From: Bordetella genomosp. 5 | Lineage (GTDB): Bacteria; Pseudomonadota; Gammaproteobacteria; Burkholderiales; Burkholderiaceae_B | NCBI RefSeq assembly: GCF_002261475.1 | Contig: NZ_NEVN01000009.1 | Location: forward strand, 310,001 to 374,000 | Length of the DNA stretch: 64,000 nucleotides | Direction of reading: 5' to 3' | Shown: positions 1 to 64,000 of the stretch, one piece after another | Layout of the letters: every line of letters begins with the position of its first letter | How positions within the stretch are numbered: the stretch's first letter is position 1 | Notes under the pieces: model-generated | Database searches by the model: none | What the model was told of the DNA's origin: nothing | The model's input: the letters and a program-made list of their open reading frames with translations, nothing else | Program-made: the position numbers and the translations under genes

Positions 1-292
1 TCTGCCGGTCGCGGGCGAGATTCCGGATGCGCCGCGACTGGCGGCCAGCTTCCGGCCCCACACCGTGCAGATCGAGATGGCCGACGGCCTGGGCGACGCG
101 CGCTACGTGTGGCTGCCCGGCGTGGTGGAGGCCAGCGAGTTCCTGGGCGAGTTCACGCGCTATCAGGTACAGGTGGGCGAGCAACGCCTGACGGCGGACC
201 AGACGCATCTGGCCGGGCTCTCGCCGTTCCCGGTCGGCGCGCCGGTATCGGTGGGCCTGGAGCCCACGCAGATCCGCCTGCTCGCGGCCTGA
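1..292 (+). CDS. ABC transporter ATP-binding protein, C-terminal TOBE part (5' truncated)
   Basis: The gene enters from the left edge; its open frame has its first full codon at base 2 and ends with TGA at 290-292. The last residues contain the stretch VGLEPTQIRLLAA, which fits the C-terminal TOBE/OB-like regulatory domain of MalK/PotA/FbpC-type ATPases that energise uptake of iron, polyamines or similar solutes. The Walker motifs lie outside the window, so substrate cannot be told. A long hairpin follows at once. The ABC ATPase assignment is an inference from the tail only. Confidence 0.6.
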   Translation, partial: LPVAGEIPDAPRLAASFRPHTVQIEMADGLGDARYVWLPGVVEASEFLGEFTRYQVQVGEQRLTADQTHLAGLSPFPVGAPVSVGLEPTQIRLLAA

Positions 293-300
293 TGTCCTCG

Positions 301-340
301 GGGTAAGACCCGTTGCGCACGCAACGGGTCGACCCTACCC
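301..340 (+). terminator. Strong hairpin behind the ABC gene, no T-tract
   Basis: GACCCGTTGCG at 307-317 and CGCAACGGGTC at 320-330 are perfect inverted arms, and GGGTA (301-305) can also pair with TACCC (336-340). No U-run follows, so it may be a weak or Rho-assisted terminator, or an mRNA-stabilising stem. It lies 7 bases before the LysR start. Confidence 0.55.
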
Positions 341-347
341 TTACGCC

Positions 348-1265
348 ATGGAAATCTATCAGATCCGGGCTTTCGTGACCGTCGCGCGGCTGGGCAACCT
401 CACGCGCGCGGCCGAGGCCCTGTCGCTGACCCAGCCCGCCGTCACGGCGCAGATCAAGGCCCTGGAGCAGAGCCTGGGCGTGGCGCTCTTCGAGCGCGCG
501 GCCGGGCGCATGACACTGTCGAAGTCGGGCGAGCTGCTGCTGCCCACCGCCGAATCCCTGCTCGTATTGGGCGGACAGCTCAAGTCCGAAGCGCAACAGA
601 TGCAGGGCGCGCTGCAGGGCGCGGTGGACCTGGGCGTGCCGAGCGAGCAGCCCGACTTTCTGCGGCTGGGAGAGCTGGCCGCCGCGCTGACGCAGCGCCT
701 GCCCCTGGTCGAGCTCAAGACCCACGTCCTGCCCGCGGCGCAACTGCTCGAGCAGGTCGGCACGGGCAAGCTCGCGGCCGCCTTCGCCATCGTGGCCAAT
801 CCGCCGCGAGGCGTGCAATGGCTGGCGCTGCGCAGCGTGCGCTATCGCATCGCGCTGCCCAACGCGCTGGGCGACACGCTCAAGCGCGCGGGCTGGCGCG
901 ATATCGCGCAGCTGCCCTGGCTCGACGGCCCGGCGGGCAGCCACACGCATCTGCTGCTGCGCGATATGTTCGAGCGCCATGGGCTGACGCCGCGCGTCGT
1001 GATGCAGAACGACGACCAGGCCAACATCGACGCGCTCGTGCGCGCCGGCGCCGGGTGCGCGCTGCTGCGCGAAGAAACCGCGCTGGCGGGCGCCGCCTCG
1101 CGCGAGTTCATCGTCTGGGGCCAGGCGCGCGCCGACGCGACCCTGGGCTTCATCGTGCCGCCGGAACGGGCTGGCGAAGCCTTGATGGTGGCGTTAAGCT
1201 CCATGATCCGCAAAATCTGGAAGCCGGGACCGGCTTCCGCACTGGCTCTCGCATCTCATGACTGA
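348..1265 (+). CDS. LysR-family transcriptional regulator
   Basis: A 305-residue protein with the canonical LysR layout. The N-terminal winged helix-turn-helix (about residues 1-60) includes TRAAEALSLTQPAVTAQIK, followed by a linker helix and a periplasmic-binding-protein-like effector domain to about residue 290. The length is typical of the family. The stop overlaps the start of the next gene by 8 bases, so the two are probably cotranscribed. LysR proteins usually control a neighbouring gene; here the candidates are the truncated ABC system upstream and the phosphatase downstream. Effector unknown. Confidence 0.9.
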   Translation: MEIYQIRAFVTVARLGNLTRAAEALSLTQPAVTAQIKALEQSLGVALFERAAGRMTLSKSGELLLPTAESLLVLGGQLKSEAQQMQGALQGAVDLGVPSEQPDFLRLGELAAALTQRLPLVELKTHVLPAAQLLEQVGTGKLAAAFAIVANPPRGVQWLALRSVRYRIALPNALGDTLKRAGWRDIAQLPWLDGPAGSHTHLLLRDMFERHGLTPRVVMQNDDQANIDALVRAGAGCALLREETALAGAASREFIVWGQARADATLGFIVPPERAGEALMVALSSMIRKIWKPGPASALALASHD

Positions 1266-1899
1266 AATCTGGTTCATCCGCCACGGCGAAACCGACTGGA
1301 ATCACCAGCGCCGCCTGCAGGGCTGGCAGGACATCCCGCTGAACGACAACGGCCGCAACCAGGCCGGCCTGCTGGCCCATCGCATGCGCCAGCTCGACGA
1401 CACGCGCTTCGCGGCCATCTACAGCAGCGATCTGCAGCGCGCGCTGCACACCGCCGAACCGGTCAGCGCGGTGCTCGATCTGCGCGTGCGCACCGAGCCC
1501 GGGCTGCGCGAACGCGGCTTCGGCGTGCTCGAAGGCCTGGACTACGACTCGCTCGACACCAAGGCACCCGAGGCCGCCGCGGCCTGGAAGAGCCGCGATC
1601 CCCTGCGCGCCCTCGAAGGCGGCGAAACGCTCGGCCAGTTCCAGTCGCGCATCATCGCCACCGTCGAAGACATCGCCGCGCGTCACGAAGGCGAACGCAT
1701 TCTCGCGTTCACGCATGGCGGCGTGCTGGACATCATCTGGCGCCACGCCAGCGGCGTGCCGCTCAATGGCCCGCGCGACGCGGCGCTGCTGAATGTCAGC
1801 ATCAATCGGGTCGAGGTGGCGCCGCGTCAGTGGCGCGTGATCGACTGGGGCGACGTGAGCCACGTGCTTGACGAAGTGGGCGACGACGTCACGCCCTGA
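1258..1899 (+). CDS. Histidine phosphatase family protein (phosphoglycerate mutase-like)
   Basis: A 213-residue cytosolic protein of the branch-1 histidine phosphatase superfamily. The catalytic RHGE motif is at residues 8-11, where the His accepts the phosphate. The second catalytic His lies in FTHGGVLD near residue 152, and the mid-protein Arg/Glu positions expected of the family are present. Members include GpmB, CobC and broad-specificity sugar-phosphate phosphatases; nothing here picks one out and no cobalamin genes are nearby. It starts inside the end of the LysR gene (8-base overlap), which suggests translational coupling. Confidence 0.85.
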   Translation: MTEIWFIRHGETDWNHQRRLQGWQDIPLNDNGRNQAGLLAHRMRQLDDTRFAAIYSSDLQRALHTAEPVSAVLDLRVRTEPGLRERGFGVLEGLDYDSLDTKAPEAAAAWKSRDPLRALEGGETLGQFQSRIIATVEDIAARHEGERILAFTHGGVLDIIWRHASGVPLNGPRDAALLNVSINRVEVAPRQWRVIDWGDVSHVLDEVGDDVTP

Positions 1900-1965
1900 G
1901 CCTGTCCCGCTGTCTCGCCTGGGCAGGTCCGACCGCTGCGGCGCCACCGACGTGCGGCGGCTCGT

Positions 1966-1981
1966 GGCCCGCACGCGGGCC
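1966..1981. terminator. Hairpin between convergent genes
   Basis: GGCCCG at 1966-1971 pairs with CGGGCC at 1976-1981 around a CACG loop, in the short gap where the phosphatase (+) and the SDR (-) converge. There is no T-tract on either strand, so this is a low-confidence terminator. Confidence 0.35.
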
Positions 1982-1986
1982 GCGGC

Positions 1987-2766
1987 TCAGTCGGCGCCGT
2001 GCCGGGGCTTGCGCGGCGCGTTGCGGGCGAGCCTGTCGTACAGCGCATTGGGCAGCAGGCGCATGAGCTTTGCCACGATGCCCATCTGCCACGGAATCAC
2101 CGTGTACGACACGCCTTGCTCGATGGCCTCGTAGGCCCGTTCGGCGAAGCGCTCCGCCGGCATCAGAAACGGCATGCGATAGGGATTCTTGGCCGTCATG
2201 GCCGTCTTGATGTAGCCCGGCGCGATCGTGACCACCTCCACGCCCGATCCCGACAGCTCGAGCCGCAGGCTTTCGCAATAACTCACCACCGCCGATTTCG
2301 ACGCGCTGTAGCCACCGGCGCCCGGCAGCCCCCGGATCCCCGCCACGCTGGCGATCCCCACCAACCGGCCGGCCCCCCGCTCGCGCATGAGTTCGACAAA
2401 CGGCTCGAAGGTCGCGAACATGGCCAGCACATTGGTGTCGAAGATGGCCTTGAACACGGTGTAGTCATCGGCCTCGCCCGTGACGGTGCCGGCGCTGATG
2501 CCCGCGCTGGCGATGACCACGTCCACCCGGCCTTCGCACACCCCGATGAAATCGTGCGCCGCCGCATGCAGGGCGGCGCGATCACGCACGTCGAGCGCGT
2601 AGCAACGATGGTCTCCGGGCAGCCGATCGGCCAGCGCGCGCAGGGCCTCTCCGCGCCGGCCGACCAACGCCAGCCGGGCACCCGCGGCGGCATAGCGTTC
2701 CGCCAGGGCCACGCCCAGACCGCTGCTGGCGCCGGTGATGAAGACATTCTGCACGGGATGCGGCAT
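1987..2766 (-). CDS. Short-chain dehydrogenase/reductase
   Basis: A 259-residue classical SDR oxidoreductase. The Rossmann nucleotide-binding motif TGASSGLG is at residues 11-18 and the catalytic YxxxK is at Tyr153/Lys157 (YSASKS). The length is usual for the family. I chose the ATG at 2766 because it is preceded by CAGGAG at a workable spacing. A longer frame reaches a start at 2796 but lacks that signal and would run into the terminator of the upstream gene. The C-terminal region after residue 190 (PYRMPFLMPAERFAERAYEA) resembles YqjQ/DltE-type SDRs that act on lipid-like or unknown substrates. Substrate not determinable. Confidence 0.88.
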   Translation of the reverse strand: MPHPVQNVFITGASSGLGVALAERYAAAGARLALVGRRGEALRALADRLPGDHRCYALDVRDRAALHAAAHDFIGVCEGRVDVVIASAGISAGTVTGEADDYTVFKAIFDTNVLAMFATFEPFVELMRERGAGRLVGIASVAGIRGLPGAGGYSASKSAVVSYCESLRLELSGSGVEVVTIAPGYIKTAMTAKNPYRMPFLMPAERFAERAYEAIEQGVSYTVIPWQMGIVAKLMRLLPNALYDRLARNAPRKPRHGAD

Positions 2767-2802
2767 GGGCCGGAGCACTCCTGAAGGACACGACAATGAA
2801 AA

Positions 2803-2832
2803 CGCCCGCGACGGAGGCCTCCGTGGCGGGCG
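2803..2832 (-). terminator. Rho-independent terminator of the lpxO-like gene
   Basis: On the minus strand, nested arms (GCGGGC/GCCCGC at 2826-2831 and 2804-2809, and ACGGAGG/CCTCCGT at 2811-2824) form a strong hairpin followed by TTTTC. It lies after the hydroxylase stop and before the SDR start, and so separates the two genes. Confidence 0.8.
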
Positions 2833-2856
2833 CGCACCGGCCGGGCAGGCGCCCGA

Positions 2857-3753
2857 TCAGAAAAAGATCAGCGCGAAGATGCCGATGACCAGCAACCACT
2901 TCGACGCATAGTACAGCGGCTTGCTTTTCTTCTTGAGGCGCTTGCCGAAGCGCCGCACGGCATAGACCGTGCCGAAGATGCGGTTGATGCCGCCGGTGCG
3001 ATCGCCGTCCTGGTTGGGCGAGGCGGCCGCCTTCAGCAGCAGCTTGCCGAAAAACGCGTTGATGGCCTGGGCCCAGCGATATCGCATCGGCCGCTCGATG
3101 TCGGCAAACAGAATGATGCGGTTCTGGTCGGTTTTGTTCTCGGCGTAATGAATGTAGGTCTCGTCGAACATCACCGCTTCGCCGTCGCGCCAGTAGTAGT
3201 CCTGGCCGTCGACGTTGATGTAGCAGTCCGGGCTGTTCGGGGTGATGAGGCCCATGTGATAGCGCAGCGAACCGGCATAGGGGTCGCGGTGACGCGGCAG
3301 GCGGCTGCCCGGGGGCAGCGCCGCGAACATCGCGGCCTTGATGCCGGGGATCTGGCTGACCAGCTCGGTGGTGACCGGACAGAGCGCCTTGGCCGAGGGA
3401 TGGGCCTGGTCGTACCAGCTCAGGTAGAACCGCTTCCAGCCGCTCTTGAAGAAGGAATTGAAGCCGGCGTCGTCGTACTTGCCCGAGGCCTTGATGTGGC
3501 CATCACCGAACAACTGCTCGGCCTCGGCGCGAATCTCTTCCCAGCGCTCCTGCAACACCTTGAGTTGCGGAAACGACTGCAGATCGAGATAAGGCTGATT
3601 GGGCACGCCAGAGAAGGCGTACATGAAGACGTTGAGCGGGGCGGTGAAGGTGGAGTGATCCAACGCCTGGCGCGCGAACCGATGGCGCACGCGTCCGCGG
3701 TAATGCACCACCACTGCGGTGGCAACGAAAATCGCGAGAATGATCCACTTCAT
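2857..3753 (-). CDS. lpxO: Aspartyl/asparaginyl beta-hydroxylase family protein, LpxO-like lipid A hydroxylase
   Basis: A 298-residue Fe(II)/2-oxoglutarate dioxygenase of the AspH family. It has one N-terminal membrane segment (residues 2-16), a second hydrophobic segment at the C-terminus, and a central double-stranded beta-helix. Iron and cosubstrate ligands are visible in HRDPYAGSLRYHMGL (His and Asp), in the later His of YIHYAENKT, and in the Arg of NRIILF. Membrane-anchored members of this shape are LpxO enzymes, which 2-hydroxylate a secondary acyl chain of lipid A at the inner membrane; Bordetella and Salmonella have examples. The start is the ATG at 3753, with GGAG 9 bases upstream. 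The LpxO role is inferred from family and topology. Confidence 0.82.
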   Translation of the reverse strand: MKWIILAIFVATAVVVHYRGRVRHRFARQALDHSTFTAPLNVFMYAFSGVPNQPYLDLQSFPQLKVLQERWEEIRAEAEQLFGDGHIKASGKYDDAGFNSFFKSGWKRFYLSWYDQAHPSAKALCPVTTELVSQIPGIKAAMFAALPPGSRLPRHRDPYAGSLRYHMGLITPNSPDCYINVDGQDYYWRDGEAVMFDETYIHYAENKTDQNRIILFADIERPMRYRWAQAINAFFGKLLLKAAASPNQDGDRTGGINRIFGTVYAVRRFGKRLKKKSKPLYYASKWLLVIGIFALIFF

Positions 3754-3772
3754 GGGATGAGTCTCCGAATGT

Positions 3773-3800
3773 CCCGGGTGCGTGAGCGCACGCACCCGGG
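3773..3800 (-). terminator. 12-bp perfect hairpin after carB
   Basis: CCCGGGTGCGTG (3773-3784) and CACGCACCCGGG (3789-3800) pair perfectly around AGCG. It lies just downstream of the carB stop and upstream of lpxO, where a terminator is expected. It lacks a T-tract, so lpxO may receive read-through from carAB. Confidence 0.55.
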
Positions 3801-3818
3801 GTGGTCCTGCATCACGCC

Positions 3819-7052
<3,234 letters not shown>

Positions 7053-7062
7053 GGTGGAATCT

Positions 7063-8217
7063 TTATTTCTGGCCGGCCATCAGGCTGATGAACTTGTCGA
7101 ACAGCACGATGATGTCGTGCGGACCGGGGCTCGCTTCGGGGTGGCCCTGGAAGCAGAACGCGGGACGGTCGGTGAGTTCGAAGCCTTGCAGCGTGCCGTC
7201 GAACAGCGACACGTGGGTCACGCGGGTGTTGGCCGGCAGGCTGGCGGCGTCGACCGCGAAGCCGTGGTTCTGGCTGGTGATGAAGACGCGCTTGGACTGC
7301 ATGTCCTGGACCGGGTGGTTGGCACCGTGGTGACCGGTCTTCATCTTGACGGTCTTGCCGCCGACGGCCAGGCCCATGATCTGGTGACCCAGGCAGATGC
7401 CGAAAACCGGCAGCTTGCGCTCGAGGAACACCTTGGTCGCGGCGATGGCGTAGTCGCAGGGCTCGGGATCCCCGGGGCCATTGGACAGGAACACACCGTC
7501 GGGATTGAGCTTGAGCACCTCGTCGGCGCTGGTCTGGGCGGGCACCAGCGTGATGCGGCAGCCGCGGTCGGCCAGCAGACGCAGAATGTTCTGCTTCACG
7601 CCGTAGTCGTAGGCGACCACATGGAACTGGTCCTGGGACGGCGCGGAGAAACCGCTGCCAAGCTCCCAGGTTCCCTGGGTCCAGGAGGTGGTGTCTTTCT
7701 GGGAAACGACCTTGGCCAGATCCTGGCCGGACATGCCCGGGAAGCTGCGCGCCAGCTCGACGGCGCGTTCGGCATCATCACCAACGAAGATGCACCCGCC
7801 CTGGGCGCCCTTGTCGCGCAGGATACGGGTGAGCTTGCGGGTGTCGATACCCGCGATGGCGACCACGCCCTGGGCCGCGAGGTACTCGGGCAGGGATTGG
7901 GTGGAACGGAAATTGGACACTCGGGCGGGACAGTCGCGCACCACCAGACCGGAGGCGTACACACGGTTGGCTTCGACGTCTTCGGTGTTGACGCCGGTAT
8001 TGCCAATGTGGGGATAGGTCAGCGTGACGATCTGTTCGCTGTAGCTGGGATCAGTGAGAATTTCCTGGTAGCCCGTCATGGAGGTGTTGAACACCACCTC
8101 GGCCACGGTATGACCCGGCGCGCCTATCGATACGCCCCGAAAAATGGTACCGTCCGCCAAAGCCAGAATTGCAGGAGGGAAGCGGTTGATCCCCTCGGGA
8201 AAAAGTTGCGGCAGCAC
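7063..8217 (-). CDS. carA: Carbamoyl-phosphate synthase small (glutaminase) subunit
   Basis: A 384-residue glutamine amidotransferase subunit that hydrolyses glutamine and passes ammonia to CarB. The N-terminal CPSase domain carries ADGTIFRG and the block [18 protein letters not shown]. The class I GATase domain has the nucleophile Cys in FGICLGHQ and the catalytic His/Glu in [13 protein letters not shown]. The annotated start is a GTG at 8217, giving about 14 residues more than E. coli CarA. No strong Shine-Dalgarno sequence is seen, so a slightly later start is possible. A perfect TATAAT lies about 40 bases upstream. Confidence 0.97.
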
Positions 8218-8529
8218 AGTAAACCCCGGTTTCTGAATCGATAATCAAACTTTCAGATTATACCTCGACCGGTCATCTTCCCGTAAAAACCGCGCCGTTA
8301 AAGGCTGAAACGCCCGTTTTGGGGGGGCGAACCCACCCCGCGGCCGTCCAGGTTTCGGTCCGATTCCTCCTCCGCGCCCTGCCCGCCTCGCCGCGCCTGC
8401 CCCGCCCCCCGCATCTTTTGTCCCCATATTGTTGCGCTCTGTAGCCGCCCGCCAGAGCCGGCTGTCGCCGGGCCGATGCTACGCTTGGGAGATTCCTCTT
8501 CCCAACCTTTGAAGGCACGCCGTCCCGTC
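8218..8529. other. Intergenic region between divergent carA and tal
   Basis: About 310 bases hold the carAB promoter on the minus strand and presumably the tal promoter on the plus strand (AT-richer stretch 8414-8445). The minus-strand open frames here overlap one another in several frames, lack recognisable domains, and are composed of Arg/Gly/Pro-rich GC-driven sequence, so I do not call a gene. Confidence 0.5.
8257..8262 (-). promoter_or_regulatory. Candidate -10 box of the carAB promoter
   Basis: Reading the minus strand, a perfect TATAAT occupies 8262-8257, about 40 bases before the carA GTG. The -35 region 17-19 bases upstream (TTTACGG) is only a weak match. No obvious PurR or ArgR operator is visible. 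Confidence 0.5.
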
Positions 8530-9489
8530 ATGACCAGTCAGCTCGATGCCCTGCGCCGCCACACCACCGTCGTCGCCGACACCGGCGATTTCGAAACGAT
8601 GCGCGCGTTGCGCCCCACCGACGCCACCACCAATCCCTCGCTGATTCTCAAGGCCGTCCAGAAAGACGCCTACCGGCCGCTGCTCGAGCAGACCGTGCGC
8701 GACCATCGCGGCGCCAGCCTGGCCGAGCAGACCGACCGGCTGCTGGTCGCGTTCGGCCGCGAGATCCTCGGCATCGTGCCGGGCCGCGTGTCCACCGAAG
8801 TCGATGCGCGCCTGTCGTTCGACACGCGCGCCACCGTCGAGCGGGCCCGCGGGCTGATCGCCCTGTATCAGGCGGCGGGCGTGCCGCGCGAGCGCGTCCT
8901 GATCAAGATCGCGTCCACCTGGGAAGGCATCGAGGCCGCCCGCGTGCTGCAGCAGGAAGGCATCCGCTGCAACCTCACCCTGTTGTTCGCGCTGCCCCAG
9001 GCCGTGGCCTGCGCGCAGGCCGGCGTGCAATTGATCTCGCCGTTCGTGGGCCGCATCTACGACTGGTACAAGAAGAGCGCCGGCACCGCCTGGGACGAAG
9101 CCTCGAACAGCGGCGAGCGTGATCCCGGCGTGCTGTCGGTGGCGCGCATCTACCGCTACTACAAGGCACACGGCATCGCCACCGAGATCATGGGCGCCAG
9201 CTTCCGCAACAGCGGGCAGATCCTCGCGCTCTCGGGCTGCGACCTGCTCACCATCAGTCCGGAGCTGCTCACGGAACTGTCGCAGGCGCAGGGCGACGCG
9301 CCCGCGCGCCTCGACCCGGCGCAGGCCACTCAGGAGGTGCCGGCCGTGGTGCCCGCCGACGAGGTGAGCTTCCGCACGCTGCTCAACGAAGATGCGATGG
9401 CGAGCGAAAAGCTGTCCGAAGGCATCCGCGCGTTCGTGGCCGATGGCCGCAAGCTCGACGCCCTGCTCGAGGCACAGGCCGGCCGCTGA
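8530..9489 (+). CDS. tal: Transaldolase
   Basis: A 319-residue class I aldolase of the TalB type (E. coli 317). It transfers dihydroxyacetone units between sedoheptulose 7-phosphate and glyceraldehyde 3-phosphate in the non-oxidative pentose phosphate pathway. The family signature ATTNPSLIL is at residues 32-40, and the Schiff-base lysine is Lys126 in [11 protein letters not shown] start at the ATG at 8530 ([10 protein letters not shown]), which aligns with TalB; the open frame extends 18 codons further up. A stable hairpin without T-tract follows at 9500-9522. It stands alone, with no other pentose phosphate genes nearby. Confidence 0.96.
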
Positions 9490-9499
9490 GCCCGCCCCC

Positions 9500-9522
9500 G
9501 GCCACGGCGTCCCGCCGTGGCC
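9500..9522 (+). terminator. Hairpin after tal
   Basis: GGCCACGGCG (9500-9509) and CGCCGTGGCC (9513-9522) form a perfect 10-bp stem with a TCC loop just after the tal stop. No T-run follows. The remainder up to 9774 shows no gene I can support. Confidence 0.5.
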
Positions 9523-9774
9523 GAGCAGCCCACGCCGCTGTCCTATTGTTCCCTTTCTTCCGATGTGGCGCGCTTCCGGTATGGAACGTGCTCACCACCC
9601 ACGCGCCCGAGGCGGACCCGCCCGCGCGCACGGTGAGCCGGCGCCCGGCGTTGGCGCGCCCGCCGCGGCCGGGCGGGCGCGAGTCGTACACTTGCGCCCG
9701 GCGGACCGCGCGGGGCATCGCATGCTCCCGCACGCCACGCCCGCACCACCGCTATCGAATTGAGGAGAACATCC

Positions 9775-11274
9775 ATGGCCGAACCGTCTGGCCCCACGCA
9801 GGGCGCCCCCGAGGGCTTGCGCCGCGTGCTGAAAACCCGCCACCTGAACATGATCGCCATCGGCGGGGCCATCGGCACCGGGCTCTTCGTGGCATCGGGA
9901 TCGGCCATCGCCCAGGCCGGGCCGGGCGGCGCGCTCCTCACCTACCTCGTCATCGGGCTGATGGTGTACTTCATCATGACCAGCCTGGGCGAACTGGCGG
10001 CCTTCATGCCGGTGGCCGGGTCGTTCTCCACTTACGCGGCGCGCTACGTGGATCGCGGCTTCGGGTTCGCGCTGGGCTGGAACTTCTGGTTCAGCTGGGC
10101 CATCGTGGTCGCCGTGGACCTGGTCGCGGCCCAGATCGTGATGGCATATTGGCTGCCCGATATACCCGGCATCCTGTGGAGCGGCCTGTTTCTGTTGCTG
10201 ATGATCGGGCTCAACGCCTTCTCGGCAAGGGGCTTCGCGGAGTCTGAGTACTGGTTCGCGCTGATCAAAGTGATCGCCGTCATCTGCTTCCTGGTGACCG
10301 GCGTCGCCATCATCACCGGCATTCTGCACACCGGCCACATGCCGGGCTTCCAGAACTGGACCGTGGGCGATGCGCCGATCGTGGGCAACCTCGCGACGCT
10401 GGTGGGCGTGGCGATGATCGTGGCCTATTCGTTTCAGGGCACCGAGCTGGTCGGCGTGGCGGCGGGCGAGTCCGAAAACCCGCAGCGCGACGTGCCGCGC
10501 GCGATCCGCCAGGTGTTCTGGCGCATCCTGCTGTTCTATGTGCTGTCGATCGTGGTGATCGGCTTTCTGATCCCGTACACCGACCCGCAGCTGCTGCGCT
10601 CGGAGGTCAGCGACATCGCGGTGAGTCCGTTCACGCTGGTGTTCGAACACGCCGGCCTGCTGGCCGCCGCCTCGGTCATGAACGCGGTGATCCTGACCTC
10701 GGTGCTGTCGGCCGGCAACTCCGGAATGTATGCGGCCACGCGCATGCTCTACAACATGGCCACCGAAGGCCAGGCGCCGCGCATCTTCGCGCGCGTGACG
10801 CGTGCGGGCGTGCCGCTCTATGCGCTGCTGGGCACCACCGCGCTGGCCTGCCTGTGCCTGGCGAGCGCGATCTACAGCCCGGCCGCCGTGTACATCTGGC
10901 TGCTGAATCTGGCCGGCATGACGGAGTTCATCGTGTGGCTGAGCATCGTGGTCAGCCATTATCGATTTCGCCGCGGCTACGTGCGCCACGGCCTGGACCT
11001 GGCGCGCCTGCCCTATCTCGCCGGCGCTTTTCCGGTGGCGCCGATTCTCGCCTTCGTGCTGTGCTTGGTTGTGACGCTGGGCCAGAACTACCAGGCCTTC
11101 ATGCAGGATCGGATCGACTGGATCGGCGCGGCGGCGACCTACATCGGCATCCCGATGTTCCTGCTGATGTGGCTGGGCTACCGGCTGATTAATGGCCCGA
11201 CCTGGGTTCCGTACGACGCCATGCGCTTCGAGCCCACGGAGATCCGCCACGAGCCCGCGCGCAACGGCGGATAG
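9775..11274 (+). CDS. LysP-like amino acid permease (APC superfamily)
   Basis: A 499-residue, 12-helix inner-membrane amino acid transporter of the AAT family in the APC superfamily. The first helix carries MIAIGGAIGTGLFVASGS, the family's substrate-binding GxGxG segment. Blocks such as PGGALLTYLVIGLMVYF, FGFALGWNFWFSWA and ARGFAESEYWFALIKV follow E. coli LysP closely, so lysine uptake is the best guess. The start is the ATG at 9775, with GAGGAGA at 9762-9768; an upstream in-frame start at 9760 has no such site. It is monocistronic, ending at a strong bidirectional terminator. Confidence 0.88.
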   Translation: MAEPSGPTQGAPEGLRRVLKTRHLNMIAIGGAIGTGLFVASGSAIAQAGPGGALLTYLVIGLMVYFIMTSLGELAAFMPVAGSFSTYAARYVDRGFGFALGWNFWFSWAIVVAVDLVAAQIVMAYWLPDIPGILWSGLFLLLMIGLNAFSARGFAESEYWFALIKVIAVICFLVTGVAIITGILHTGHMPGFQNWTVGDAPIVGNLATLVGVAMIVAYSFQGTELVGVAAGESENPQRDVPRAIRQVFWRILLFYVLSIVVIGFLIPYTDPQLLRSEVSDIAVSPFTLVFEHAGLLAAASVMNAVILTSVLSAGNSGMYAATRMLYNMATEGQAPRIFARVTRAGVPLYALLGTTALACLCLASAIYSPAAVYIWLLNLAGMTEFIVWLSIVVSHYRFRRGYVRHGLDLARLPYLAGAFPVAPILAFVLCLVVTLGQNYQAFMQDRIDWIGAAATYIGIPMFLLMWLGYRLINGPTWVPYDAMRFEPTEIRHEPARNGG

Positions 11275-11301
11275 GCATCGCCGACGCCCCGCCGGGCGCA
11301 C

Positions 11302-11342
11302 AAAACAGAAGAGCCAGGGCATCGCCCTGGCTCTTCTGTTTT
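11302..11342. terminator. Bidirectional Rho-independent terminator (19-bp stem)
   Basis: AAAACAGAAGAGCCAGGGC at 11302-11320 is matched perfectly by its complement at 11324-11342 around an ATC loop. The A-tract and T-tract flank a GC-rich core, so it can end both the permease transcript (+) and the converging ABC operon (-). Confidence 0.92.
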
Positions 11343-11367
11343 GGAAGCCGCGGAGCCCGAAGGCGCG

Positions 11368-12162
11368 CTAGAGCTTCTCGGTCTCGCCCGATTTGGGCTG
11401 CCACTTCATCAGGCGCTTTTCGCCCACGCCCACGACGTAATCGAGGACGAGCGCGAAGGCGGTCAGCACCACGATGCCCGCGAACACCGTGTTCACGTCG
11501 AACGTGCCTTCGGCCTGCAGGATCAGGTAGCCCACGCCGCTGGCCGAGCCCAGGTACTCGCCCACCACGGCACCCACGAAGGCCAGGCCGACGGAGGTGT
11601 GGAGGCTGGAGAACACCCAGCTGGTGGCCGACGGCAGGTAGACGTGGCGCAGCAGCTGACGGCGGCGCGCGCCCAGCATGCGGGCGTTGTCGAGCAGCGT
11701 GGGGCTCACCTCGCGCACGCCCTGGTAGACGTTGAAGAACACGATGAAGAACACCAGCGTGACGGCCAGCGCGACCTTGGACCAGATGCCCAGGCCGAAC
11801 CACATGCCGAAGATCGGCGCCAGAATCACGCGCGGCATGGAGTTGGCCGCCTTGATGTAGGGATCGAGAATGGCGCTGGCCACCGGCGAGAGCCCCAGCC
11901 ACAGGCCGAAGCCCAGGCCGGCGACGGTGCCGATCACGAACGCCAGCACGGTCTCGGTGAGGGTGACCCAGAGATGGCCGTAGATATCGCCGTTGGTGAC
12001 GAACCACGCCCAGATCCGGCCCGCCACCTTGAGCGGCTCGCCAAAGAAGAAGGCAATTTGAGAATCACGGGTGGCGATGTGCCACACGGCCAGGATGATG
12101 ACCAGCAGCAACAATTGCCACAGGCGCAGGCTCGCGGAGCCCGGTTTGATCAGCTTCGACAT
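11368..12162 (-). CDS. ABC transporter permease, SsuC/TauC type
   Basis: A 264-residue inner-membrane permease with about six helices and the BPD_transp_1 cytoplasmic EAA-type loop (LLDNARMLGARRRQLLRHVYLP), where the ATPase docks. The family transports sulfonates, nitrate, bicarbonate, thiamin precursors or aromatic acids. It is the third gene of the operon (receptor, ATPase, permease), starting 3 bases after the ATPase stop. Expression probably ends at the bidirectional terminator at 11302-11342. No sulfonatase gene is adjacent, so substrate is open. Confidence 0.88.
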   Translation of the reverse strand: MSKLIKPGSASLRLWQLLLLVIILAVWHIATRDSQIAFFFGEPLKVAGRIWAWFVTNGDIYGHLWVTLTETVLAFVIGTVAGLGFGLWLGLSPVASAILDPYIKAANSMPRVILAPIFGMWFGLGIWSKVALAVTLVFFIVFFNVYQGVREVSPTLLDNARMLGARRRQLLRHVYLPSATSWVFSSLHTSVGLAFVGAVVGEYLGSASGVGYLILQAEGTFDVNTVFAGIVVLTAFALVLDYVVGVGEKRLMKWQPKSGETEKL

Positions 12163-12165
12163 GGT

Positions 12166-12975
12166 TCAGGCTCGCTTCTGCTGGGCATAGCCCTTCAGGA
12201 CTTCTTCGCGCAGCACGCCCCAGATGGCGGCATGCAGCTCGACGAAACGCGGGTGCACGCGCACCTCGGCCACGTCACGCGGACGCGGCAGATCGATCTG
12301 GAACTCGCCGATCGGGTGGGTACCCGGACCGGCCGACAGCACCACGACGCGATCGCTCATGGCGATGGCTTCGTCGAGATCGTGCGTGATGAAGAGCACG
12401 GCCTTGCGCTTGGCCATCCAGAGCTCGAGCACTTCGTTTTCCATGAGCTGGCGCGTCTGGATGTCGAGTGCCGAGAACGGCTCGTCCATCAGAATGATGT
12501 CGGGATCGCGGATCAGCGTCTGGGCCAGCATCACGCGCTTGCGCATGCCCCCGGACATCTGGTGCGGATAACGATCTTCGAAACCGCCCAGACCCACACG
12601 GCGCATCCATTCGCGGGCGTTGGCCTCGCGTTCGGGGCGCGCAACGCCCGCGAACTCGAGACCCGCCATCACGTTTTCGAGCGCGCTGCGCCAGGGCAGC
12701 AACGCTTCGCCCTGGAACATGTAGCCGGCGCGTTCGTTGATGCCCGTGAGCGGCTGACCGAACACCTTGACCTGCCCCGACGAGGGGGACAGCAGGCCGG
12801 CCCCCACGTTGAGCAGCGTGGACTTGCCGCAGCCGGTCGGACCGACCACGGAGACGAACTCGCCCGGCGCGATGGACAGCGTGGTGTCCTGCACCGCGGT
12901 GTAGCGCTTGCTGCGATCGTCGCGCGCGACGAACGTGCAAGTAATGTTTTCCAGCGTCAGTGCAGCTTCAGACAT
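12166..12975 (-). CDS. ABC transporter ATP-binding protein, SsuB/TauB type
   Basis: A 269-residue ATPase. Walker A GPTGCGKST starts near residue 45, the signature is MSGGMRKR, and Walker B is IILMDEPFSALD followed by the H-loop FITHDLDEA. I start at the ATG at 12975 (MSEAALTLEN), which overlaps the stop of the receptor gene by 8 bases; the open frame extends 24 codons further with no homologous character. It powers the permease encoded next. The signature departs from the common LSGGQ in the way usual for SsuB/TauB/NrtD proteins. Confidence 0.9.
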   Translation of the reverse strand: MSEAALTLENITCTFVARDDRSKRYTAVQDTTLSIAPGEFVSVVGPTGCGKSTLLNVGAGLLSPSSGQVKVFGQPLTGINERAGYMFQGEALLPWRSALENVMAGLEFAGVARPEREANAREWMRRVGLGGFEDRYPHQMSGGMRKRVMLAQTLIRDPDIILMDEPFSALDIQTRQLMENEVLELWMAKRKAVLFITHDLDEAIAMSDRVVVLSAGPGTHPIGEFQIDLPRPRDVAEVRVHPRFVELHAAIWGVLREEVLKGYAQQKRA

Positions 12976-14008
12976 TGGGATACTTCTCGTTGGCGCGGCG
13001 CGCAAAGTCGTTGGTCCAGGCCTTGGCCGGATCGATCTTGCCTGCATCGAACTCGGCCGAGAATGCGGCCAGCGCCTTGACCGCGGTGGCGGCGCCGTCG
13101 TCGGGGATCAGGCCATCGGGCGACAGGCCTTCCATGCTCTTGGCGATGGCGGCCTTGTATACGGTGGGATCGCCCAGCAGATAGGATTCGGGCACGACCT
13201 TCACGATCTCGTCGACGCCGGCCTTCTGGATCCACTTGTCGGCGCGCACCATGGCATTGGTGAGGGCCTGCACGACGTTGGGATTGGCTTCGACGAACTT
13301 CTGCGGCGCGTAGAGGCAGCCGGCGGGCATGTTGCCGCCGAAGATGTCGAGCGTGTCTTTGAGGGTGCGCGTATCGACGATGGTCTGGATGTCGCCGGCG
13401 AGCTCGAGCATCGACACGACGGGGTCGGTATTGGAGATGGCGTCGATCTGGCCGCTGCGCAGCGCGGTCACGGCGCCCGCGCCGGCGCCCACGCCGATGA
13501 TGGACACATCACTGGGCTTGAGGCCGTGCTTGGCCAGGAAGAAGTTGACCACCATGTTGGTGGACGATCCCGGCGCGGTCACGCCGATCTTCTTGCCCTT
13601 CAGGTCGGCCGGGCCCTTGTAGTTGGGCATGTTTTTCTTGGACACGCCCACGCCGATCATCGGCGCGCGGCCTTGCAGCACGAAGGCGCGGTACATCTGG
13701 CCCTTGCCTTGCATGGCGAGCGTGTGCTCGAAGGCACCCGACACCACGTCGGCACTGCCGCCCACCACGGCCTGCAGGGCCTTGGAGCCGCCCGCGAAGT
13801 CGGCGATCGAAACATCCAGGCCTTCGTCCTTGAAGAAGCCCTTCACTTCGGCGATGGTCAGCGGAAGGTAATAGACAAGGGCCTTGCCGCCCACGGCGAT
13901 CTGGACCTTGGCCCGTTCGAGCTTCTGGGCCCGCACGAAGGCGGGGGCCATGCTCAGGGCACCGGCGGCACCGGCAAATTTGAGCAAATCACGACGCGTG
14001 ACTGACAT
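12968..14008 (-). CDS. ABC transporter substrate-binding protein, NMT1/SsuA-like, Tat signal
   Basis: A 346-residue periplasmic receptor of the SsuA/TauA/NMT1 group. The N-terminus MSVTRRDLLKFAGAAG carries a twin-arginine motif and hydrophobic core, and cleavage is likely near the Ala-Gln at residues 27-28, so export is by Tat. The start at 14008 has a clear GAGGAGA upstream; the longer frame to 14077 is discarded. The mature part shows the two-lobe binding-protein pattern (YLPLTIAEVKGFFKDEG, GKKIGVTAPGSSTNM). It is first in its operon, with the CoA transferase gene upstream. Ligand unknown. Confidence 0.87.
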   Translation of the reverse strand: MSVTRRDLLKFAGAAGALSMAPAFVRAQKLERAKVQIAVGGKALVYYLPLTIAEVKGFFKDEGLDVSIADFAGGSKALQAVVGGSADVVSGAFEHTLAMQGKGQMYRAFVLQGRAPMIGVGVSKKNMPNYKGPADLKGKKIGVTAPGSSTNMVVNFFLAKHGLKPSDVSIIGVGAGAGAVTALRSGQIDAISNTDPVVSMLELAGDIQTIVDTRTLKDTLDIFGGNMPAGCLYAPQKFVEANPNVVQALTNAMVRADKWIQKAGVDEIVKVVPESYLLGDPTVYKAAIAKSMEGLSPDGLIPDDGAATAVKALAAFSAEFDAGKIDPAKAWTNDFARRANEKYPNV

Positions 14009-14119
14009 GGGTGTCTCCTCTGGCGCCGTCGAATGACGGCAATGTCGGCGGCGCGGACCATGACGCCGCGCCGGCAATAGGCATTACGCCGTGCTCCCGG
14101 ACTGCCTGTGGCAGCCCCC

Positions 14120-15400
14120 TCAGGAGCGCGGCGAAGATTCTGGTGTGATCCCCAGGCTGATCGCGCCGGTCTGAGCCAGTTCCGCAATCGCCGCTGCATC
14201 ATACCCCAGCGTTTTCAGGACTTCCTCGGTATGTTCCCCTAAGCGCGGGCCCAGCCAGCGCGTGCCGCCAGGGGTCTCGGAGAGCTTGGGCACCACGGCC
14301 GGCAGCTTGACCGGACGGCCATCGGGGAAGGCGTGCTGCTCGATCATGCCGCGCGCGATGAACTGCGGGTCGGTGAACATGTCGGCCACGCTGTAGATCT
14401 TGCCCACCGGCACATCGGCGGCGCGCAGCGTGGCGAGCGCCTCGTCGATCGGGCGGCCGTCGCACCAGGCCTGGATCGCGCCGTCGATCTCGGCCGCGCG
14501 GCGCGCCCGGCCGTCGTTGCGCACCAGATCGGGATCGTGGGCGAGGTCGTCGCGGCCCATGGCCAGCATCAGGCGATGGAAGATCGCATCGCCATTGCCG
14601 GCGATCACGATGTTCTGGCCGTCGTTGGTGGTGTAGGTGTTGGAGGGCACGATGCCGGGCAGCGCGCCGCCGGTGCGCTCGCGGATCACGCCGGCCACGT
14701 CGTACTCGGGCACCAGGCTTTCCATGAGGTTGAACACCGATTCGTACAGCGCGACGTCGACCATCTGGCCCTGCCCCGCCACGCAGTCCGCGCCGAGTTT
14801 GCCGTTCCAGCGTCCGCCGGTGGCGTCGCGATGGCGCAGCGCCATCAGGGCACCGATCACGCCGTGCAGCGCGGCGATCGAGTCGCCGATCGAGATCCCC
14901 ACGCGCACGGGAGGCCGGTCGGGATGTCCCGAGACGTAGCGCAGGCCGCCCATGGATTCGCCGATGGCGCCGAAGCCGGGCTGATCGCGCATGGGGCCGG
15001 TCTGGCCGTAGCCGGAGAGCCGCACCATGATGATGGCCGGGTTGATGGCGCGCAGGTCTTCGTAGCCCAGGCCCCACTTCTCGAGCACGCCGGGCCGGTA
15101 GTTTTCGACGACCACGTCGGCTTCGAGCGCGAGCTTGCGCGCGATCTCGCGGCCTGCGGGATGCTTGAGGTTGAGCGCGATGGATTGTTTGTTGCGGGCC
15201 TGGACGGTCCACCACAGCGAGTTGCCCTCGTGCAGGTGGCGCCAACTGCGGATCGGATCACCGCCGCCCTTGCCGTCGGGACCATGCGGGGTCTCGACCT
15301 TGATGACGCTGGCGCCGAACTCGCCGAACATGCGGGCCGCGAACGGCCCGGCGATCAACGTGCCCAATTCCAGCACTTTCAGACCGTTCAGGGCTGACAT
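14120..15400 (-). CDS. Class III CoA transferase (CaiB/BaiF/Frc family)
   Basis: A 426-residue family III CoA transferase. It moves CoA between carboxylic acids through an enzyme-bound Asp anhydride; the candidate Asp is in VGISIGDSIAALHG. N-terminal LKVLELGTLIAGPFAARMFGEFGA and VVVENYRPGVLEKWGL are family hallmarks. The length agrees with formyl-CoA and succinyl-CoA:acid transferases. It lies upstream of the ABC receptor gene on the same strand with about 110 bases between. It might activate the acid imported by that transporter, but this is an inference. Confidence 0.9.
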   Translation of the reverse strand: MSALNGLKVLELGTLIAGPFAARMFGEFGASVIKVETPHGPDGKGGGDPIRSWRHLHEGNSLWWTVQARNKQSIALNLKHPAGREIARKLALEADVVVENYRPGVLEKWGLGYEDLRAINPAIIMVRLSGYGQTGPMRDQPGFGAIGESMGGLRYVSGHPDRPPVRVGISIGDSIAALHGVIGALMALRHRDATGGRWNGKLGADCVAGQGQMVDVALYESVFNLMESLVPEYDVAGVIRERTGGALPGIVPSNTYTTNDGQNIVIAGNGDAIFHRLMLAMGRDDLAHDPDLVRNDGRARRAAEIDGAIQAWCDGRPIDEALATLRAADVPVGKIYSVADMFTDPQFIARGMIEQHAFPDGRPVKLPAVVPKLSETPGGTRWLGPRLGEHTEEVLKTLGYDAAAIAELAQTGAISLGITPESSPRS

Positions 15401-15435
15401 GCGCAGTCTTCCTCCAGTTTCTTTTTTAGACTCGG

Positions 15436-15540
15436 CCGGCGCCGGGACTCGAAACCCTCGGATGACGCAACGGCTGCATCCTGGTCGGCGCCGCGAGGGC
15501 GAACCCGCCAGGAGCCGTCAGACTACGCCTTTTTTTGCGG
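15436..15540. other. Structured intergenic element with plus-strand T-tract
   Basis: Between recR and the CoA transferase gene, ACGGCT (15470-15475) pairs with AGCCGT (15513-15518), and CCTGG (15480-15484) with CCAGG (15508-15512). A run of seven T follows at 15530-15536 on the plus strand. The neighbouring genes are both on the minus strand, so a plus-strand terminator-like structure is unexplained. No ORF or tRNA fold is supported here. Confidence 0.35.
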
Positions 15541-15587
15541 CTCGCCCAGGGCAGGCAGGGAGAGTGACCGGATCCTGGACGCCGCGG

Positions 15588-16208
15588 CTAACTGGCGCTG
15601 CGCCGCTCCATCAATGCCCAGGCGATCGTGCCCGCATCGACGTACTCGAGCTCGCTGCCGGCCGGCACGCCACGCGCCAGACGCGTGACCTTGAGGCCGC
15701 GCTCGGCCAGGGCTTCGCCCAGGAAGTGCGCGGTGGTCTCGCCTTCGGCGGTGAAGTTGGTGGCCAGGATGACCTCCTGCACCACGCCATCGCTCGCGCG
15801 ATCGAACACGCGCTGAAAATCCAGCTCGCGCGGCCCCACGCCCTCGAGAGGCGCCAGCCTGCCCATCAGCACGTAATACAGCCCGCGATAGCCATGGCTG
15901 GATTCGATGACGTTCTGGTCGGCCGGGGTCTCGACGATGCAGAGCACCGCGCCATCGCGCTTGGGATTGGCGCAGACGTGGCAGATTTCTTCTTCGGTGA
16001 AGCTGTTGCAGCGCACGCAATGCCGCAGGTTCTGCAAGGCGCCGGTGAGCGCGCGGCCGAGCATGTCGGCCCCTTGCAGATCATGCTGCAGCAGGTGATA
16101 GGCCATGCGGCGCGCCGAGCGCACGCCGACGCCGGGCAGGCGCCGCAACGCCTCGATCAGCGTGACGAGCGGTTCGGGTTCGGGAAGCGAGTTGTCCATC
16201 GTGACCAT
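15588..16208 (-). CDS. recR: Recombination mediator RecR
   Basis: A 206-residue DNA repair protein (E. coli 201) that with RecFO loads RecA onto SSB-coated single strands. It has an N-terminal helix-hairpin-helix ([20 protein letters not shown]) and a zinc finger with Cys64, Cys67, Cys76 and Cys79. A Toprim domain follows ([15 protein letters not shown]), then a C-terminal Walker-B-like segment ([17 protein letters not shown]). It is last in the dnaX-ybaB-recR operon, the usual bacterial order. ATGs at 16208 and 16199 are both possible starts. Confidence 0.97.
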
Positions 16209-16263
16209 GCGCCGCCAGGGGCGCTGAGGACGGCCGCCCGCGGGCGGCCGAAAAACGCCAGAC

Positions 16264-16590
16264 TCAGAAAGGCAGCTTCATGCCCGGGGGCAGCGGCATG
16301 CCGGCGGTGACGCCCGCCATCTTTTCCTGAGCGGTGGCTTCGGCCTTGCGCAGCGCGTCGTTGAACGCGGCGGCGACCAGGTCTTCGAGCATGTCTTTGT
16401 CGTCGGCCAGCAGGCTGGGATCGATCGCGACGCGTTTGACGTCGTTGCGGGCGGTCATGGTGACCTTGACGAGGCCGCCACCGGATTCGCCTTCGACCAG
16501 GACCTCGGAGAGGGCTTCCTGGGCCTTCTTCATGTTTTCCTGCATCTGCTGCGCCTGGCGCATCAGGCCGGCCAATTGACCTTTCATCAT
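16264..16590 (-). CDS. ybaB: YbaB/EbfC nucleoid-associated protein
   Basis: A 108-residue DNA-binding protein of the YbaB/EbfC family (E. coli 109), which forms dimers shaped like tweezers and coats the nucleoid. The N-terminal helix [19 protein letters not shown] and the beta-strand block [20 protein letters not shown] are typical. It sits between dnaX (39 bases upstream) and recR. A GC palindrome at about 16230-16252 lies in the gap before recR but has no T-tract in the transcript direction. Confidence 0.95.
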
Positions 16591-16629
16591 GATGGAGTCT
16601 TCCTGTGTTCGGGTGAAAAAGCCGGCGCC

Positions 16630-18882
<2,253 letters not shown>

Positions 18883-19041
18883 GCCGGGATTGTAGAGCCT
18901 CTGGGCGCCCCGGGCCACCGCAGCCGGACTGGGGGACGGAGGGCGCGTGAAATGCAAAAAAGGGGCGCCGCGGGCGAAACCTGCACGATGCGCTGGGCAT
19001 CGAGGATTCCGCTCGCGGCGCCCCTTTTCTGGGGAAACCGG

Positions 19042-19137
19042 AGGCGAGCCTTACTCCGGCACTGGTCCTAAACGACTATGGCTGCTTCGTTCCCGACCTG
19101 ACCAGGTTCACCGTCGAACCATGCGAAGGGGCCCGCC
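19042..19137 (-). ncRNA. ffs: 4.5S signal recognition particle RNA
   Basis: The minus strand contains GGTCAGGTCGGGAACGAAGC followed by AGCC (around 19102-19079). This is the conserved SRP domain IV core with its asymmetric and symmetric internal loops. The 5' segment GGCGGGCC (19137-19130) pairs completely with GGCTCGCC (19050-19043), closing a hairpin RNA of about 95 nt, the size of bacterial 4.5S RNA. It binds Ffh and targets membrane proteins. A possible -10 box TAGAAT lies at 19150-19145. It is just downstream of the region containing dnaX, as is common. Confidence 0.93.
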
Positions 19138-19198
19138 AAATGAGATTCTAGCAGAGCGGGCGTTCGCCCGCTTGCCAGCCTCTCATTTGGCGGTCCCC
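19128..19198. repeat. 18-bp inverted repeat embracing the ffs 5' end and promoter
   Basis: The left arm at 19128-19145 and the right arm at 19181-19198 are inverted copies of an 18-mer (minus-strand TCTCATTTGGCGGGCCCC) with one mismatch. Between them lies a second palindrome, AGCGGGCG-TT-CGCCCGCT (19155-19172). The left arm is the first part of ffs itself, so the right arm looks like an inverted duplicate of the ffs 5' end. Confidence 0.75.
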
Positions 19199-19267
19199 GG
19201 GGGGGCCTGACGGTGTGCCCCCGCCCCCCGCCCTCCCCCCGAGGGGGAGGGAGCTTTTGTGGTTGGG

Positions 19268-19344
19268 GGAGCCTTGCGGGCTTTGCCCGCTCGTCTCCCA
19301 GGGGTTTGGAAACTGCTCGCGGGCTTTGCCCGCTTGCAGTTTCC
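19268..19344. repeat. Two consecutive hairpins sharing a GCGGGC-TTT-GCCCGC core
   Basis: The core GCGGGCTTTGCCCGC occurs at 19276-19290, flanked by GGGAG and CTCCC. It occurs again at about 19319-19333, where outer arms GGAAACTGC (19308-19316) and GCAGTTTCC (19336-19344) extend the stem. Repeated long palindromes in a gene-free spacer suggest REP-like elements. Confidence 0.7.
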
Positions 19345-19353
19345 TTGTGGGTG

Positions 19354-19407
19354 TTCAATCCGTCAGGACAGCTATTTGGCGGGCATTCAGTCCGTCAGGA
19401 CTGCTAT
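19354..19407. repeat. Direct 22-bp repeat, second copy palindromic
   Basis: The 22-mer starting TTCAATCCGTCAGGAC at 19354-19375 recurs at 19386-19407 with two changes. The second copy contains the perfect palindrome CAGTCC-GTCA-GGACTG (19388-19403), which could act as a terminator stem after the helicase gene. Only two copies exist, spaced 32 bases, so it is not a CRISPR array. Confidence 0.7.
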
Positions 19408-19424
19408 CAGGCTGCTCGCGCCTT

Positions 19425-22400
19425 TCACACCTCGATCCAGGTTTTGGCTCTGGGGAAGTAGAGGGCGGCTTGGGCTTGGCGGCCGTCCAGGGCTGTGACT
19501 TGGGCGCAGTAGCGGGCGAGTTGGTCTGCGTGGCGCAGGCGCATGCGTTGGGCGAAGGCGTCGGAGGATTCGCCGGGGTGGGGTTGGCCGGTTTTGTAGT
19601 CGACGATGAGCCAGCCTGCGTCGGTGGAGAGGGCGAGGTCGATGACGGAGACGCGGCCGGCGGCGTCGATCAGGGGCCATTCGCGGCGGGCGCGGGATTG
19701 GGCCAGGAGCCAGGTGCCGCGCTCGTCGTCGAGTGTGGCCTGCAGGGTGTGCAGGACGGCGTCGGCGGCTTCGTCGGCCTGGCTGTCGGGAATGCCGGCG
19801 CGGGTGAGCTGGCGGCGCATGGCGGGCAGGCTGTGCGCCAGGCGGTCTGCGCTCCAGGCGGCGGCGCCCTCCTCGCCCATGCGGGCCAGCCAGGCGTGCG
19901 CGAGGGTGCCGACGGCGGCCTCGTAGCCGGCGTCGAGTTGCCAGGCCGGATGTTCGCCGGCCTGTGCGCCCGTCACGCCCACCAGACCGGCGGGCAGGAT
20001 GGGCGCCTCGGCCTGCCGCAGCACGCTGGCGTCGATGCGGCGCAGCGGTTCGCCGCGCCATTGCGGTTGCGCCTGTTCGTCGGCGGCGGGCGGCTGGATG
20101 CCTTCGGGCGCGGCCACTGGCCCCACGTAGGGCCACAGGCGCGCCAGCAGGCTGGCGGCGGCGGGATCGCGCACGGCGCCGCTGGCGCGGTCGAGCGCGA
20201 CGTTGCCGACCAGGTGCAGGCGCTTGCGCGCACGGGTGGCGGCCACGTACAGCAGACGATCGGTCTCGAAGGCCGCCCGGCGGGCCTCGCGGGCGCCGAG
20301 ATAGCGCGACACCGGATCGGCTTCGGATTCGGCGCGCGGCTTGATCGGGCCCAGCAGCACCTTGCCGCCCTGCTGCTCGAATCGCACCAGCGGCGCCTGA
20401 TCGCCGCGCGGCGCCTTGTGCAGGCCGAACAGGATCACGGACTCGAATTGCAGACCCTTGGACTTGTGCATGGTCATGATCTCGACCGCGCCGCCCTGCC
20501 CCACGGCATCGGGCGCGGCAAAGAGACGCGCCACGGCGGTGTCGAAGGCCGTCATGTCGAGCGCGCCGTGCGGCGCGAGCCGCTCGACCAGCTGGAACAG
20601 GCTTTCGGCATCGGTGTTGGCGGCGCCGCCGCCATACAGGCGCGGCCCGCCCAGGCGGCGCCAGACGGTTTCGAGCCAGGTCGCGAGCGGCAGCGTGCCC
20701 GCGGCGTTGGCGCGGTCGAGCAGGATCGCGGCCACCCGGGTCAGGCGGGCGTATTCGTCGGGCGCGAGGCGTTGCCGCGCCGTGCTGTCGCCCAGGGTAG
20801 TCACCGGCGTCACGGCGTCGGTCTCGTCGCCGAAGAGTCCGCCCTGCGCCGGCACGTCGGTCTGCGGCCGCAGGCTGCGGGCGAGCAGATCTGGAATCGG
20901 CGTGATGTGGTCGGCGCCGCACAGGCTTTCGAGCGAACGCAGCGTGAGGCCGCACCACGGCGCGCGCAACACCGACAGCCACGCCATGCGGTCGCCGGGA
21001 TGCGTGAGCGCGCGCAGCAGTTGCACCAGGTCGGCCACGACCGGACGCTGCGCCAGCGGCACCAGCTCGACCGCCCGGCTCGGGATGCCCTCTTGCGCCA
21101 GCCGGCGCGTGAGGCTGCCCAGATGCGAGCGCGCGCGCACCAGGATCGCGACCGGATGCGCCGCGCCGGCGTATTCCGCCAGGGCCTCGCGCACCAGTTC
21201 CACCGCGATGTCTTCGGCCAGCGCGTCGCCGGACGACAGTCCGTCGGGGCTCCAGGCCGGATGAAAGCGCACGGCGGGGCCCGGCAGCACCGGATGGAAG
21301 GCCGCCGAGGCGCTATAGCGGATCGCGCCCGCCTGGGGATCGTTGTCGGCCGGCAGCAGCCGCGCGAACGAGGCATTGACCCAGTCGACCACCCCGCCCT
21401 GCGAGCGGAAGTTGTCGGTGAGCTGCAGGAAATCGAGCGGCACTTCGCCGACGCCGCCCGCGGCGGCCTCGAGGAACAGGCCCACTTCGGCCTTGCGGAA
21501 GCGGTAGATCGACTGCATCGGGTCGCCCACCAGGAACAGCGTGCGGCCATCGCTTTCCTGCCAGCCCGCGGTCAGCGTGCGCAGCAGCTCGATCTGTGTC
21601 TGGCTGGTGTCTTGAAACTCATCGATCAGCAGATGACGGATGGAGGCGTCGAGCTTGAGCAGCAGCTCGCCCGGATCATCGGCGCTGCCCAGGGCTCGCG
21701 ACGCGCGCTGCGCGATCTCGATGAAATCGACCTCGCCCGCGGCGCCGAAAACGTGCTGCAACTGCCCGGCCGCAAGCGCCAGCGTGATGAGTTGGGCCGA
21801 CAGCACATCCCACTGCGCATCGGTGAAGCGCGCGTCGGGCATGCTGCGCACCGAGGCGAGCCGGCGCACCCAGGGCTCGCTGCCGTCGAAGCCGGCCAGC
21901 CAGACCGTGAACGGATCCTTGTGCGCGCAGCCGGCCGGAAAGCCGAGATTCTTGTTGATGCCTTTGGGTTTGCGCAGCTCGTCCTGTCCGGTGAGCAGCA
22001 GATGGGCGAGCGCACGCCACTGCGGCAAGGCCTCGGCGTCGACCTCGATCGGGCCATCCCAATCGCACAGGGCCTGCAGCCGCGCGTCGCCGATGTCGCC
22101 CAGCTGCGCCGCGGCCAGACGCGCGATGCCGCAGAGCGTCTCGTCCCAGCCGAAGGGCAGGCTGTCGTCCAGGCCCGCAAGCTCGGCGGCGAGCGTTTCG
22201 GCCATCGCGCGCTCCAGCCCTTCGCGGTCGAGACCGTGATGCAGCAGGCGCAGCCACTGATCGCGCTGACCCAGCATGTCGGCGATCGCCTGCTGCGCCG
22301 CCTGCACGTCGACGTCGAGGTGGGCGAGCAAGGTCCGCACGGCCTCGTGTTGATCGGCCAGCGCCAGCGTGGCGCGCGCGGCCGCTTCGTAATGCACGCG

Positions 22401-22856
22401 CGCGTCGTCGGCGATCTCGGGCATGCCGCCCAAGCCGGACAGCCACGGCATCCCGCGCACCAGCCCCGCGCAGAACGAATCGATGGTGCGGATCGCCAGC
22501 CGCGCGGGATGCTGCAGCAGATGCCAGCCGCGCTCGGCGTCGCGGGCCAGCGCGGCGCGCGCCAGCACCCAGCTGCGATGCTCGTGCGCGGCTTCGGGCT
22601 CGGGTTCACCGGGCCGCGCGCGCGCGAGCTTCTGCAGCACGCGGGCATGCATCTCGGAGGCGGCCTTGCGCGTGAAGGTGATGGCCACGATTTCTTCGGG
22701 CTTGTTCACCGTGGCGAGCAGCGCGAGGATGCGGTCGGTCAGCAGCTCGGTCTTGCCGGAGCCGGCAGGCGCCTGCACCAGGTAGGAGCGCTGCGGATCC
22801 AGTGCGCGCAGGCGGGCTTCGTGGTCCTGCGGCAGGCGTTCGTCGTGATGGGCCAT
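19425..22856 (-). CDS. UvrD/RecB-type helicase-nuclease, AddA-like
   Basis: A 1143-residue superfamily 1A helicase with a C-terminal RecB-family nuclease. Motif I APAGSGKT is at residues 29-36, and motif Ia ITFTRKAASEM and the motif II region LLIDEFQDTSQTQ follow. Motif VI-type TDRLLYVAATRARKRL lies near residue 870. The nuclease centre is VIDLAL...LIVDYKTG near residue 1080. It would process double-strand breaks for RecA loading together with the gene just upstream. The start is the ATG at 22856, 4 bases after the partner's stop at 22861; the longer frame is set aside. It resembles AddA of alpha- and betaproteobacteria. Confidence 0.88.
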   Translation of the reverse strand: MAHHDERLPQDHEARLRALDPQRSYLVQAPAGSGKTELLTDRILALLATVNKPEEIVAITFTRKAASEMHARVLQKLARARPGEPEPEAAHEHRSWVLARAALARDAERGWHLLQHPARLAIRTIDSFCAGLVRGMPWLSGLGGMPEIADDARVHYEAAARATLALADQHEAVRTLLAHLDVDVQAAQQAIADMLGQRDQWLRLLHHGLDREGLERAMAETLAAELAGLDDSLPFGWDETLCGIARLAAAQLGDIGDARLQALCDWDGPIEVDAEALPQWRALAHLLLTGQDELRKPKGINKNLGFPAGCAHKDPFTVWLAGFDGSEPWVRRLASVRSMPDARFTDAQWDVLSAQLITLALAAGQLQHVFGAAGEVDFIEIAQRASRALGSADDPGELLLKLDASIRHLLIDEFQDTSQTQIELLRTLTAGWQESDGRTLFLVGDPMQSIYRFRKAEVGLFLEAAAGGVGEVPLDFLQLTDNFRSQGGVVDWVNASFARLLPADNDPQAGAIRYSASAAFHPVLPGPAVRFHPAWSPDGLSSGDALAEDIAVELVREALAEYAGAAHPVAILVRARSHLGSLTRRLAQEGIPSRAVELVPLAQRPVVADLVQLLRALTHPGDRMAWLSVLRAPWCGLTLRSLESLCGADHITPIPDLLARSLRPQTDVPAQGGLFGDETDAVTPVTTLGDSTARQRLAPDEYARLTRVAAILLDRANAAGTLPLATWLETVWRRLGGPRLYGGGAANTDAESLFQLVERLAPHGALDMTAFDTAVARLFAAPDAVGQGGAVEIMTMHKSKGLQFESVILFGLHKAPRGDQAPLVRFEQQGGKVLLGPIKPRAESEADPVSRYLGAREARRAAFETDRLLYVAATRARKRLHLVGNVALDRASGAVRDPAAASLLARLWPYVGPVAAPEGIQPPAADEQAQPQWRGEPLRRIDASVLRQAEAPILPAGLVGVTGAQAGEHPAWQLDAGYEAAVGTLAHAWLARMGEEGAAAWSADRLAHSLPAMRRQLTRAGIPDSQADEAADAVLHTLQATLDDERGTWLLAQSRARREWPLIDAAGRVSVIDLALSTDAGWLIVDYKTGQPHPGESSDAFAQRMRLRHADQLARYCAQVTALDGRQAQAALYFPRAKTWIEV

Positions 22857-22860
22857 GCGC

Positions 22861-25530
22861 TCAGGCTTCCTCGTCTTCCAGGTCCAGGCGCAGGAACGGC
22901 CCGGCATCGCAATACTTCAGATCGTCGCGGCGCCAGCTCAGGTTGGCCGCGTGGCCGCTCGCGTACTCGTCGGCCAGCATCTCGATCGCATCGCGCCAAT
23001 GCCGCACGATGTCGTTCCAGGGCCGGCCTTCGAACGCTTTGCTGTCGGCCGCTTCGGTCACGCCGTCGATGCCGAGGTCTTCTTCGGCCAGGCCCTGTGC
23101 CGTGACCTGGCGCGCATGCACCTGGGCCAGCAACAGGCCGGCCACGCGCGTGTCGGGCGCGTCGCCCGCCAGCACCGAGGCGTAAAAAGGCAGTTGCAGA
23201 TTGACCGGCCGCGCGCGCGCCCAGTCGGATTCGGGCCGGGCCGCATTGGCGCCGGTCTTGTAGTCGATGATGACGGCGCGGCCATCGGCCAGCGTGTCCA
23301 TGCGATCCAGGCGCACCTTGAGCGCAAGGGCGCCACGGCGCCATTGATGCGTCTCTTCGACCTGCGCCACGGCAAAGGGCAGACGGCTGGCCTCGAGCTC
23401 GAGCCAGCGCGAGATCACGCTGCGTGCGCGATCGCACTCGAGCGCGCGCAGCGCGGCCGGATAGGCCTTGAGCTCGACATCCGCTGCCTGCGCCACGGCA
23501 CCATCGACCAGGGCCGCCAGACGGCCCTCGGTCATGGCCTGATGCAGCGCCTCCTGATCGGGCAGCATGCGCCAGATCACTTCGAGCGCGCCGTGCAAAA
23601 ACTGGCCGCGCACGTTGACGCTGGCGGCATCCGCGTACGGCGCCAGCGCGCGCGCGCCGAGGCGGTGCCGCACGAACGCCCACAAGGGATTGCGCGCCTG
23701 GGTGTCGAGCACGTCCAGGCCGCCCGTACTGGTGTTGTCGGAGGTGAGCGGCGGGCCCTGATGATCGTCGAGCGACTGCTGGGCCCAGGGCTCGGCCGCA
23801 TCGCCCGAGGCGGGTTGCCAGCGCAGCAAGGGCACCTCGGCAATGAGCGGCGACGGCCGCAGTTCGCGCTCGCCATCCATCTCGGCATGACTCACCACCA
23901 GCTCGGGCGCGCAGCGCGACAGCGCGTCGAACAGCGTGTCGGCCCACAGGCGCTCGCGCTCGGGCGTGGCGCGCGGCGCGCCGGCCTGGCGCAGCACGGC
24001 CAGCGGAATCAGGGGATTGGGTTTGGGCGAGGCGGGCAGCACATCATCGGTGAGGCCCAGCATCCAGACCCCGTCCCAGGCGCCGCCTTCGGCCTCCAGC
24101 AGACCGAGCACGTCGAGGCGCGCCGCGGGATCGCGCTGCGGCTGGAAGGCACCGGCGCGCGCCGCGCTGGCCAGCAGGCGTACGGCGCCCTTGCCGTTGA
24201 TCGGGCCGACGGCGGGCGCCAGCGCGGCGAAATCGCCCAGCAGCTCGCCGAAGGCGCCCATCACCTGATAGCCCACGCTATCGAGCGCGTGCTCGCCCGG
24301 AAACCCGAGCGCCTTGAGCGTGGCCTTGATGCGCGGCGCCCAGACATCGCAGGGCGCCCGTCCGGGGCCATCACGCCAGGTGGCGAGCGCCGCCTCCCAG
24401 CCCTGCGCCAGCCGCGGCGACAGCTCCAGGTCTTTTTTCCAGCCCTCGGCGGTCACGCGCACACGGCCCTGGCGGCGCCAGCGCACATCGATCGCGCCCA
24501 GGCGGGCGCCCTCGCTCCGATCTCCGGCGCAATGTCCCGCCAGCAGCGCCGCGCCCAGCGCCGGCGCATCGACATGTCCGTCGGCGGCGAACGCGGCCAG
24601 CGCCTCCAGCCAGCACAGCGCGGCATGCACGGCCGGCCACTCGATGAGCGAGCGGCCCACCGCGACGTTGAAGGGCAAGGCGGGCTGCCCGCCGGCGGCC
24701 GCGAGCGCGTGGCTCAGCACCCGCCGCGCGAACGGCGCCTCGGCCTCGAGCGAGGCCGAGACGATGGCGTAGCGTCCGTGAGGTTGCGCGCGCAGACGTT
24801 CCGCGGCCCAGGCCGCGGCGGCACGCCACTCCGCGCCCCGGTCATGGGCGGCATAGCGGCCCGCAGGCGCGGCCTCGCGCTGGGCTTCCCGCCACGACGA
24901 CAGCGCAACGCCCTGCGACTGCAGGGCCGTCAGCAGGGCCGCGAAACGCGGCGAGAGCTCGCCGAAGCCGGCCAGCACCACGCGTTCGGGCAGGCGCAGC
25001 TCGCCCTGCATCACGGCGCGCGCGACCCGCGCATAGCCCTGGTTGGCGTCTTCGGCATCAAGCTGCGCCAGCATCGCGCGGTAGCGGGCGCGCCAGCGCA
25101 GAAAGCCCCGGTACTCGTCGGTCTGGGCGGGCTCGGGGACGTCGAGCTGCCATTCGTCGCACAACAGATCGGCGTCGAGCGCGAGCCGGGCCGCCTGATC
25201 GGTATCGAGCAGCACATGATCGCGCTGCTCGGCCAGGATCGCCTCGCGCCACACCAGCTGGGTCGCGAACGATCCCAGGCGGTACGCGGGCAGCTCCGCC
25301 TGCGGCGCGAAGGCCAGCTCGGCGGCGGCCTCGACCAGCCAGGCCGACAGCGGCAGGATGCGCGGCAACTCGCTCACCTGGCGCTCGTGCCGCAAGCGCG
25401 CGGCGACCTCGAGCGTGAGGCGGCGCGCAAGACGGTTGTTGACGGTCAGGACCAGCGTGCCATCGGCGGGCAGCTCGCCCAACGCATCCGAGGGGCACAC
25501 GGGCAATGAAGAAAGCAGGTCGTCCTGCAT
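22861..25530 (-). CDS. AddB-like PD-(D/E)XK nuclease / inactivated helicase partner
   Basis: An 889-residue partner of the helicase downstream. The C-terminal third holds a RecB-type nuclease motif (DGRAVIIDYKTGANA, near residue 755) followed by QLPFYASVLAG. The N-terminal part resembles SF1 helicase folds without a Walker A motif. It probably corresponds to the family annotated as probable DNA repair protein (TIGR03623), an AddB analogue. Its cysteines are scattered and I see no C-x2-C pair, so the iron-sulfur staple of classical AddB seems absent. The two genes form a tight operon. Confidence 0.78.
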   Translation of the reverse strand: MQDDLLSSLPVCPSDALGELPADGTLVLTVNNRLARRLTLEVAARLRHERQVSELPRILPLSAWLVEAAAELAFAPQAELPAYRLGSFATQLVWREAILAEQRDHVLLDTDQAARLALDADLLCDEWQLDVPEPAQTDEYRGFLRWRARYRAMLAQLDAEDANQGYARVARAVMQGELRLPERVVLAGFGELSPRFAALLTALQSQGVALSSWREAQREAAPAGRYAAHDRGAEWRAAAAWAAERLRAQPHGRYAIVSASLEAEAPFARRVLSHALAAAGGQPALPFNVAVGRSLIEWPAVHAALCWLEALAAFAADGHVDAPALGAALLAGHCAGDRSEGARLGAIDVRWRRQGRVRVTAEGWKKDLELSPRLAQGWEAALATWRDGPGRAPCDVWAPRIKATLKALGFPGEHALDSVGYQVMGAFGELLGDFAALAPAVGPINGKGAVRLLASAARAGAFQPQRDPAARLDVLGLLEAEGGAWDGVWMLGLTDDVLPASPKPNPLIPLAVLRQAGAPRATPERERLWADTLFDALSRCAPELVVSHAEMDGERELRPSPLIAEVPLLRWQPASGDAAEPWAQQSLDDHQGPPLTSDNTSTGGLDVLDTQARNPLWAFVRHRLGARALAPYADAASVNVRGQFLHGALEVIWRMLPDQEALHQAMTEGRLAALVDGAVAQAADVELKAYPAALRALECDRARSVISRWLELEASRLPFAVAQVEETHQWRRGALALKVRLDRMDTLADGRAVIIDYKTGANAARPESDWARARPVNLQLPFYASVLAGDAPDTRVAGLLLAQVHARQVTAQGLAEEDLGIDGVTEAADSKAFEGRPWNDIVRHWRDAIEMLADEYASGHAANLSWRRDDLKYCDAGPFLRLDLEDEEA

Positions 25531-25628
25531 GAATTCGGCTCACGGAAGCCCGGCGAGGCGGGCAACAAGGGAAGCGCCGGCGCGAGCGCCAGCGAATGGG
25601 CCCTAGGATACCGAACAAATCGGGGCGA

Positions 25629-25793
25629 TCAGAAGCCGCACAAGGCGGCGACGCTTTCCCAGTTGAGCCGCATGGACGGGCTCAGATAGCCCCAGAAGCC
25701 CAGCGCCATGACCAGCGCGAGCGCGCCATAGCCGGTCCAGCGCCAGGCGGAGCGGCGGGGAGACGAAGCGCGAACGTCGGCGGGCGAGGTCAT
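25629..25793 (-). CDS. Small single-pass membrane protein, 54 residues
   Basis: A short frame from ATG 25793 to TGA at 25629. The first 18 residues are polar with several Arg (MTSPADVRASSPRRSAWRW). A hydrophobic helix of about 17 residues follows (YGALALVMALGFWGYL), then a short tail ending LCGF. Positive-inside charge suggests the N-terminus is cytoplasmic. It sits between the MFS gene and the AddB-like gene on the same strand. No good Shine-Dalgarno sequence is visible and I do not recognise a family. The amino acid pattern is protein-like rather than a GC artefact. Confidence 0.5.
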   Translation of the reverse strand: MTSPADVRASSPRRSAWRWTGYGALALVMALGFWGYLSPSMRLNWESVAALCGF

Positions 25794-25861
25794 GACTCAG
25801 GGCGAGAGGCGAGTGTGCAAGGCAATGCGAGGACGGCGGCGACGCGCGGACTCGGCGAGCG

Positions 25862-27073
25862 TTACACGCTGCGCACCAAGCCCGGCGGGTGCGCCGAGCC
25901 GACCGGGCGCTCGCGCACCGGCAGGCAGAGCAGCGCGGCGACGACCGCCAGGACCAGACCGATCCACCAGATCAAGGTGTAGGCGCCGGTCTGGGCATAG
26001 ACATAACCGCCCAGCCACACGCCGATGAAACTGCCGATCTGATGGCCAAGAAAGACGATACCCGAAAGCGTGGCGGCATAGCGCAAACCGTAGATTTCGC
26101 CGATCAGCCCCTGCGTAAGCGGCACCGTGCCGAGCCAGAACAGCCCCATCCAGGCGGCGAAGCCATACAGCACCCAGGGCGTGAGCGGCAGCACCAGGAT
26201 CAGCGCGATGCCCACGGCCCGCATCGCATACATGATGGCCAGCAGCCACTTCTTGCTGTAGCGCCCGCCCAGCTTGCCGGCATAGAACGACCCGAACACA
26301 TTGAAGAGCCCGATCAGCGCGATGGCGGTGGCGCCCTGCCCGGCGTTCAGACCCGCGTCGCCCACGAAGGCGGGCAGATGCAGCGTGATGAACGCCGTGT
26401 GGAAACCACAGACGAAGTAGCTGCCGAACAGAAAGTGAAACGAGGGATGCGTGATGGCCTGGCGCACGGCGAAGCCGAGCGCCTGCGGACCGGTGTGCGG
26501 CGCGGGCTTGCCGCGCAGGAACCACGCCAGCGGCAGCGCCACCGCCACGAGCAGCGACAGCAGCCAGAGCGCACCGGTCCAGTCGGCGTGCACGATCATC
26601 TGCTGACCGGCCGGCACCACCAGAAACTGCCCCAGCGATCCGCCCGCGCTGGCGATTCCCATGGCGGTGCTGCGGTAGGCCGGCGGCACCGCGCGGGCAA
26701 TGACGGGAAGAATGATCGGGAAGGTGGTGCCCGCCTGTCCCAGGCCGACGACGACGCCGCTCATGAAACAGAGGGTAAAGGGATCGGCGGCATAGCGGGT
26801 GCCGATCAGGCCCAGCACATAGAGCAAGGCGCCGAGCGCAACCGTGCGGCCCGAGCCGTAGCGGTCGGCCAGCATGCCCATGAAAATACAGGAGATACCC
26901 CAGACCAGATTCTGCAGCGCGAAGGCGAAGGAAAAAACCTCGCGCCCCCAGCCCCGATCGAGGCCCATGGGCTGCATGAAGAGCCCGAACGTGGCGCGCA
27001 CGCCCATCGCCAGCAACACCACGATCGTGCCGATGACGATCGTGCGTACGGATACCGCTTCTGTATTGGACAT
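25862..27073 (-). CDS. MFS transporter
   Basis: A 403-residue, 12-helix major facilitator superfamily carrier. The loop 2-3 motif appears as GMLADRYGSGRT and the equivalent in the second half as GKLGGRYSKKW. The pattern GVRATFGLFMQPM near the first helix resembles monocarboxylate/oxalate-type (OFA) and related organic acid carriers. The length is standard. It is transcribed toward the small membrane ORF and the AddB-like gene, with 68 bases between. Substrate unknown. Confidence 0.87.
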   Translation of the reverse strand: MSNTEAVSVRTIVIGTIVVLLAMGVRATFGLFMQPMGLDRGWGREVFSFAFALQNLVWGISCIFMGMLADRYGSGRTVALGALLYVLGLIGTRYAADPFTLCFMSGVVVGLGQAGTTFPIILPVIARAVPPAYRSTAMGIASAGGSLGQFLVVPAGQQMIVHADWTGALWLLSLLVAVALPLAWFLRGKPAPHTGPQALGFAVRQAITHPSFHFLFGSYFVCGFHTAFITLHLPAFVGDAGLNAGQGATAIALIGLFNVFGSFYAGKLGGRYSKKWLLAIMYAMRAVGIALILVLPLTPWVLYGFAAWMGLFWLGTVPLTQGLIGEIYGLRYAATLSGIVFLGHQIGSFIGVWLGGYVYAQTGAYTLIWWIGLVLAVVAALLCLPVRERPVGSAHPPGLVRSV

Positions 27074-27260
27074 AAGCAGGTTTGTCTCGCGTGTTATGTG
27101 CCGCTGGCACCCCTGCCCACACTGCGAGCCTGGCGCCGCTGCTGTTGGTATCCGCCCCCCTTTCCCGTGGGCGGCCCGCGCCGTGAAGCGCGGGCCGCTC
27201 CATCATAGTCCTGTCGGCCGGCGTCTGGGCAGGCCCTCCGCGGGTTGGCGCACGCGCAAC

Positions 27261-27290
27261 AAAAAGGGCGGCCCCGCCAGGGACCGCCCC
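27261..27290 (-). terminator. Rho-independent terminator of the urt-fmd operon
   Basis: On the minus strand, arms at 27289-27280 and 27275-27266 (GGGCGGTCCC / GGGGCCGCCC, one G-U pair) are followed by TTTTT at 27265-27261. It lies just past the fmdB stop. Confidence 0.85.
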
Positions 27291-27309
27291 GTGCGCCGGC
27301 CGGCGCGGG

Positions 27310-27642
27310 TCAGTGACTGATCATCCAGGGTCGTGCCCCGGCGAACGTCTTGCCGCCGTCGGCCGTGCGGCGCGTCTTGGAAGGCAGTTTGCCCCCCTGG
27401 CAGCAACCGCAACCCATCCCATGGCCGCCACGCGAGCTGCGCGGTTCGGCCGCGTTGCGCTCGTTGAGGGCGCGGGCGCGGTTGACCGCCGAGGACAGCG
27501 CCGACACCGCCGGCGCGCCACTGACGTACCGCGCGCACGATGCGCCGCAGTCCGGGCAGGCCGCCGGATCGCGCCACTGTGCCAATGGCCTCAGCACGGC
27601 GAACTCGCCGCACGCTTCACACCGGTAATCGTAGAGCGGCAT
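27310..27642 (-). CDS. fmdB: FmdB family zinc-ribbon protein
   Basis: A 110-residue protein starting MPLYDYRCEACGEF, the signature of the FmdB/CxxC-CxxC-SSSS zinc-ribbon family (C-x2-C near residues 8-11 and CPDCG near 29-32). FmdB was described as a putative regulator of formamidase expression in Methylophilus. A second Cys-rich patch (GMGCGCCQGG) lies near residue 75. It starts at ATG 27642 with GAGGAGA upstream, 10 bases after the formamidase stop, and is the last gene of the operon. Confidence 0.9.
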   Translation of the reverse strand: MPLYDYRCEACGEFAVLRPLAQWRDPAACPDCGASCARYVSGAPAVSALSSAVNRARALNERNAAEPRSSRGGHGMGCGCCQGGKLPSKTRRTADGGKTFAGARPWMISH

Positions 27643-27652
27643 GCCGGTCTCC

Positions 27653-28882
27653 TCAGCGGTCCTGGGCGATGGGCATGTCGACGTCGCCCTTGATGTGTTT
27701 GACGGGACCGGACGCCTGCGGCTGGATGTCGAACTCGAAGATCTCGGTCGGCAGCCACAGGGTGGCGCAGGCATTGGGAATGTCGACCACCCCGCTGATG
27801 TGCCCCTGCACCGGCGCCGTGCCCAGGATCGAATACGCCTGAGCGCCGGAATAGCCGAACTTCTTGAGATACTCGATCGCGTTGAGGCAGGCCTGCCGGT
27901 AGGCGATGTGCACGTCGAGGTAATGCTGCTTGCCACCTTCGTCGACCGAGATCCCCTCGAAAATCAGGTAATCCTTGTAGTTGGGCACGATCGGGCTGGG
28001 CTTGAAGATCGGATTGCGGATGCCGTACTTGTCCATCCCGCCCTTGATGAGCGAGACCCGCATGTGCACCCATCCCGCCATCTCGATGGCGCCGCAGAAG
28101 GTGATCTCGCCATCGCCCTGCGAAAAATGCAGGTCGCCCACCGAGAGCCCGCCGCCCTTCACATACACCGGGAAAAACACGCGCGAGCCCCGCGACAGAT
28201 CCTTGATGTCGCAGTTGCCGCCGTGCTCGCGCGGCGGCACCGTGCGCGCGCCCTGGGCCGCGGCGCGGTCGCGCGCCTCCCCTTGCAGCTTGCCCATGTG
28301 GGCGGTCTTGGGCGCCGGCGGATTGGCCAGCGGCGGCACGCGGTCGGGTTCGGTGTCGATCAACGCCTGCTCGCGCTTGTTCCACGTATCGAGCATGGCC
28401 TGATCCGGCAGGCAGCCGATCAGCCCGGGATGGATGAGGCCGGCGAAGCGCACGCCGGGGATATGGCGCGAGCGCGTGAACATGCCCTCGAAGTCCCAGA
28501 TGGATTTCTGGGCCAGCGGAAAGTGATCCGTCAGGAAGCCGCCGCCGTTCTTCTTGCTGAAGAAGCCGTTGAAGCCCCAGAGGCTGTCGGGCTTGGCGCC
28601 GATGTCGAGCAGATCGACGACCAGCAGATCGCCGGGCTCCGCGCCTTCGACGCCGACCGGCCCGGACAGGAAATGCACCGTGGAAAGATCGACGTCGCGC
28701 ACGTCCGAGGCGTCATCGTCGTTCTTGATGGCGCCGCCGGTCCAGTCGTAGGTCTCGAGCACGAAGTCGTCGCCCGGCTTGACCCACACCGCCAGCGGGA
28801 TGTCGGGGTGCCAGCGGTTGTGCACCATCTCGTTCTCGTAGGGCGATTGCGCCAGGTCCACCTTGATCAACGTTTCAGGCAT
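27653..28882 (-). CDS. fmdA: Formamidase / acetamidase
   Basis: A 409-residue amidase of the FmdA/AmdA family, which hydrolyses formamide (and short aliphatic amides) to ammonia and the acid. Family blocks are visible: NRWHPDIPLAVWVKPGDDF, DLLDIGAKPDSLWGFNGFF, RFAGLIHPGLIGCLP and GNCDIKDLSRGSRVFFPVYV. The length matches the Methylophilus enzyme. It is preceded by the five-gene urea/amide ABC transporter operon and followed by fmdB, so imported amides would be hydrolysed here to supply nitrogen. Confidence 0.94.
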   Translation of the reverse strand: MPETLIKVDLAQSPYENEMVHNRWHPDIPLAVWVKPGDDFVLETYDWTGGAIKNDDDASDVRDVDLSTVHFLSGPVGVEGAEPGDLLVVDLLDIGAKPDSLWGFNGFFSKKNGGGFLTDHFPLAQKSIWDFEGMFTRSRHIPGVRFAGLIHPGLIGCLPDQAMLDTWNKREQALIDTEPDRVPPLANPPAPKTAHMGKLQGEARDRAAAQGARTVPPREHGGNCDIKDLSRGSRVFFPVYVKGGGLSVGDLHFSQGDGEITFCGAIEMAGWVHMRVSLIKGGMDKYGIRNPIFKPSPIVPNYKDYLIFEGISVDEGGKQHYLDVHIAYRQACLNAIEYLKKFGYSGAQAYSILGTAPVQGHISGVVDIPNACATLWLPTEIFEFDIQPQASGPVKHIKGDVDMPIAQDR

Positions 28883-28915
28883 GGCTTGCTCCTTTGGGGA
28901 TGAACAGCGTCGGCC

Positions 28916-29608
28916 TCAGACCGACAGGTACTTGCTGATCGACTGCTCGTCGACGTTATCGCGCAGGTCTTCGTGAACGAATCGGCCCTTGTCGATGACG
29001 ATCAGACGATCCGCGATCTGCATCGTGAAACTGAGTACCTGCTCCGACACGACGATCGCCAGGTTCTTGAGCTGGCGGATCTCGAGCAGGCTGCGCGCGA
29101 TGTCTTTGATGATGGACGGCTGGATGCCTTCGGTGGGCTCGTCCAGCAGCAGCACCTTGGGCTCGGTCACGAGGGCCCGCGCGATCGCGAGTTGCTGCTG
29201 CTGTCCGCCCGACAGATCGCCGCCGCGCCGGTTGCGCATGTCGTGCAGCACCGGAAACAGCGCGTAGATATCCGCCGGCACGGCATCGCGCAGCGCCCGC
29301 CCGCGCAGGCCGGTACGGATGTTCTCCTCGACCGTGAGCGTGGGAAAGATCATGCGGCCCTGCGGCACATAGGCCACGCCGCTGCGCACACGCTGGTGGC
29401 TTTCCAGGCCGCCGAGGTCCTTGCCATCGATCGACATCGAGCCGTGCATCGCGGGCAGCAGTCCCATCAGGGTCTTGAACAGCGTGGTCTTGCCCATGCC
29501 GTTGCGCCCCATGATCGCCACGATCTCGCCCTGCCCCACATGCAGGTCCACGCCGTGGATCACCCGGCTCTGGCCGTAGCCCGACATCAGCCCGTTTACG
29601 TTGAACAT
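28916..29608 (-). CDS. urtE: Urea/short-chain amide ABC transporter ATPase UrtE
   Basis: A 230-residue ATPase of the LivF type. Walker A GRNGMGKT is at residues 34-41, the signature is LSGGQQQQLAIARAL, and Walker B is VLLLDEPTEGIQPSI, whose EGIQPSI wording is characteristic of UrtE. It starts at ATG 29608 with GGAGG upstream; the longer frame to 30031 is out of register with urtD and discarded. It works with UrtD under the UrtB/UrtC permease. Downstream is fmdA. Confidence 0.93.
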   Translation of the reverse strand: MFNVNGLMSGYGQSRVIHGVDLHVGQGEIVAIMGRNGMGKTTLFKTLMGLLPAMHGSMSIDGKDLGGLESHQRVRSGVAYVPQGRMIFPTLTVEENIRTGLRGRALRDAVPADIYALFPVLHDMRNRRGGDLSGGQQQQLAIARALVTEPKVLLLDEPTEGIQPSIIKDIARSLLEIRQLKNLAIVVSEQVLSFTMQIADRLIVIDKGRFVHEDLRDNVDEQSISKYLSV

Positions 29609-29625
29609 TTCGCCTCCGTGGCCCG

Positions 29626-30365
<740 letters not shown>

Positions 30366-30369
<4 letters not shown>

Positions 30370-31487
30370 GCTGCCTCCGTCACACCGCTGCCCGTATCGG
30401 CCTTGCGCCTGCGCGCCAGCCGGGGCTTGATGTACTGACCGTACAGGCCGGCCAGACCGTTGGGAAACGCCATCACCACCGCAATGAACAGACCGCCCAT
30501 CAGGAACAGCCACAGCTGCGGAAAGCTTTCCGAGAAGTAGCTCTTGCCGAAGTTCACCAACAGCGTACCGTACACCGCGCCCAGCAGCGAGAGCCGGCCG
30601 CCCACCGCGGCGAAGATCACCATCTCGATCGAGGGCACGATGCCGACGAAGGACGGCGACATGAAGCCGACCTGCAGGGTGAACATCGCCCCGCCGATGG
30701 CCGAGAACACGGCCGCCACGCAGAACACGAACACCTTGAAGCTCGCCACGTCGTAGCCCGAGAAGCGCACCCGCTCTTCCTTATCGCGCATCGCCATCAG
30801 CAGCTTTCCGAGCTTGGAGGCGAGCAGAAAGCGGCCGATCAGGATGCAGGCGAACAACAGGCCGCCGTTGATGAAGTACAGCGTCAGGCGCGCGCTATCG
30901 GTGCGGATGTCCCAGCCGAGCAGGGTCTTGAGATCGGTGATGCCGTTCACCCCGCCGGTCCAGCCCTGCTGGCCGATGATGAGCACCGACAGGATCAGCG
31001 CCACGGCCTGCGTCACGATGGCGAAGTAGGTGTCGCCCACCCGCCGCTTGAACATCGCGAGCCCCAGCACCAGCGCCAGCAGGCACGGCACCAGCGGCAC
31101 CGCCATCAAGGTGAACCAGAAGCTCTTGAAGGGCACCCAGAACCAGGGCAGCTCCGTCAGCTGGTTCCAGTCCATGAAGTCCGGGATGCCCGGCGTGGAC
31201 TGGATCTTGGTGGCCTCCGGCGTGGAGGCTTCCAGCTTGAGGAACATCGCCATGCAATAGCCGCCGAGACCGAAGAACACGCCCTGCCCCAGGCTCAGGA
31301 TGCCGCCATAACCCCAGCACAGCACCAGCCCCAGTGCCACGAACGCATAGGTCAGGTATTTGCCGATCAGATTGAGCCGGAACACGTCCAGCGCCAGCGG
31401 GAACACCACGAATATCAGCGCGGCGAGCAGCCCCAGGCCGATGAGGCCGTGGCGTCCGCCCAGCACGTTGCGATAGAGCGTCTGCAT
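30366..31487 (-). CDS. urtC: Urea/short-chain amide ABC transporter permease UrtC
   Basis: A 373-residue permease of the LivM type with about ten helices. The opening after the first helix (GKYLTYAFVALGLVLCWGYGGILSLGQGVFFGLGGY) and the motif GGVNGITDL match UrtC proteins. The start is the ATG at 31487, with GGGAGAC about 6 bases upstream; the longer frame to 31886 lies within urtB. It pairs with UrtB as the membrane channel. The C-terminus is basic (KPRLARRRK). Confidence 0.92.
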
Positions 31488-31504
31488 GAAGGTCTCCCGT
31501 CGAT

Positions 31505-32422
31505 TCACTTGCGGACCTTGACGCTGAACAGGCCCTGCGGGCGCAGCATCAGGATGAGGACCACCGCCGACAGCGTGAGCACCTTGGCCATGGAACCGGT
31601 CATGAAGAATTCCGACACCGACTGCGTCTGTGCGATGACGAACGCGGAGGCGATGGTGCCGAACAGGCTCGCGGCGCCACCGAACACCACGGTCAGGAAG
31701 GTGTCGACGATGTAGAGCGATCCGCTGGTGGGCCCGGTGGAGCCGATCGTGGTGAATGCCGCGCCCGCGATGCCGGCAATGCCGCAGCCCAGCGCGAACG
31801 TGAGGCGATCGACGCGCTTGGTGTCGATGCCGACCGCGCCGCTCATGGCGCGGTTCTGCACCGTCGCGCGCACATGCAGCCCCCAAGTGGAACGAAACAG
31901 CGCGAGCAGCAGGCCGGCCGTCAGCACCAGGGTGATGGACATGACGAACAGCCCGTTGATCGGAATGTCCACGCCGTCCAGCGGCTGCCAGGAGCCCATC
32001 AGCCAGTCGGGCAGCGTGGGGCTGACCTCACGCGGGCCGAAAAGCGATCGGAGCGACTGCTGCAGGATGAGTGATAGCCCCCAGGTCGCCAGCAGCGTGT
32101 CGAGCGGGCGGCGGTAGAGATGGCGGATCATGGCCCACTCCACCAGCCATCCCAGTGCGAAGGTCACGGCAAAGGCCAGCGCGATGGCAAGGAAGAAGTA
32201 CACGGGCATCAGGCCGGGCGCGAACTGCTGCACCAGGTCGGACAGCAGATACGTGCAGTACGCACCCACCGCGAGGAACTCGCCGTGCGCCATGTTGATG
32301 ACGCCCATCTGGCCAAAGATGATGGCCAGCCCCAGCGCCATCAGCAACAACACGCTGAACACCGACAAGCCGTTGAAGCCCTGCATCAGCAGAATGGCCC
32401 CGAGGTCGGAGAAGGATTCCAT
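31505..32422 (-). CDS. urtB: Urea/short-chain amide ABC transporter permease UrtB
   Basis: A 305-residue LivH-type permease with about eight helices. IIFGQMGVINMAHGEFLAVGAY near residue 35 is the family signature, and RATVQNRAMSGAVGID near residue 190 marks the UrtB branch. It follows urtA by about 80 bases and precedes urtC by 17. E. coli LivH homologues carry branched amino acids, but the UrtB-type wording plus the fmdA neighbour points to urea or amides. Confidence 0.93.
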   Translation of the reverse strand: MESFSDLGAILLMQGFNGLSVFSVLLLMALGLAIIFGQMGVINMAHGEFLAVGAYCTYLLSDLVQQFAPGLMPVYFFLAIALAFAVTFALGWLVEWAMIRHLYRRPLDTLLATWGLSLILQQSLRSLFGPREVSPTLPDWLMGSWQPLDGVDIPINGLFVMSITLVLTAGLLLALFRSTWGLHVRATVQNRAMSGAVGIDTKRVDRLTFALGCGIAGIAGAAFTTIGSTGPTSGSLYIVDTFLTVVFGGAASLFGTIASAFVIAQTQSVSEFFMTGSMAKVLTLSAVVLILMLRPQGLFSVKVRK

Positions 32423-32503
32423 TTCGCACTCCCGGCATGAAACAGGCCGTGCGCGCCCTCGGCGCGCACGGATCGGCCACGGACACCGCGGTGTCCGCGC
32501 GGC

Positions 32504-33775
32504 TTACTGATAACCCTTGGGGAAGGGATCGGGCTTGATGAGATCCGCGGTTTCGTAGATCACGTTGAACTGACCATCCTTGCGGATCTGGCCGATGCGC
32601 GTCTTGCTCCAGAGATGGTGGTTCGGATCGATCTTGACGTAGCCTTCGGGCGCTTCCTTGAACTCCAGGTTCGCCGAGGCCGCCACGACCTTGTCGACAT
32701 CGAAGCTGCCGGCCTTCTCGACGGCCATCTTCCAGAGCCACGGCCCGAGGTACGCGGCCTGGGTCACGTCGCCGATCACGGCGTTGGCGCCGTACTTGGC
32801 CTTGAACGCCTCGACGAATTTCTTGTTGTTGGGGTTGTCCAGGCTCTGGAAGTACTTCATGCACGACCAGAAGCCTTCGGCGTTTTCGCCGCCGATCCCC
32901 AGCAGCTCGTCTTCGGTGACCGAGATCGTGAGCAGCTTCTGCTTGTCGCTGGTCACGCCGGCCGCCTTGAGCTGCTTGTAGAACGACACGTTGCTGCCGC
33001 CCACCACCACGGCGAAGACCACGTCTGGCTTGCGCAGCTTGATCTTGTTGATCAGCGAACCGAACTGCGTGTGGCCCAGCGGGTAATACTCCTCGCCCAC
33101 GACCTGGCCCTTGAGCACGTTTTCGATGTGCTTGCGGGCGATCTTGTTCGACGTGCGCGGCCAGATGTAATCCGAGCCGATCAGGTAGAAGCTCTTGGCC
33201 TTCTGCTCGCGTGCCAGCCAGTCCAGGCTCGAGAGGATTTGCTGCGTGGCCTCCTGCCCCGTGTAGAACACGTTCTTGGATTGCTCCAGGCCTTCGTAGA
33301 AGGTCGGGTAGTAGAGCAGGCCGTTTTCCTTCTCGAACACCGGCAGCACCGCCTTGCGCGAGGCCGAAGTCCAGCACCCGAACACGGTCGCCACCTTGTC
33401 GCTCACCAGCAGCTTGCGCGCCTTCTCGGCGAAGGTCGGCCAGTCGGACGCGCCGTCTTCCTGGATGACCTTGATCTTGCGGCCCAGGATCCCGCCCATC
33501 GCGTTGATCTGCTCGATCGCCAGGCGCTCGGACTGGATCGATCCCGTTTCGCTGATGGCCATCGTGCCCGTGGCGGAATGCAGCTGGCCGACGGTGACCT
33601 CGGTGTCGGTAATGGCGAGGCCCGTGGTGTTGATGGCGGACGTGGCCGGGGCGGCCGCCCGCGCCAGGGCCGGAACGCCCAGCAGCGGCAGGCCGGCCAG
33701 GGTCAGCGCGACACGGCGGCGCGAGGGCGACACGGGGCCTGCGCCGGCCCGATCGAAGGGGGATTTGCCAGACAT
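32504..33775 (-). CDS. urtA: Urea/short-chain amide ABC transporter receptor UrtA/FmdD
   Basis: A 423-residue periplasmic receptor. The signal region is unusually long, with SRRRVALTLAGLPLLGVPALARA and a likely cleavage after ARA/AAA near residue 41; RRR before the core hints at Tat or a long Sec signal. The mature part follows UrtA/FmdD/AmiC receptors (VGQLHSATGTMAISE, EDGASDWPTFAEKARKLL, VFGCWTSASRKAVLPVFE). First gene of urtABCDE-fmdA-fmdB. ATG 33775 is preceded by AGGAGTT. Urea and short amides are the expected ligands; which one cannot be read from sequence. Confidence 0.93.
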   Translation of the reverse strand: MSGKSPFDRAGAGPVSPSRRRVALTLAGLPLLGVPALARAAAPATSAINTTGLAITDTEVTVGQLHSATGTMAISETGSIQSERLAIEQINAMGGILGRKIKVIQEDGASDWPTFAEKARKLLVSDKVATVFGCWTSASRKAVLPVFEKENGLLYYPTFYEGLEQSKNVFYTGQEATQQILSSLDWLAREQKAKSFYLIGSDYIWPRTSNKIARKHIENVLKGQVVGEEYYPLGHTQFGSLINKIKLRKPDVVFAVVVGGSNVSFYKQLKAAGVTSDKQKLLTISVTEDELLGIGGENAEGFWSCMKYFQSLDNPNNKKFVEAFKAKYGANAVIGDVTQAAYLGPWLWKMAVEKAGSFDVDKVVAASANLEFKEAPEGYVKIDPNHHLWSKTRIGQIRKDGQFNVIYETADLIKPDPFPKGYQ

Positions 33776-33882
33776 CGGGGAACTCCTAACGAGAGATCAC
33801 GACCAGGGAAACCGAGCATGTGCGGAGCAGACCGCGGCCCGGAGCTTGGGTGCATACTAGGAACCCATGACGCACTGCAACA

Positions 33883-33941
33883 TACGTTGATTGACGTACA
33901 GGCACGCCGCGCCGCCCGGGCTACAAAACGTCGTACGTCAA
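33883..33941. promoter_or_regulatory. Inverted repeats in the divergent urtA / sensor-kinase promoter
   Basis: TTGACGTAC at 33891-33899 is matched by its exact complement GTACGTCAA at 33933-33941. The first arm also sits in a smaller palindrome (TACGT, 33883-33887, with ACGTA, 33894-33898), and the second in CGTCGT-ACGTCAA-ACGACG. These are good candidates for sites of the LuxR-type response regulator encoded at 37382, controlling both directions. No sigma-54 site was seen. Confidence 0.45.
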
Positions 33942-34008
33942 ACGACGCATGCCGCAAGCGCACTCATCGCGGCCGCGCCCTGTCCCGCGTCCTCGCCGGA
34001 GTCCTGTC

Positions 34009-37000
34009 TTGTCAACCAGTGCACCGCAACGCATCGTCAAGATTCGCCGCGACTACAACACCTGGGTCTCGAACGAGACCCTCGAAGACTATGCGCTGCG
34101 CTTCACGCCGGTGTCGTTTCGCAAGTGGTCGGAGTTTCGCGTGGCGAATACAGCCGTCGGCGCGGTGTCGTTCCTCGCCCTGGAGGCGATCGGCGGCGCG
34201 CTCGCGCTGAACTACGGATTCGTCAACGCGTTCTGGGCCATCGTGGCCGTGGCGATCGTCACCTTCCTGACGGGCCTGCCCATCGCGTATTACGCGGCGC
34301 GCGAAGGCCTGGACATGGACCTGCTGACGCGCGGCGCGGGCTTCGGCTACATCGGCTCGACCATCACCTCGCTGATCTACGCGTCGTTCACGTTCATCTT
34401 CTTCGCGCTCGAGGCGGCCATCATGGCGCTGGCCCTGGAGCTGGCGACGGGCCTGCCGCTCACGATCGGCTATCTGCTGTGCGCGGTGGTCGTGATTCCG
34501 CTCGTGACCTACGGCATCACCTTCATCAACCGCCTGCAGGCCTGGACCCAGCCGGTCTGGCTGCTGCTGTTGCTGCTGCCGTATGCGTTCATCCTGTTCA
34601 AGGATCCCGGCGCGGTCGCCGACTTCCTGCGCTTCGAGGGCTACGACGGCCGCGGCGGCAACTTCAACCTGCTCATGTTCGGCGCCGCGGTGGCGGTGGC
34701 CGCCTCGCTCGTGACGCAGATAGGCGAGCAGGTCGACTACCTGCGCTTCCTGCCGCCCCGCACGCGCGCCAACCGCGTGCGCTGGTGGGCCGCCCTGCTC
34801 TGCGCGGGCCCGGGCTGGATCCTGCCCGGCGCGGCCAAAATCCTGGGCGGCGCGTTCCTCGCCTACCTGGCGCTCGGGCACGGCGTGAGCGCCGAAAAGG
34901 CCGCGGACCCCAACCACATGTATCTGATCGCCTACGGCTATGTGGTCGACCATGGCGGGCTGGCGCTGGCACTGGTGACGCTGTTCGTGGTGGTGTCGCA
35001 GATCAAGATCAATGTCACGAACGCCTATGCCGGCTCGCTGGCCTGGTCCAACTTCTTCGCCCGCGTCACGCACAGCCACCCGGGCCGCGTCGTCTGGCTG
35101 GTGTTCAACGTGCTGATCGCGGTGGTGCTGATGGAGATGGGCGTGTTCGGCGCGCTCGAGCATGTGCTCGCGCTGTTCTCGCATGTGGCGCTGGCCTGGA
35201 TCGGCGCGCTGGTGGCCGACCTGGTCATCAACAAGCCGCTCGGCCTGTCGCCCGCCCGCATCGAGTTTCGCCGCGCCTATCTGTACGACATCAACCCCGT
35301 GGGCGTGGGCAGCATGCTGATCGCGATCTCGCTGGCGCTGCTGGCCTTCGCGGGCGTGTTTCCGGGTACGGCGGGCGCGCTGGCCCAGGCGCTGTCGCCG
35401 TTCGTGGCGCTGCTGGCCGCGTTTGCCTGCGCGCCGCTGATCGCCTGGGCCACGCGCGGGCGCTACAACCTGGCGCGCCCTCCGCAGGCCCTGCCCGGCA
35501 CGCAGGCGCTGGCCTGCGTGATCTGCGCCAACCCCTTCGAGCCGCCCGACATGGCGCATTGCCCGGCCTACAACGGCGCCATCTGTTCCTTGTGCTGCAC
35601 GCTGGACGCACGCTGCCACGACCGCTGCAAACCCCAGTCGCGGCTGCAGGACCAGGTCGGCGGCGCCTTGCAGCGCATCCTGCCCGCGGGTCTGAGCGGC
35701 GTGCTTCACACCCGTCTGGTGCACTACCTGCTCATCGTGAGCGGCATCGCGCTGTTGCTGGGCGCGATCCTGGGGCTGATCTATTACCAGGAAGCCGTGA
35801 GCTATCGTCATGCGGCGCTGGAACTCGCCACGCTGCGCGCCACCTTCTTCAAGCTCTACGCGGCGCTGCTTTTGATCGCCGGGGTGGCGGCCTGGTGGCT
35901 GGTGCTCACGCAGGAGAGCCGGCGCGTGGCGCAGGAAGAGTCGGATCGCCAGACCACGCTGCTGCTGCGCGAGATCGAGGCGCACGGCCACACCGACGCG
36001 CAGTTGCAGCAGGCGAAAGAGGCCGCCGAAAGCGCCAACCTCGCCAAGAGCCGCTTCATGAGCGGCATGAGCCACGAGCTGCGGGCGCCGCTCAACAGCA
36101 TCCTGGGCTATGCCCAGATCCTGCAACGCGACCCGACATTGCCCGCGCCGCGCCGCGAGGCCATCGACGTGATCCACCGCAGCGGCAGGCACCTGGTCGG
36201 CCTGATCGACGGGCTGCTGGATATCGCGCGGATCGAAGCCGGCAAGCTGCGCCTCGAGAACGGCGAGCTGCGCCTGCCCGAATTCCTGGAGCAGATGGTC
36301 CAGATGTTCCGGCCGCAGACCTCGCTCAAGGGCCTGCATTTCCGCTATGAGTGCGCGCCCGATCTGCCGCAGATCGTGCACATCGACGAGAAGCGTCTGC
36401 GCCAGATCCTGATCAACCTGCTCAGCAATGCGGTCAAGTTCACGCAGGCGGGCGAGGTGGCCCTGCGCGTCCAGTACGCCGCCGACATGGTGCAGTTCGC
36501 GGTGAGCGACACGGGCATGGGCATCCCGGAGGCCGACATGGAGCGCATCTTTCTGCCTTTCGAGCGCAGCTGGGCCGCGGCCGAACAGGCCGATACCGGC
36601 ACCGGGCTGGGCCTCACGATCTGCCGCATGCTCACCAACATCATGGGCGGCGAGATCCGCGTGCGTAGCCAGGTCGGCGCGGGCAGCACGTTCACGCTCA
36701 AGCTGTTCCTGCCCGAAGTGCGCTCGCCGCGCGGCGACGCGCGTCCCGCGGGACCGGTGATCGGCTATGAGGGCGAACGGCTGCGCATCCTCACGGTCGA
36801 CGATCAGGCGTCGCAGCGCCGTCTGGTCCGCGACATGCTCGAACCGCTGGGCTTCGCCGTGCACGAAGCGGACGGCGGACCCGCCTGCCTGGCGTGCGTG
36901 CACACGCTGCGCCCCGCCCTGATCCTGATGGACGTCTCGATGCCCGCGATGGCCGGCTGGGACGTGTGCCGCGCGTTGCGCGCCGAAGGCGTCGCGGTGC

Positions 37001-37413
37001 CTATCGTGATGCTGTCGGCCAATGTGCATGGCCTGGATCCCAAGGAGACCGCCCAGAGCGGCCACACCGACTTCATCGCCAAGCCCGTGATCCTCGATGA
37101 TCTGCTGGCGCGCATCGGCACGCATCTGCGCCTGCGCTGGATCACCGAGGCCGCGGCGCCGGTGCAGCCGGTGAGCGACGGCGAACTGCACGGCGTGGCG
37201 CTGGAACGCGAAGACGCCGAAGCGCTGCTCGAACTCGGCGCCATGGGCTACATCAAGGGCATTCTCGCCAAGCTCGACGAGATCGGCCAGCGGCAACCGC
37301 ACGCCGCACGGCTCACGCGCCACCTGCACACCCTGGCCAGCGAATTCCAGCTCGCCGAGTTCAATCGACTGCTCAAAGACCATGTACAGCGCCATCATGC
37401 CCTCGCCCGATAA
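34009..37413 (+). CDS. NCS1-permease-like hybrid sensor histidine kinase
   Basis: A 1134-residue protein. Residues about 40-480 are an NCS1 (nucleobase/hydantoin/allantoin) transporter-like domain of about 12 helices. An eight-cysteine module follows (Cys503, 506, 518, 526, 529, 530, 536, 540), then helices near 570-592 and 616-636. The kinase part has HisKA with His689 in MSHELRAPLNS and HATPase boxes NLLSNAVKF, DTGMGI and TGTGLGLTI. A receiver has phospho-acceptor Asp975 in LMDVSMP and Lys in FIAKPV, and a helical C-terminus may be a degenerate HPt. The start is TTG 34009, with GGAG 7 bases upstream; ATG 33949 has no such site. Divergent from urtA and overlapping its response regulator, it probably senses a urea-, amide- or nucleobase-like solute. 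Confidence 0.9.
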   Translation: MSTSAPQRIVKIRRDYNTWVSNETLEDYALRFTPVSFRKWSEFRVANTAVGAVSFLALEAIGGALALNYGFVNAFWAIVAVAIVTFLTGLPIAYYAAREGLDMDLLTRGAGFGYIGSTITSLIYASFTFIFFALEAAIMALALELATGLPLTIGYLLCAVVVIPLVTYGITFINRLQAWTQPVWLLLLLLPYAFILFKDPGAVADFLRFEGYDGRGGNFNLLMFGAAVAVAASLVTQIGEQVDYLRFLPPRTRANRVRWWAALLCAGPGWILPGAAKILGGAFLAYLALGHGVSAEKAADPNHMYLIAYGYVVDHGGLALALVTLFVVVSQIKINVTNAYAGSLAWSNFFARVTHSHPGRVVWLVFNVLIAVVLMEMGVFGALEHVLALFSHVALAWIGALVADLVINKPLGLSPARIEFRRAYLYDINPVGVGSMLIAISLALLAFAGVFPGTAGALAQALSPFVALLAAFACAPLIAWATRGRYNLARPPQALPGTQALACVICANPFEPPDMAHCPAYNGAICSLCCTLDARCHDRCKPQSRLQDQVGGALQRILPAGLSGVLHTRLVHYLLIVSGIALLLGAILGLIYYQEAVSYRHAALELATLRATFFKLYAALLLIAGVAAWWLVLTQESRRVAQEESDRQTTLLLREIEAHGHTDAQLQQAKEAAESANLAKSRFMSGMSHELRAPLNSILGYAQILQRDPTLPAPRREAIDVIHRSGRHLVGLIDGLLDIARIEAGKLRLENGELRLPEFLEQMVQMFRPQTSLKGLHFRYECAPDLPQIVHIDEKRLRQILINLLSNAVKFTQAGEVALRVQYAADMVQFAVSDTGMGIPEADMERIFLPFERSWAAAEQADTGTGLGLTICRMLTNIMGGEIRVRSQVGAGSTFTLKLFLPEVRSPRGDARPAGPVIGYEGERLRILTVDDQASQRRLVRDMLEPLGFAVHEADGGPACLACVHTLRPALILMDVSMPAMAGWDVCRALRAEGVAVPIVMLSANVHGLDPKETAQSGHTDFIAKPVILDDLLARIGTHLRLRWITEAAAPVQPVSDGELHGVALEREDAEALLELGAMGYIKGILAKLDEIGQRQPHAARLTRHLHTLASEFQLAEFNRLLKDHVQRHHALAR

Positions 37414-38311
37414 AAACCTCGTCATGCTGGTCGACGACGCGCCCGACAATCTCAAGATGCTGTCCACCGCGCTGGACGAGGCCGGGTACCGCGTGCTGAT
37501 CGCGACCGACGGCCTCAGCGCCATCGAGCGGGTGGATTACGTGGTGCCGGACATCGTGCTCATGGATGCCGTGATGCCCGGCATGGACGGTTTCGAGACC
37601 TGCGCGCGCCTGAAGGCCCATCACGCGGCCGCGCAGGTGCCGGTGGTCTTCATGACCGGACTCACCGACCCGGAGCATGTGTTGCGGGGCTTTCGCAGCG
37701 GCGGCGTCGATTACGTGACCAAGCCGCTCGACCCGGACGTGGTGCTGGCGCGCCTGGACACGCATCTGCGCAATGCGCGCCATCTGTCGGCGGCCTACGA
37801 TGCGCTGGACGCCGCCGCGCGCGCCGTGGTGGTACTGGACGCGCGGGGCCGCGCCATCTGGAAGACCGGGCGGGCGCGGCTGTGGCTGTCGGATTACCTG
37901 GGCAGCCCGGACGACGCTCCCGATCTGCCGGTGCCCCTGGCCGACTGGATCGCCAGCCATCTGCCGCAGGGGCCCGCCGCGCCGCCGTGGGTGGTGCCCG
38001 GCGTGCGCGGCAATCTGGTGGTGAGCCTGTCGGCCTCGCGCCGGTCGGGCGAAACGCTGCTGCTGCTCGAAGAACGCCCGCACCCCGCGCCCCCGTCGGA
38101 GTCGCTGGCCACCGCCTACGGCCTCACCCCGCGCGAGCTCGATGTGCTGGACTGGCTCGCCAAGGGCAAGACCAATCGCGACATCGCCGACATCCTGGGC
38201 ATGGCGCCGCGCACCGTGAACAAGCACCTGGAACACATATTCGTGAAGCTGGGCGTGGAAACCCGCACCGCCGCGGCGGCCATCGCGGCGCGCCACGCGG
38301 GCACCCGCTGA
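37382..38311 (+). CDS. LuxR-type response regulator
   Basis: A 309-residue cytosolic regulator. The receiver domain (about residues 12-130) has the acidic pair near 18-19, phospho-acceptor Asp62 in VLMDAVMPGMDGF, and Lys in YVTKPLD. A middle region (about 140-235) looks like a small PAS-like fold. The LuxR helix-turn-helix (LTPRELDVLDWLAKGKTNRDI...RTVNKHLEHIFVKL) spans about 243-300. It starts inside the 3' end of the hybrid kinase gene (32-base overlap; ATG 37397 is an alternative), so it is the cognate partner. Its likely target is the urt-fmd promoter and its own operon. Confidence 0.92.
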   Translation: MYSAIMPSPDKNLVMLVDDAPDNLKMLSTALDEAGYRVLIATDGLSAIERVDYVVPDIVLMDAVMPGMDGFETCARLKAHHAAAQVPVVFMTGLTDPEHVLRGFRSGGVDYVTKPLDPDVVLARLDTHLRNARHLSAAYDALDAAARAVVVLDARGRAIWKTGRARLWLSDYLGSPDDAPDLPVPLADWIASHLPQGPAAPPWVVPGVRGNLVVSLSASRRSGETLLLLEERPHPAPPSESLATAYGLTPRELDVLDWLAKGKTNRDIADILGMAPRTVNKHLEHIFVKLGVETRTAAAAIAARHAGTR

Positions 38312-38413
38312 CGGCCGGGGCCCGGCCCGGTGACGCGCACCCGCCAGTGCTAGAATGCGGCACTCCGCCACACGGGCGCGGGCGCTTTGCCCCAACCGCC
38401 CGTCTGCCGCGCG

Positions 38414-38488
38414 CTCGCCGTAGTTAAACGGATATAACCGGCCCCTCCTAAGGGTCAATTGGTGGTTCGATTCCACCCGGCGAGGCCA
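38414..38488 (+). tRNA. tRNA-Arg (anticodon CCT)
   Basis: The acceptor stem CTCGCCG (38414-38420) pairs with CGGCGAG (38478-38484), with discriminator G and encoded CCA at 38486-38488. The D stem is GTTA/TAAC, the anticodon stem GGCCC/GGGTC encloses loop CTCCTAA with anticodon CCT, and the T arm is GGTGG-TTCGATT-CCACC. It decodes AGG, a rare codon in GC-rich genomes. tRNA genes are common integration sites, but no integrase gene is beside it. Confidence 0.95.
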
Positions 38489-38850
38489 GCTCCCTTCCCG
38501 CCCCGCACACGCCTCGCGCTACGCCATCCTGCGCCTTGTGAAGCGTTCCGTCCGAGATCAGCTTCCTGCGCTTCGTCCCCATTCGGGATATACCCGCGCC
38601 CGGCACCGCCATTCAGCCTGCCGCAGGCCGTTCCGGTATACGCTTGCCGGCGCCGGCACGTCACCGCTGTCATGCCCGCCAATATGTCCCTTTATTTCAT
38701 GCGCGGCTGCGTTGAAGTTCCACTTGCGCACAAGTTCAAATTGCTGTTTAAATTTGGCGCGTAACCCCCTAATTCAACTGGATTTTTTCAGTGCATTACT
38801 GAAACAGATCCGGGCAAGACATCTGAACATTCAGACAAGGTTTGTATCCC
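38489..38850. other. Intergenic region with several palindromes before the endopeptidase gene
   Basis: This 360-base gap turns AT-richer after 38690. CAAATT (38737-38742) pairs with AATTTG (38751-38756), TTTCAGT (38786-38792) with ACTGAAA (38798-38804), and TCTGAA (38822-38827) with TTCAGA (38830-38835). Repeated CTGAA/TTCAG half-sites in 50 bases look like regulator sites or an untranslated-leader structure for the downstream gene. No credible ORF or tRNA 3' fragment (attR-like) was found. Confidence 0.45.
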
Positions 38851-39966
38851 ATGGCATTTTTCTGGATGAGAGCGATCTCGACGGCTCTGGCGCCCCTGGC
38901 GCTGGCAGCCGCTGCGCTCCTGCCCGTGGCCGCCCACGCGGCCCCTGCCAAGGATCCCTGCAAGACCAACGCGAAGTCGTCCGCCTGCAAGGCGGCGCAA
39001 GCCAAGAAAAAAACCAGCGCCGCGAAACCGACCAGCAAGTCTTCCAGCAAATCCTCGGCCAAGAGCAGCAGCAAGAGCGGCGCCAAGACGGCGTCCGCCA
39101 GCAAGAACTCCAACAGCAAGATCAAGGCATCCACGCGCAAGCAGGCCGCCAGGGCTGGCGCCGCCGCCGTGGCCACCGATGCGGCCATGCCGCCGGTCGC
39201 CGCCTCGCCGGCCGCCGAGGCGCGCGCGCTGCGCTCCAGCACGGCGTACGTGCAGGACCTCGAAACCTCCACGGTGATGTTCGCCAAGAACGAAAACGTG
39301 GTGCGCCCGATCGCCTCGATTTCCAAGCTCATGACCGCCCTGGTCGTGGTGGACGCCAACCTGCCGATGGACGAGGTGATCGAGGTCACCGATGACGACG
39401 TCGACACGCTCAAGCACACCACGTCGCGCCTGCGTGTGGGCACGCGCCTGTCGCGTGGCGACATGCTGCATCTAGCGCTGATGTCCTCCGAAAACCGGGC
39501 GGCGCACGCGCTGGGCCGCAACTACCCGGGCGGCCTGTCGGCCTTCGTGACCGCGATGAACGCCAAGGCCCGCTCGCTGGGCATGCTGAGCACGCATTTC
39601 GTCGAGCCCACCGGGCTGTCGAGCGAAAACGTGTCGTCGCCGCACGATCTGGCGCGGTTGCTGCGTGCCACGGCGCAGCGTCCGCTGATCCACCGCTATT
39701 CCACCGACACGGAATACGACGTCGAGATCAACAAGCGCACGCAAACCTTCCGCAACACCAATCTGCTGGTGCGCAAGCCCGACTGGGATATCAAGGTGTC
39801 CAAGACCGGCTTCATCAACGAAGCGGGCGAATGCCTCGTCATGCTGGCGCGGATCAACGGCCGCGATGTCGCCATCGTGCTGCTCGACTCGCAAGGAAAG
39901 CTGTCCCGCATCGGCGACGCCGTGCGCATCCGACGCATTCTGCAAAGCGACGTGGCCATGCTCTAA
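38851..39966 (+). CDS. pbpG: D-alanyl-D-alanine endopeptidase, PBP7 family (peptidase S11)
   Basis: A 371-residue periplasmic penicillin-binding protein that cleaves D-Ala-mDAP cross-links. The signal peptide runs to about Ala30. A 95-residue Lys/Ser/Ala-rich linker follows (tracts such as SKSSSKSSAKSSSKSG), perhaps binding the cell wall. The S11 domain has SxxK at Ser156-Lys159 (SISK), SxN at Ser213-Asn215 (SEN) and KTG at 318-320. The start is ATG 38851 with CAAGG upstream. The basic linker is longer than in E. coli PbpG (313 residues overall). A clear terminator follows. Confidence 0.92.
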   Translation: MAFFWMRAISTALAPLALAAAALLPVAAHAAPAKDPCKTNAKSSACKAAQAKKKTSAAKPTSKSSSKSSAKSSSKSGAKTASASKNSNSKIKASTRKQAARAGAAAVATDAAMPPVAASPAAEARALRSSTAYVQDLETSTVMFAKNENVVRPIASISKLMTALVVVDANLPMDEVIEVTDDDVDTLKHTTSRLRVGTRLSRGDMLHLALMSSENRAAHALGRNYPGGLSAFVTAMNAKARSLGMLSTHFVEPTGLSSENVSSPHDLARLLRATAQRPLIHRYSTDTEYDVEINKRTQTFRNTNLLVRKPDWDIKVSKTGFINEAGECLVMLARINGRDVAIVLLDSQGKLSRIGDAVRIRRILQSDVAML

Positions 39967-39990
39967 GACCTCGCGCTCAATAACAAAAAT

Positions 39991-40021
39991 CGCCGCTGCT
40001 CACACAGCGGCGTTTTTTTTG
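39991..40021 (+). terminator. Rho-independent terminator of pbpG
   Basis: CGCCGCTG (39991-39998) and CAGCGGCG (40005-40012) form an 8-bp stem with a CTCACA loop, followed by a run of T to 40021. Confidence 0.92.
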
Positions 40022-40072
40022 CAGAATCGCGCCAGGCGCGTGCAGCGCCGGCGGCGGCAGGCTGGGCCGGTA

Positions 40073-40459
40073 TCAGGCGGTATGCGCGGGCACGCGCAGC
40101 GGCTGCTCGTCGTAGAGGTTTGCCGGCAGGCCCTGCAACACGGTGCGGGCGTCGAGCCCGCGAATCGGGACCGAGGCATCGCGCGGGATGCGGCCATCGG
40201 CCTGCAGCATCTGGTACCGCAGGCAGCACACGCGCAGGAACGAGGTGAAGTTGGCGGCCTCGCCGCGGTACTCGCTCAGCTCGTCGTAGAGCCGCTCGAT
40301 CAGCTGCGTGACGCGCATGCCGTCGCGCGCCGCGATCTCCTCCAGCACGTTCCAGAAGAGCTTTTCCATGCGCACGCTGGTGGCCACGCCGTGCAGACGC
40401 AGTGACCGGGCTTCGGTGGCATAGGATTGCGCGTTGGCGCGCACGAAGATTTCGCACAT
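40073..40459 (-). CDS. Ribbon-helix-helix domain protein
   Basis: A 128-residue protein beginning MCEIFVRANAQSYATEARSLRLHGVATSVRMEKLFWNVLEEIA. The strand SLRLHGVATSVRME followed by two helices with DGMRVTQLIERLYDEL is the RHH_4-type ribbon-helix-helix fold found in small DNA-binding proteins. The C-terminal 45 residues are unassigned. The start is ATG 40459 with GGGAG upstream; the longer frame is discarded. It converges on pbpG with the terminator between. It may be an autonomous regulator, since no toxin partner is adjacent. Confidence 0.75.
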   Translation of the reverse strand: MCEIFVRANAQSYATEARSLRLHGVATSVRMEKLFWNVLEEIAARDGMRVTQLIERLYDELSEYRGEAANFTSFLRVCCLRYQMLQADGRIPRDASVPIRGLDARTVLQGLPANLYDEQPLRVPAHTA

Positions 40460-40554
40460 GGGGGCTCCCGCCGCGAGTGTGGGGATCCCTTGAATGTAGG
40501 CCGGGCGGCCCGCCAGGGCAATGGGGGCAAGGCCTGCGCCCGGCCCCCGCGGCC

Positions 40555-41133
40555 TCAGTGCGAGATGCGCGTGCCCAGCACGGCGAGGAACTGCGCCAGC
40601 CAGGCTGGGTGGGCCGGCCACGCGGGCGCGGTGACCAGATTGCCGTCGGTGTGGGCCTGATCGATGCCGATCTCGGCATAGGTGCCACCGGCCAGCTTCA
40701 CCTCGGGCGCGCAGGCCGGATAGGCCGAGCAGGTGCGGCCTTTCAGGATGCCGGCGGCGGCGAGCAGCTGCGCGCCGTGGCAGACCGCCGCGATGGGCTT
40801 TTTGGCCTGGTCGAAGTGGCGCACGATCTCGAGCACGCGCTCGTTCAGCCGCAGGTACTCGGGCGCGCGGCCGCCCGGAATCACGAGCCCGTCGTAGTTT
40901 TCCGGCTCGACGCGGTCGAAGTCGTAATTGAGCGCGAAGTTATGACCGCGCTTTTCGCTGTAGGTCTGCGCGCCCTCGAAATCGTGGATCGCGGTGGCGA
41001 CGCTGTCGCCGGCCTTCTTGTCGGGGCACACGGCATGCACCTTGTGGCCCACGGCCAGCAAGGTCTGGAACGGCACCATGGTTTCGTAGTCTTCGGCGTA
41101 ATCGCCGACCAGCATCAGCAGTGTCTTGCTCAT
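40555..41133 (-). CDS. DJ-1/PfpI family protein
   Basis: A 192-residue member of the DJ-1/ThiJ/PfpI superfamily. The nucleophile elbow is [13 protein letters not shown] (Cys near residue 118), and the conserved acidic and PGG segments are [12 protein letters not shown]. It resembles PfpI/YhbO-like glyoxalase III or protein-deglycase type stress proteins. The length is typical. It lies just downstream of the hpaI gene on the same strand, separated by about 140 bases, so it may belong to the catabolic operon or stand alone. Confidence 0.88.
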
Positions 41134-41271
41134 GAGCGTCTCCGGTGAGGACAGGATGGGCCGCGCGCGAATGCGGCGGCGTGTCGTTGTTCTTGTCGGA
41201 GCATTGTGCGAGACCGCCGCGCGGTACGGGTGGTATTCCCGTACCGCAGCTGCTACAGAATGCGGCGGCGC

Positions 41272-42039
41272 TCAGTCCGCGCGGAACCGCTGCGCCAGCG
41301 CGTCGCAGTGCCGCACCAGAATGGCGGCGTCCACGCCCACGGCGGTGTACAGGCTGCCGGCGGCCATATAGCGGCGCGCCAGCGTTTCGTCGGGGGTGAG
41401 CACGCCGGGGGCCTTGCCCGCCGCGCGCACCCGCGCGATCGCCCCTTCCACCGCCGCCACCACCTTGGGATGCCCCGGCTCGCCGGGATAGCCCAGACTG
41501 GCGGCGAGATCGGCGGGGCCGATGAAGACGCCATCGACGCCATCCACCGCGATGATGGCGTCGAGGTTCTCGAGCGCCTCGCCGGTCTCGGCCTGCACCA
41601 GCAGGCAGAGTTCTTCTTCGCAGCGCCGCATGTAATCCGGCACGCGGCCATAGCGGGTGGCGCGCATGGTGCCGCTCACGCCGCGCACACCGCGCGGCGC
41701 GTAGCGCATGCCGGCCACCGCGCTCTCGGCTTCGGCGGCGTTCTGCACATAGGGCAGCAACAGGGTCTGCGCGCCGATGTCCAGGTACTGTTTGATCTGG
41801 ACCTTGTCGTTCCACGAGGGGCGGACCACGGCGTGGCTGCCGTAGCCGGCGGCGGCCTGCAGCTGCGCCATCACGGTGGGCAACACCACCGGCGTGTGCT
41901 CGGTATCGATCAGCAGCCAGTCGAAGCCGCTGGCCGCGACCAGCTCGGTGCTGTTGGGATGGCCCAGCGTGACCCACAGGCCAGTCTGGTGCCGCTGCTC
42001 GCGCAATGCGCGCTTGAACGGATTGATCGGGAGGTCCAT
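41272..42039 (-). CDS. hpaI: HpcH/HpaI aldolase (2-keto-3-deoxy-heptane-dioate aldolase type)
   Basis: A 255-residue class II pyruvate aldolase close to E. coli HpaI. HpaI splits 4-hydroxy-2-oxoheptane-1,7-dioate to pyruvate and succinic semialdehyde. Visible residues are the catalytic His in LIDTEHTP, Arg in VVRPSWNDKVQIKQ, the metal-binding Glu in LVQAETGEAL and Asp in GVFIGPADLAASLGY. It follows hpaH by 10 bases in the same operon. HpaI enzymes are promiscuous toward 2-oxo acids, so the real substrate here could differ. Confidence 0.92.
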   Translation of the reverse strand: MDLPINPFKRALREQRHQTGLWVTLGHPNSTELVAASGFDWLLIDTEHTPVVLPTVMAQLQAAAGYGSHAVVRPSWNDKVQIKQYLDIGAQTLLLPYVQNAAEAESAVAGMRYAPRGVRGVSGTMRATRYGRVPDYMRRCEEELCLLVQAETGEALENLDAIIAVDGVDGVFIGPADLAASLGYPGEPGHPKVVAAVEGAIARVRAAGKAPGVLTPDETLARRYMAAGSLYTAVGVDAAILVRHCDALAQRFRAD

Positions 42040-42049
42040 ACGCCGTGTC

Positions 42050-42832
42050 CTAGGAGAAGTGCACCGAGATGCTGCCGAGCTTGCCGTAGTCGGCGTGCAG
42101 GGTGTCGCCGCGCGCCACGGCCACCGTGCGCGTGAAGGAGCCGGCCAGCACGATGTGGCCCGCCTCCAGCCCGGTGTCGTGCAGCGCCAGCTTGTTGGCC
42201 AGCCATGCGATGCCCAGCGCCGGATGACCGAGCACCGCGGCCGACACGCCCGACTCCTCGATCACGCCGTTCTTGAAGAGCAGCGCGCCGACCCAGCGCA
42301 GATCGATGTCGAGCGGCCGCACCGGGCGGCCACCGAGCACGATGCCGGCGCAGGCGGCGTTGTCGGCGATGTTGTCGACGATCCGGCGCGGATACTTGCT
42401 GCGGCCATCGATCAGCTCGAGGGCGGGCACCACGTAATCGGTGGCGTCCAGCACATCGAACAGGCTGACGCCGGGCCCGCGCAGCGGCTTGCCCAGCACG
42501 AAGGCCAGCTCCACTTCGACGCGCGGCACGATGAGCTTCTCGGTGGAGATGGTCTCGCCGTCCTGGAAGAACATCGTGTCGAGCAGATGGCCGTAATCGG
42601 GCTCGTCGATGCCGACCGTGCTCTGCATCGCCTTGGAGGTGAGGCCGATCTTGTGGCCGCGCAGGCGCGCGCCTGCGGCCAGTTTCTCGTCGATGATGCG
42701 CTGCTGGATGGCGTAGGAATCGGCGATCTCGATGTCCGGGAAGACTTGATCGAGCTGCGTGGTCGGCACGCCGGTGCGCTCGGCCTCGATCAGCAGTTGC
42801 GCGGCGCGGTCGCGGTCGGCGTCATTCAGCAT
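42050..42832 (-). CDS. hpaH: 2-oxo-hept-4-ene-1,7-dioate hydratase
   Basis: A 260-residue hydratase of the HpaH/MhpD family that adds water to the 2-oxo-enoate formed in meta-cleavage pathways. Blocks LRGHKIGLTSKAMQSTVG, EPDYGHLLDTMFF, VPRVEVELAFVLGKPLRG, DVLDATDYVVPALELID and DNAACAGIVLGG follow E. coli HpaH nearly residue for residue. The metal-site Glu pair in VEVELAF is intact. The ATG at 42832 overlaps the stop of the FAH-family gene, so translation is coupled. Confidence 0.94.
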   Translation of the reverse strand: MLNDADRDRAAQLLIEAERTGVPTTQLDQVFPDIEIADSYAIQQRIIDEKLAAGARLRGHKIGLTSKAMQSTVGIDEPDYGHLLDTMFFQDGETISTEKLIVPRVEVELAFVLGKPLRGPGVSLFDVLDATDYVVPALELIDGRSKYPRRIVDNIADNAACAGIVLGGRPVRPLDIDLRWVGALLFKNGVIEESGVSAAVLGHPALGIAWLANKLALHDTGLEAGHIVLAGSFTRTVAVARGDTLHADYGKLGSISVHFS

Positions 42833-43706
42833 GCGAGGCTCCTGCAGGCGTGACGGCCTCGTCGGCCACCGGGTTGGACAGCACACCGATGCCCGAGACC
42901 TCCACCTCGACGACATCGCCGGGCTTCAAGAAGCGCGGCGGCGTGAAGCGCACGCCGGCGCCGATGGGCGTGCCGGTCGAGATCACGTCGCCCGGCTTGA
43001 GCGTGGTCCAGATCGAGATGTAGCGGATCAGCTCGGCAAACGGAAACATCAGGTTGTCGGTGCTGTCCTGCTGGCGCAGCTCGCCGTTGACGCGCGTGCT
43101 CACGGTCAGGGGCGCGGCCGGGTCGAACTCGTCGGCCGTCACCAGCCACGGCCCCATCGAGCCGCTGGCGTCGAAGTTCTTGCCCTGCGTCACATTGAAT
43201 TTGCCGTGCCGCAGCCAGTCGCGCACGGTGCCTTCGTTCAGGCAGGTCAGGCCGGCTACGTGCTGCCAGGCGTCCTCGGCGGCGATGCGCCGGCCGGTCT
43301 TGCCGATCACGATGGCGATCTCGCCCTCGTAATCGAGCTGCTCCGACTCGGGCGGACGCAGCAGCGCCTGGCCGTGGCCCACGAAGGAACCCGGAAAGCG
43401 CGGGAACACGCTGGGATAGGCCGGCGGCGCGCTGCCGTCCTGGTACTCCTCGTTGCGCTTGCCGTAGTTCACGCCCACGCAGATGATTTTTTCGGGCGCG
43501 AGAATCGGCGGCAGCAGCTGCACGTCGGCCAGCCGGTGCGTGACCGGGCGGGCCTGCGCGGCATGCGCCAGCTCGTCGAGCGCACCGGCTGCGAGCGCGG
43601 TGTGCAGGCTGGCGTGGCCCAGCTCGTCGAGCGCGACGATGTCGTGATCGCCGCGCAGCGCGCCGAAGCGCGTGCGGCCCTGATGCGAAAAGGTAAGCAG
43701 TTTCAT
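42822..43706 (-). CDS. Fumarylacetoacetate hydrolase family protein (HpaG/ureidoglycolate lyase-like)
   Basis: A 294-residue FAH-superfamily enzyme. The catalytic block is CVGVNYGKRNEE, followed by metal ligands in EGEIAIVIGKTGRRI and FNVTQGKNFDASGSMGPWLV, and the C-terminal DVISTGTPIGAG. In the homoprotocatechuate pathway the HpaG decarboxylase/isomerase supplies the HpaH substrate, and the gene order supports that role, but the same family includes many acylpyruvases. The start is ATG 43706, in a 4-base overlap with the amidohydrolase stop. Confidence 0.85.
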   Translation of the reverse strand: MKLLTFSHQGRTRFGALRGDHDIVALDELGHASLHTALAAGALDELAHAAQARPVTHRLADVQLLPPILAPEKIICVGVNYGKRNEEYQDGSAPPAYPSVFPRFPGSFVGHGQALLRPPESEQLDYEGEIAIVIGKTGRRIAAEDAWQHVAGLTCLNEGTVRDWLRHGKFNVTQGKNFDASGSMGPWLVTADEFDPAAPLTVSTRVNGELRQQDSTDNLMFPFAELIRYISIWTTLKPGDVISTGTPIGAGVRFTPPRFLKPGDVVEVEVSGIGVLSNPVADEAVTPAGASHAE

Positions 43707-44575
43707 GCGTCGAATCCAAACAGGCGGGCCGGGTTGTCGACCAGGATTTTTTTCAGGGTGGCGGCATCGCCGGCGTAGCGCACCAGCTGGTCCACCAGCC
43801 GGCCTTCGTCGGGCGTGGCCTTGACCGACACGGGGTGGGGCCAGTCGCTGCCCCACACCACCCGGTCGGGATTGGCGGCGATCAGGGCCTGCGCGAGCGG
43901 CGTGACGTCGTCCCAGGGCGGGCCGCCGCGCGAGAGCTTCTCGGTCAGCGACAGCATCACCCAGAAATTGCCGCGCTCGAGCAACTCGACGAGCTTCTGG
44001 CGCGTCGGGTCTGCCTCGCCCAGCGTGGGATCGGCGCGGCCCATGTGATCGAGCAGCACCGGAATGTCCAGGCGTTCGAACTGCGCGACCTGCGCCATCA
44101 TGCCGTCGGGCTCGGGCTGAAATTTCGCGTACCAGCCGAGTTCGCGGATGCGCGCGATGGCGCGCTCGAACACCGCAGGCGCCATGCTGATGCCCAGGCC
44201 CTGGCGCGTGAAGCGCGCACCGCGCACGCCCGCATCGTGCAGCCTGGCCAGGTAGGCGTCGTCGCGCTCGGCCAGCACGACGGCATTGGCGCAGCCGCGA
44301 TAGTTGGGCCCGGCCGCGGCCAGGCCGTCGAGCACCACCTCGTGGTCGGCGCCGTACGTGGTGGCCTGCACGATCACGCCGCGCTCGATCCCGAGCAGGC
44401 GATGCAGACGCAGCGCGACATCGATCGTGGCGCTCGGCATGGTGTAGGCCGCGCCGGGCCGCACCGGATAGCGCTCGGCAGGCCCGAACACGTGGAACTG
44501 GCTGTCGCAGGACAGGGGCGGCAGCCGCGTGGCCGGCGCCGTGGGGTTGGGATTGAATGCCTGATATTGCGTCAT
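43703..44575 (-). CDS. Amidohydrolase family protein (PDC hydrolase-like)
   Basis: A 290-residue metal-dependent hydrolase of the amidohydrolase-2 group, closest in pattern to 2-pyrone-4,6-dicarboxylate lactonases. It opens with CDSQFHVFGP (a D-x-H-x variant of the metal HxH), then has a mid-barrel Lys (WYAKFQPEPDG), His in IPVLLDHMGR, and Asp in VVWGSDWPHP. It overlaps the FAH gene by ATGA and follows RidA by 10 bases. It may open a lactone or ring upstream of the HpaG/H/I steps. Substrate inferred only. Confidence 0.85.
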   Translation of the reverse strand: MTQYQAFNPNPTAPATRLPPLSCDSQFHVFGPAERYPVRPGAAYTMPSATIDVALRLHRLLGIERGVIVQATTYGADHEVVLDGLAAAGPNYRGCANAVVLAERDDAYLARLHDAGVRGARFTRQGLGISMAPAVFERAIARIRELGWYAKFQPEPDGMMAQVAQFERLDIPVLLDHMGRADPTLGEADPTRQKLVELLERGNFWVMLSLTEKLSRGGPPWDDVTPLAQALIAANPDRVVWGSDWPHPVSVKATPDEGRLVDQLVRYAGDAATLKKILVDNPARLFGFDA

Positions 44576-44585
44576 CGGCGTCTCC

Positions 44586-44966
44586 TCAATCGATCACGGC
44601 GACGAAGTCGCACTCGATCAGCTTGTCGCCATCGAGGTCGGCCTGCATGGTGTGGCGCGCGGGCCGGTCCTGCGGGTCGGGAAAGGCCCGCAACCACACG
44701 GCGTTCAGCGCGGCGCGTTGTCCGCGATCCCGCATCCACACGGTCATTTTGGCGATGTGGGCGAGCGAGCCGCCCCCGCCCTCGACGATGCGCCGCACGT
44801 GGTCGAACATCAGCTCGCACTGGCGCTCGAGCGTGTCGCCGTAGGCGCCCGTGGCGGGATCGGTGCCCTGGATGCTGCCCGAATACAGCATCGGGCCGAT
44901 GCGGCACGCGGCCGGGATCGGGTTCTTGTGGCTGAAGCCTTCAGCATAGATGCTGCGTCTGCTCAT
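44586..44966 (-). CDS. RidA family protein
   Basis: A 126-residue RidA/YjgF-like protein. Archetypal RidA hydrolyses reactive enamine/imine intermediates, with an Arg at its active site. Here AALNAVWLRAFPD and RPARHTMQADLDGDKLIECDFVAVID form the conserved C-terminal half, where the carboxylate-binding Arg of RPAR stands at the usual position. It is second in the catabolic operon, after the Bug receptor. Its presence hints that the pathway substrate carries nitrogen, which also fits an amidohydrolase neighbour. Confidence 0.88.
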   Translation of the reverse strand: MSRRSIYAEGFSHKNPIPAACRIGPMLYSGSIQGTDPATGAYGDTLERQCELMFDHVRRIVEGGGGSLAHIAKMTVWMRDRGQRAALNAVWLRAFPDPQDRPARHTMQADLDGDKLIECDFVAVID

Positions 44967-45007
44967 GGCGTTATCCGTGTCGTGAGAGTGGGCGCGGGCG
45001 AGCGGCC

Positions 45008-45973
45008 TCAGTTGGCCGTGATGTTCGCGCGCTGAATGATCGGGGTCCAGCGCGCGTCTTCCGCGGCCAGATAGCGGGTGAATTCCTCGGGCGTGCTGCC
45101 GCGCGCCTCGGCGCCGAGATCCGCGAAGCGCTGCACGATGCCGGGTTCGGCGAGGATCTTGGTGAGCGCCGCGCTCAGCTGCGCCAGGATCTCGGGCGAG
45201 GTGCCCTTGGGGGCCAGCAGTCCCGTGAACGTGGCGGCCTCCATGCCCTGCACGCCGGCCTCGGCGAAGGTCGGCACATCGGGCATCGACGGCACCCGCT
45301 TGGCCGTGGTCACCGCGAGGGCGCGCAGGCGCCCTTCTTTCACGTACGGCAGCGCCACCGAGATCTGATCGAAGTTAAAGTCCACCTGGCCGCCCAGCAG
45401 GTCGGTGGTGGCCGGCGCATTGCCCTTGTATTGCGCGGTGGTCCAGCGCGCGCCGGTGAGCGACTGCAGCAGCTCACTCACGAGATGATTGGTCGTGCCG
45501 GCGCCGGGCGAGGCCATGTTGAGCTTGCCGGGCTCTTTCTTGGCCAGCTCGATGAGCTCGCCGAGCGTCTTGGCCGGCAGCGCCGGTTTGACCTGCAGCA
45601 CCAGCGGCGTATACGAGATCGAGCTGATGGGCGCGAAGTCGCGATCCCATTTGTAGGCCTCGCGCTTGAAGATCAGCGGCGAGAACAGCAGCGGGCCATT
45701 GGCCGCCATGAAGAGCGTGTAGCCATCGGGATCGCTGCGGGCCACCTGCTCGCCCGCGATCATGCCGCCGGCGCCGGGCTTGTTTTCGACAATGAAGGGC
45801 TGGCCCAGCGCGGCCTGCAGCCCCGGCGCGATCAGCCGCGCGGCCACGTCCACATTGCCGCCCGGCGGATAGGGCACCACGATCTTGACGGGTTTCTCGG
45901 GCCAGGCCGCGTGAGCCAGGGAAGTGAAGGCGGTCAACGCCACGGCGGCGCAAAGGCGCATGCTGCGGTTCAT
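45008..45973 (-). CDS. Bug/TctC-family tripartite tricarboxylate transporter receptor
   Basis: A 321-residue periplasmic receptor. The signal peptide is residues 1-22 (ending SLAHA). The Bug signature appears as WPEKPVKIVVPYPPGGNVDVAAR, followed by VENKPGAGGMIAGEQVARSDPDGYT. Bug proteins bind carboxylates or amides and are hugely expanded in Bordetella and relatives. It is the first gene of the operon and lacks local TctA/TctB membrane partners, which is usual for orphan Bugs. It presumably captures the substrate or an intermediate of the downstream pathway. Confidence 0.93.
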   Translation of the reverse strand: MNRSMRLCAAVALTAFTSLAHAAWPEKPVKIVVPYPPGGNVDVAARLIAPGLQAALGQPFIVENKPGAGGMIAGEQVARSDPDGYTLFMAANGPLLFSPLIFKREAYKWDRDFAPISSISYTPLVLQVKPALPAKTLGELIELAKKEPGKLNMASPGAGTTNHLVSELLQSLTGARWTTAQYKGNAPATTDLLGGQVDFNFDQISVALPYVKEGRLRALAVTTAKRVPSMPDVPTFAEAGVQGMEAATFTGLLAPKGTSPEILAQLSAALTKILAEPGIVQRFADLGAEARGSTPEEFTRYLAAEDARWTPIIQRANITAN

Positions 45974-46062
45974 GGTTTGTCTCCTGATCGTTGAATCACG
46001 TTTTGTTGTTGTGTGATGAGACTCTAGGAATTTGGCGGCGTGCGGACAACGCCGAATTGGCA

Positions 46063-46086
46063 AAAAGTTCCGAATATTGGACTTTT
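46063..46086. promoter_or_regulatory. Candidate IclR-type operator, proximal to the catabolic operon
   Basis: AAAAGT (46063-46068) and ACTTTT (46081-46086) are inverted arms around TTCCGAATATTGGAC (46068-46082). A near copy in the opposite orientation lies at 46187-46201. Both are in the divergent gap between the Bug operon and the flavin reductase-iclR pair. Confidence 0.4.
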
Positions 46087-46186
46087 CGGCCGGATGCCTC
46101 TGATCCACGCCCGCCACTCGGCGGTTCCGAGACCGAAAATAAAGCGGTTTTCCGCGAGGCCGCGCGAGCGCCCCGCGCAATTGATG

Positions 46187-46201
46187 GTTCAATATCCGGA
46201 C
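46187..46201. promoter_or_regulatory. Candidate IclR-type operator, proximal to the flavin reductase gene
   Basis: GTTCAATATCCGGAC reads, on the other strand, as GTCCGGATATTGAAC. This matches TTCCGAATATTGGAC at 46068-46082 in 12 of 15 positions. It ends 17 bases before the flavin reductase ATG, a good place for repression or autoregulation. Confidence 0.4.
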
Positions 46202-46218
46202 TACGAAGCGAGACTGCC

Positions 46219-46851
46219 ATGCGCCTGGACGCCAGCGACCTGAATCCCGAACAGACCTACCGCCTCATGAGCGGCATCGTGGTGCCCCGGCCCATCGCCT
46301 GGATCAGCACCCTGAGCCCCGCGGGCGGCGTCAACCTCGCACCCTTCAGCTGCTACACCTTCGTGTCGAACACGCCGCCCATGGTGGGCGTGAACATCGG
46401 CCGCAAGGCGGGCGTGCGCAAGGACACCGCGAGCAACATCCTCGCGCACGGCCACTTCGTCGTGAACATCGGCGATGAGTCGCTGCTCGACGCCATCCAC
46501 GCGAGCGCGGAGGAACACCCGCCCGAGATCAGCGAGGCCGAGCTGCTGGGCCTGGCGGTGCTGCCCGGCGAGACCATCGCCACGCCGCGCCTGGCCGACG
46601 CGCCGATCAGCCTGGAGTGCCGTTATCACAGTGTCACGCCGTTCGGCGCCACCGGCGCCGAGTTCTTCGTGGGCGAGGTGCTGCGCTTCCATATCCGCGA
46701 TGGCCTGCTGCAGGACGGCAAGATCGACACCACGCTGCTGCGCCCGGTGTGCCGCATCGGCGGCCCCAACTACGCCGCGCTCGGTCCGATCGTGACCAAG
46801 CGCGCGATCCGCCAGACGGCCAAGTCCCTCATGCCGTCCGAGACCCCATGA
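46219..46851 (+). CDS. Flavin reductase family protein (DIM6/NTAB)
   Basis: A 210-residue FMN-binding split-barrel protein. The opening YRLMSGIVVPRPIAWISTL and the block NLAPFSCYTFVSNTPPMVGVNIG are typical of the DIM6/NTAB flavin reductase group, which supply reduced flavin to monooxygenases or act as stand-alone reductases. No monooxygenase is encoded nearby. The start is ATG 46219; the longer frame begins in the promoter region. Its stop overlaps the iclR start by ATGA. Confidence 0.9.
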   Translation: MRLDASDLNPEQTYRLMSGIVVPRPIAWISTLSPAGGVNLAPFSCYTFVSNTPPMVGVNIGRKAGVRKDTASNILAHGHFVVNIGDESLLDAIHASAEEHPPEISEAELLGLAVLPGETIATPRLADAPISLECRYHSVTPFGATGAEFFVGEVLRFHIRDGLLQDGKIDTTLLRPVCRIGGPNYAALGPIVTKRAIRQTAKSLMPSETP

Positions 46852-47657
46852 CCACCGCTGCCGACGAAGGCGCCGGCGGCGCCCAGACCGTGCGCCGCGC
46901 GCTGGCCTTGCTGCGCCTGGTCGCGTGCGGCCAGGAGCGCGGTGTACGCCTGGTCGACCTGGAGCGGATGTCCGGGCTGAACCGCCCGACCGTGCACCGG
47001 TTGTTGAAAACGCTGATCCAGGAAGGCGCCGTGGAACAGGACGCGGCGACGCGGCGCTATCTGATCGGGCCCGAGGTCAGCTTGCTGGGGCTGGCGCGCA
47101 CGCGGCGGTTTCCGTTGCTGACACTGGCCGAGCCGTATCTGGCCGAGCTGGCCGATCAAGTCGGCGACACGGTGTTCCTGAGCATCCGCCACGGACACGA
47201 TTCGATCTGCATCGGCCGCTGCACCGGTCATCATCCGATTCAGGTGCTGTCCATCGAGGTGGGCGTGCGCCGGCCGCTGGGCGTGGGCGTGTCGGGCGTG
47301 GCCCTGCTGGCGAACCTGGACCCGGCGCTGAGCCGCGTGCTGGTCGAAGACAACGCCGCCCGGCTCGGCGTGTTGGGCGAACGGGTCGACGACATCCTCG
47401 CGCGTGTCGAACAGGCCCGCGAGCGCGGGCTGGCGCATGCGCCGGCCGGCCTGATGCCCGGCACCAGCGCGGTCGCGTTGCCGATCCTGACCCCCGCGGG
47501 CGAGGCCCTGGGCGCGGTGACGGTCACGGCGATGGCGGAGCGCCTGGCGCCGCAACGCTTCGGGATGGTGACCGCGCGGATGCGCGAGACGGCGGCGGCG
47601 ATCGCGGCGCGGCACGCGCAGCTGGCGCAAGCGAGCGCAAAGCGCGTGACGGCCTGA
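46848..47657 (+). CDS. IclR-family transcriptional regulator
   Basis: A 269-residue regulator with an N-terminal winged helix (VRRALALLRLVACGQERGVRLVDLERMSGLNRPTVHRLL kept in family order) and a C-terminal GAF-like effector domain (RRPLGVGVSGVALLA, AVALPILTPAGEALGAVTV). Translation is coupled to the flavin reductase by a 4-base overlap. It lies divergent from the HpaG/H/I-type operon and presumably controls it through the paired sites at 46063-46201. Confidence 0.92.
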   Translation: MTTAADEGAGGAQTVRRALALLRLVACGQERGVRLVDLERMSGLNRPTVHRLLKTLIQEGAVEQDAATRRYLIGPEVSLLGLARTRRFPLLTLAEPYLAELADQVGDTVFLSIRHGHDSICIGRCTGHHPIQVLSIEVGVRRPLGVGVSGVALLANLDPALSRVLVEDNAARLGVLGERVDDILARVEQARERGLAHAPAGLMPGTSAVALPILTPAGEALGAVTVTAMAERLAPQRFGMVTARMRETAAAIAARHAQLAQASAKRVTA

Positions 47658-47702
47658 AGCGCCTCGCCCACCGGGTGCGACCCGCGCCGGCCGCGATGGC
47701 GG

Positions 47703-48197
47703 CTAGGCTTCGAGGCCGACGTTGACGGGCTTGGCGCCCAGCAGGTCCACCAGCACCCGCGGCGCGATGCCGATCAGGTAGCCCCGGCGTCCGCCGTTGA
47801 TATAGATGTGCTCGTGGTCCAGCACGGTGGCCTCCACGAATACCGGCATGCGTTTGCGCGTGCCGAAGGGCGAGGTGCCGCCCACCTGATAGCCGGAGTG
47901 ACGCTGCGCCACCTCGGGCTGGCAGGGCGCCACCTTCTTCAGGCCCGCCTGACGCGCGAGGTTCTTGGTGGAGACCTCGCGGTCGCCGTGCATCAGCACC
48001 ACGAGCGGCCGCGCCGCCTCGTCTTCCATGATGAGCGTTTTGACCACCGCATGCGGATCCACGCCCAGCTGGCGCGCGGACTCCCGCGCCCCGCCGTGGT
48101 CGACGTAGTCATAGGTGTGCTCGGTATAGGCCGCCTTGTTCTGCTTGAGGAACTGCGTGGCGGGGGTTTCCGAGACGTGACGGCTGGTCTTGCTCAT
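47703..48197 (-). CDS. ybaK: Cys-tRNA(Pro)/Cys-tRNA(Cys) deacylase YbaK
   Basis: A 164-residue editing enzyme of the YbaK/EbsC family that hydrolyses mischarged Cys-tRNA(Pro). The conserved catalytic Lys lies in VVKTLIMEDE, and GGTSPFGTRKRMPVFVE and YINGGRRGYLIGI are the family blocks. The length is close to E. coli YbaK (159). It follows xerD by 20 bases on the same strand. Confidence 0.93.
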   Translation of the reverse strand: MSKTSRHVSETPATQFLKQNKAAYTEHTYDYVDHGGARESARQLGVDPHAVVKTLIMEDEAARPLVVLMHGDREVSTKNLARQAGLKKVAPCQPEVAQRHSGYQVGGTSPFGTRKRMPVFVEATVLDHEHIYINGGRRGYLIGIAPRVLVDLLGAKPVNVGLEA

Positions 48198-48217
48198 GAT
48201 GGCATCGGGAAGTGAGC

Positions 48218-49150
48218 TCAGGCGCGCGGATGATGCGCCGCATGCAACGCGCGCAAGCGTTCACGCGCGACGTGAGTATAGATCTGGGTGGTGGAAATAT
48301 CGGCGTGGCCGAGCAGCAGCTGCACCACGCGCAGGTCGGCGCCGTGGTTCAGCAGATGCGTGGCGAAGGCATGGCGCAGCACGTGGGGCGACAGCGGCGC
48401 GCGCACGTCAGCGAGCAGCGCGTATTTTTTCACCAGCTGCCAGAAGGCCTGCCGCGACATCGCCTCGGCGCGCGCCGTGAGAAACATCGCGTCGGCGGCA
48501 CGCCCGCCCGCGAGCTCGGGCCGCGCCTCGCGCAGATACTGATCGAGCCAGTGCGCGGCCTCGGCGCCCAGCGGCACGAGCCGGTCTTTGCCACCCTTGC
48601 CCTGCACCACGCGCACCACGCCCTCGTTCAGACTCACGTCGAGCACTTTCACGCCGACGAGCTCGCTGACGCGCAAGCCCGTGGCATACAGGGTTTCGAG
48701 CATGGCCCGATCGCGCAGGCCCCGCGCGGTCTTGAGATCGGGCGCGGCCAGCAGCGCCTCCACCTGGTTCTCCGACAGGGTCTTGGGCACGCGCAGCGGC
48801 TGTTTGGCCGCCACCAGCGTCAGACAGGGATCGGCCTGAACCAGATGTTCGCGCAACGCCCAGGCATAGAAGCGGCGCAAGGCCGCGAGCCGGCGGTTGG
48901 CGGTGGTGGGACGGCTTTCTTCGTGACGCGCGGCGAACCAGGCCGAGATGTCGGCGGCGCCCGCCTCGCGGAGCTGGCCGGCGCCGGCCAGCCCGCCGTG
49001 CTCGCCCGGATGCTCGAGCCAGTGCGCGAACGCGCTCAGGTCGCGCCGGTAGGCGGCCAGCGTGTTGGCGGCAAGGCCGTCCTCGAGCCAGACGGCATCG
49101 ATGAAGGCGTCGATGTCGGCTTGCGAAACCAGGGTGGCGCGGTCGGTCAT
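48218..49150 (-). CDS. xerD: Site-specific tyrosine recombinase XerD
   Basis: A 310-residue recombinase that with XerC resolves chromosome dimers at dif during division. The N-terminal SAM-like core-binding domain ([22 protein letters not shown]) and the catalytic domain are complete. Arg I is in [13 protein letters not shown], Lys in [15 protein letters not shown], the HxxR box in [15 protein letters not shown], and the second His and nucleophile Tyr in [16 protein letters not shown]. The length matches E. coli XerD (298). Not associated with an integron or island. Confidence 0.94.
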
Positions 49151-49223
49151 GGGTGGGACGTCACGGGTCGGAGGAAGCGGCTCATTCTAGTGGAGGCGTC
49201 CGGAATGGCACGGAACGCGGCGT

Positions 49224-50138
49224 TCAGGCCTGCGCGCGCAGCCAGTCTTCGAAGACCCGCAGCGCGCCGGATCGCTCGCTGCGCTGCGGATAGCCGAAGT
49301 AGTAGCCCTGACTGACCGCGAGCGATTGCGGCACCGGCATCACCAGCGTGCCGGCGTCCAGCGCGGGCTGCGCCAGAAAACGCGGCATGAGGCCCACGCC
49401 CAGGCCGGCCTGCACCGCGGCCATCACCATGGTGAACAGCTCGTAGCGCGGGCCGCCCGCCGCCTGCGGGCCGTAGACATGATTGTTGGCCGTGTACCAC
49501 TGCCGCCACGCATCCGGCCGCGAGGCCAGGTGCAGATGCATCAGCCCCGGCAACGGCGCGGCGCCGCGCTCCGTGGCGCGCGCGGCACCGCCCTCCTCGG
49601 CCAGCCCGGCGGCCAGATGCGGCGCGCACACCGGCACCAGCTCGCGCTCGGGAAACAACAACGCCCCCTGCGTGCCGGGCCAGATGCCGTCGCCATGGTA
49701 GAGCGCGCCGTCGAAGGGCTGGTCCTTGAACTGGAACGGCAGTGTGCGCACCGACAGACTCACCGTGATGTCGGGCTGGGCCTCCTGAAACCGGGCCAGG
49801 CGCGGAATCAGCCAGGTGGTGGCCAGCGTCGGCACGACGGCGATGTGGATGCTGCGGCCCATGCCGGTGCGGCTGACCAGGCCGAAGGTATCTTTCTCGA
49901 TCTGATCTAAATGGTGACGGATACGGCCGGCGTACTCGGCACCGTGGTCGGTCAGCACGATGCGGCGCCGCACCCGGGTGAACAGCTCCACGCCGAGCCG
50001 GGCCTCGAGGCTGGCCACCTGGCGGTAGACGGCGCTGTGGGTGAGCGACAACTCTTCGGCCGCCCGCGAGAAGCTGCCCAGGCGGGCGGACGCCTCGAAA
50101 GCCTGTAGCGCGCTCAGATTGGGAATTCCGTTTCTCAT
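49224..50138 (-). CDS. LysR-family transcriptional regulator (GcvA-like)
   Basis: A 304-residue LysR protein starting MRNGIPNLSALQAFEASARLGSFSRAAEELSLTHSAV, a GcvA/AmpR-like N-terminus. The effector domain follows (IAVVPTLATTWLIPRLARFQEAQPDI). The start is ATG 50138; the frame extends upstream but loses homology. It is divergent from the TPP-dependent enzyme gene at 50338, which with the gcdH gene downstream is its probable target. The gap contains AT-rich sequence with T-N11-A-like possibilities, but no single operator stands out. Confidence 0.92.
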   Translation of the reverse strand: MRNGIPNLSALQAFEASARLGSFSRAAEELSLTHSAVYRQVASLEARLGVELFTRVRRRIVLTDHGAEYAGRIRHHLDQIEKDTFGLVSRTGMGRSIHIAVVPTLATTWLIPRLARFQEAQPDITVSLSVRTLPFQFKDQPFDGALYHGDGIWPGTQGALLFPERELVPVCAPHLAAGLAEEGGAARATERGAAPLPGLMHLHLASRPDAWRQWYTANNHVYGPQAAGGPRYELFTMVMAAVQAGLGVGLMPRFLAQPALDAGTLVMPVPQSLAVSQGYYFGYPQRSERSGALRVFEDWLRAQA

Positions 50139-50337
50139 GGCCCGGGCTCGCGGCCCCCTCCTGGTTCGCGGCGGCAGCCTCCTGGGGAGGAATCGCCGCC
50201 ACCCGCGGCCAGCCCCGGTTGCTGCAACGCAGCACCGGCTGACGTGTCCGCAGGTCAACATGATGTGCAATTTTATCAATTGCGTTGTGCAAGTGAGGAA
50301 CACTATCCTCGCGTGATATTCCCCCGTGGCCTGTCCA

Positions 50338-52038
50338 ATGAACACCCAAACCTCTTCCACTCCCGCCGCCCGCATGGGCGGCCACATCCTGGTCGACCAA
50401 CTGGTCGCCCACGGCGTCAAGCATGTGTTCTGCGTGCCCGGCGAAAGCTATCTCGCGGTGCTGGACGGTCTGCACGATGCCAACATCGATGTGACGGTCT
50501 GCCGCCAGGAAGGCGGCGCCGCCATGATGGCCGACGCGCACGGCAAGCTGACCGGCGAGCCCGGCATCTGCATGGTCACGCGCGGCCCCGGCGCCTCCAA
50601 CGCGCTGGCCGGCGTGCACATCGCCAAGCAGGATTCCACGCCGCTGATTTTGTTCGTGGGCCAGATCGAACGCGGCATGCGGGAGCGCGAAGCCTTCCAG
50701 GAAATGGACTACCGCGCCGTGTTCGGCACGCAGGCCAAGTGGGTCACCGAGATCGATCAGGTCGAACGCATTCCCGAGCTGCTCTCGCGCGCGTTTCATA
50801 TCGCCACCTCGGGCCGCCCCGGCCCGGTCGTGATCGCGCTGCCCGAAGACATGCTGGTCGAGTTCGCCTCCGTGCCGGACGCGCCGCATTACGAAGTGAT
50901 CGACGCCGCGCCCGCCGCGGGCCAGATCGACGAGCTCGCCAGCCTGCTGGCCGGCGCGCGCAATCCGGTCGCCATCCTGGGCGGCACCCGCTGGGATGCC
51001 CGCGCGGTGCAACAGTTCGCCGATTTCGCCCGTGCGCACGCGCTGCCCACGGCCGTGTCGTTCCGCCGTCAGATGCTGTTCCCGGCGGATCACCCCTGCT
51101 ACATCGGCGACGTGGGTCTGGGCATCAATCCCGCGCTGCTCCAGCGCCTGAACGACGCCGACCTGATCCTGCTGGTGGGCGGTCGCATGTCCGAAAACCC
51201 GAGCCAGGCCTACACCCTGCTCGACATCCCCGTGCCGCGCCAGAAGCTGGTCCACGTGCATCCCGACAGCGCCGAGCTGGCGCGTGTGTATCGCCCGCAC
51301 CTGGCCGTCAACGTCTCGCCGTCGGCGTTCTGCGCCGCGCTTGCCGCCGTGCCGGCGCCCGCCGCCACCCCGGCCTGGGCCGAGGGCACGAAGACGATGC
51401 GCGAGAGCTACCTGAAGTGGAGCGATCCCACGACGGTCAAGACGCCGGGCCGCCTGCAGTTGGGCGAAGTCATGGCCTATCTCGAAGACAAGCTGCCGGC
51501 CGACGCCATCATGACCAACGGCGCGGGCAACTACGCCACCTGGCTGCACCGCTTCCACCGCTTCACGCGCTTCGGCACCCAGCTCGCCCCGACCTCGGGC
51601 TCGATGGGCTATGGCCTGCCGGCCGCCGTGGGCGCCAAGCGCGTCTGGCCCGACAAGACCGTGATCTGCTTTGCCGGCGATGGCTGCTTCCTGATGCACG
51701 GCCAGGAGTTCGCCACGGCCGTGCAATACGATCTGCCCATCATCGTGGTGCTGGTCGACAACGGCATGTACGGCACGATCCGCATGCACCAGGAAAAGCA
51801 CTACCCCGGCCGCGTGTCGGCCACCGAACTGAAGAACCCCGATTTCGCCGACTATGCCCGCGCCTTCGGCGGTCATGGCGAGCGCGTCGAGACGGCCGAG
51901 GAATTCGGCCCGGCCTACGAACGCGCGCTGGCCAGCGGCAAGCCGGCCATCCTGCACTGCCTGATCGATCCGCAGACCATCACGCCGTCGACCACGCTGG
52001 ACAAGATCCGCGCGGCCGCGCAACAGGCCGGCAAATAA
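50338..52038 (+). CDS. Thiamine pyrophosphate-dependent enzyme (acetolactate synthase-like)
   Basis: A 566-residue TPP enzyme with the three-domain fold. The N-terminal PYR domain has the catalytic Glu in CRQEGGAAMMADAHGK, with a central cofactor-less domain (PVAILGGTRWDARAV). The C-terminal PP domain has the GDG...N motif (FAGDGCFLMHGQEFATAVQYD ending VLVDN). Relatives include acetolactate synthase, oxalyl-CoA decarboxylase and sulfoacetaldehyde acetyltransferase; no small subunit gene is nearby. The start is ATG 50338 (GTG 50326 also possible). Specificity unresolved. Confidence 0.88.
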   Translation: MNTQTSSTPAARMGGHILVDQLVAHGVKHVFCVPGESYLAVLDGLHDANIDVTVCRQEGGAAMMADAHGKLTGEPGICMVTRGPGASNALAGVHIAKQDSTPLILFVGQIERGMREREAFQEMDYRAVFGTQAKWVTEIDQVERIPELLSRAFHIATSGRPGPVVIALPEDMLVEFASVPDAPHYEVIDAAPAAGQIDELASLLAGARNPVAILGGTRWDARAVQQFADFARAHALPTAVSFRRQMLFPADHPCYIGDVGLGINPALLQRLNDADLILLVGGRMSENPSQAYTLLDIPVPRQKLVHVHPDSAELARVYRPHLAVNVSPSAFCAALAAVPAPAATPAWAEGTKTMRESYLKWSDPTTVKTPGRLQLGEVMAYLEDKLPADAIMTNGAGNYATWLHRFHRFTRFGTQLAPTSGSMGYGLPAAVGAKRVWPDKTVICFAGDGCFLMHGQEFATAVQYDLPIIVVLVDNGMYGTIRMHQEKHYPGRVSATELKNPDFADYARAFGGHGERVETAEEFGPAYERALASGKPAILHCLIDPQTITPSTTLDKIRAAAQQAGK

Positions 52039-52044
52039 GGGCCG

Positions 52045-52065
52045 CGCGCGGGTAAACCCCGCGCG
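52045..52065 (+). terminator. Hairpin between the TPP enzyme gene and gcdH
   Basis: CGCGCGGG (52045-52052) and CCCGCGCG (52058-52065) form a GC-only stem just after the stop codon. It has no T-run, so termination may be partial and gcdH may receive read-through. Confidence 0.4.
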
Positions 52066-52122
52066 TGCCCGTCGGCAAAATACTTTACATTTAAACTTTC
52101 GCATCCCGTACCGGAGTACCGC

Positions 52123-53316
52123 ATGTCCTCGACGCCCTCCTTCCACTGGCAAGATCCCCTGTTGCTGGACCAGCAGCTCACCGAAGAAGAACGCATGGTG
52201 CGTGACGCTGCCCAGGCCTATGCCCAGGACAAGCTGGCGCCGCGCGTGCTCGAAGCCTTCCGCAACGAAAAGACCGACCCGGCGATCTTCGCCGAAATGG
52301 GCGAGCTGGGCCTGCTGGGCGCCACCATACCCGTCGAATACGGCGGCGCTGGCCTGAACTACGTGAGCTACGGCCTGATCGCCCGCGAAGTCGAGCGCGT
52401 CGATTCGGGCTACCGCTCGATGATGAGCGTGCAGTCGTCGCTGGTCATGGTGCCGATCAACGAATTCGGCAGCGAAGCGCAAAAGCAGAAGTACCTGCCC
52501 AAGCTGGCCAGCGGCCAGTGGATCGGCTGCTTCGGCCTGACCGAACCCAACCACGGCTCCGACCCCAACGGCATGGAAACCCGCGCGGTCAAGACCGCCG
52601 ACGGCTACAAGCTGAGCGGCAGCAAGATGTGGATCACCAACTCGCCGATCGCCGACGTGTTCGTGGTGTGGGGCAAGTGCGTGGGCGGTGAATTCGACGG
52701 CAAGATCCGCGGCTTCATCCTCGAAAAGGGCATGAAGGGTCTGTCGGCCCCGGCCATCCACGGCAAGGTCGGCCTGCGCGCCTCGATCACCGGCGAAATC
52801 GTCATGGACGAAGTCGAGATCAGCGAAGACCAGATGATGCCTGGCGTGAGCGGCCTGCGCGGCCCCTTCACGTGCCTGAACTCGGCCCGCTACGGTATCG
52901 CCTGGGGTGCCGTCGGCGCCGCCGAAGCCTGCTGGCACACCGCCCGCCAGTACACGATGGATCGCAAGCAGTTCGGCCGCCCCCTGGCGCAGAACCAGCT
53001 GATCCAGAAGAAGCTGGCCGACATGCAGACCGAAATCACGCTGGCGCTGCAAGGCTGCCTGCGCCTGGGCCGCATGAAGGACGAAGGCACCGCCGCCGTC
53101 GAAATCACCTCGATCATGAAGCGCAATTCGTGCGGCAAGGCTCTGGACATCGCCCGCCTCGCGCGCGACATGCTGGGCGGCAACGGCATCTCCGACGAGT
53201 TCGGCGTGGCCCGTCACCTGGTCAACCTCGAAGTGGTCAACACCTACGAAGGCACGCACGACGTGCACGCGCTGATTTTGGGCCGCGCCCAGACCGGCCT
53301 GCAAGCGTTCTTCTGA
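52123..53316 (+). CDS. gcdH: Glutaryl-CoA dehydrogenase
   Basis: A 397-residue FAD acyl-CoA dehydrogenase that oxidises and decarboxylates glutaryl-CoA to crotonyl-CoA in lysine, tryptophan and aromatic degradation. FAD/substrate blocks are [19 protein letters not shown] and [18 protein letters not shown]. The catalytic base Glu376 lies in [18 protein letters not shown], where GcdH proteins carry exactly YEGTHD. The ATG has GGAG 8 bases upstream. A bidirectional terminator follows. Confidence 0.94.
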
Positions 53317-53339
53317 TCGCGGCGGGCGCTCAGGCGAAA

Positions 53340-53373
53340 AAAAGGCCCCGTGGCTCACGCCGCGGGGCCTTTT
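53340..53373. terminator. Bidirectional terminator between gcdH and the MaoC gene
   Basis: AAAAGGCCCCG (53340-53350) and CGGGGCCTTTT (53363-53373) pair perfectly around a 12-base loop, with A-tract and T-tract on the two sides, between convergent genes. Confidence 0.92.
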
Positions 53374-53390
53374 GTTTGCGAACGTGCGGT

Positions 53391-53831
53391 TCAGGCTTCG
53401 CTCAGATCGAACAGGCTGGTGGCGTCGAGCTCGAGGACGGCCTCGTCGTGCTGGTTGTAGACGACCCAGACCCAGGTCACGATGCCGAGGTCCTCGCGCG
53501 ACGAGGAGCTGCGTGCCCCCTGCACGCGCATATGCAGCGTGAGCGTGTCGTTCGGCCGCACCGGCACACGCCAGCGCACCTCGCCCAGGCCGGGCGAGCC
53601 AAAGGATTCGGAATCATGCAGCACGGCATCGACCGCCATGCGCATGGCCATGGCACAGGTGTGCCAGCCGCTCGCGATGAGGCCGCCCCAGCGGCCTTCG
53701 GCGGCGCGCTGCACGTCGGTGTGGAACCACTGCGGATCGTAGCGCCGGGCAAACTCGAGGATCTCGTCTTCCTTGACGACCATCGGGCCGCCCTTGATCA
53801 CCATGCCCTGACGAAACTCGGCGAACTTCAT
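53391..53831 (-). CDS. MaoC family dehydratase
   Basis: A 146-residue hot-dog fold protein. The hydratase 2 motif is seen as DPQWFHTDVQRAAEGRWGGLIASGWHT, with the catalytic Asp and His (Y/F-D-x3-H pattern). It would hydrate enoyl-CoA, or in some members act as a thioesterase-like binding protein. The length fits single-domain MaoC. It is convergent with gcdH, so linked in theme (acyl-CoA metabolism) but not in transcript. About 185 gene-free bases follow to the next gene. Confidence 0.9.
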   Translation of the reverse strand: MKFAEFRQGMVIKGGPMVVKEDEILEFARRYDPQWFHTDVQRAAEGRWGGLIASGWHTCAMAMRMAVDAVLHDSESFGSPGLGEVRWRVPVRPNDTLTLHMRVQGARSSSSREDLGIVTWVWVVYNQHDEAVLELDATSLFDLSEA

Positions 53832-54015
53832 GTACTCCTCCGTGCGTGCGTGGTCCTGAATCCAGGATAGACCAAGCGAGGGCGCGCACCAATGGGGAGT
53901 TGTCAGTCCCCACGCCGCGCCTTCGGCCTGCAGGCCATCGAAGAGGCGTTTCGCCTTGGGGCGTGTGGCCTAGACGCGGCCCGCAGGCGAAAACCCTCGA
54001 TGGTCCACGGTGCGG

Positions 54016-55575
54016 TCAGATCAGGGCTTCGATCAAGAACGGGCCCTTGCGCGCCAGGCCGGCCTGCACGGCGCTCGTGAAGGCTTCGATCGAATCCACG
54101 CGCACGGCTTCGACACCTAGACCGCGGGCGAGCGACACCCAATCGAGCTCGGGCTGATCCAGATCGAGCATGCGGCGCGCGTTCACGCCGGGCTCCTGCA
54201 CGCCCACGTTTTTCATCTCGCCGTGCAGCGTGGCGTAGGTGCGGTTGGCGTACACCACCGTCAGGCAGTCGAGGCTTTCACGGGCCTGGGTCCAGAGCGC
54301 CTGCACCGTGTACATGCCGCTGCCATCGGCCTGCAGCGTGATGACCTTGCGATCCGGGCAGGCGACGGCCGCGCCGGCCGCCATCGGCAGGCCGATGCCG
54401 ATGGCACCGCCCGTCAGTTGCAGCAGATCGTGCGGCGCCGAGACTTCGCTGAAGTTGCCGAACTCGCGGCCCTGCGTGATCGACTCGTCGACCAGGATCG
54501 CATTGTCGGGGATCAGGCTGGCCACCACGCGATTGATGGCCGCGCCGGTGAGCTTGCCGCTGGTGGGCGGGCCGTCGGTCAGCGGCTTGGCGATGAGGCC
54601 GGGCGCGTCGCTCTTGAGGCCCAGCTCTTCGGCCAGCCACTCCAGCGCCTGGGTCAGGTCCTGGTCGATCGCGGCCAGCACCAGTTGGTTGGCGCTTTCG
54701 GGGGCGAGCAGGCTGGGCTTGCCGGGATAGGCGAAGAACGCCACCGGCGAACGCGAACCCACCATGATCAGATGCTTGACGTCCTTCAGGAACGCCACAG
54801 CCTGATCCACCGGATACGGCAGACGCGTGACGGGCGCGCGCGTGATGCCGCGCTCGATACGACGGTTGGAGGTTTCGCTCACGAGGCGCACGCCGAAAGC
54901 CTGCGCGATGCGACCGGCGGCGGCGAGCGCGCGACCGCGCAGCGCGGTGCCGCCCAGCAGCAGCGTGGTGCTCTGGCCCGAGCGGATCGCTTCGGCCGCC
55001 GCGCGCACGGCCTCGGCCGCGACCGGTTTCGGGGCGTCGGGCTGGACCGGCGTGGGCGCCGGCGTGTTGTCCGGCAGATCGGTCCAGGCCGCGTCGGCCG
55101 GCAGGATCAGCGTGGTGACGTTGCCCGGTGCGCTACGCGCCACGCGGATCGCTTCGCCGGTCTGGCGTGCGACCGACGCCGCGTCGGTGATGCGATCGAC
55201 CCAGTGCGACATGGGCCGCGCCACGCCCTCGGCGTCGCTCGTGAGCGGGGCGTCGTATTGGACGTGATAGGTGGCGTGATCGCCCACCACGTTGACCATG
55301 GGCGTGCGGGCGCGGCGCGCGTTGTGCAGATTGGCCAGGCCGTTACCCAGGCCCGGGCCCAGATGCAGCAACGTGGCGGCGGGCTTGTCGGCCATGCGGG
55401 CATAGCCGTCGGCCGCGCCGGTGACCACGCCTTCGAACAGGCCCAGCACGCAACGCATGCGCGGCTTGCGATCGAGCGCCGCCACGAAGTGCATCTCGGA
55501 GGTGCCGGGATTGGCGAAGCAGACATCAATATCGTTGGCCAGCAGGGTATCGCAAAGGCTATCGGCGCCGTTCAT
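54016..55575 (-). CDS. TPP-dependent enzyme, benzoylformate decarboxylase/acetolactate synthase-like
   Basis: A 519-residue TPP enzyme. The PYR-domain Glu is in LGLFEGVVTGAADGYARM; the PP-domain motif is QADGSGMYTVQALWTQARE ending VVYANRTY. The GDGS expected at the diphosphate site reads ADGS here. Gene families of this length are often annotated acetolactate synthase large subunit (PRK07586-like) but resemble benzoylformate decarboxylase. The start is ATG 55575. It lies 180 bases downstream of an amino acid ABC operon on the same strand, and might decarboxylate a 2-oxo acid made from that substrate. Confidence 0.82.
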   Translation of the reverse strand: MNGADSLCDTLLANDIDVCFANPGTSEMHFVAALDRKPRMRCVLGLFEGVVTGAADGYARMADKPAATLLHLGPGLGNGLANLHNARRARTPMVNVVGDHATYHVQYDAPLTSDAEGVARPMSHWVDRITDAASVARQTGEAIRVARSAPGNVTTLILPADAAWTDLPDNTPAPTPVQPDAPKPVAAEAVRAAAEAIRSGQSTTLLLGGTALRGRALAAAGRIAQAFGVRLVSETSNRRIERGITRAPVTRLPYPVDQAVAFLKDVKHLIMVGSRSPVAFFAYPGKPSLLAPESANQLVLAAIDQDLTQALEWLAEELGLKSDAPGLIAKPLTDGPPTSGKLTGAAINRVVASLIPDNAILVDESITQGREFGNFSEVSAPHDLLQLTGGAIGIGLPMAAGAAVACPDRKVITLQADGSGMYTVQALWTQARESLDCLTVVYANRTYATLHGEMKNVGVQEPGVNARRMLDLDQPELDWVSLARGLGVEAVRVDSIEAFTSAVQAGLARKGPFLIEALI

Positions 55576-55757
55576 GGTCTGTGATGTGCAATGAAAAGTG
55601 GGGTACGGGGACGCGGGCCGGAGTGCGGCCGCAGGATGGGACCCATGATAGGGATAGACCGGCACCGCGGCTAGGTCCATTTCGGGGTGGCGGCATGGAA
55701 CCACTCCGCGCACGGCCGCCGCGCCTAGGGTAGACCCTGAGACGCGGCGTGCGTGCC

Positions 55758-56516
55758 TCACATCGCAGGCAGCAATTGCCCCAGAAAGGCCTGGGCACGC
55801 TCGGTCTGCGGCGCGGAAAAGAAGTGTTGCGGCGCGGCCGTCTCGACGATGCGGCCGCCGTCCATGAAAACCACGCGATCACCGACCTCGCGCGCAAAGC
55901 CCATCTCGTGCGTCACGCAGATCATGGTCATGCCATCGCGCGCCAGCTCCACCATGGTCTCGAGCACCTCTTTCACCATTTCGGGATCGAGCGCCGAGGT
56001 CGGTTCGTCGAACAGCATGACCTTGGGCTGCATGCACAGCGCACGCGCGATCGCCACGCGCTGCTTCTGGCCACCGGACAGCTGGCCGGGGTACTTGTCG
56101 GCCAGATGCGGAATGTGCACGCGCTCGAGAAACTGCATCGCGCGCGCGTCGGCCTCGGCCTCGGACACGTGCTTCACCAGGCGCGGCGCGATGGTGCAGT
56201 TCTCGCGCACCGTGAGATGCGGAAAGAGATTGAAGTGCTGGAACACCATGCCCACATCGGCGCGGATGCGTTCGATGTTGGACAGCGTGTCGTCGAGCTC
56301 GACGCCATTGACGACGATGCTGCCCTCCTGGTGTTCTTCGAGCCGGTTGATGAGCCGGATGGTGGTGGACTTGCCCGAGCCCGACGGGCCGCACAGGATC
56401 AGCTTTTCGCCGGCGTGCACATCGAGCGAGAGGTCGTCGATCACCTTGAAGTCGCCATACCATTTGCTCACATTGCGCAGGCGGATGACGGGTGCGGAAG
56501 TGGAAGTCGTGAGCAT
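55758..56516 (-). CDS. Polar amino acid ABC transporter ATP-binding protein
   Basis: A 252-residue ATPase of the GlnQ/HisP type. Walker [10 protein letters not shown] begins near residue 43, the signature is [15 protein letters not shown], Walker B is [14 protein letters not shown], and the H-loop is [12 protein letters not shown]. It starts 3 bases after the permease stop. With the permease and receptor upstream it forms a three-gene uptake system. The ureohydrolase gene heads the same strand cluster, so a guanidino or basic amino acid substrate is plausible. Confidence 0.94.
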
Positions 56517-56519
56517 GGG

Positions 56520-57212
56520 TCAGGCCTTGGAGATGTCGTGGTTTTCGCCGCCGCCATTCCAGTAGCCGGGCACCGCGAGCCGCTTTTCGGAGCGGCGAAA
56601 CAAATACGAGAGCACGCTGCACATGGCGAAGTAGATGACGCCCACCATGGTGTAGACCGTCAGCGCCTGGAAGGTCGCCCCGGCCAGCATTTCGCCCGCC
56701 CGCATCAGCTCGTAGACGCTGATCACCGCGACCAGCGAGGTTTCTTTCACGAGCACCAGCGCATAGTTGCCCAACGCCGGAAACACGGTGCGCAGCGCCT
56801 GCGGCAGCACGATGCGGCGCAGCCGGTCGACCTTTCTCAGGCCGAGCGCCCGCGCGGCCTCGTACTGCCCCGAGTCGACCGACTGGATGCCGCTGCGGAA
56901 CAGCTCGGCCAGGTAGGCGCCGAAATTGAGCGTGAGCCCCAGCACGCCGGCCGTGAAGCCGTCGATCACCACGCCCATTTCGGGCAAGCCGTAATAGATG
57001 TAGAAGAGCTGCAGCAGCAGCGGCGTGCCGCGGATCACTTCGATGTAGAAGCGGGCGGCGCGCGAGAGCACCGGCGACTTCGACAGTCGGCACAGACAGA
57101 CGACCAGGCCTACCCCCACCGCCAGAAACGCCGAGCAGAAAAAGAGCGCGAGGGTCCAGACCGAGCCCTCGGCGAGCGGCGTCAGGTACATGCGCAGGGT
57201 TTCGAGGTCCAT
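56520..57212 (-). CDS. Polar amino acid ABC transporter permease
   Basis: A 230-residue His/Glu/Gln/Arg-type permease with about five helices. The PAAT hallmarks are FYIEVIRGTPLLLQLFYIYYGLP and the EAA loop QYEAARALGLRKVDRLRRIVLPQ. A single permease gene suggests a homodimeric channel, though many such systems use two. It lies between the receptor and ATPase genes with gaps of 19 and 3 bases. Confidence 0.93.
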   Translation of the reverse strand: MDLETLRMYLTPLAEGSVWTLALFFCSAFLAVGVGLVVCLCRLSKSPVLSRAARFYIEVIRGTPLLLQLFYIYYGLPEMGVVIDGFTAGVLGLTLNFGAYLAELFRSGIQSVDSGQYEAARALGLRKVDRLRRIVLPQALRTVFPALGNYALVLVKETSLVAVISVYELMRAGEMLAGATFQALTVYTMVGVIYFAMCSVLSYLFRRSEKRLAVPGYWNGGGENHDISKA

Positions 57213-57231
57213 TGTCGTGCCTCCTTGTCGC

Positions 57232-58023
57232 TTACTTGCTCATCAGATCGGAGACGCCCCACTTGCGCCCGATCTCGGCCAGCTCACCGCTCTTCTTCAT
57301 GTCGGCCAGCGCGGCGTTCACGGCATCGAGCAGCGCCTTGTTGCCCTTCTCGACCGCCATGCCCACCTGCCATTTCTTCTCGGGCACGTAGCCGTTGTAG
57401 AGCTTCACGCCGGGAATCTTGCGCGTGGTGATCTGGTAGATGATGCTGGGCGGATCGACGATGCCCAGGTCGATGCGGCCGGCGCGCACATCGGCCAGCA
57501 GCGTGGCGTAGTCCTGGTAGGTGGTGACCTTGGTGTCCGGCATGTCCTTGATCATGTTGAACTGCACGGAGTCCACGAGCACGCCGACGCGCTGGCCTTT
57601 CATGTCCTGGAAGCGCGGGTACTGACGGGTGTTCTTTTCGTTGACCACGATGCCCTCGCCCCACTCGTACACGGGCGCGGAGAAGTCGATCGCGCGGGCA
57701 CGCTCTTCGGTGATGAAGAGCGGTGCCGACATCACGTCGGCGCGGCCCGAGGTCAGCGTCGGAATCAGGCCGGAGAACGGCACGTCGGCCAGCTTCATCT
57801 CGACCTTGAGGTGGGCGGCCACGGCGCGCGCCACGTCGACCATGATGCCTTCGAGCTGATTGCTGGCCGGATTCTTGAAGCCGTGCGGCGGCGCCGATGC
57901 GGTCGTGACCACATTCAGCGTCTTGGCCGCCTTGATCTCGTCGAGCGGACGCGCGAGCGCGGTGCCGGCGCAGGCCAGCGTGGCGGCCGCCATCAGGCTG
58001 GCCAGAAGTTTCGTGGTTTTCAT
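57232..58023 (-). CDS. Polar amino acid ABC transporter receptor
   Basis: A 263-residue periplasmic binding protein (SBP_bac_3). The signal peptide is residues 1-24 (TKLLASLMAAATLACAGTALA). The mature part shows ASAPPHGFKNPASNQLEGIMVDVARAVA, ADVMSAPLFITEERARAIDFSAPVY and the C-terminal NAALADMKKSGELAEIGRKWG. The ATG at 58023 is 28 bases after the ureohydrolase stop. It resembles glutamine/histidine/arginine receptors; ligand not fixed. Confidence 0.93.
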   Translation of the reverse strand: MKTTKLLASLMAAATLACAGTALARPLDEIKAAKTLNVVTTASAPPHGFKNPASNQLEGIMVDVARAVAAHLKVEMKLADVPFSGLIPTLTSGRADVMSAPLFITEERARAIDFSAPVYEWGEGIVVNEKNTRQYPRFQDMKGQRVGVLVDSVQFNMIKDMPDTKVTTYQDYATLLADVRAGRIDLGIVDPPSIIYQITTRKIPGVKLYNGYVPEKKWQVGMAVEKGNKALLDAVNAALADMKKSGELAEIGRKWGVSDLMSK

Positions 58024-58051
58024 ATTTTCCCCTTGAATCGTTGACCGCCCG

Positions 58052-59020
58052 TCAGGCGGGCCGGCCTTGCGGATACGCCTGGACCGCGCTGGCGGCCAGG
58101 GCAAAGAACTCTTGCATCACGGTGGCGGCAAGAAACGCCGTGGCGCCGCCCACGTCCTGCGGCGGCGACACCGTATTCACATCGAAGGCGACGAAGTTGA
58201 GGCCGTGCAGGCGTCGCAGCAACGCCAGCCCCTCTTTGGCCGACAGCCCGCCCCACTCCGGCGTGCACACGCCGGGCGCGCAGGACGGATCGAAAATGTC
58301 CATGTCGAAACACAGGTACACCGGGCGGTCGCCGACGCGGCGCTTGATGTCGTCGAGCACGGCAGCCTGATCGCGATCGAACTCGTCGAACGGCACCACC
58401 GTGTAGCCCACCTCGCGCCCGTACTCGACCACGCCGCCCATGAAGGAATTGCCGCGCGTGCCGACGTGATAGCTCGCGGCCACGTCGACCACGGCCTCTT
58501 CGGCCGCCCGCGTGAAAGTGGTGGCGGTGTTGTAGCCGGCGATCGGATAGGTGTCGGTATGCGAGTCGAAATGCAGCACGACCACGCCGGGATGGCGCTG
58601 GCCCACGGCGCGCAGCTGCGGCAACGTGACCGCGCCGTCGCCACCCATGGTGATCGGGATCGCGCCCGCATCGAGCACACGGCCGAGCGCGGCTTCGATC
58701 TGCGGGTACGAGCGTTCGGGGTCGCCGGGCCAGCACACGACATTGCCGGCGTCGACCACGCGCAGGTACTCGGGCGGATTGTCCAGACCGGCACGGCGGA
58801 ACAGGTCGAACGGGCGCAGCAGCCGCGATTGTTCGCGAATGGCATCGGGGCCCTGCCGCGAGCCCACGCGGAACGGATGGGTGCCGCAGTCGAACGGAAT
58901 GCCCAGCACGCAGGCGCGCGGCGCCGAAGCCTGCGTGGAGGACGGCGCCGGCAGTCCCATGAACCCGGCGGCCGGGGTGTAAAGCGTGGAATCGGTCCAG
59001 GCCGACGTGATTTGCTGCAC
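58052..59020 (-). CDS. Ureohydrolase (agmatinase/arginase) family protein with altered metal-site motifs
   Basis: A 322-residue ureohydrolase. Second and third metal motifs are present: FDSHTDTY (Asp152, His154, Asp156) and CFDMDIFDP. The first motif reads GGDG (126-129) where SpeB has GGDH, so one Mn ligand is Gly129, and the SpeB HGT segment reads NTAT (164-167). Substrate or chemistry may therefore differ from agmatinase. The start is GTG 59020, with GGGAG 7 bases upstream; ATG 59065 would put the N-terminus in the operator region. It heads the operon with the amino acid ABC genes. Confidence 0.85.
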   Translation of the reverse strand: MQQITSAWTDSTLYTPAAGFMGLPAPSSTQASAPRACVLGIPFDCGTHPFRVGSRQGPDAIREQSRLLRPFDLFRRAGLDNPPEYLRVVDAGNVVCWPGDPERSYPQIEAALGRVLDAGAIPITMGGDGAVTLPQLRAVGQRHPGVVVLHFDSHTDTYPIAGYNTATTFTRAAEEAVVDVAASYHVGTRGNSFMGGVVEYGREVGYTVVPFDEFDRDQAAVLDDIKRRVGDRPVYLCFDMDIFDPSCAPGVCTPEWGGLSAKEGLALLRRLHGLNFVAFDVNTVSPPQDVGGATAFLAATVMQEFFALAASAVQAYPQGRPA

Positions 59021-59074
59021 AGCACAACTCCCAGGTTTGCCGCGACCGCGTCGTAGCGGATGCATTATTTATCG

Positions 59075-59089
59075 TATCGCTCTGCGATA
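59075..59089 (-). promoter_or_regulatory. Operator-like palindrome upstream of the ureohydrolase gene
   Basis: TATCGC-TCT-GCGATA is a perfect 15-bp palindrome 55 bases before the GTG. The same core (TCGTATCGC-N3-GCGAT) recurs upstream of the IclR gene at 60102-60118. It overlaps the likely -10 region, as expected for a repressor site of the adjacent IclR protein. Confidence 0.6.
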
Positions 59090-59186
59090 TGATCGTGTCG
59101 CAAATAGATTAATCCGGCGCGGCAGGCTCGGGTACTAGGGATTGCCCGGCTCCCGCATGGCCGACGTCCGATTGACGCACCGCAAT

Positions 59187-59211
59187 AAAAAACCCGGCCA
59201 TGGCCGGGTCG
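59187..59211 (-). terminator. Rho-independent terminator of the IclR gene
   Basis: On the minus strand ACCCGGCC (59209-59202) pairs with GGCCGGGT (59199-59192), and T residues follow to 59187. It isolates the regulator transcript from the ureohydrolase operon downstream. Confidence 0.88.
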
Positions 59212-59235
59212 GGGCGTTGCACTGGGGCGCCGTGG

Positions 59236-60051
59236 CTAGGCGGCGGACTCCATCGCATAGAACGGCTGGGTGAGTCCGATGGTGCGCGACGCGCTGATGG
59301 CGTGGGCCGTTTCGAGCACCTGCGGACCGAACACGGTCTGCGCCTGTTCGAAGGTCCAGCGGCTCGAGGGTACCGACACATTGACCGCGCCCACCGGGGT
59401 GCCGACCGGGTCAAGCACCGGCGCGCTGATGGTGATGTCGCCCTGATAGAACTCGCCGTTGGCGCGGGCGAAACCGCTGGCCCGCGCGAAATCGAGCTCT
59501 GCCATCAGCGCCTCGATCTCGGTGAGCGTGTTGGCCGTGTAGGGCTTGCGCTCGCAGCGCAGCAAGAGCGCCCGCGCGCGCTCCGGATCCAGGCGCGACA
59601 GCACCGCCCGACCGGCGGCGGTGCAATGAATCGGCAGGCGCATGCCGACGGGCATGTGCACGAACATCTGCTTGTGGGTGGCGAAGCGCGCGACATACAC
59701 CATGTCCAGCCCGTCGGGCTCGGCCAGGCTGCAGGTTTCCTGGCTGGTGCGGTTGAGCGAATGCAGGAACGGGTTGCCGCCCAGCACGAGCGCGCTGGTC
59801 TGGGCGTAGCGCATGCCGAGCTCGAGCGACTGAGGCGCCAGCGAAAAGCGCTTGGTCTGCGGGTGCTTGCGCAGATAGCCCTGCGTCCAGAGCGTGTGGG
59901 CGAAGCGTTGCACGGCGCTCTTGGTGAGACCGGTGGCTTCGGCCAGCTCGGGCAGCGTCATGGCGGGCCGGCCTTCATTGAAGGCCGTGAGCAAGGTAAT
60001 GCCACGCGCCAGCGCGGCCACGAACAGGGGCGAATCCTCGGGATGGGCCAT
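59236..60051 (-). CDS. IclR-family transcriptional regulator
   Basis: A 271-residue IclR regulator. The winged helix is LARGITLLTAFNEGRPAMTLPELAEATGLTKSAVQRFAHTL in family order, and the effector domain includes RLPIHCTAAGRAVLSRLDPE and ISAPVLDPVGTPVGAVNVS. It is of the PcaR/PobR-like subgroup. The ATG at 60051 follows directly on a seven-T run with no Shine-Dalgarno sequence, so leaderless translation is possible. Probable targets are its own gene and the ureohydrolase-ABC operon downstream. Confidence 0.92.
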   Translation of the reverse strand: MAHPEDSPLFVAALARGITLLTAFNEGRPAMTLPELAEATGLTKSAVQRFAHTLWTQGYLRKHPQTKRFSLAPQSLELGMRYAQTSALVLGGNPFLHSLNRTSQETCSLAEPDGLDMVYVARFATHKQMFVHMPVGMRLPIHCTAAGRAVLSRLDPERARALLLRCERKPYTANTLTEIEALMAELDFARASGFARANGEFYQGDITISAPVLDPVGTPVGAVNVSVPSSRWTFEQAQTVFGPQVLETAHAISASRTIGLTQPFYAMESAA

Positions 60052-60056
60052 AAAAA

Positions 60057-60102
60057 AACGGTTCGGTCAGGGTAACCGTAGCGTACCGCATTCCGAACCG
60101 TT
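60057..60102 (-). terminator. Terminator of the amino acid receptor gene, abutting the iclR ATG
   Basis: AACGGTTCGG (minus strand 60102-60093) and CCGAACCGTT (60066-60057) are perfect 10-bp arms with a 26-base loop. Seven T follow, immediately before the IclR ATG at 60051. The stem ends the upstream receptor transcript. It also occupies the normal leader space of iclR. Confidence 0.75.
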
Positions 60103-60119
60103 CGTATCGCCTGGCGATC
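60102..60119 (-). promoter_or_regulatory. Operator-like palindrome upstream of the IclR gene
   Basis: ATCGC-CTG-GCGAT (60106-60118) sits in the same TCGTATCGC context as the palindrome at 59075-59089 by the ureohydrolase gene. It lies 55-65 bases before the IclR start, matching an autoregulatory site. Confidence 0.55.
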
Positions 60120-60148
60120 CGAGTGACACCGAACCGCCTGGCAATGCC

Positions 60149-61171
60149 TCAGCGCACTGGCCAGGCGTACATGGCGCCACCCTGGTTCCACAACGCGTTC
60201 ACGCCGCGCTCGAGGCCCAGCTTGCTGCCCTTGCCGACGTTGCGCTCGAAGATCTCACCGTAGTTGCCCACGGCCTTGATCGCGTTGTAGGCCCACTTTT
60301 CGTCCACGCCCATGTTCTTGCCGGCGCCCGGGGTCACGCCGAGGATGCGCAGCACGTTGGGGTTTTTGCTCTTGAGCATCTCGTCGACGTTTTTCTGGTT
60401 GATGCCGTATTCCTCGGCTTCCATCAGGGCGAACAGCGTCCAGCGCACGATACCCAGCCAGTTTTCATCGCCCTGGCGCACCATGGGGCCGAGCGGCTCT
60501 TTGGAGAAGCGCTCGGGCAGGATCTCGAAGTCGTCGGCCTTGGCGACCTGCGTCGCGCGGACCGCGGCGAGTTGGGAGGCGTCGTCGGTGAACGCATCGC
60601 AGCGTCCCGATTCGAACGCGCGCACCACCTCGGTGACCTTGTCGATCACGACCGGCGTGAACTTGATGCCGTTGGCGCGGAACCAGTCGGCCAGGTTGAG
60701 TTCGGTGGTGGTGCCCGGCTGCACGCAGATCGTGGCCTCGTTGAGCTCTTTGGCCGACTTGACGTTGAGCGACTTGCGCACCAGCACGCCCTGGCCGTCG
60801 TAGAAGCTCGGCGCCACCGCGGCGAGGCCCAGCGAGGTATCGCGCGTCTGGGTGAGCGTGACCGTGCGCAGCAGCACGTCGACCTCGCCGGATTGCAGTG
60901 CGGTGAAGCGCTGCTGCGTCGACAGCGGCGTGCCCTTGAACTTGGTGGCATCGCCGAACACCGCTGCCGCGACCGCGCGGCAGATGTCGACGTCCATGCC
61001 TTCCCATTCGCCCTTGCTGTTGGTGGCGCTGAAACCGGATACGCCATCGGTCAGGCCACATTGCACGAAGCCTTTTTTCTTGACGGCGTCGAGCGTGGGG
61101 CCGGCGATGGCCGATTGGGTCGCGCATGCGAGCGCGAGCGCGCCCGCCACCATGGCAAATTGCCGCTTCAT
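60149..61171 (-). CDS. General L-amino acid ABC receptor (AapJ/GltI-like), orphan
   Basis: A 340-residue periplasmic receptor. The signal peptide is residues 1-23 (GALALACATQSAIA). The mature protein begins PTLDAVKKKGFVQCGLTDGVSGFSATN, a pattern of AapJ/BztA receptors, and VGNYGEIFERNVGKGSKLGLERG closes the C-terminus as in AapJ. The length matches AapJ (about 340). No AapQMP partners are in the window, so it must share a permease elsewhere or act as a sensor. The ATG at 61171 is preceded by GAGGAGA. Confidence 0.92.
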   Translation of the reverse strand: MKRQFAMVAGALALACATQSAIAGPTLDAVKKKGFVQCGLTDGVSGFSATNSKGEWEGMDVDICRAVAAAVFGDATKFKGTPLSTQQRFTALQSGEVDVLLRTVTLTQTRDTSLGLAAVAPSFYDGQGVLVRKSLNVKSAKELNEATICVQPGTTTELNLADWFRANGIKFTPVVIDKVTEVVRAFESGRCDAFTDDASQLAAVRATQVAKADDFEILPERFSKEPLGPMVRQGDENWLGIVRWTLFALMEAEEYGINQKNVDEMLKSKNPNVLRILGVTPGAGKNMGVDEKWAYNAIKAVGNYGEIFERNVGKGSKLGLERGVNALWNQGGAMYAWPVR

Positions 61172-61323
61172 GAATCGTCTCCTCGGTGATGTTGCGCAGT
61201 GGCGGCCCTGGATAAAGGCCGGCCCGCGCTGTTTCGCCAGGCGGATTTTGCCCGGCGCAAGGAGAGTACGCCCGGGGCGGCCGCGCCACAATGCGCGGCT
61301 ACCCTAGGCGGGCGACGCCACGC

Positions 61324-62373
61324 TCAGGTGGCGGAGAGATCGGTGGTATCGAGCGAGAAGGCAGCGGCCGCGCGGCCGATGCGATCGTTCACGGCATCCC
61401 AGGCGGAATCCGTGGGCGGCGCCTGCACCAGGATGCGGGCATAGCCTTGCGCGTCGAGCTCGCGCAGCCGGGAATACAGCGACTGCGCGTAGTGCGCGGG
61501 GTCGGCCGGCACGCGCACCCACTCGAGCGTGGACGACGGCGTGACGCCGGCGGCGGGCGCCTCGAAGGCCACGACCGCGAGCCTGCCCGCGGACGCCCGC
61601 GCGGCCACGGCCTGGGCCAGCTGCGCGCCGTCGACGAGCTCGAGCGGCGTGCGCGGCGCGTAGTGCGCCTTGAGCGTGCCCGAGGCGCGCGGCGCGGCCG
61701 CGTCGGGGCGGCGCACCGGCACACCGAGCACCGCTTCGATCTGCGCGGCGCTCACGTGCCCCGGACGCAGCAGCACGGGTCCCACGCCTTGCGCCAGGCG
61801 CGACAGATCGAGAATGGTGGATTCGATACCGACCTCGGCGGCCCCGCCTTCGAGGACCGGCATGCCCTCGGCGACTTCGCGCGGAAACTCGGCGCGCACG
61901 TGCTCGGCCTGCGTGGGCGACACATGGCCGAACGTGTTGGCCGACGGCGCGGCCACCCCGCCCTGCCCGTTGGGCATGGCCGCGGCAAACGCACGCAGCA
62001 GGGCCTGCGCCACGGGATGCGAAGGGCAACGCAGCCCGATGCTGTCCTGGCCGCCGGTGACGGCGTCGCCGATGTGCGGCGCACGCTTGAGGATCAGCGT
62101 GAGCGGGCCCGGCCAGAAGGCCTGCATCAGCGCCCGTGCTTCGGGCGGAACGTCGACGGCCCAGTAGCCCACGTCGCCCTCGGGCGCGATGTGGACGATG
62201 ACGGGATGATTGGACGGCCGGCCCTTGGCGGCATAGATGCGCGCCACCGCCTCGGGATTCTCGGCGTCGGCGCCCAGCCCATAGACGGTCTCGGTGGGAA
62301 ACGCCACCAGCTCGCCCGCCATCAGCCGCTGCGCGGCCAGGGCGATCTCGTGCGGATCCGCGGCCGCGCTCAT
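61324..62373 (-). CDS. Threonylcarbamoyl-AMP synthase (Sua5/YwlC)
   Basis: A 349-residue enzyme of the Sua5 (long) type, which makes threonylcarbamoyl-AMP for the t6A37 modification of ANN-decoding tRNAs. The YrdC domain (1-200) shows VAFPTETVYGLGADA, KGRPSNHPVIVHI and the catalytic SANTFGHVSPT. A C-terminal Sua5 domain (about 220-349) follows the linker GTLKAHYAPRTPLELV. The ATG overlaps the purK stop by 4 bases, making it the last gene of the purE-purK-sua5 group. Confidence 0.93.
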   Translation of the reverse strand: MSAAADPHEIALAAQRLMAGELVAFPTETVYGLGADAENPEAVARIYAAKGRPSNHPVIVHIAPEGDVGYWAVDVPPEARALMQAFWPGPLTLILKRAPHIGDAVTGGQDSIGLRCPSHPVAQALLRAFAAAMPNGQGGVAAPSANTFGHVSPTQAEHVRAEFPREVAEGMPVLEGGAAEVGIESTILDLSRLAQGVGPVLLRPGHVSAAQIEAVLGVPVRRPDAAAPRASGTLKAHYAPRTPLELVDGAQLAQAVAARASAGRLAVVAFEAPAAGVTPSSTLEWVRVPADPAHYAQSLYSRLRELDAQGYARILVQAPPTDSAWDAVNDRIGRAAAAFSLDTTDLSAT

Positions 62374-63557
62374 GCGTGCGATTCCGCGGGCGCGATGCCC
62401 AGCACCCGCGCCACGCGCGCGGCGGCGGCCTGGGTGTCGGCCAGCGTGACGCCGGTGATGTTGACGTGGCCCATCTTGCGGGCGCGGCGCGCCTCGGCCT
62501 TGCCGTACAGATGCAGCTTGGCGCCCTCGACCGCCAGCACGCCGGCCCAGTCGGGTTCGCGCGGGGTGTCGCTGCCCGGCTCGAACCAGACGTCGCCCAG
62601 GATGTTGAGCATGACGGCCGGCGCGAACAGACGCGTGGTACCCAGCGGCAGCCCGGCCATCACGCGGGCCTGTTGTTCGAACTGGCTCGTGACGCAGGCA
62701 TCCATGCTGTAGTGGCCGCTGTTGTGCGGACGCGGCGCGATCTCGTTGACGATCAGGCTGCCATCGGTGAGCACGAAGAACTCGACGCACAACACGCCGT
62801 GGTAGCCGAGGCCGGCCGCGATCTTTTGCGCGGCCAGGGTGGCCTGGGCCTGCGGCGACGCGTCGGCGCCGCCGCCGGACACCGTCGACACGGCCAGGAT
62901 GCCGTCGCGGTGTTCGTTGCGGGCGATCGGAAACACCACATCGGCGCCGTCGAAGCCCCGCGCGATCACCACCGAGATCTCGTGGTCGAGCGGCATCAGT
63001 GCCTCGAGGACACAGGCGACGCCACCGAACTCGCGGAACGCCTCGATGGCCTGCTCGCGCGACGCGATGCGGGCCTGCCCCTTGCCGTCGTAGCCGAGGC
63101 GCGCGGCCTTGAGAATGCCGGGAAACAGGTCGTCTGGCGCGGCCGCGAGGTCGGCCTCGCTCAGCACCGGGACGTTGGGCGCGACGGCAATGCCCTGGCT
63201 CGCGATGAACGCCTTTTCGGCGTTGCGATCCTGGACGATGGCGACGGCGTCGGCGGACGGGCTCACCCGGCAGCGCGCCTGCAGGAAGCGCAGGCTGTCG
63301 GCCGGGACGTTTTCGAATTCGGTGGTGACCACACTGCAACGCTCGGCCAGGCGCGTGAGGCCCGCGGTGTCGTCATAGGCCGCCTGGATATGAAGATCGG
63401 CAACCATGCCGGCCGGGCACTCGTCGGCGGGGTCGAGCACGGCGACCTTGTAGCCGAGGCTTTGCGCGGCGTGGCAGAACATGCGGCCGAGCTGGCCGCC
63501 GCCCAGAAGGCCGAGCCAGTCGCCCGGAGCGACGATTGCGGTGGAGTGTTGCGACAT
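62370..63557 (-). CDS. purK: N5-carboxyaminoimidazole ribonucleotide synthetase
   Basis: A 395-residue ATP-grasp enzyme that carboxylates AIR with bicarbonate and ATP in purine synthesis. The N-terminal domain has LGLLGGGQLGRMFCHAAQSLGYKV in family order. The ATP-grasp core shows KAARLGYDGKGQARI and the metal-binding block VNEIAPRPHNSGHYSMDAC, the PurK signature. The length is standard (355-400). GAGGGG precedes the ATG. It is separated from purE by a terminator-like hairpin. Confidence 0.96.
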   Translation of the reverse strand: MSQHSTAIVAPGDWLGLLGGGQLGRMFCHAAQSLGYKVAVLDPADECPAGMVADLHIQAAYDDTAGLTRLAERCSVVTTEFENVPADSLRFLQARCRVSPSADAVAIVQDRNAEKAFIASQGIAVAPNVPVLSEADLAAAPDDLFPGILKAARLGYDGKGQARIASREQAIEAFREFGGVACVLEALMPLDHEISVVIARGFDGADVVFPIARNEHRDGILAVSTVSGGGADASPQAQATLAAQKIAAGLGYHGVLCVEFFVLTDGSLIVNEIAPRPHNSGHYSMDACVTSQFEQQARVMAGLPLGTTRLFAPAVMLNILGDVWFEPGSDTPREPDWAGVLAVEGAKLHLYGKAEARRARKMGHVNITGVTLADTQAAAARVARVLGIAPAESHA

Positions 63558-63615
63558 GGATCACAGCCCCTCGATGGGGGTTCGCAGGTCGACCCGATGA
63601 GGGGTCGCGAATGAC

Positions 63616-63650
63616 AAAAAGCCGGGCCGGCGCATCACGATGGCCGGCCC
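63616..63650 (-). terminator. Hairpin with T-tract between purE and purK
   Basis: Minus-strand GGGCCGGC (63650-63643) pairs with GCCGGCCC (63631-63624), and five T follow shortly after (63620-63616). In an otherwise cotranscribed pur pair this suggests partial termination or attenuation before purK. Confidence 0.75.
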
Positions 63651-63655
63651 ACGAA

Positions 63656-64000
63656 TCAGGCCTCGGGCGGCACCTTCATGTTGCGCGCCGTCTCGGTCTG
63701 CGCGGCGCGGAACGCCACCAGCTTGGCATGCAGATCATCGTCGGTGCAAGCGAGGGTCGCGATGGCGTGCAGCGCGGCATTGGCCGCACCGGCTTCACCG
63801 ATCGCGAAGGTGGCCACCGGCACGCCCTTGGGCATCTGCACGATGGACAGCAGCGAATCTTCGCCACGCAGGTATTTGGACGGCACCGGCACGCCGAACA
63901 CGGGCACTTCGGTCAGGGCGGCCATCATGCCGGGCAGGTGCGCGGCGCCGCCGGCGCCCGCGATGATGGCGCGCAGGCCACGCGAGCGAGCCGCGGCGCC
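63656..64000 (-). CDS. purE: N5-carboxyaminoimidazole ribonucleotide mutase, C-terminal part (5' truncated)
   Basis: The frame is open to the right edge, so the first third of the gene is outside the window. The visible part contains [28 protein letters not shown], the PurE signature. The CAIR-binding segment [22 protein letters not shown] follows. PurE shifts the carboxylate of N5-CAIR to C4, working directly after PurK. The frame passes through the ATG at 63928 without interruption, so that ATG is internal. Confidence 0.95.

Follow-up and report, generated by a model that had tools for sequence, protein, structure and literature searches.

The question raised by this locus is what is sensed by a histidine kinase whose N-terminal part resembles a transporter, and which genes answer to it. 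The locus lies in a window of 64,000 nt (the whole stretch of DNA that was analysed; Bordetella genomosp. 5, GCF_002261475.1, NZ_NEVN01000009.1, positions 310,001-374,000 of the forward strand), and its features are listed in Table 1. The reading favoured here, with a probability of about 0.78, is that this transceptor-like kinase detects a small amide such as formamide or urea and, via the regulator encoded in the same operon, activates urtABCDE-fmdAB. A first-pass annotation of the window had already described the fusion and its neighbours; what goes beyond it is the predicted operator, the extent of the genomic linkage and a set of kinase-less cousins resembling urea/amide permeases.

Table 1. 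Features of the kinase locus and the divergent urea/formamide genes (positions within the window)
Feature	Position	Strand	Remarks
fmdB-like small gene	27310..27642	-	As query, matches FmdB-annotated genes in two plasmid stretches
fmdA formamidase	27653..28882	-	NF045496, 772.1 bits (cut-off 500); Pfam FmdA_AmdA
urtE (open frame; likely start near 29608)	28916..30031	-	TIGR03410, 331 bits (cut-off 285.8)
urtD (open frame; likely start near 30369)	29626..30513	-	TIGR03411, 376.6 bits (cut-off 304.1)
urtC (open frame; likely start near 31490)	30366..31886	-	TIGR03408, 439.8 bits (cut-off 296.2)
urtB	31505..32422	-	TIGR03409, 401.1 bits (cut-off 250.3)
urtA	32504..33775	-	TIGR03407, 539.1 bits (cut-off 492.75)
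-10-like TAGTAT, urtA side	33854..33859	-	39 bases from operator 1
Predicted operator 1, exact TACGT-N6-ACGTA	33883..33898	.	Single exact copy in the 5.2 Mb genome
-10-like TACAAA, kinase side	33922..33927	+	39 bases from operator 1; fails the hexamer rule used in the counts
Predicted operator 2, one mismatch	33934..33949	.	Covers the expected kinase transcript start (start inferred)
NCS1-like transporter / hybrid histidine kinase fusion	34009..37413	+	1134 aa from TTG 34009
NCS1-like transporter domain, putative sensor	34021..35502	+	
Cysteine module	35503..35673	+	Without Pfam family
HisKA, phospho-acceptor His689	36043..36243	+	Pfam
HATPase_c	36385..36711	+	Pfam
Kinase receiver domain (Response_reg), Asp975	36787..37116	+	Pfam
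Response regulator, receiver Asp62 and GerE/LuxR-type HTH (about 38123-38287)	37382..38311	+	Pfam

The domain build outlined in the first-pass annotation was confirmed. The kinase frame, for which an alternative in-frame ATG at 33949 would give a protein of 1154 aa, is that of a hybrid histidine kinase, with Pfam matches to HisKA, HATPase_c and Response_reg and with the phospho-acceptor His and the receiver Asp at the residues originally named. The following gene, which overlaps the kinase gene by 32 bases if it starts at 37382, encodes a regulator of the NarL/FixJ (LuxR) type with both Response_reg and GerE domains. The cysteine module is kept across 19 aligned sequences, and a predicted model of residues 5-682 places a helical transporter fold (approximately model residues 21-480) before a cysteine region with short strands and two long helices. 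Positions 35490-36040, where a STAC domain would be expected, yielded no match in a Pfam library that may or may not include a STAC model. An Hpt domain in the C-terminal part of the kinase was considered and dropped, with no conserved His after the receiver in 17 aligned sequences. The genome (99.99% complete) holds a single copy of the transporter domain.

Regarding the transporter family, comparison using a wider profile (with an NCS1 set that held an extra permease, L123, itself found by a weak match to the kinase transporter domain) gave an hhalign E-value of 5.1e-9 over 356 columns for NCS1, versus 0.071 for SSF and 0.65 for NCS2; an earlier comparison using 21 close sequences and 4 NCS1 sequences was weak throughout (E=0.0072, 0.059 and 0.38, respectively). 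CodB and Mhp1 were the nearest structures to the modelled domain in a second look at the Foldseek hits with VIA-align, pointing to the CodB/Mhp1 fold. Curated models were less responsive: PF02133 matched neither the window domain nor 21 relatives at E<=10, nor anything else in the genome, the only match of TIGR00800 was a kinase-less cousin (27.2 bits, cut-off 353.1), the SSF Pfam model did not match the kinase, and the domain could be placed neither by Pfam nor by sequence comparison with the PDB. The NCS1 assignment of the first-pass annotation is therefore retained over SSF and NCS2 as regards remote homology and predicted fold, but not as membership of a curated family; because PF02133 fails to recognise it, the domain is termed NCS1-like. 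The input domain is thus an NCS1-like (CodB/Mhp1-fold) transporter domain, kin to permeases that lack a kinase.

On the opposite strand, divergent from the kinase gene, all five UrtABCDE subunits exceed their curated NCBIfam cut-offs, as does FmdA, in agreement with the uptake operon proposed earlier. The spread of this arrangement was determined in three samples, in which a copy was counted as linked when a urt, fmd, urease or amidase gene lay within 10 kb. The Ure, AmiE, AmiF, FmdC and FmdD queries were first named by eye; the Ure labels agree with PF00449 positions in three genomes (G485, G506 and G419) and the AmiE and AmiF labels with annotated genes, and the FmdC and FmdD labels are tentative.

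At least 584 relatives of the transporter domain were found in the genome contigs scanned, and given that number the architecture is more than chance. Among the best 80 loci of these (81 domain copies), 74 of 81 copies were linked, FmdA was near 52 of 81, and the divergent urtA/kinase order of the window recurred at 61 of 80 loci. As the best 80 loci are close relatives, a class sample and a phylum sample were added. In the class sample (274 genomes, 16 of which matched the domain, one of them weakly via an ordinary permease), 11 of 17 copies outside the source genome were linked, a count that includes a kinase-less copy (G263) and one copy (L120) linked by a lone FmdC-like hit. In the phylum sample (249 genomes), the cysteine module was strongly matched in 32 genomes by 36 copies, of which 34 were fetched, the other two being the window itself and the copy of G107, which adjoins urease genes and was tallied in the class count; 32 of the 34 were linked, and of the two without linkage L156 is at a contig end, as is L260, which has a partial UrtA. 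Homologues are hence mostly linked to urea/amide genes, as the earlier interpretation had supposed, with the qualification that the loci are interrelated and the counts not independent (L109 and L087 apparently represent one contig). Neither of the two outcomes that the first-pass annotation had named as refuting it, an N-terminal domain belonging clearly to another family and homologues consistently apart from urea/amide genes, was observed.

The settings of the kinase vary. It lies behind or opposite a urease cluster at thirteen loci (L044, L069, L070, L072, L076, L079, L084, L085, L110, L159, L160, L166 and L263) and beside fmdC- and/or fmdD-like genes at six (L036, L119, L122, L165, L256 and L258). 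Unlinked copies amounted to 6/17 in the class sample and 7/81 among the close relatives, several of them near contig ends. UrtA scored above the family cut-off in 9 of 12 genomes searched (11 with an unlinked copy, plus G052), so it is often encoded elsewhere in the genome. The transporter domain also occurs on plasmids (524 records, Klebsiella accounting for 342) and may thus bear on enteric nitrogen use; one enteric plasmid was examined.

Control of urtABCDE-fmdAB across the shared promoter, as first proposed, is supported by a conserved sequence in that promoter: a palindrome, TACGTCA-N2-TGACGTA, newly described here as a predicted operator common to urtA and the kinase gene. In the window and 78 loci with a divergent urtA/kinase intergenic region (79 regions), the core TACGT-N6-ACGTA was exact in 66, had one mismatch in seven and two mismatches in six. 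A census of 129 related loci (2.40 Mb, window excluded) yielded 108 exact sites, of which 107 precede urtA, the kinase gene, fmdA, amiE, fmdC or fmdD. By position, 66 lie in divergent urtA/kinase intervals and four more between urtA and the kinase gene, 28 before fmdA, two before amiE, two before fmdC-like genes, three before the kinase gene in other settings, one between an fmdD-like gene and the kinase gene, one between the kinase gene and a kinase-less permease, and one within a gene. Three of five plasmid stretches scanned contained an exact site: in Burkholderia vietnamiensis and Enterobacter asburiae it falls in the urtA/kinase interval, and in Sinorhizobium meliloti it precedes an fmdD-like gene; the Methylovirgula and Arthrobacter stretches had none. 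Shuffles of each region (50 per region) served as background, region L039 reaching 10 of 10 in one shuffle. A random-window control with the interval fully masked (30 exact of 3950) was rejected as background, because 28 of the 42 exact sites outside urtA/kinase intervals sit before fmdA and the control hence contains likely real sites.

Two counts speak against the palindrome. In the window alone, sites with two mismatches were no more frequent than by chance (4 found, 5.1 expected), and in the source genome, at one mismatch, the palindrome was rarer than its reversed control (16 vs 43). Of 36 genomes with the kinase, seven contain the fuller pattern TACGTCANNTGACGTA, as against none of 18 without it; each time it lies at the kinase locus or in front of an fmdD-like gene that is upstream of the same cluster.

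A different regulator might bind this palindrome, with the kinase-regulator pair merely nearby or controlling other genes. Binding by the LuxR-type regulator is itself a prediction, and several gaps in the distribution would suit such a bystander: the palindrome, even allowing one mismatch, is missing from all 13 unlinked loci; eleven linked loci, mostly urease-linked, lack it (L044, L069, L070, L079, L084, L110, L154, L155, L159, L160 and L166; in one of the eleven, G403, a site was found further upstream), and most urease-linked loci are among those without it; and the exact 14-letter form is absent from 29 of 36 kinase genomes, the source genome included. However, the site follows the kinase into varied settings (before fmdC, before fmdD, with the kinase behind a urease cluster, and beside a kinase-less permease) and is absent from the 18 kinase-free genomes. 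Site variants also seem, by eye and without statistics, to track the regulator: some loci of other classes carry TACGCA-N4-TGCGTA instead, together with a different recognition-helix sequence. Binding by another regulator is accordingly rated unlikely.

The spacing within the promoter would suit an activator. Among de-duplicated regions, -10-like hexamers peak at exactly 39 bases from the palindrome (7/47 on the urtA side, 8/52 on the kinase side; none of 300 shuffles above 4). By arithmetic from this spacing the palindrome would lie about 43 bases upstream of both expected transcript starts, which is a usual place for an activator. The position of operator 2 suggests negative autoregulation of the kinase gene.

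The cousins of the domain that lack a kinase bear on the ligand, for which the first-pass annotation had listed urea-, formamide-, hydantoin- and purine-like compounds. Eight such loci were read (seven of the cousins are drawn from a set of 18 records sharing at least 48% identity), and at six the cousin has urease, formamidase or amidase genes nearby. In G263, fmdA and an amiE-like gene follow the gene for a 559-residue protein made up of the transporter domain and a cysteine tail; this gene is divergent from the kinase gene, with an exact palindrome between the two. On Methylovirgula pHY1, a cousin is flanked by the kinase-regulator pair on one side and an aliphatic amidase gene on the other, with a formamidase gene beyond the kinase; a full urt set was not seen in that stretch. 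More distant cousins precede an aliphatic amidase gene in Arthrobacter U41 (acs two genes further), a urease cluster in Acinetobacter johnsonii (L269) and, with two small genes intervening, fmdA in Tsukamurella, and one is divergent from fmdA-fmdB in Moraxella osloensis. No such urea/amide neighbour was present in the stretches read for Streptomyces angustmyceticus and Arthrobacter NicSoilB11.

These neighbourhoods have to be weighed against the family resemblance, for the domain might instead recognise a classical NCS1 ligand (hydantoin, allantoin or a nucleobase) whose product is processed by the urea/amide genes. The nearest structures, CodB and Mhp1, would suit that explanation, as would the names allantoin permease or cytosine permease annotated for several cousins, but the cousins adjoin urease, formamidase or aliphatic amidase genes, and purine/hydantoin genes were not annotated in nine annotated plasmid stretches. 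A classical ligand is consequently considered quite unlikely; with regard to the original list, the cousins point to urea, formamide and short amides. The chemical theme common to the linked genes is the same: urease, two unlike formamidases (FmdA, and an AmiF-like one on the Enterobacter plasmid), aliphatic amidase and amide/urea ABC transporters. For the kinase of the window, formamide is the first choice and urea the second, because in the source genome the urease alpha subunit was not found, a urea carboxylase is encoded away from the kinase locus, and the linked enzyme is a formamidase.

In a midpoint-rooted tree of 44 rows (omitting L116, L117, L122 and L266), all 36 fused rows fall on one side of a branch supported at 100/99; two cysteine-tailed kinase-less rows adjoin them and the other six stand apart. 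This order fits a permease that gained the cysteine tail first and the kinase second. Tentatively, and at somewhat less than even odds, Actinomycetota and Pseudomonadota might hold an NCS1-like permease family for urea, formamide and short aliphatic amides, one branch of which acquired first the cysteine tail and later the kinase to become a true transceptor, carrying as well as reporting the amide and running a one-palindrome regulon (urt, fmd, ami) that also occurs on plasmids. The cousins hint at a class of urea/amide permeases that has no name yet, some members now being labelled as allantoin or cytosine permeases.

From the computed architecture, fold, linkage, palindrome and spacing we infer how the kinase may work, from ligand and transport through phosphotransfer to DNA binding and its positive sign. 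Binding, perhaps also transport, of formamide, urea or a similar amide would change the conformation of the transporter domain, and this change would be relayed to HisKA through the cysteine module, the two additional helices and a long helix. HisKA would autophosphorylate on His689 and then phosphorylate the LuxR-type regulator, with the internal receiver of the kinase tuning or draining the signal. The regulator would bind the palindrome of the shared promoter and activate urtABCDE-fmdAB from its upstream position; its binding to the second site might limit expression of the kinase itself.

The transporter fold could alternatively serve mainly as a membrane anchor, in which case the signal answered by the kinase would not be an amide but general nitrogen status, pH or ammonium. 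The reviewed fmd cluster is, in the available text, also ammonia-repressed (PMC10781810), which would agree with a nitrogen-status signal. However, conservation is higher in the transporter domain than in the kinase half at 79 of 79 loci compared (medians 70% vs 46.5%, best tblastn hit; at one of them, L087, the kinase hit is a different gene), and the domain has many invariant positions, beyond the needs of a mere anchor. This explanation is held to be very unlikely, and detection of a small amide by the transporter domain is preferred.

In the open-licence full-text papers searched, neither an NCS1-type sensor kinase nor a sensor for urt-fmd genes was found. In one genome paper, the part available mentions LuxR-type two-component genes next to a second urtABCDE operon and has a hybrid kinase in a figure legend, to which that text assigns no transporter domain or function (PMC13296017). 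GrtK/GrtR of Burkholderia glumae was considered as a counterpart and dropped, its sensor being described as PilS-like in the available text (PMC12918730). A related system is the fmdCABDEF cluster of Methylophilus methylotrophus, which likewise pairs a formamidase and a binding-protein-dependent uptake system for short amides and urea, and is induced by formamide and urea; the accessible portion of the review names a putative positive regulator but no sensor kinase (PMC10781810), and the present kinase is a concrete candidate sensor for the urea/formamide induction of fmd-type operons. CodB and Mhp1 share the fold and a remote sequence kinship with the input domain, but are stand-alone cytosine/hydantoin transporters without a kinase, and the window domain falls outside PF02133. 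In architecture, the nearest systems are the SLC5-STAC histidine kinases CbrA and CrbS, in which a transporter domain is also fused to a histidine kinase acting on solute-use genes (PMC13022988, PMC5715377, as far as the available text extends), and Ks-Amt5, in which a transporter domain for a nitrogen compound is fused to a histidine kinase (PMC5764959, PMC12918730, with the same proviso). CbrA and CrbS combine an SLC5/SSF transporter with a STAC linker, whereas the window kinase appears to combine an NCS1-like domain with a cysteine module and two helices; Ks-Amt5 differs in its Amt fold, its ammonium ligand and its occurrence in an anammox bacterium. Few kinds of transporter-kinase fusion are known, SLC5 and Amt being those met in the literature consulted; an NCS1-like kinase, if true, would add a third transporter family and imply that such sensors evolved repeatedly.

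The cysteine module that lies C-terminal to the transporter domain of the kinase contains eight conserved cysteines and had no match in Pfam. In a search of 249 genomes of the phylum, all strong matches to the module (36 of 36) fell within frames of 894-1247 aa. Most of the module cysteines were absent from the kinase-less protein of Arthrobacter U41, the sole distant cousin whose tail was inspected.

The transporter domain was also found in other fusions (see table). At the two loci at which it is joined, together with the cysteine module, to a different, non-hybrid kinase (L154 and L155), a separate receiver-bearing gene was seen by eye downstream of the fusion, fmdA-fmdB lie on the same strand as the fusion, and the palindrome is absent. 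At L087, two receiver-like genes (by eye) follow the fusion, and no urea/amide gene was seen at this locus. A stand-alone CodB-like permease (L123:4049-7713) has an amiE-like gene on one side and an amiF-like gene on the other, and urtABCDE and urease genes are present in the same stretch.

Features located in the window and at related loci
Feature	Location	Remark
Cysteine module	35503-35673	eight conserved Cys
tRNA-Arg(CCT) gene	38414-38488	directly after regulator gene
HpaI-like aldolase and HpaH-type hydratase	41272-42850	neighbouring catabolic cluster
Transporter domain and cysteine module with non-hybrid kinase	L154:7999-10656	
Transporter domain and cysteine module with non-hybrid kinase	L155:7663-10347	
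Transporter domain with C-terminal half	L087:9992-12958	usual HE-RxP box lacking

In the catabolic cluster, the hydratase scored over its cut-off and the aldolase just below. Urease alpha subunit was not found in the whole genome; urea carboxylase (1956 bits) is encoded on a contig other than that of the window.

Two operator variants were observed. The form TACGCA-N4-TGCGTA (loci L168-L171, L254, L257 and L259) seems to accompany a regulator whose recognition helix is changed. The TACGCC-type site (L070, L084 and L263) seems to accompany the helix SPATVKKHLER, which among these three loci was seen for L263 only.

The transporter domain occurs in 524 plasmid records, 342 of them from Klebsiella. 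On an Enterobacter asburiae plasmid, the formamidase that comes after urtABCDE is AmiF-like in place of FmdA, and IS elements lie on either side.
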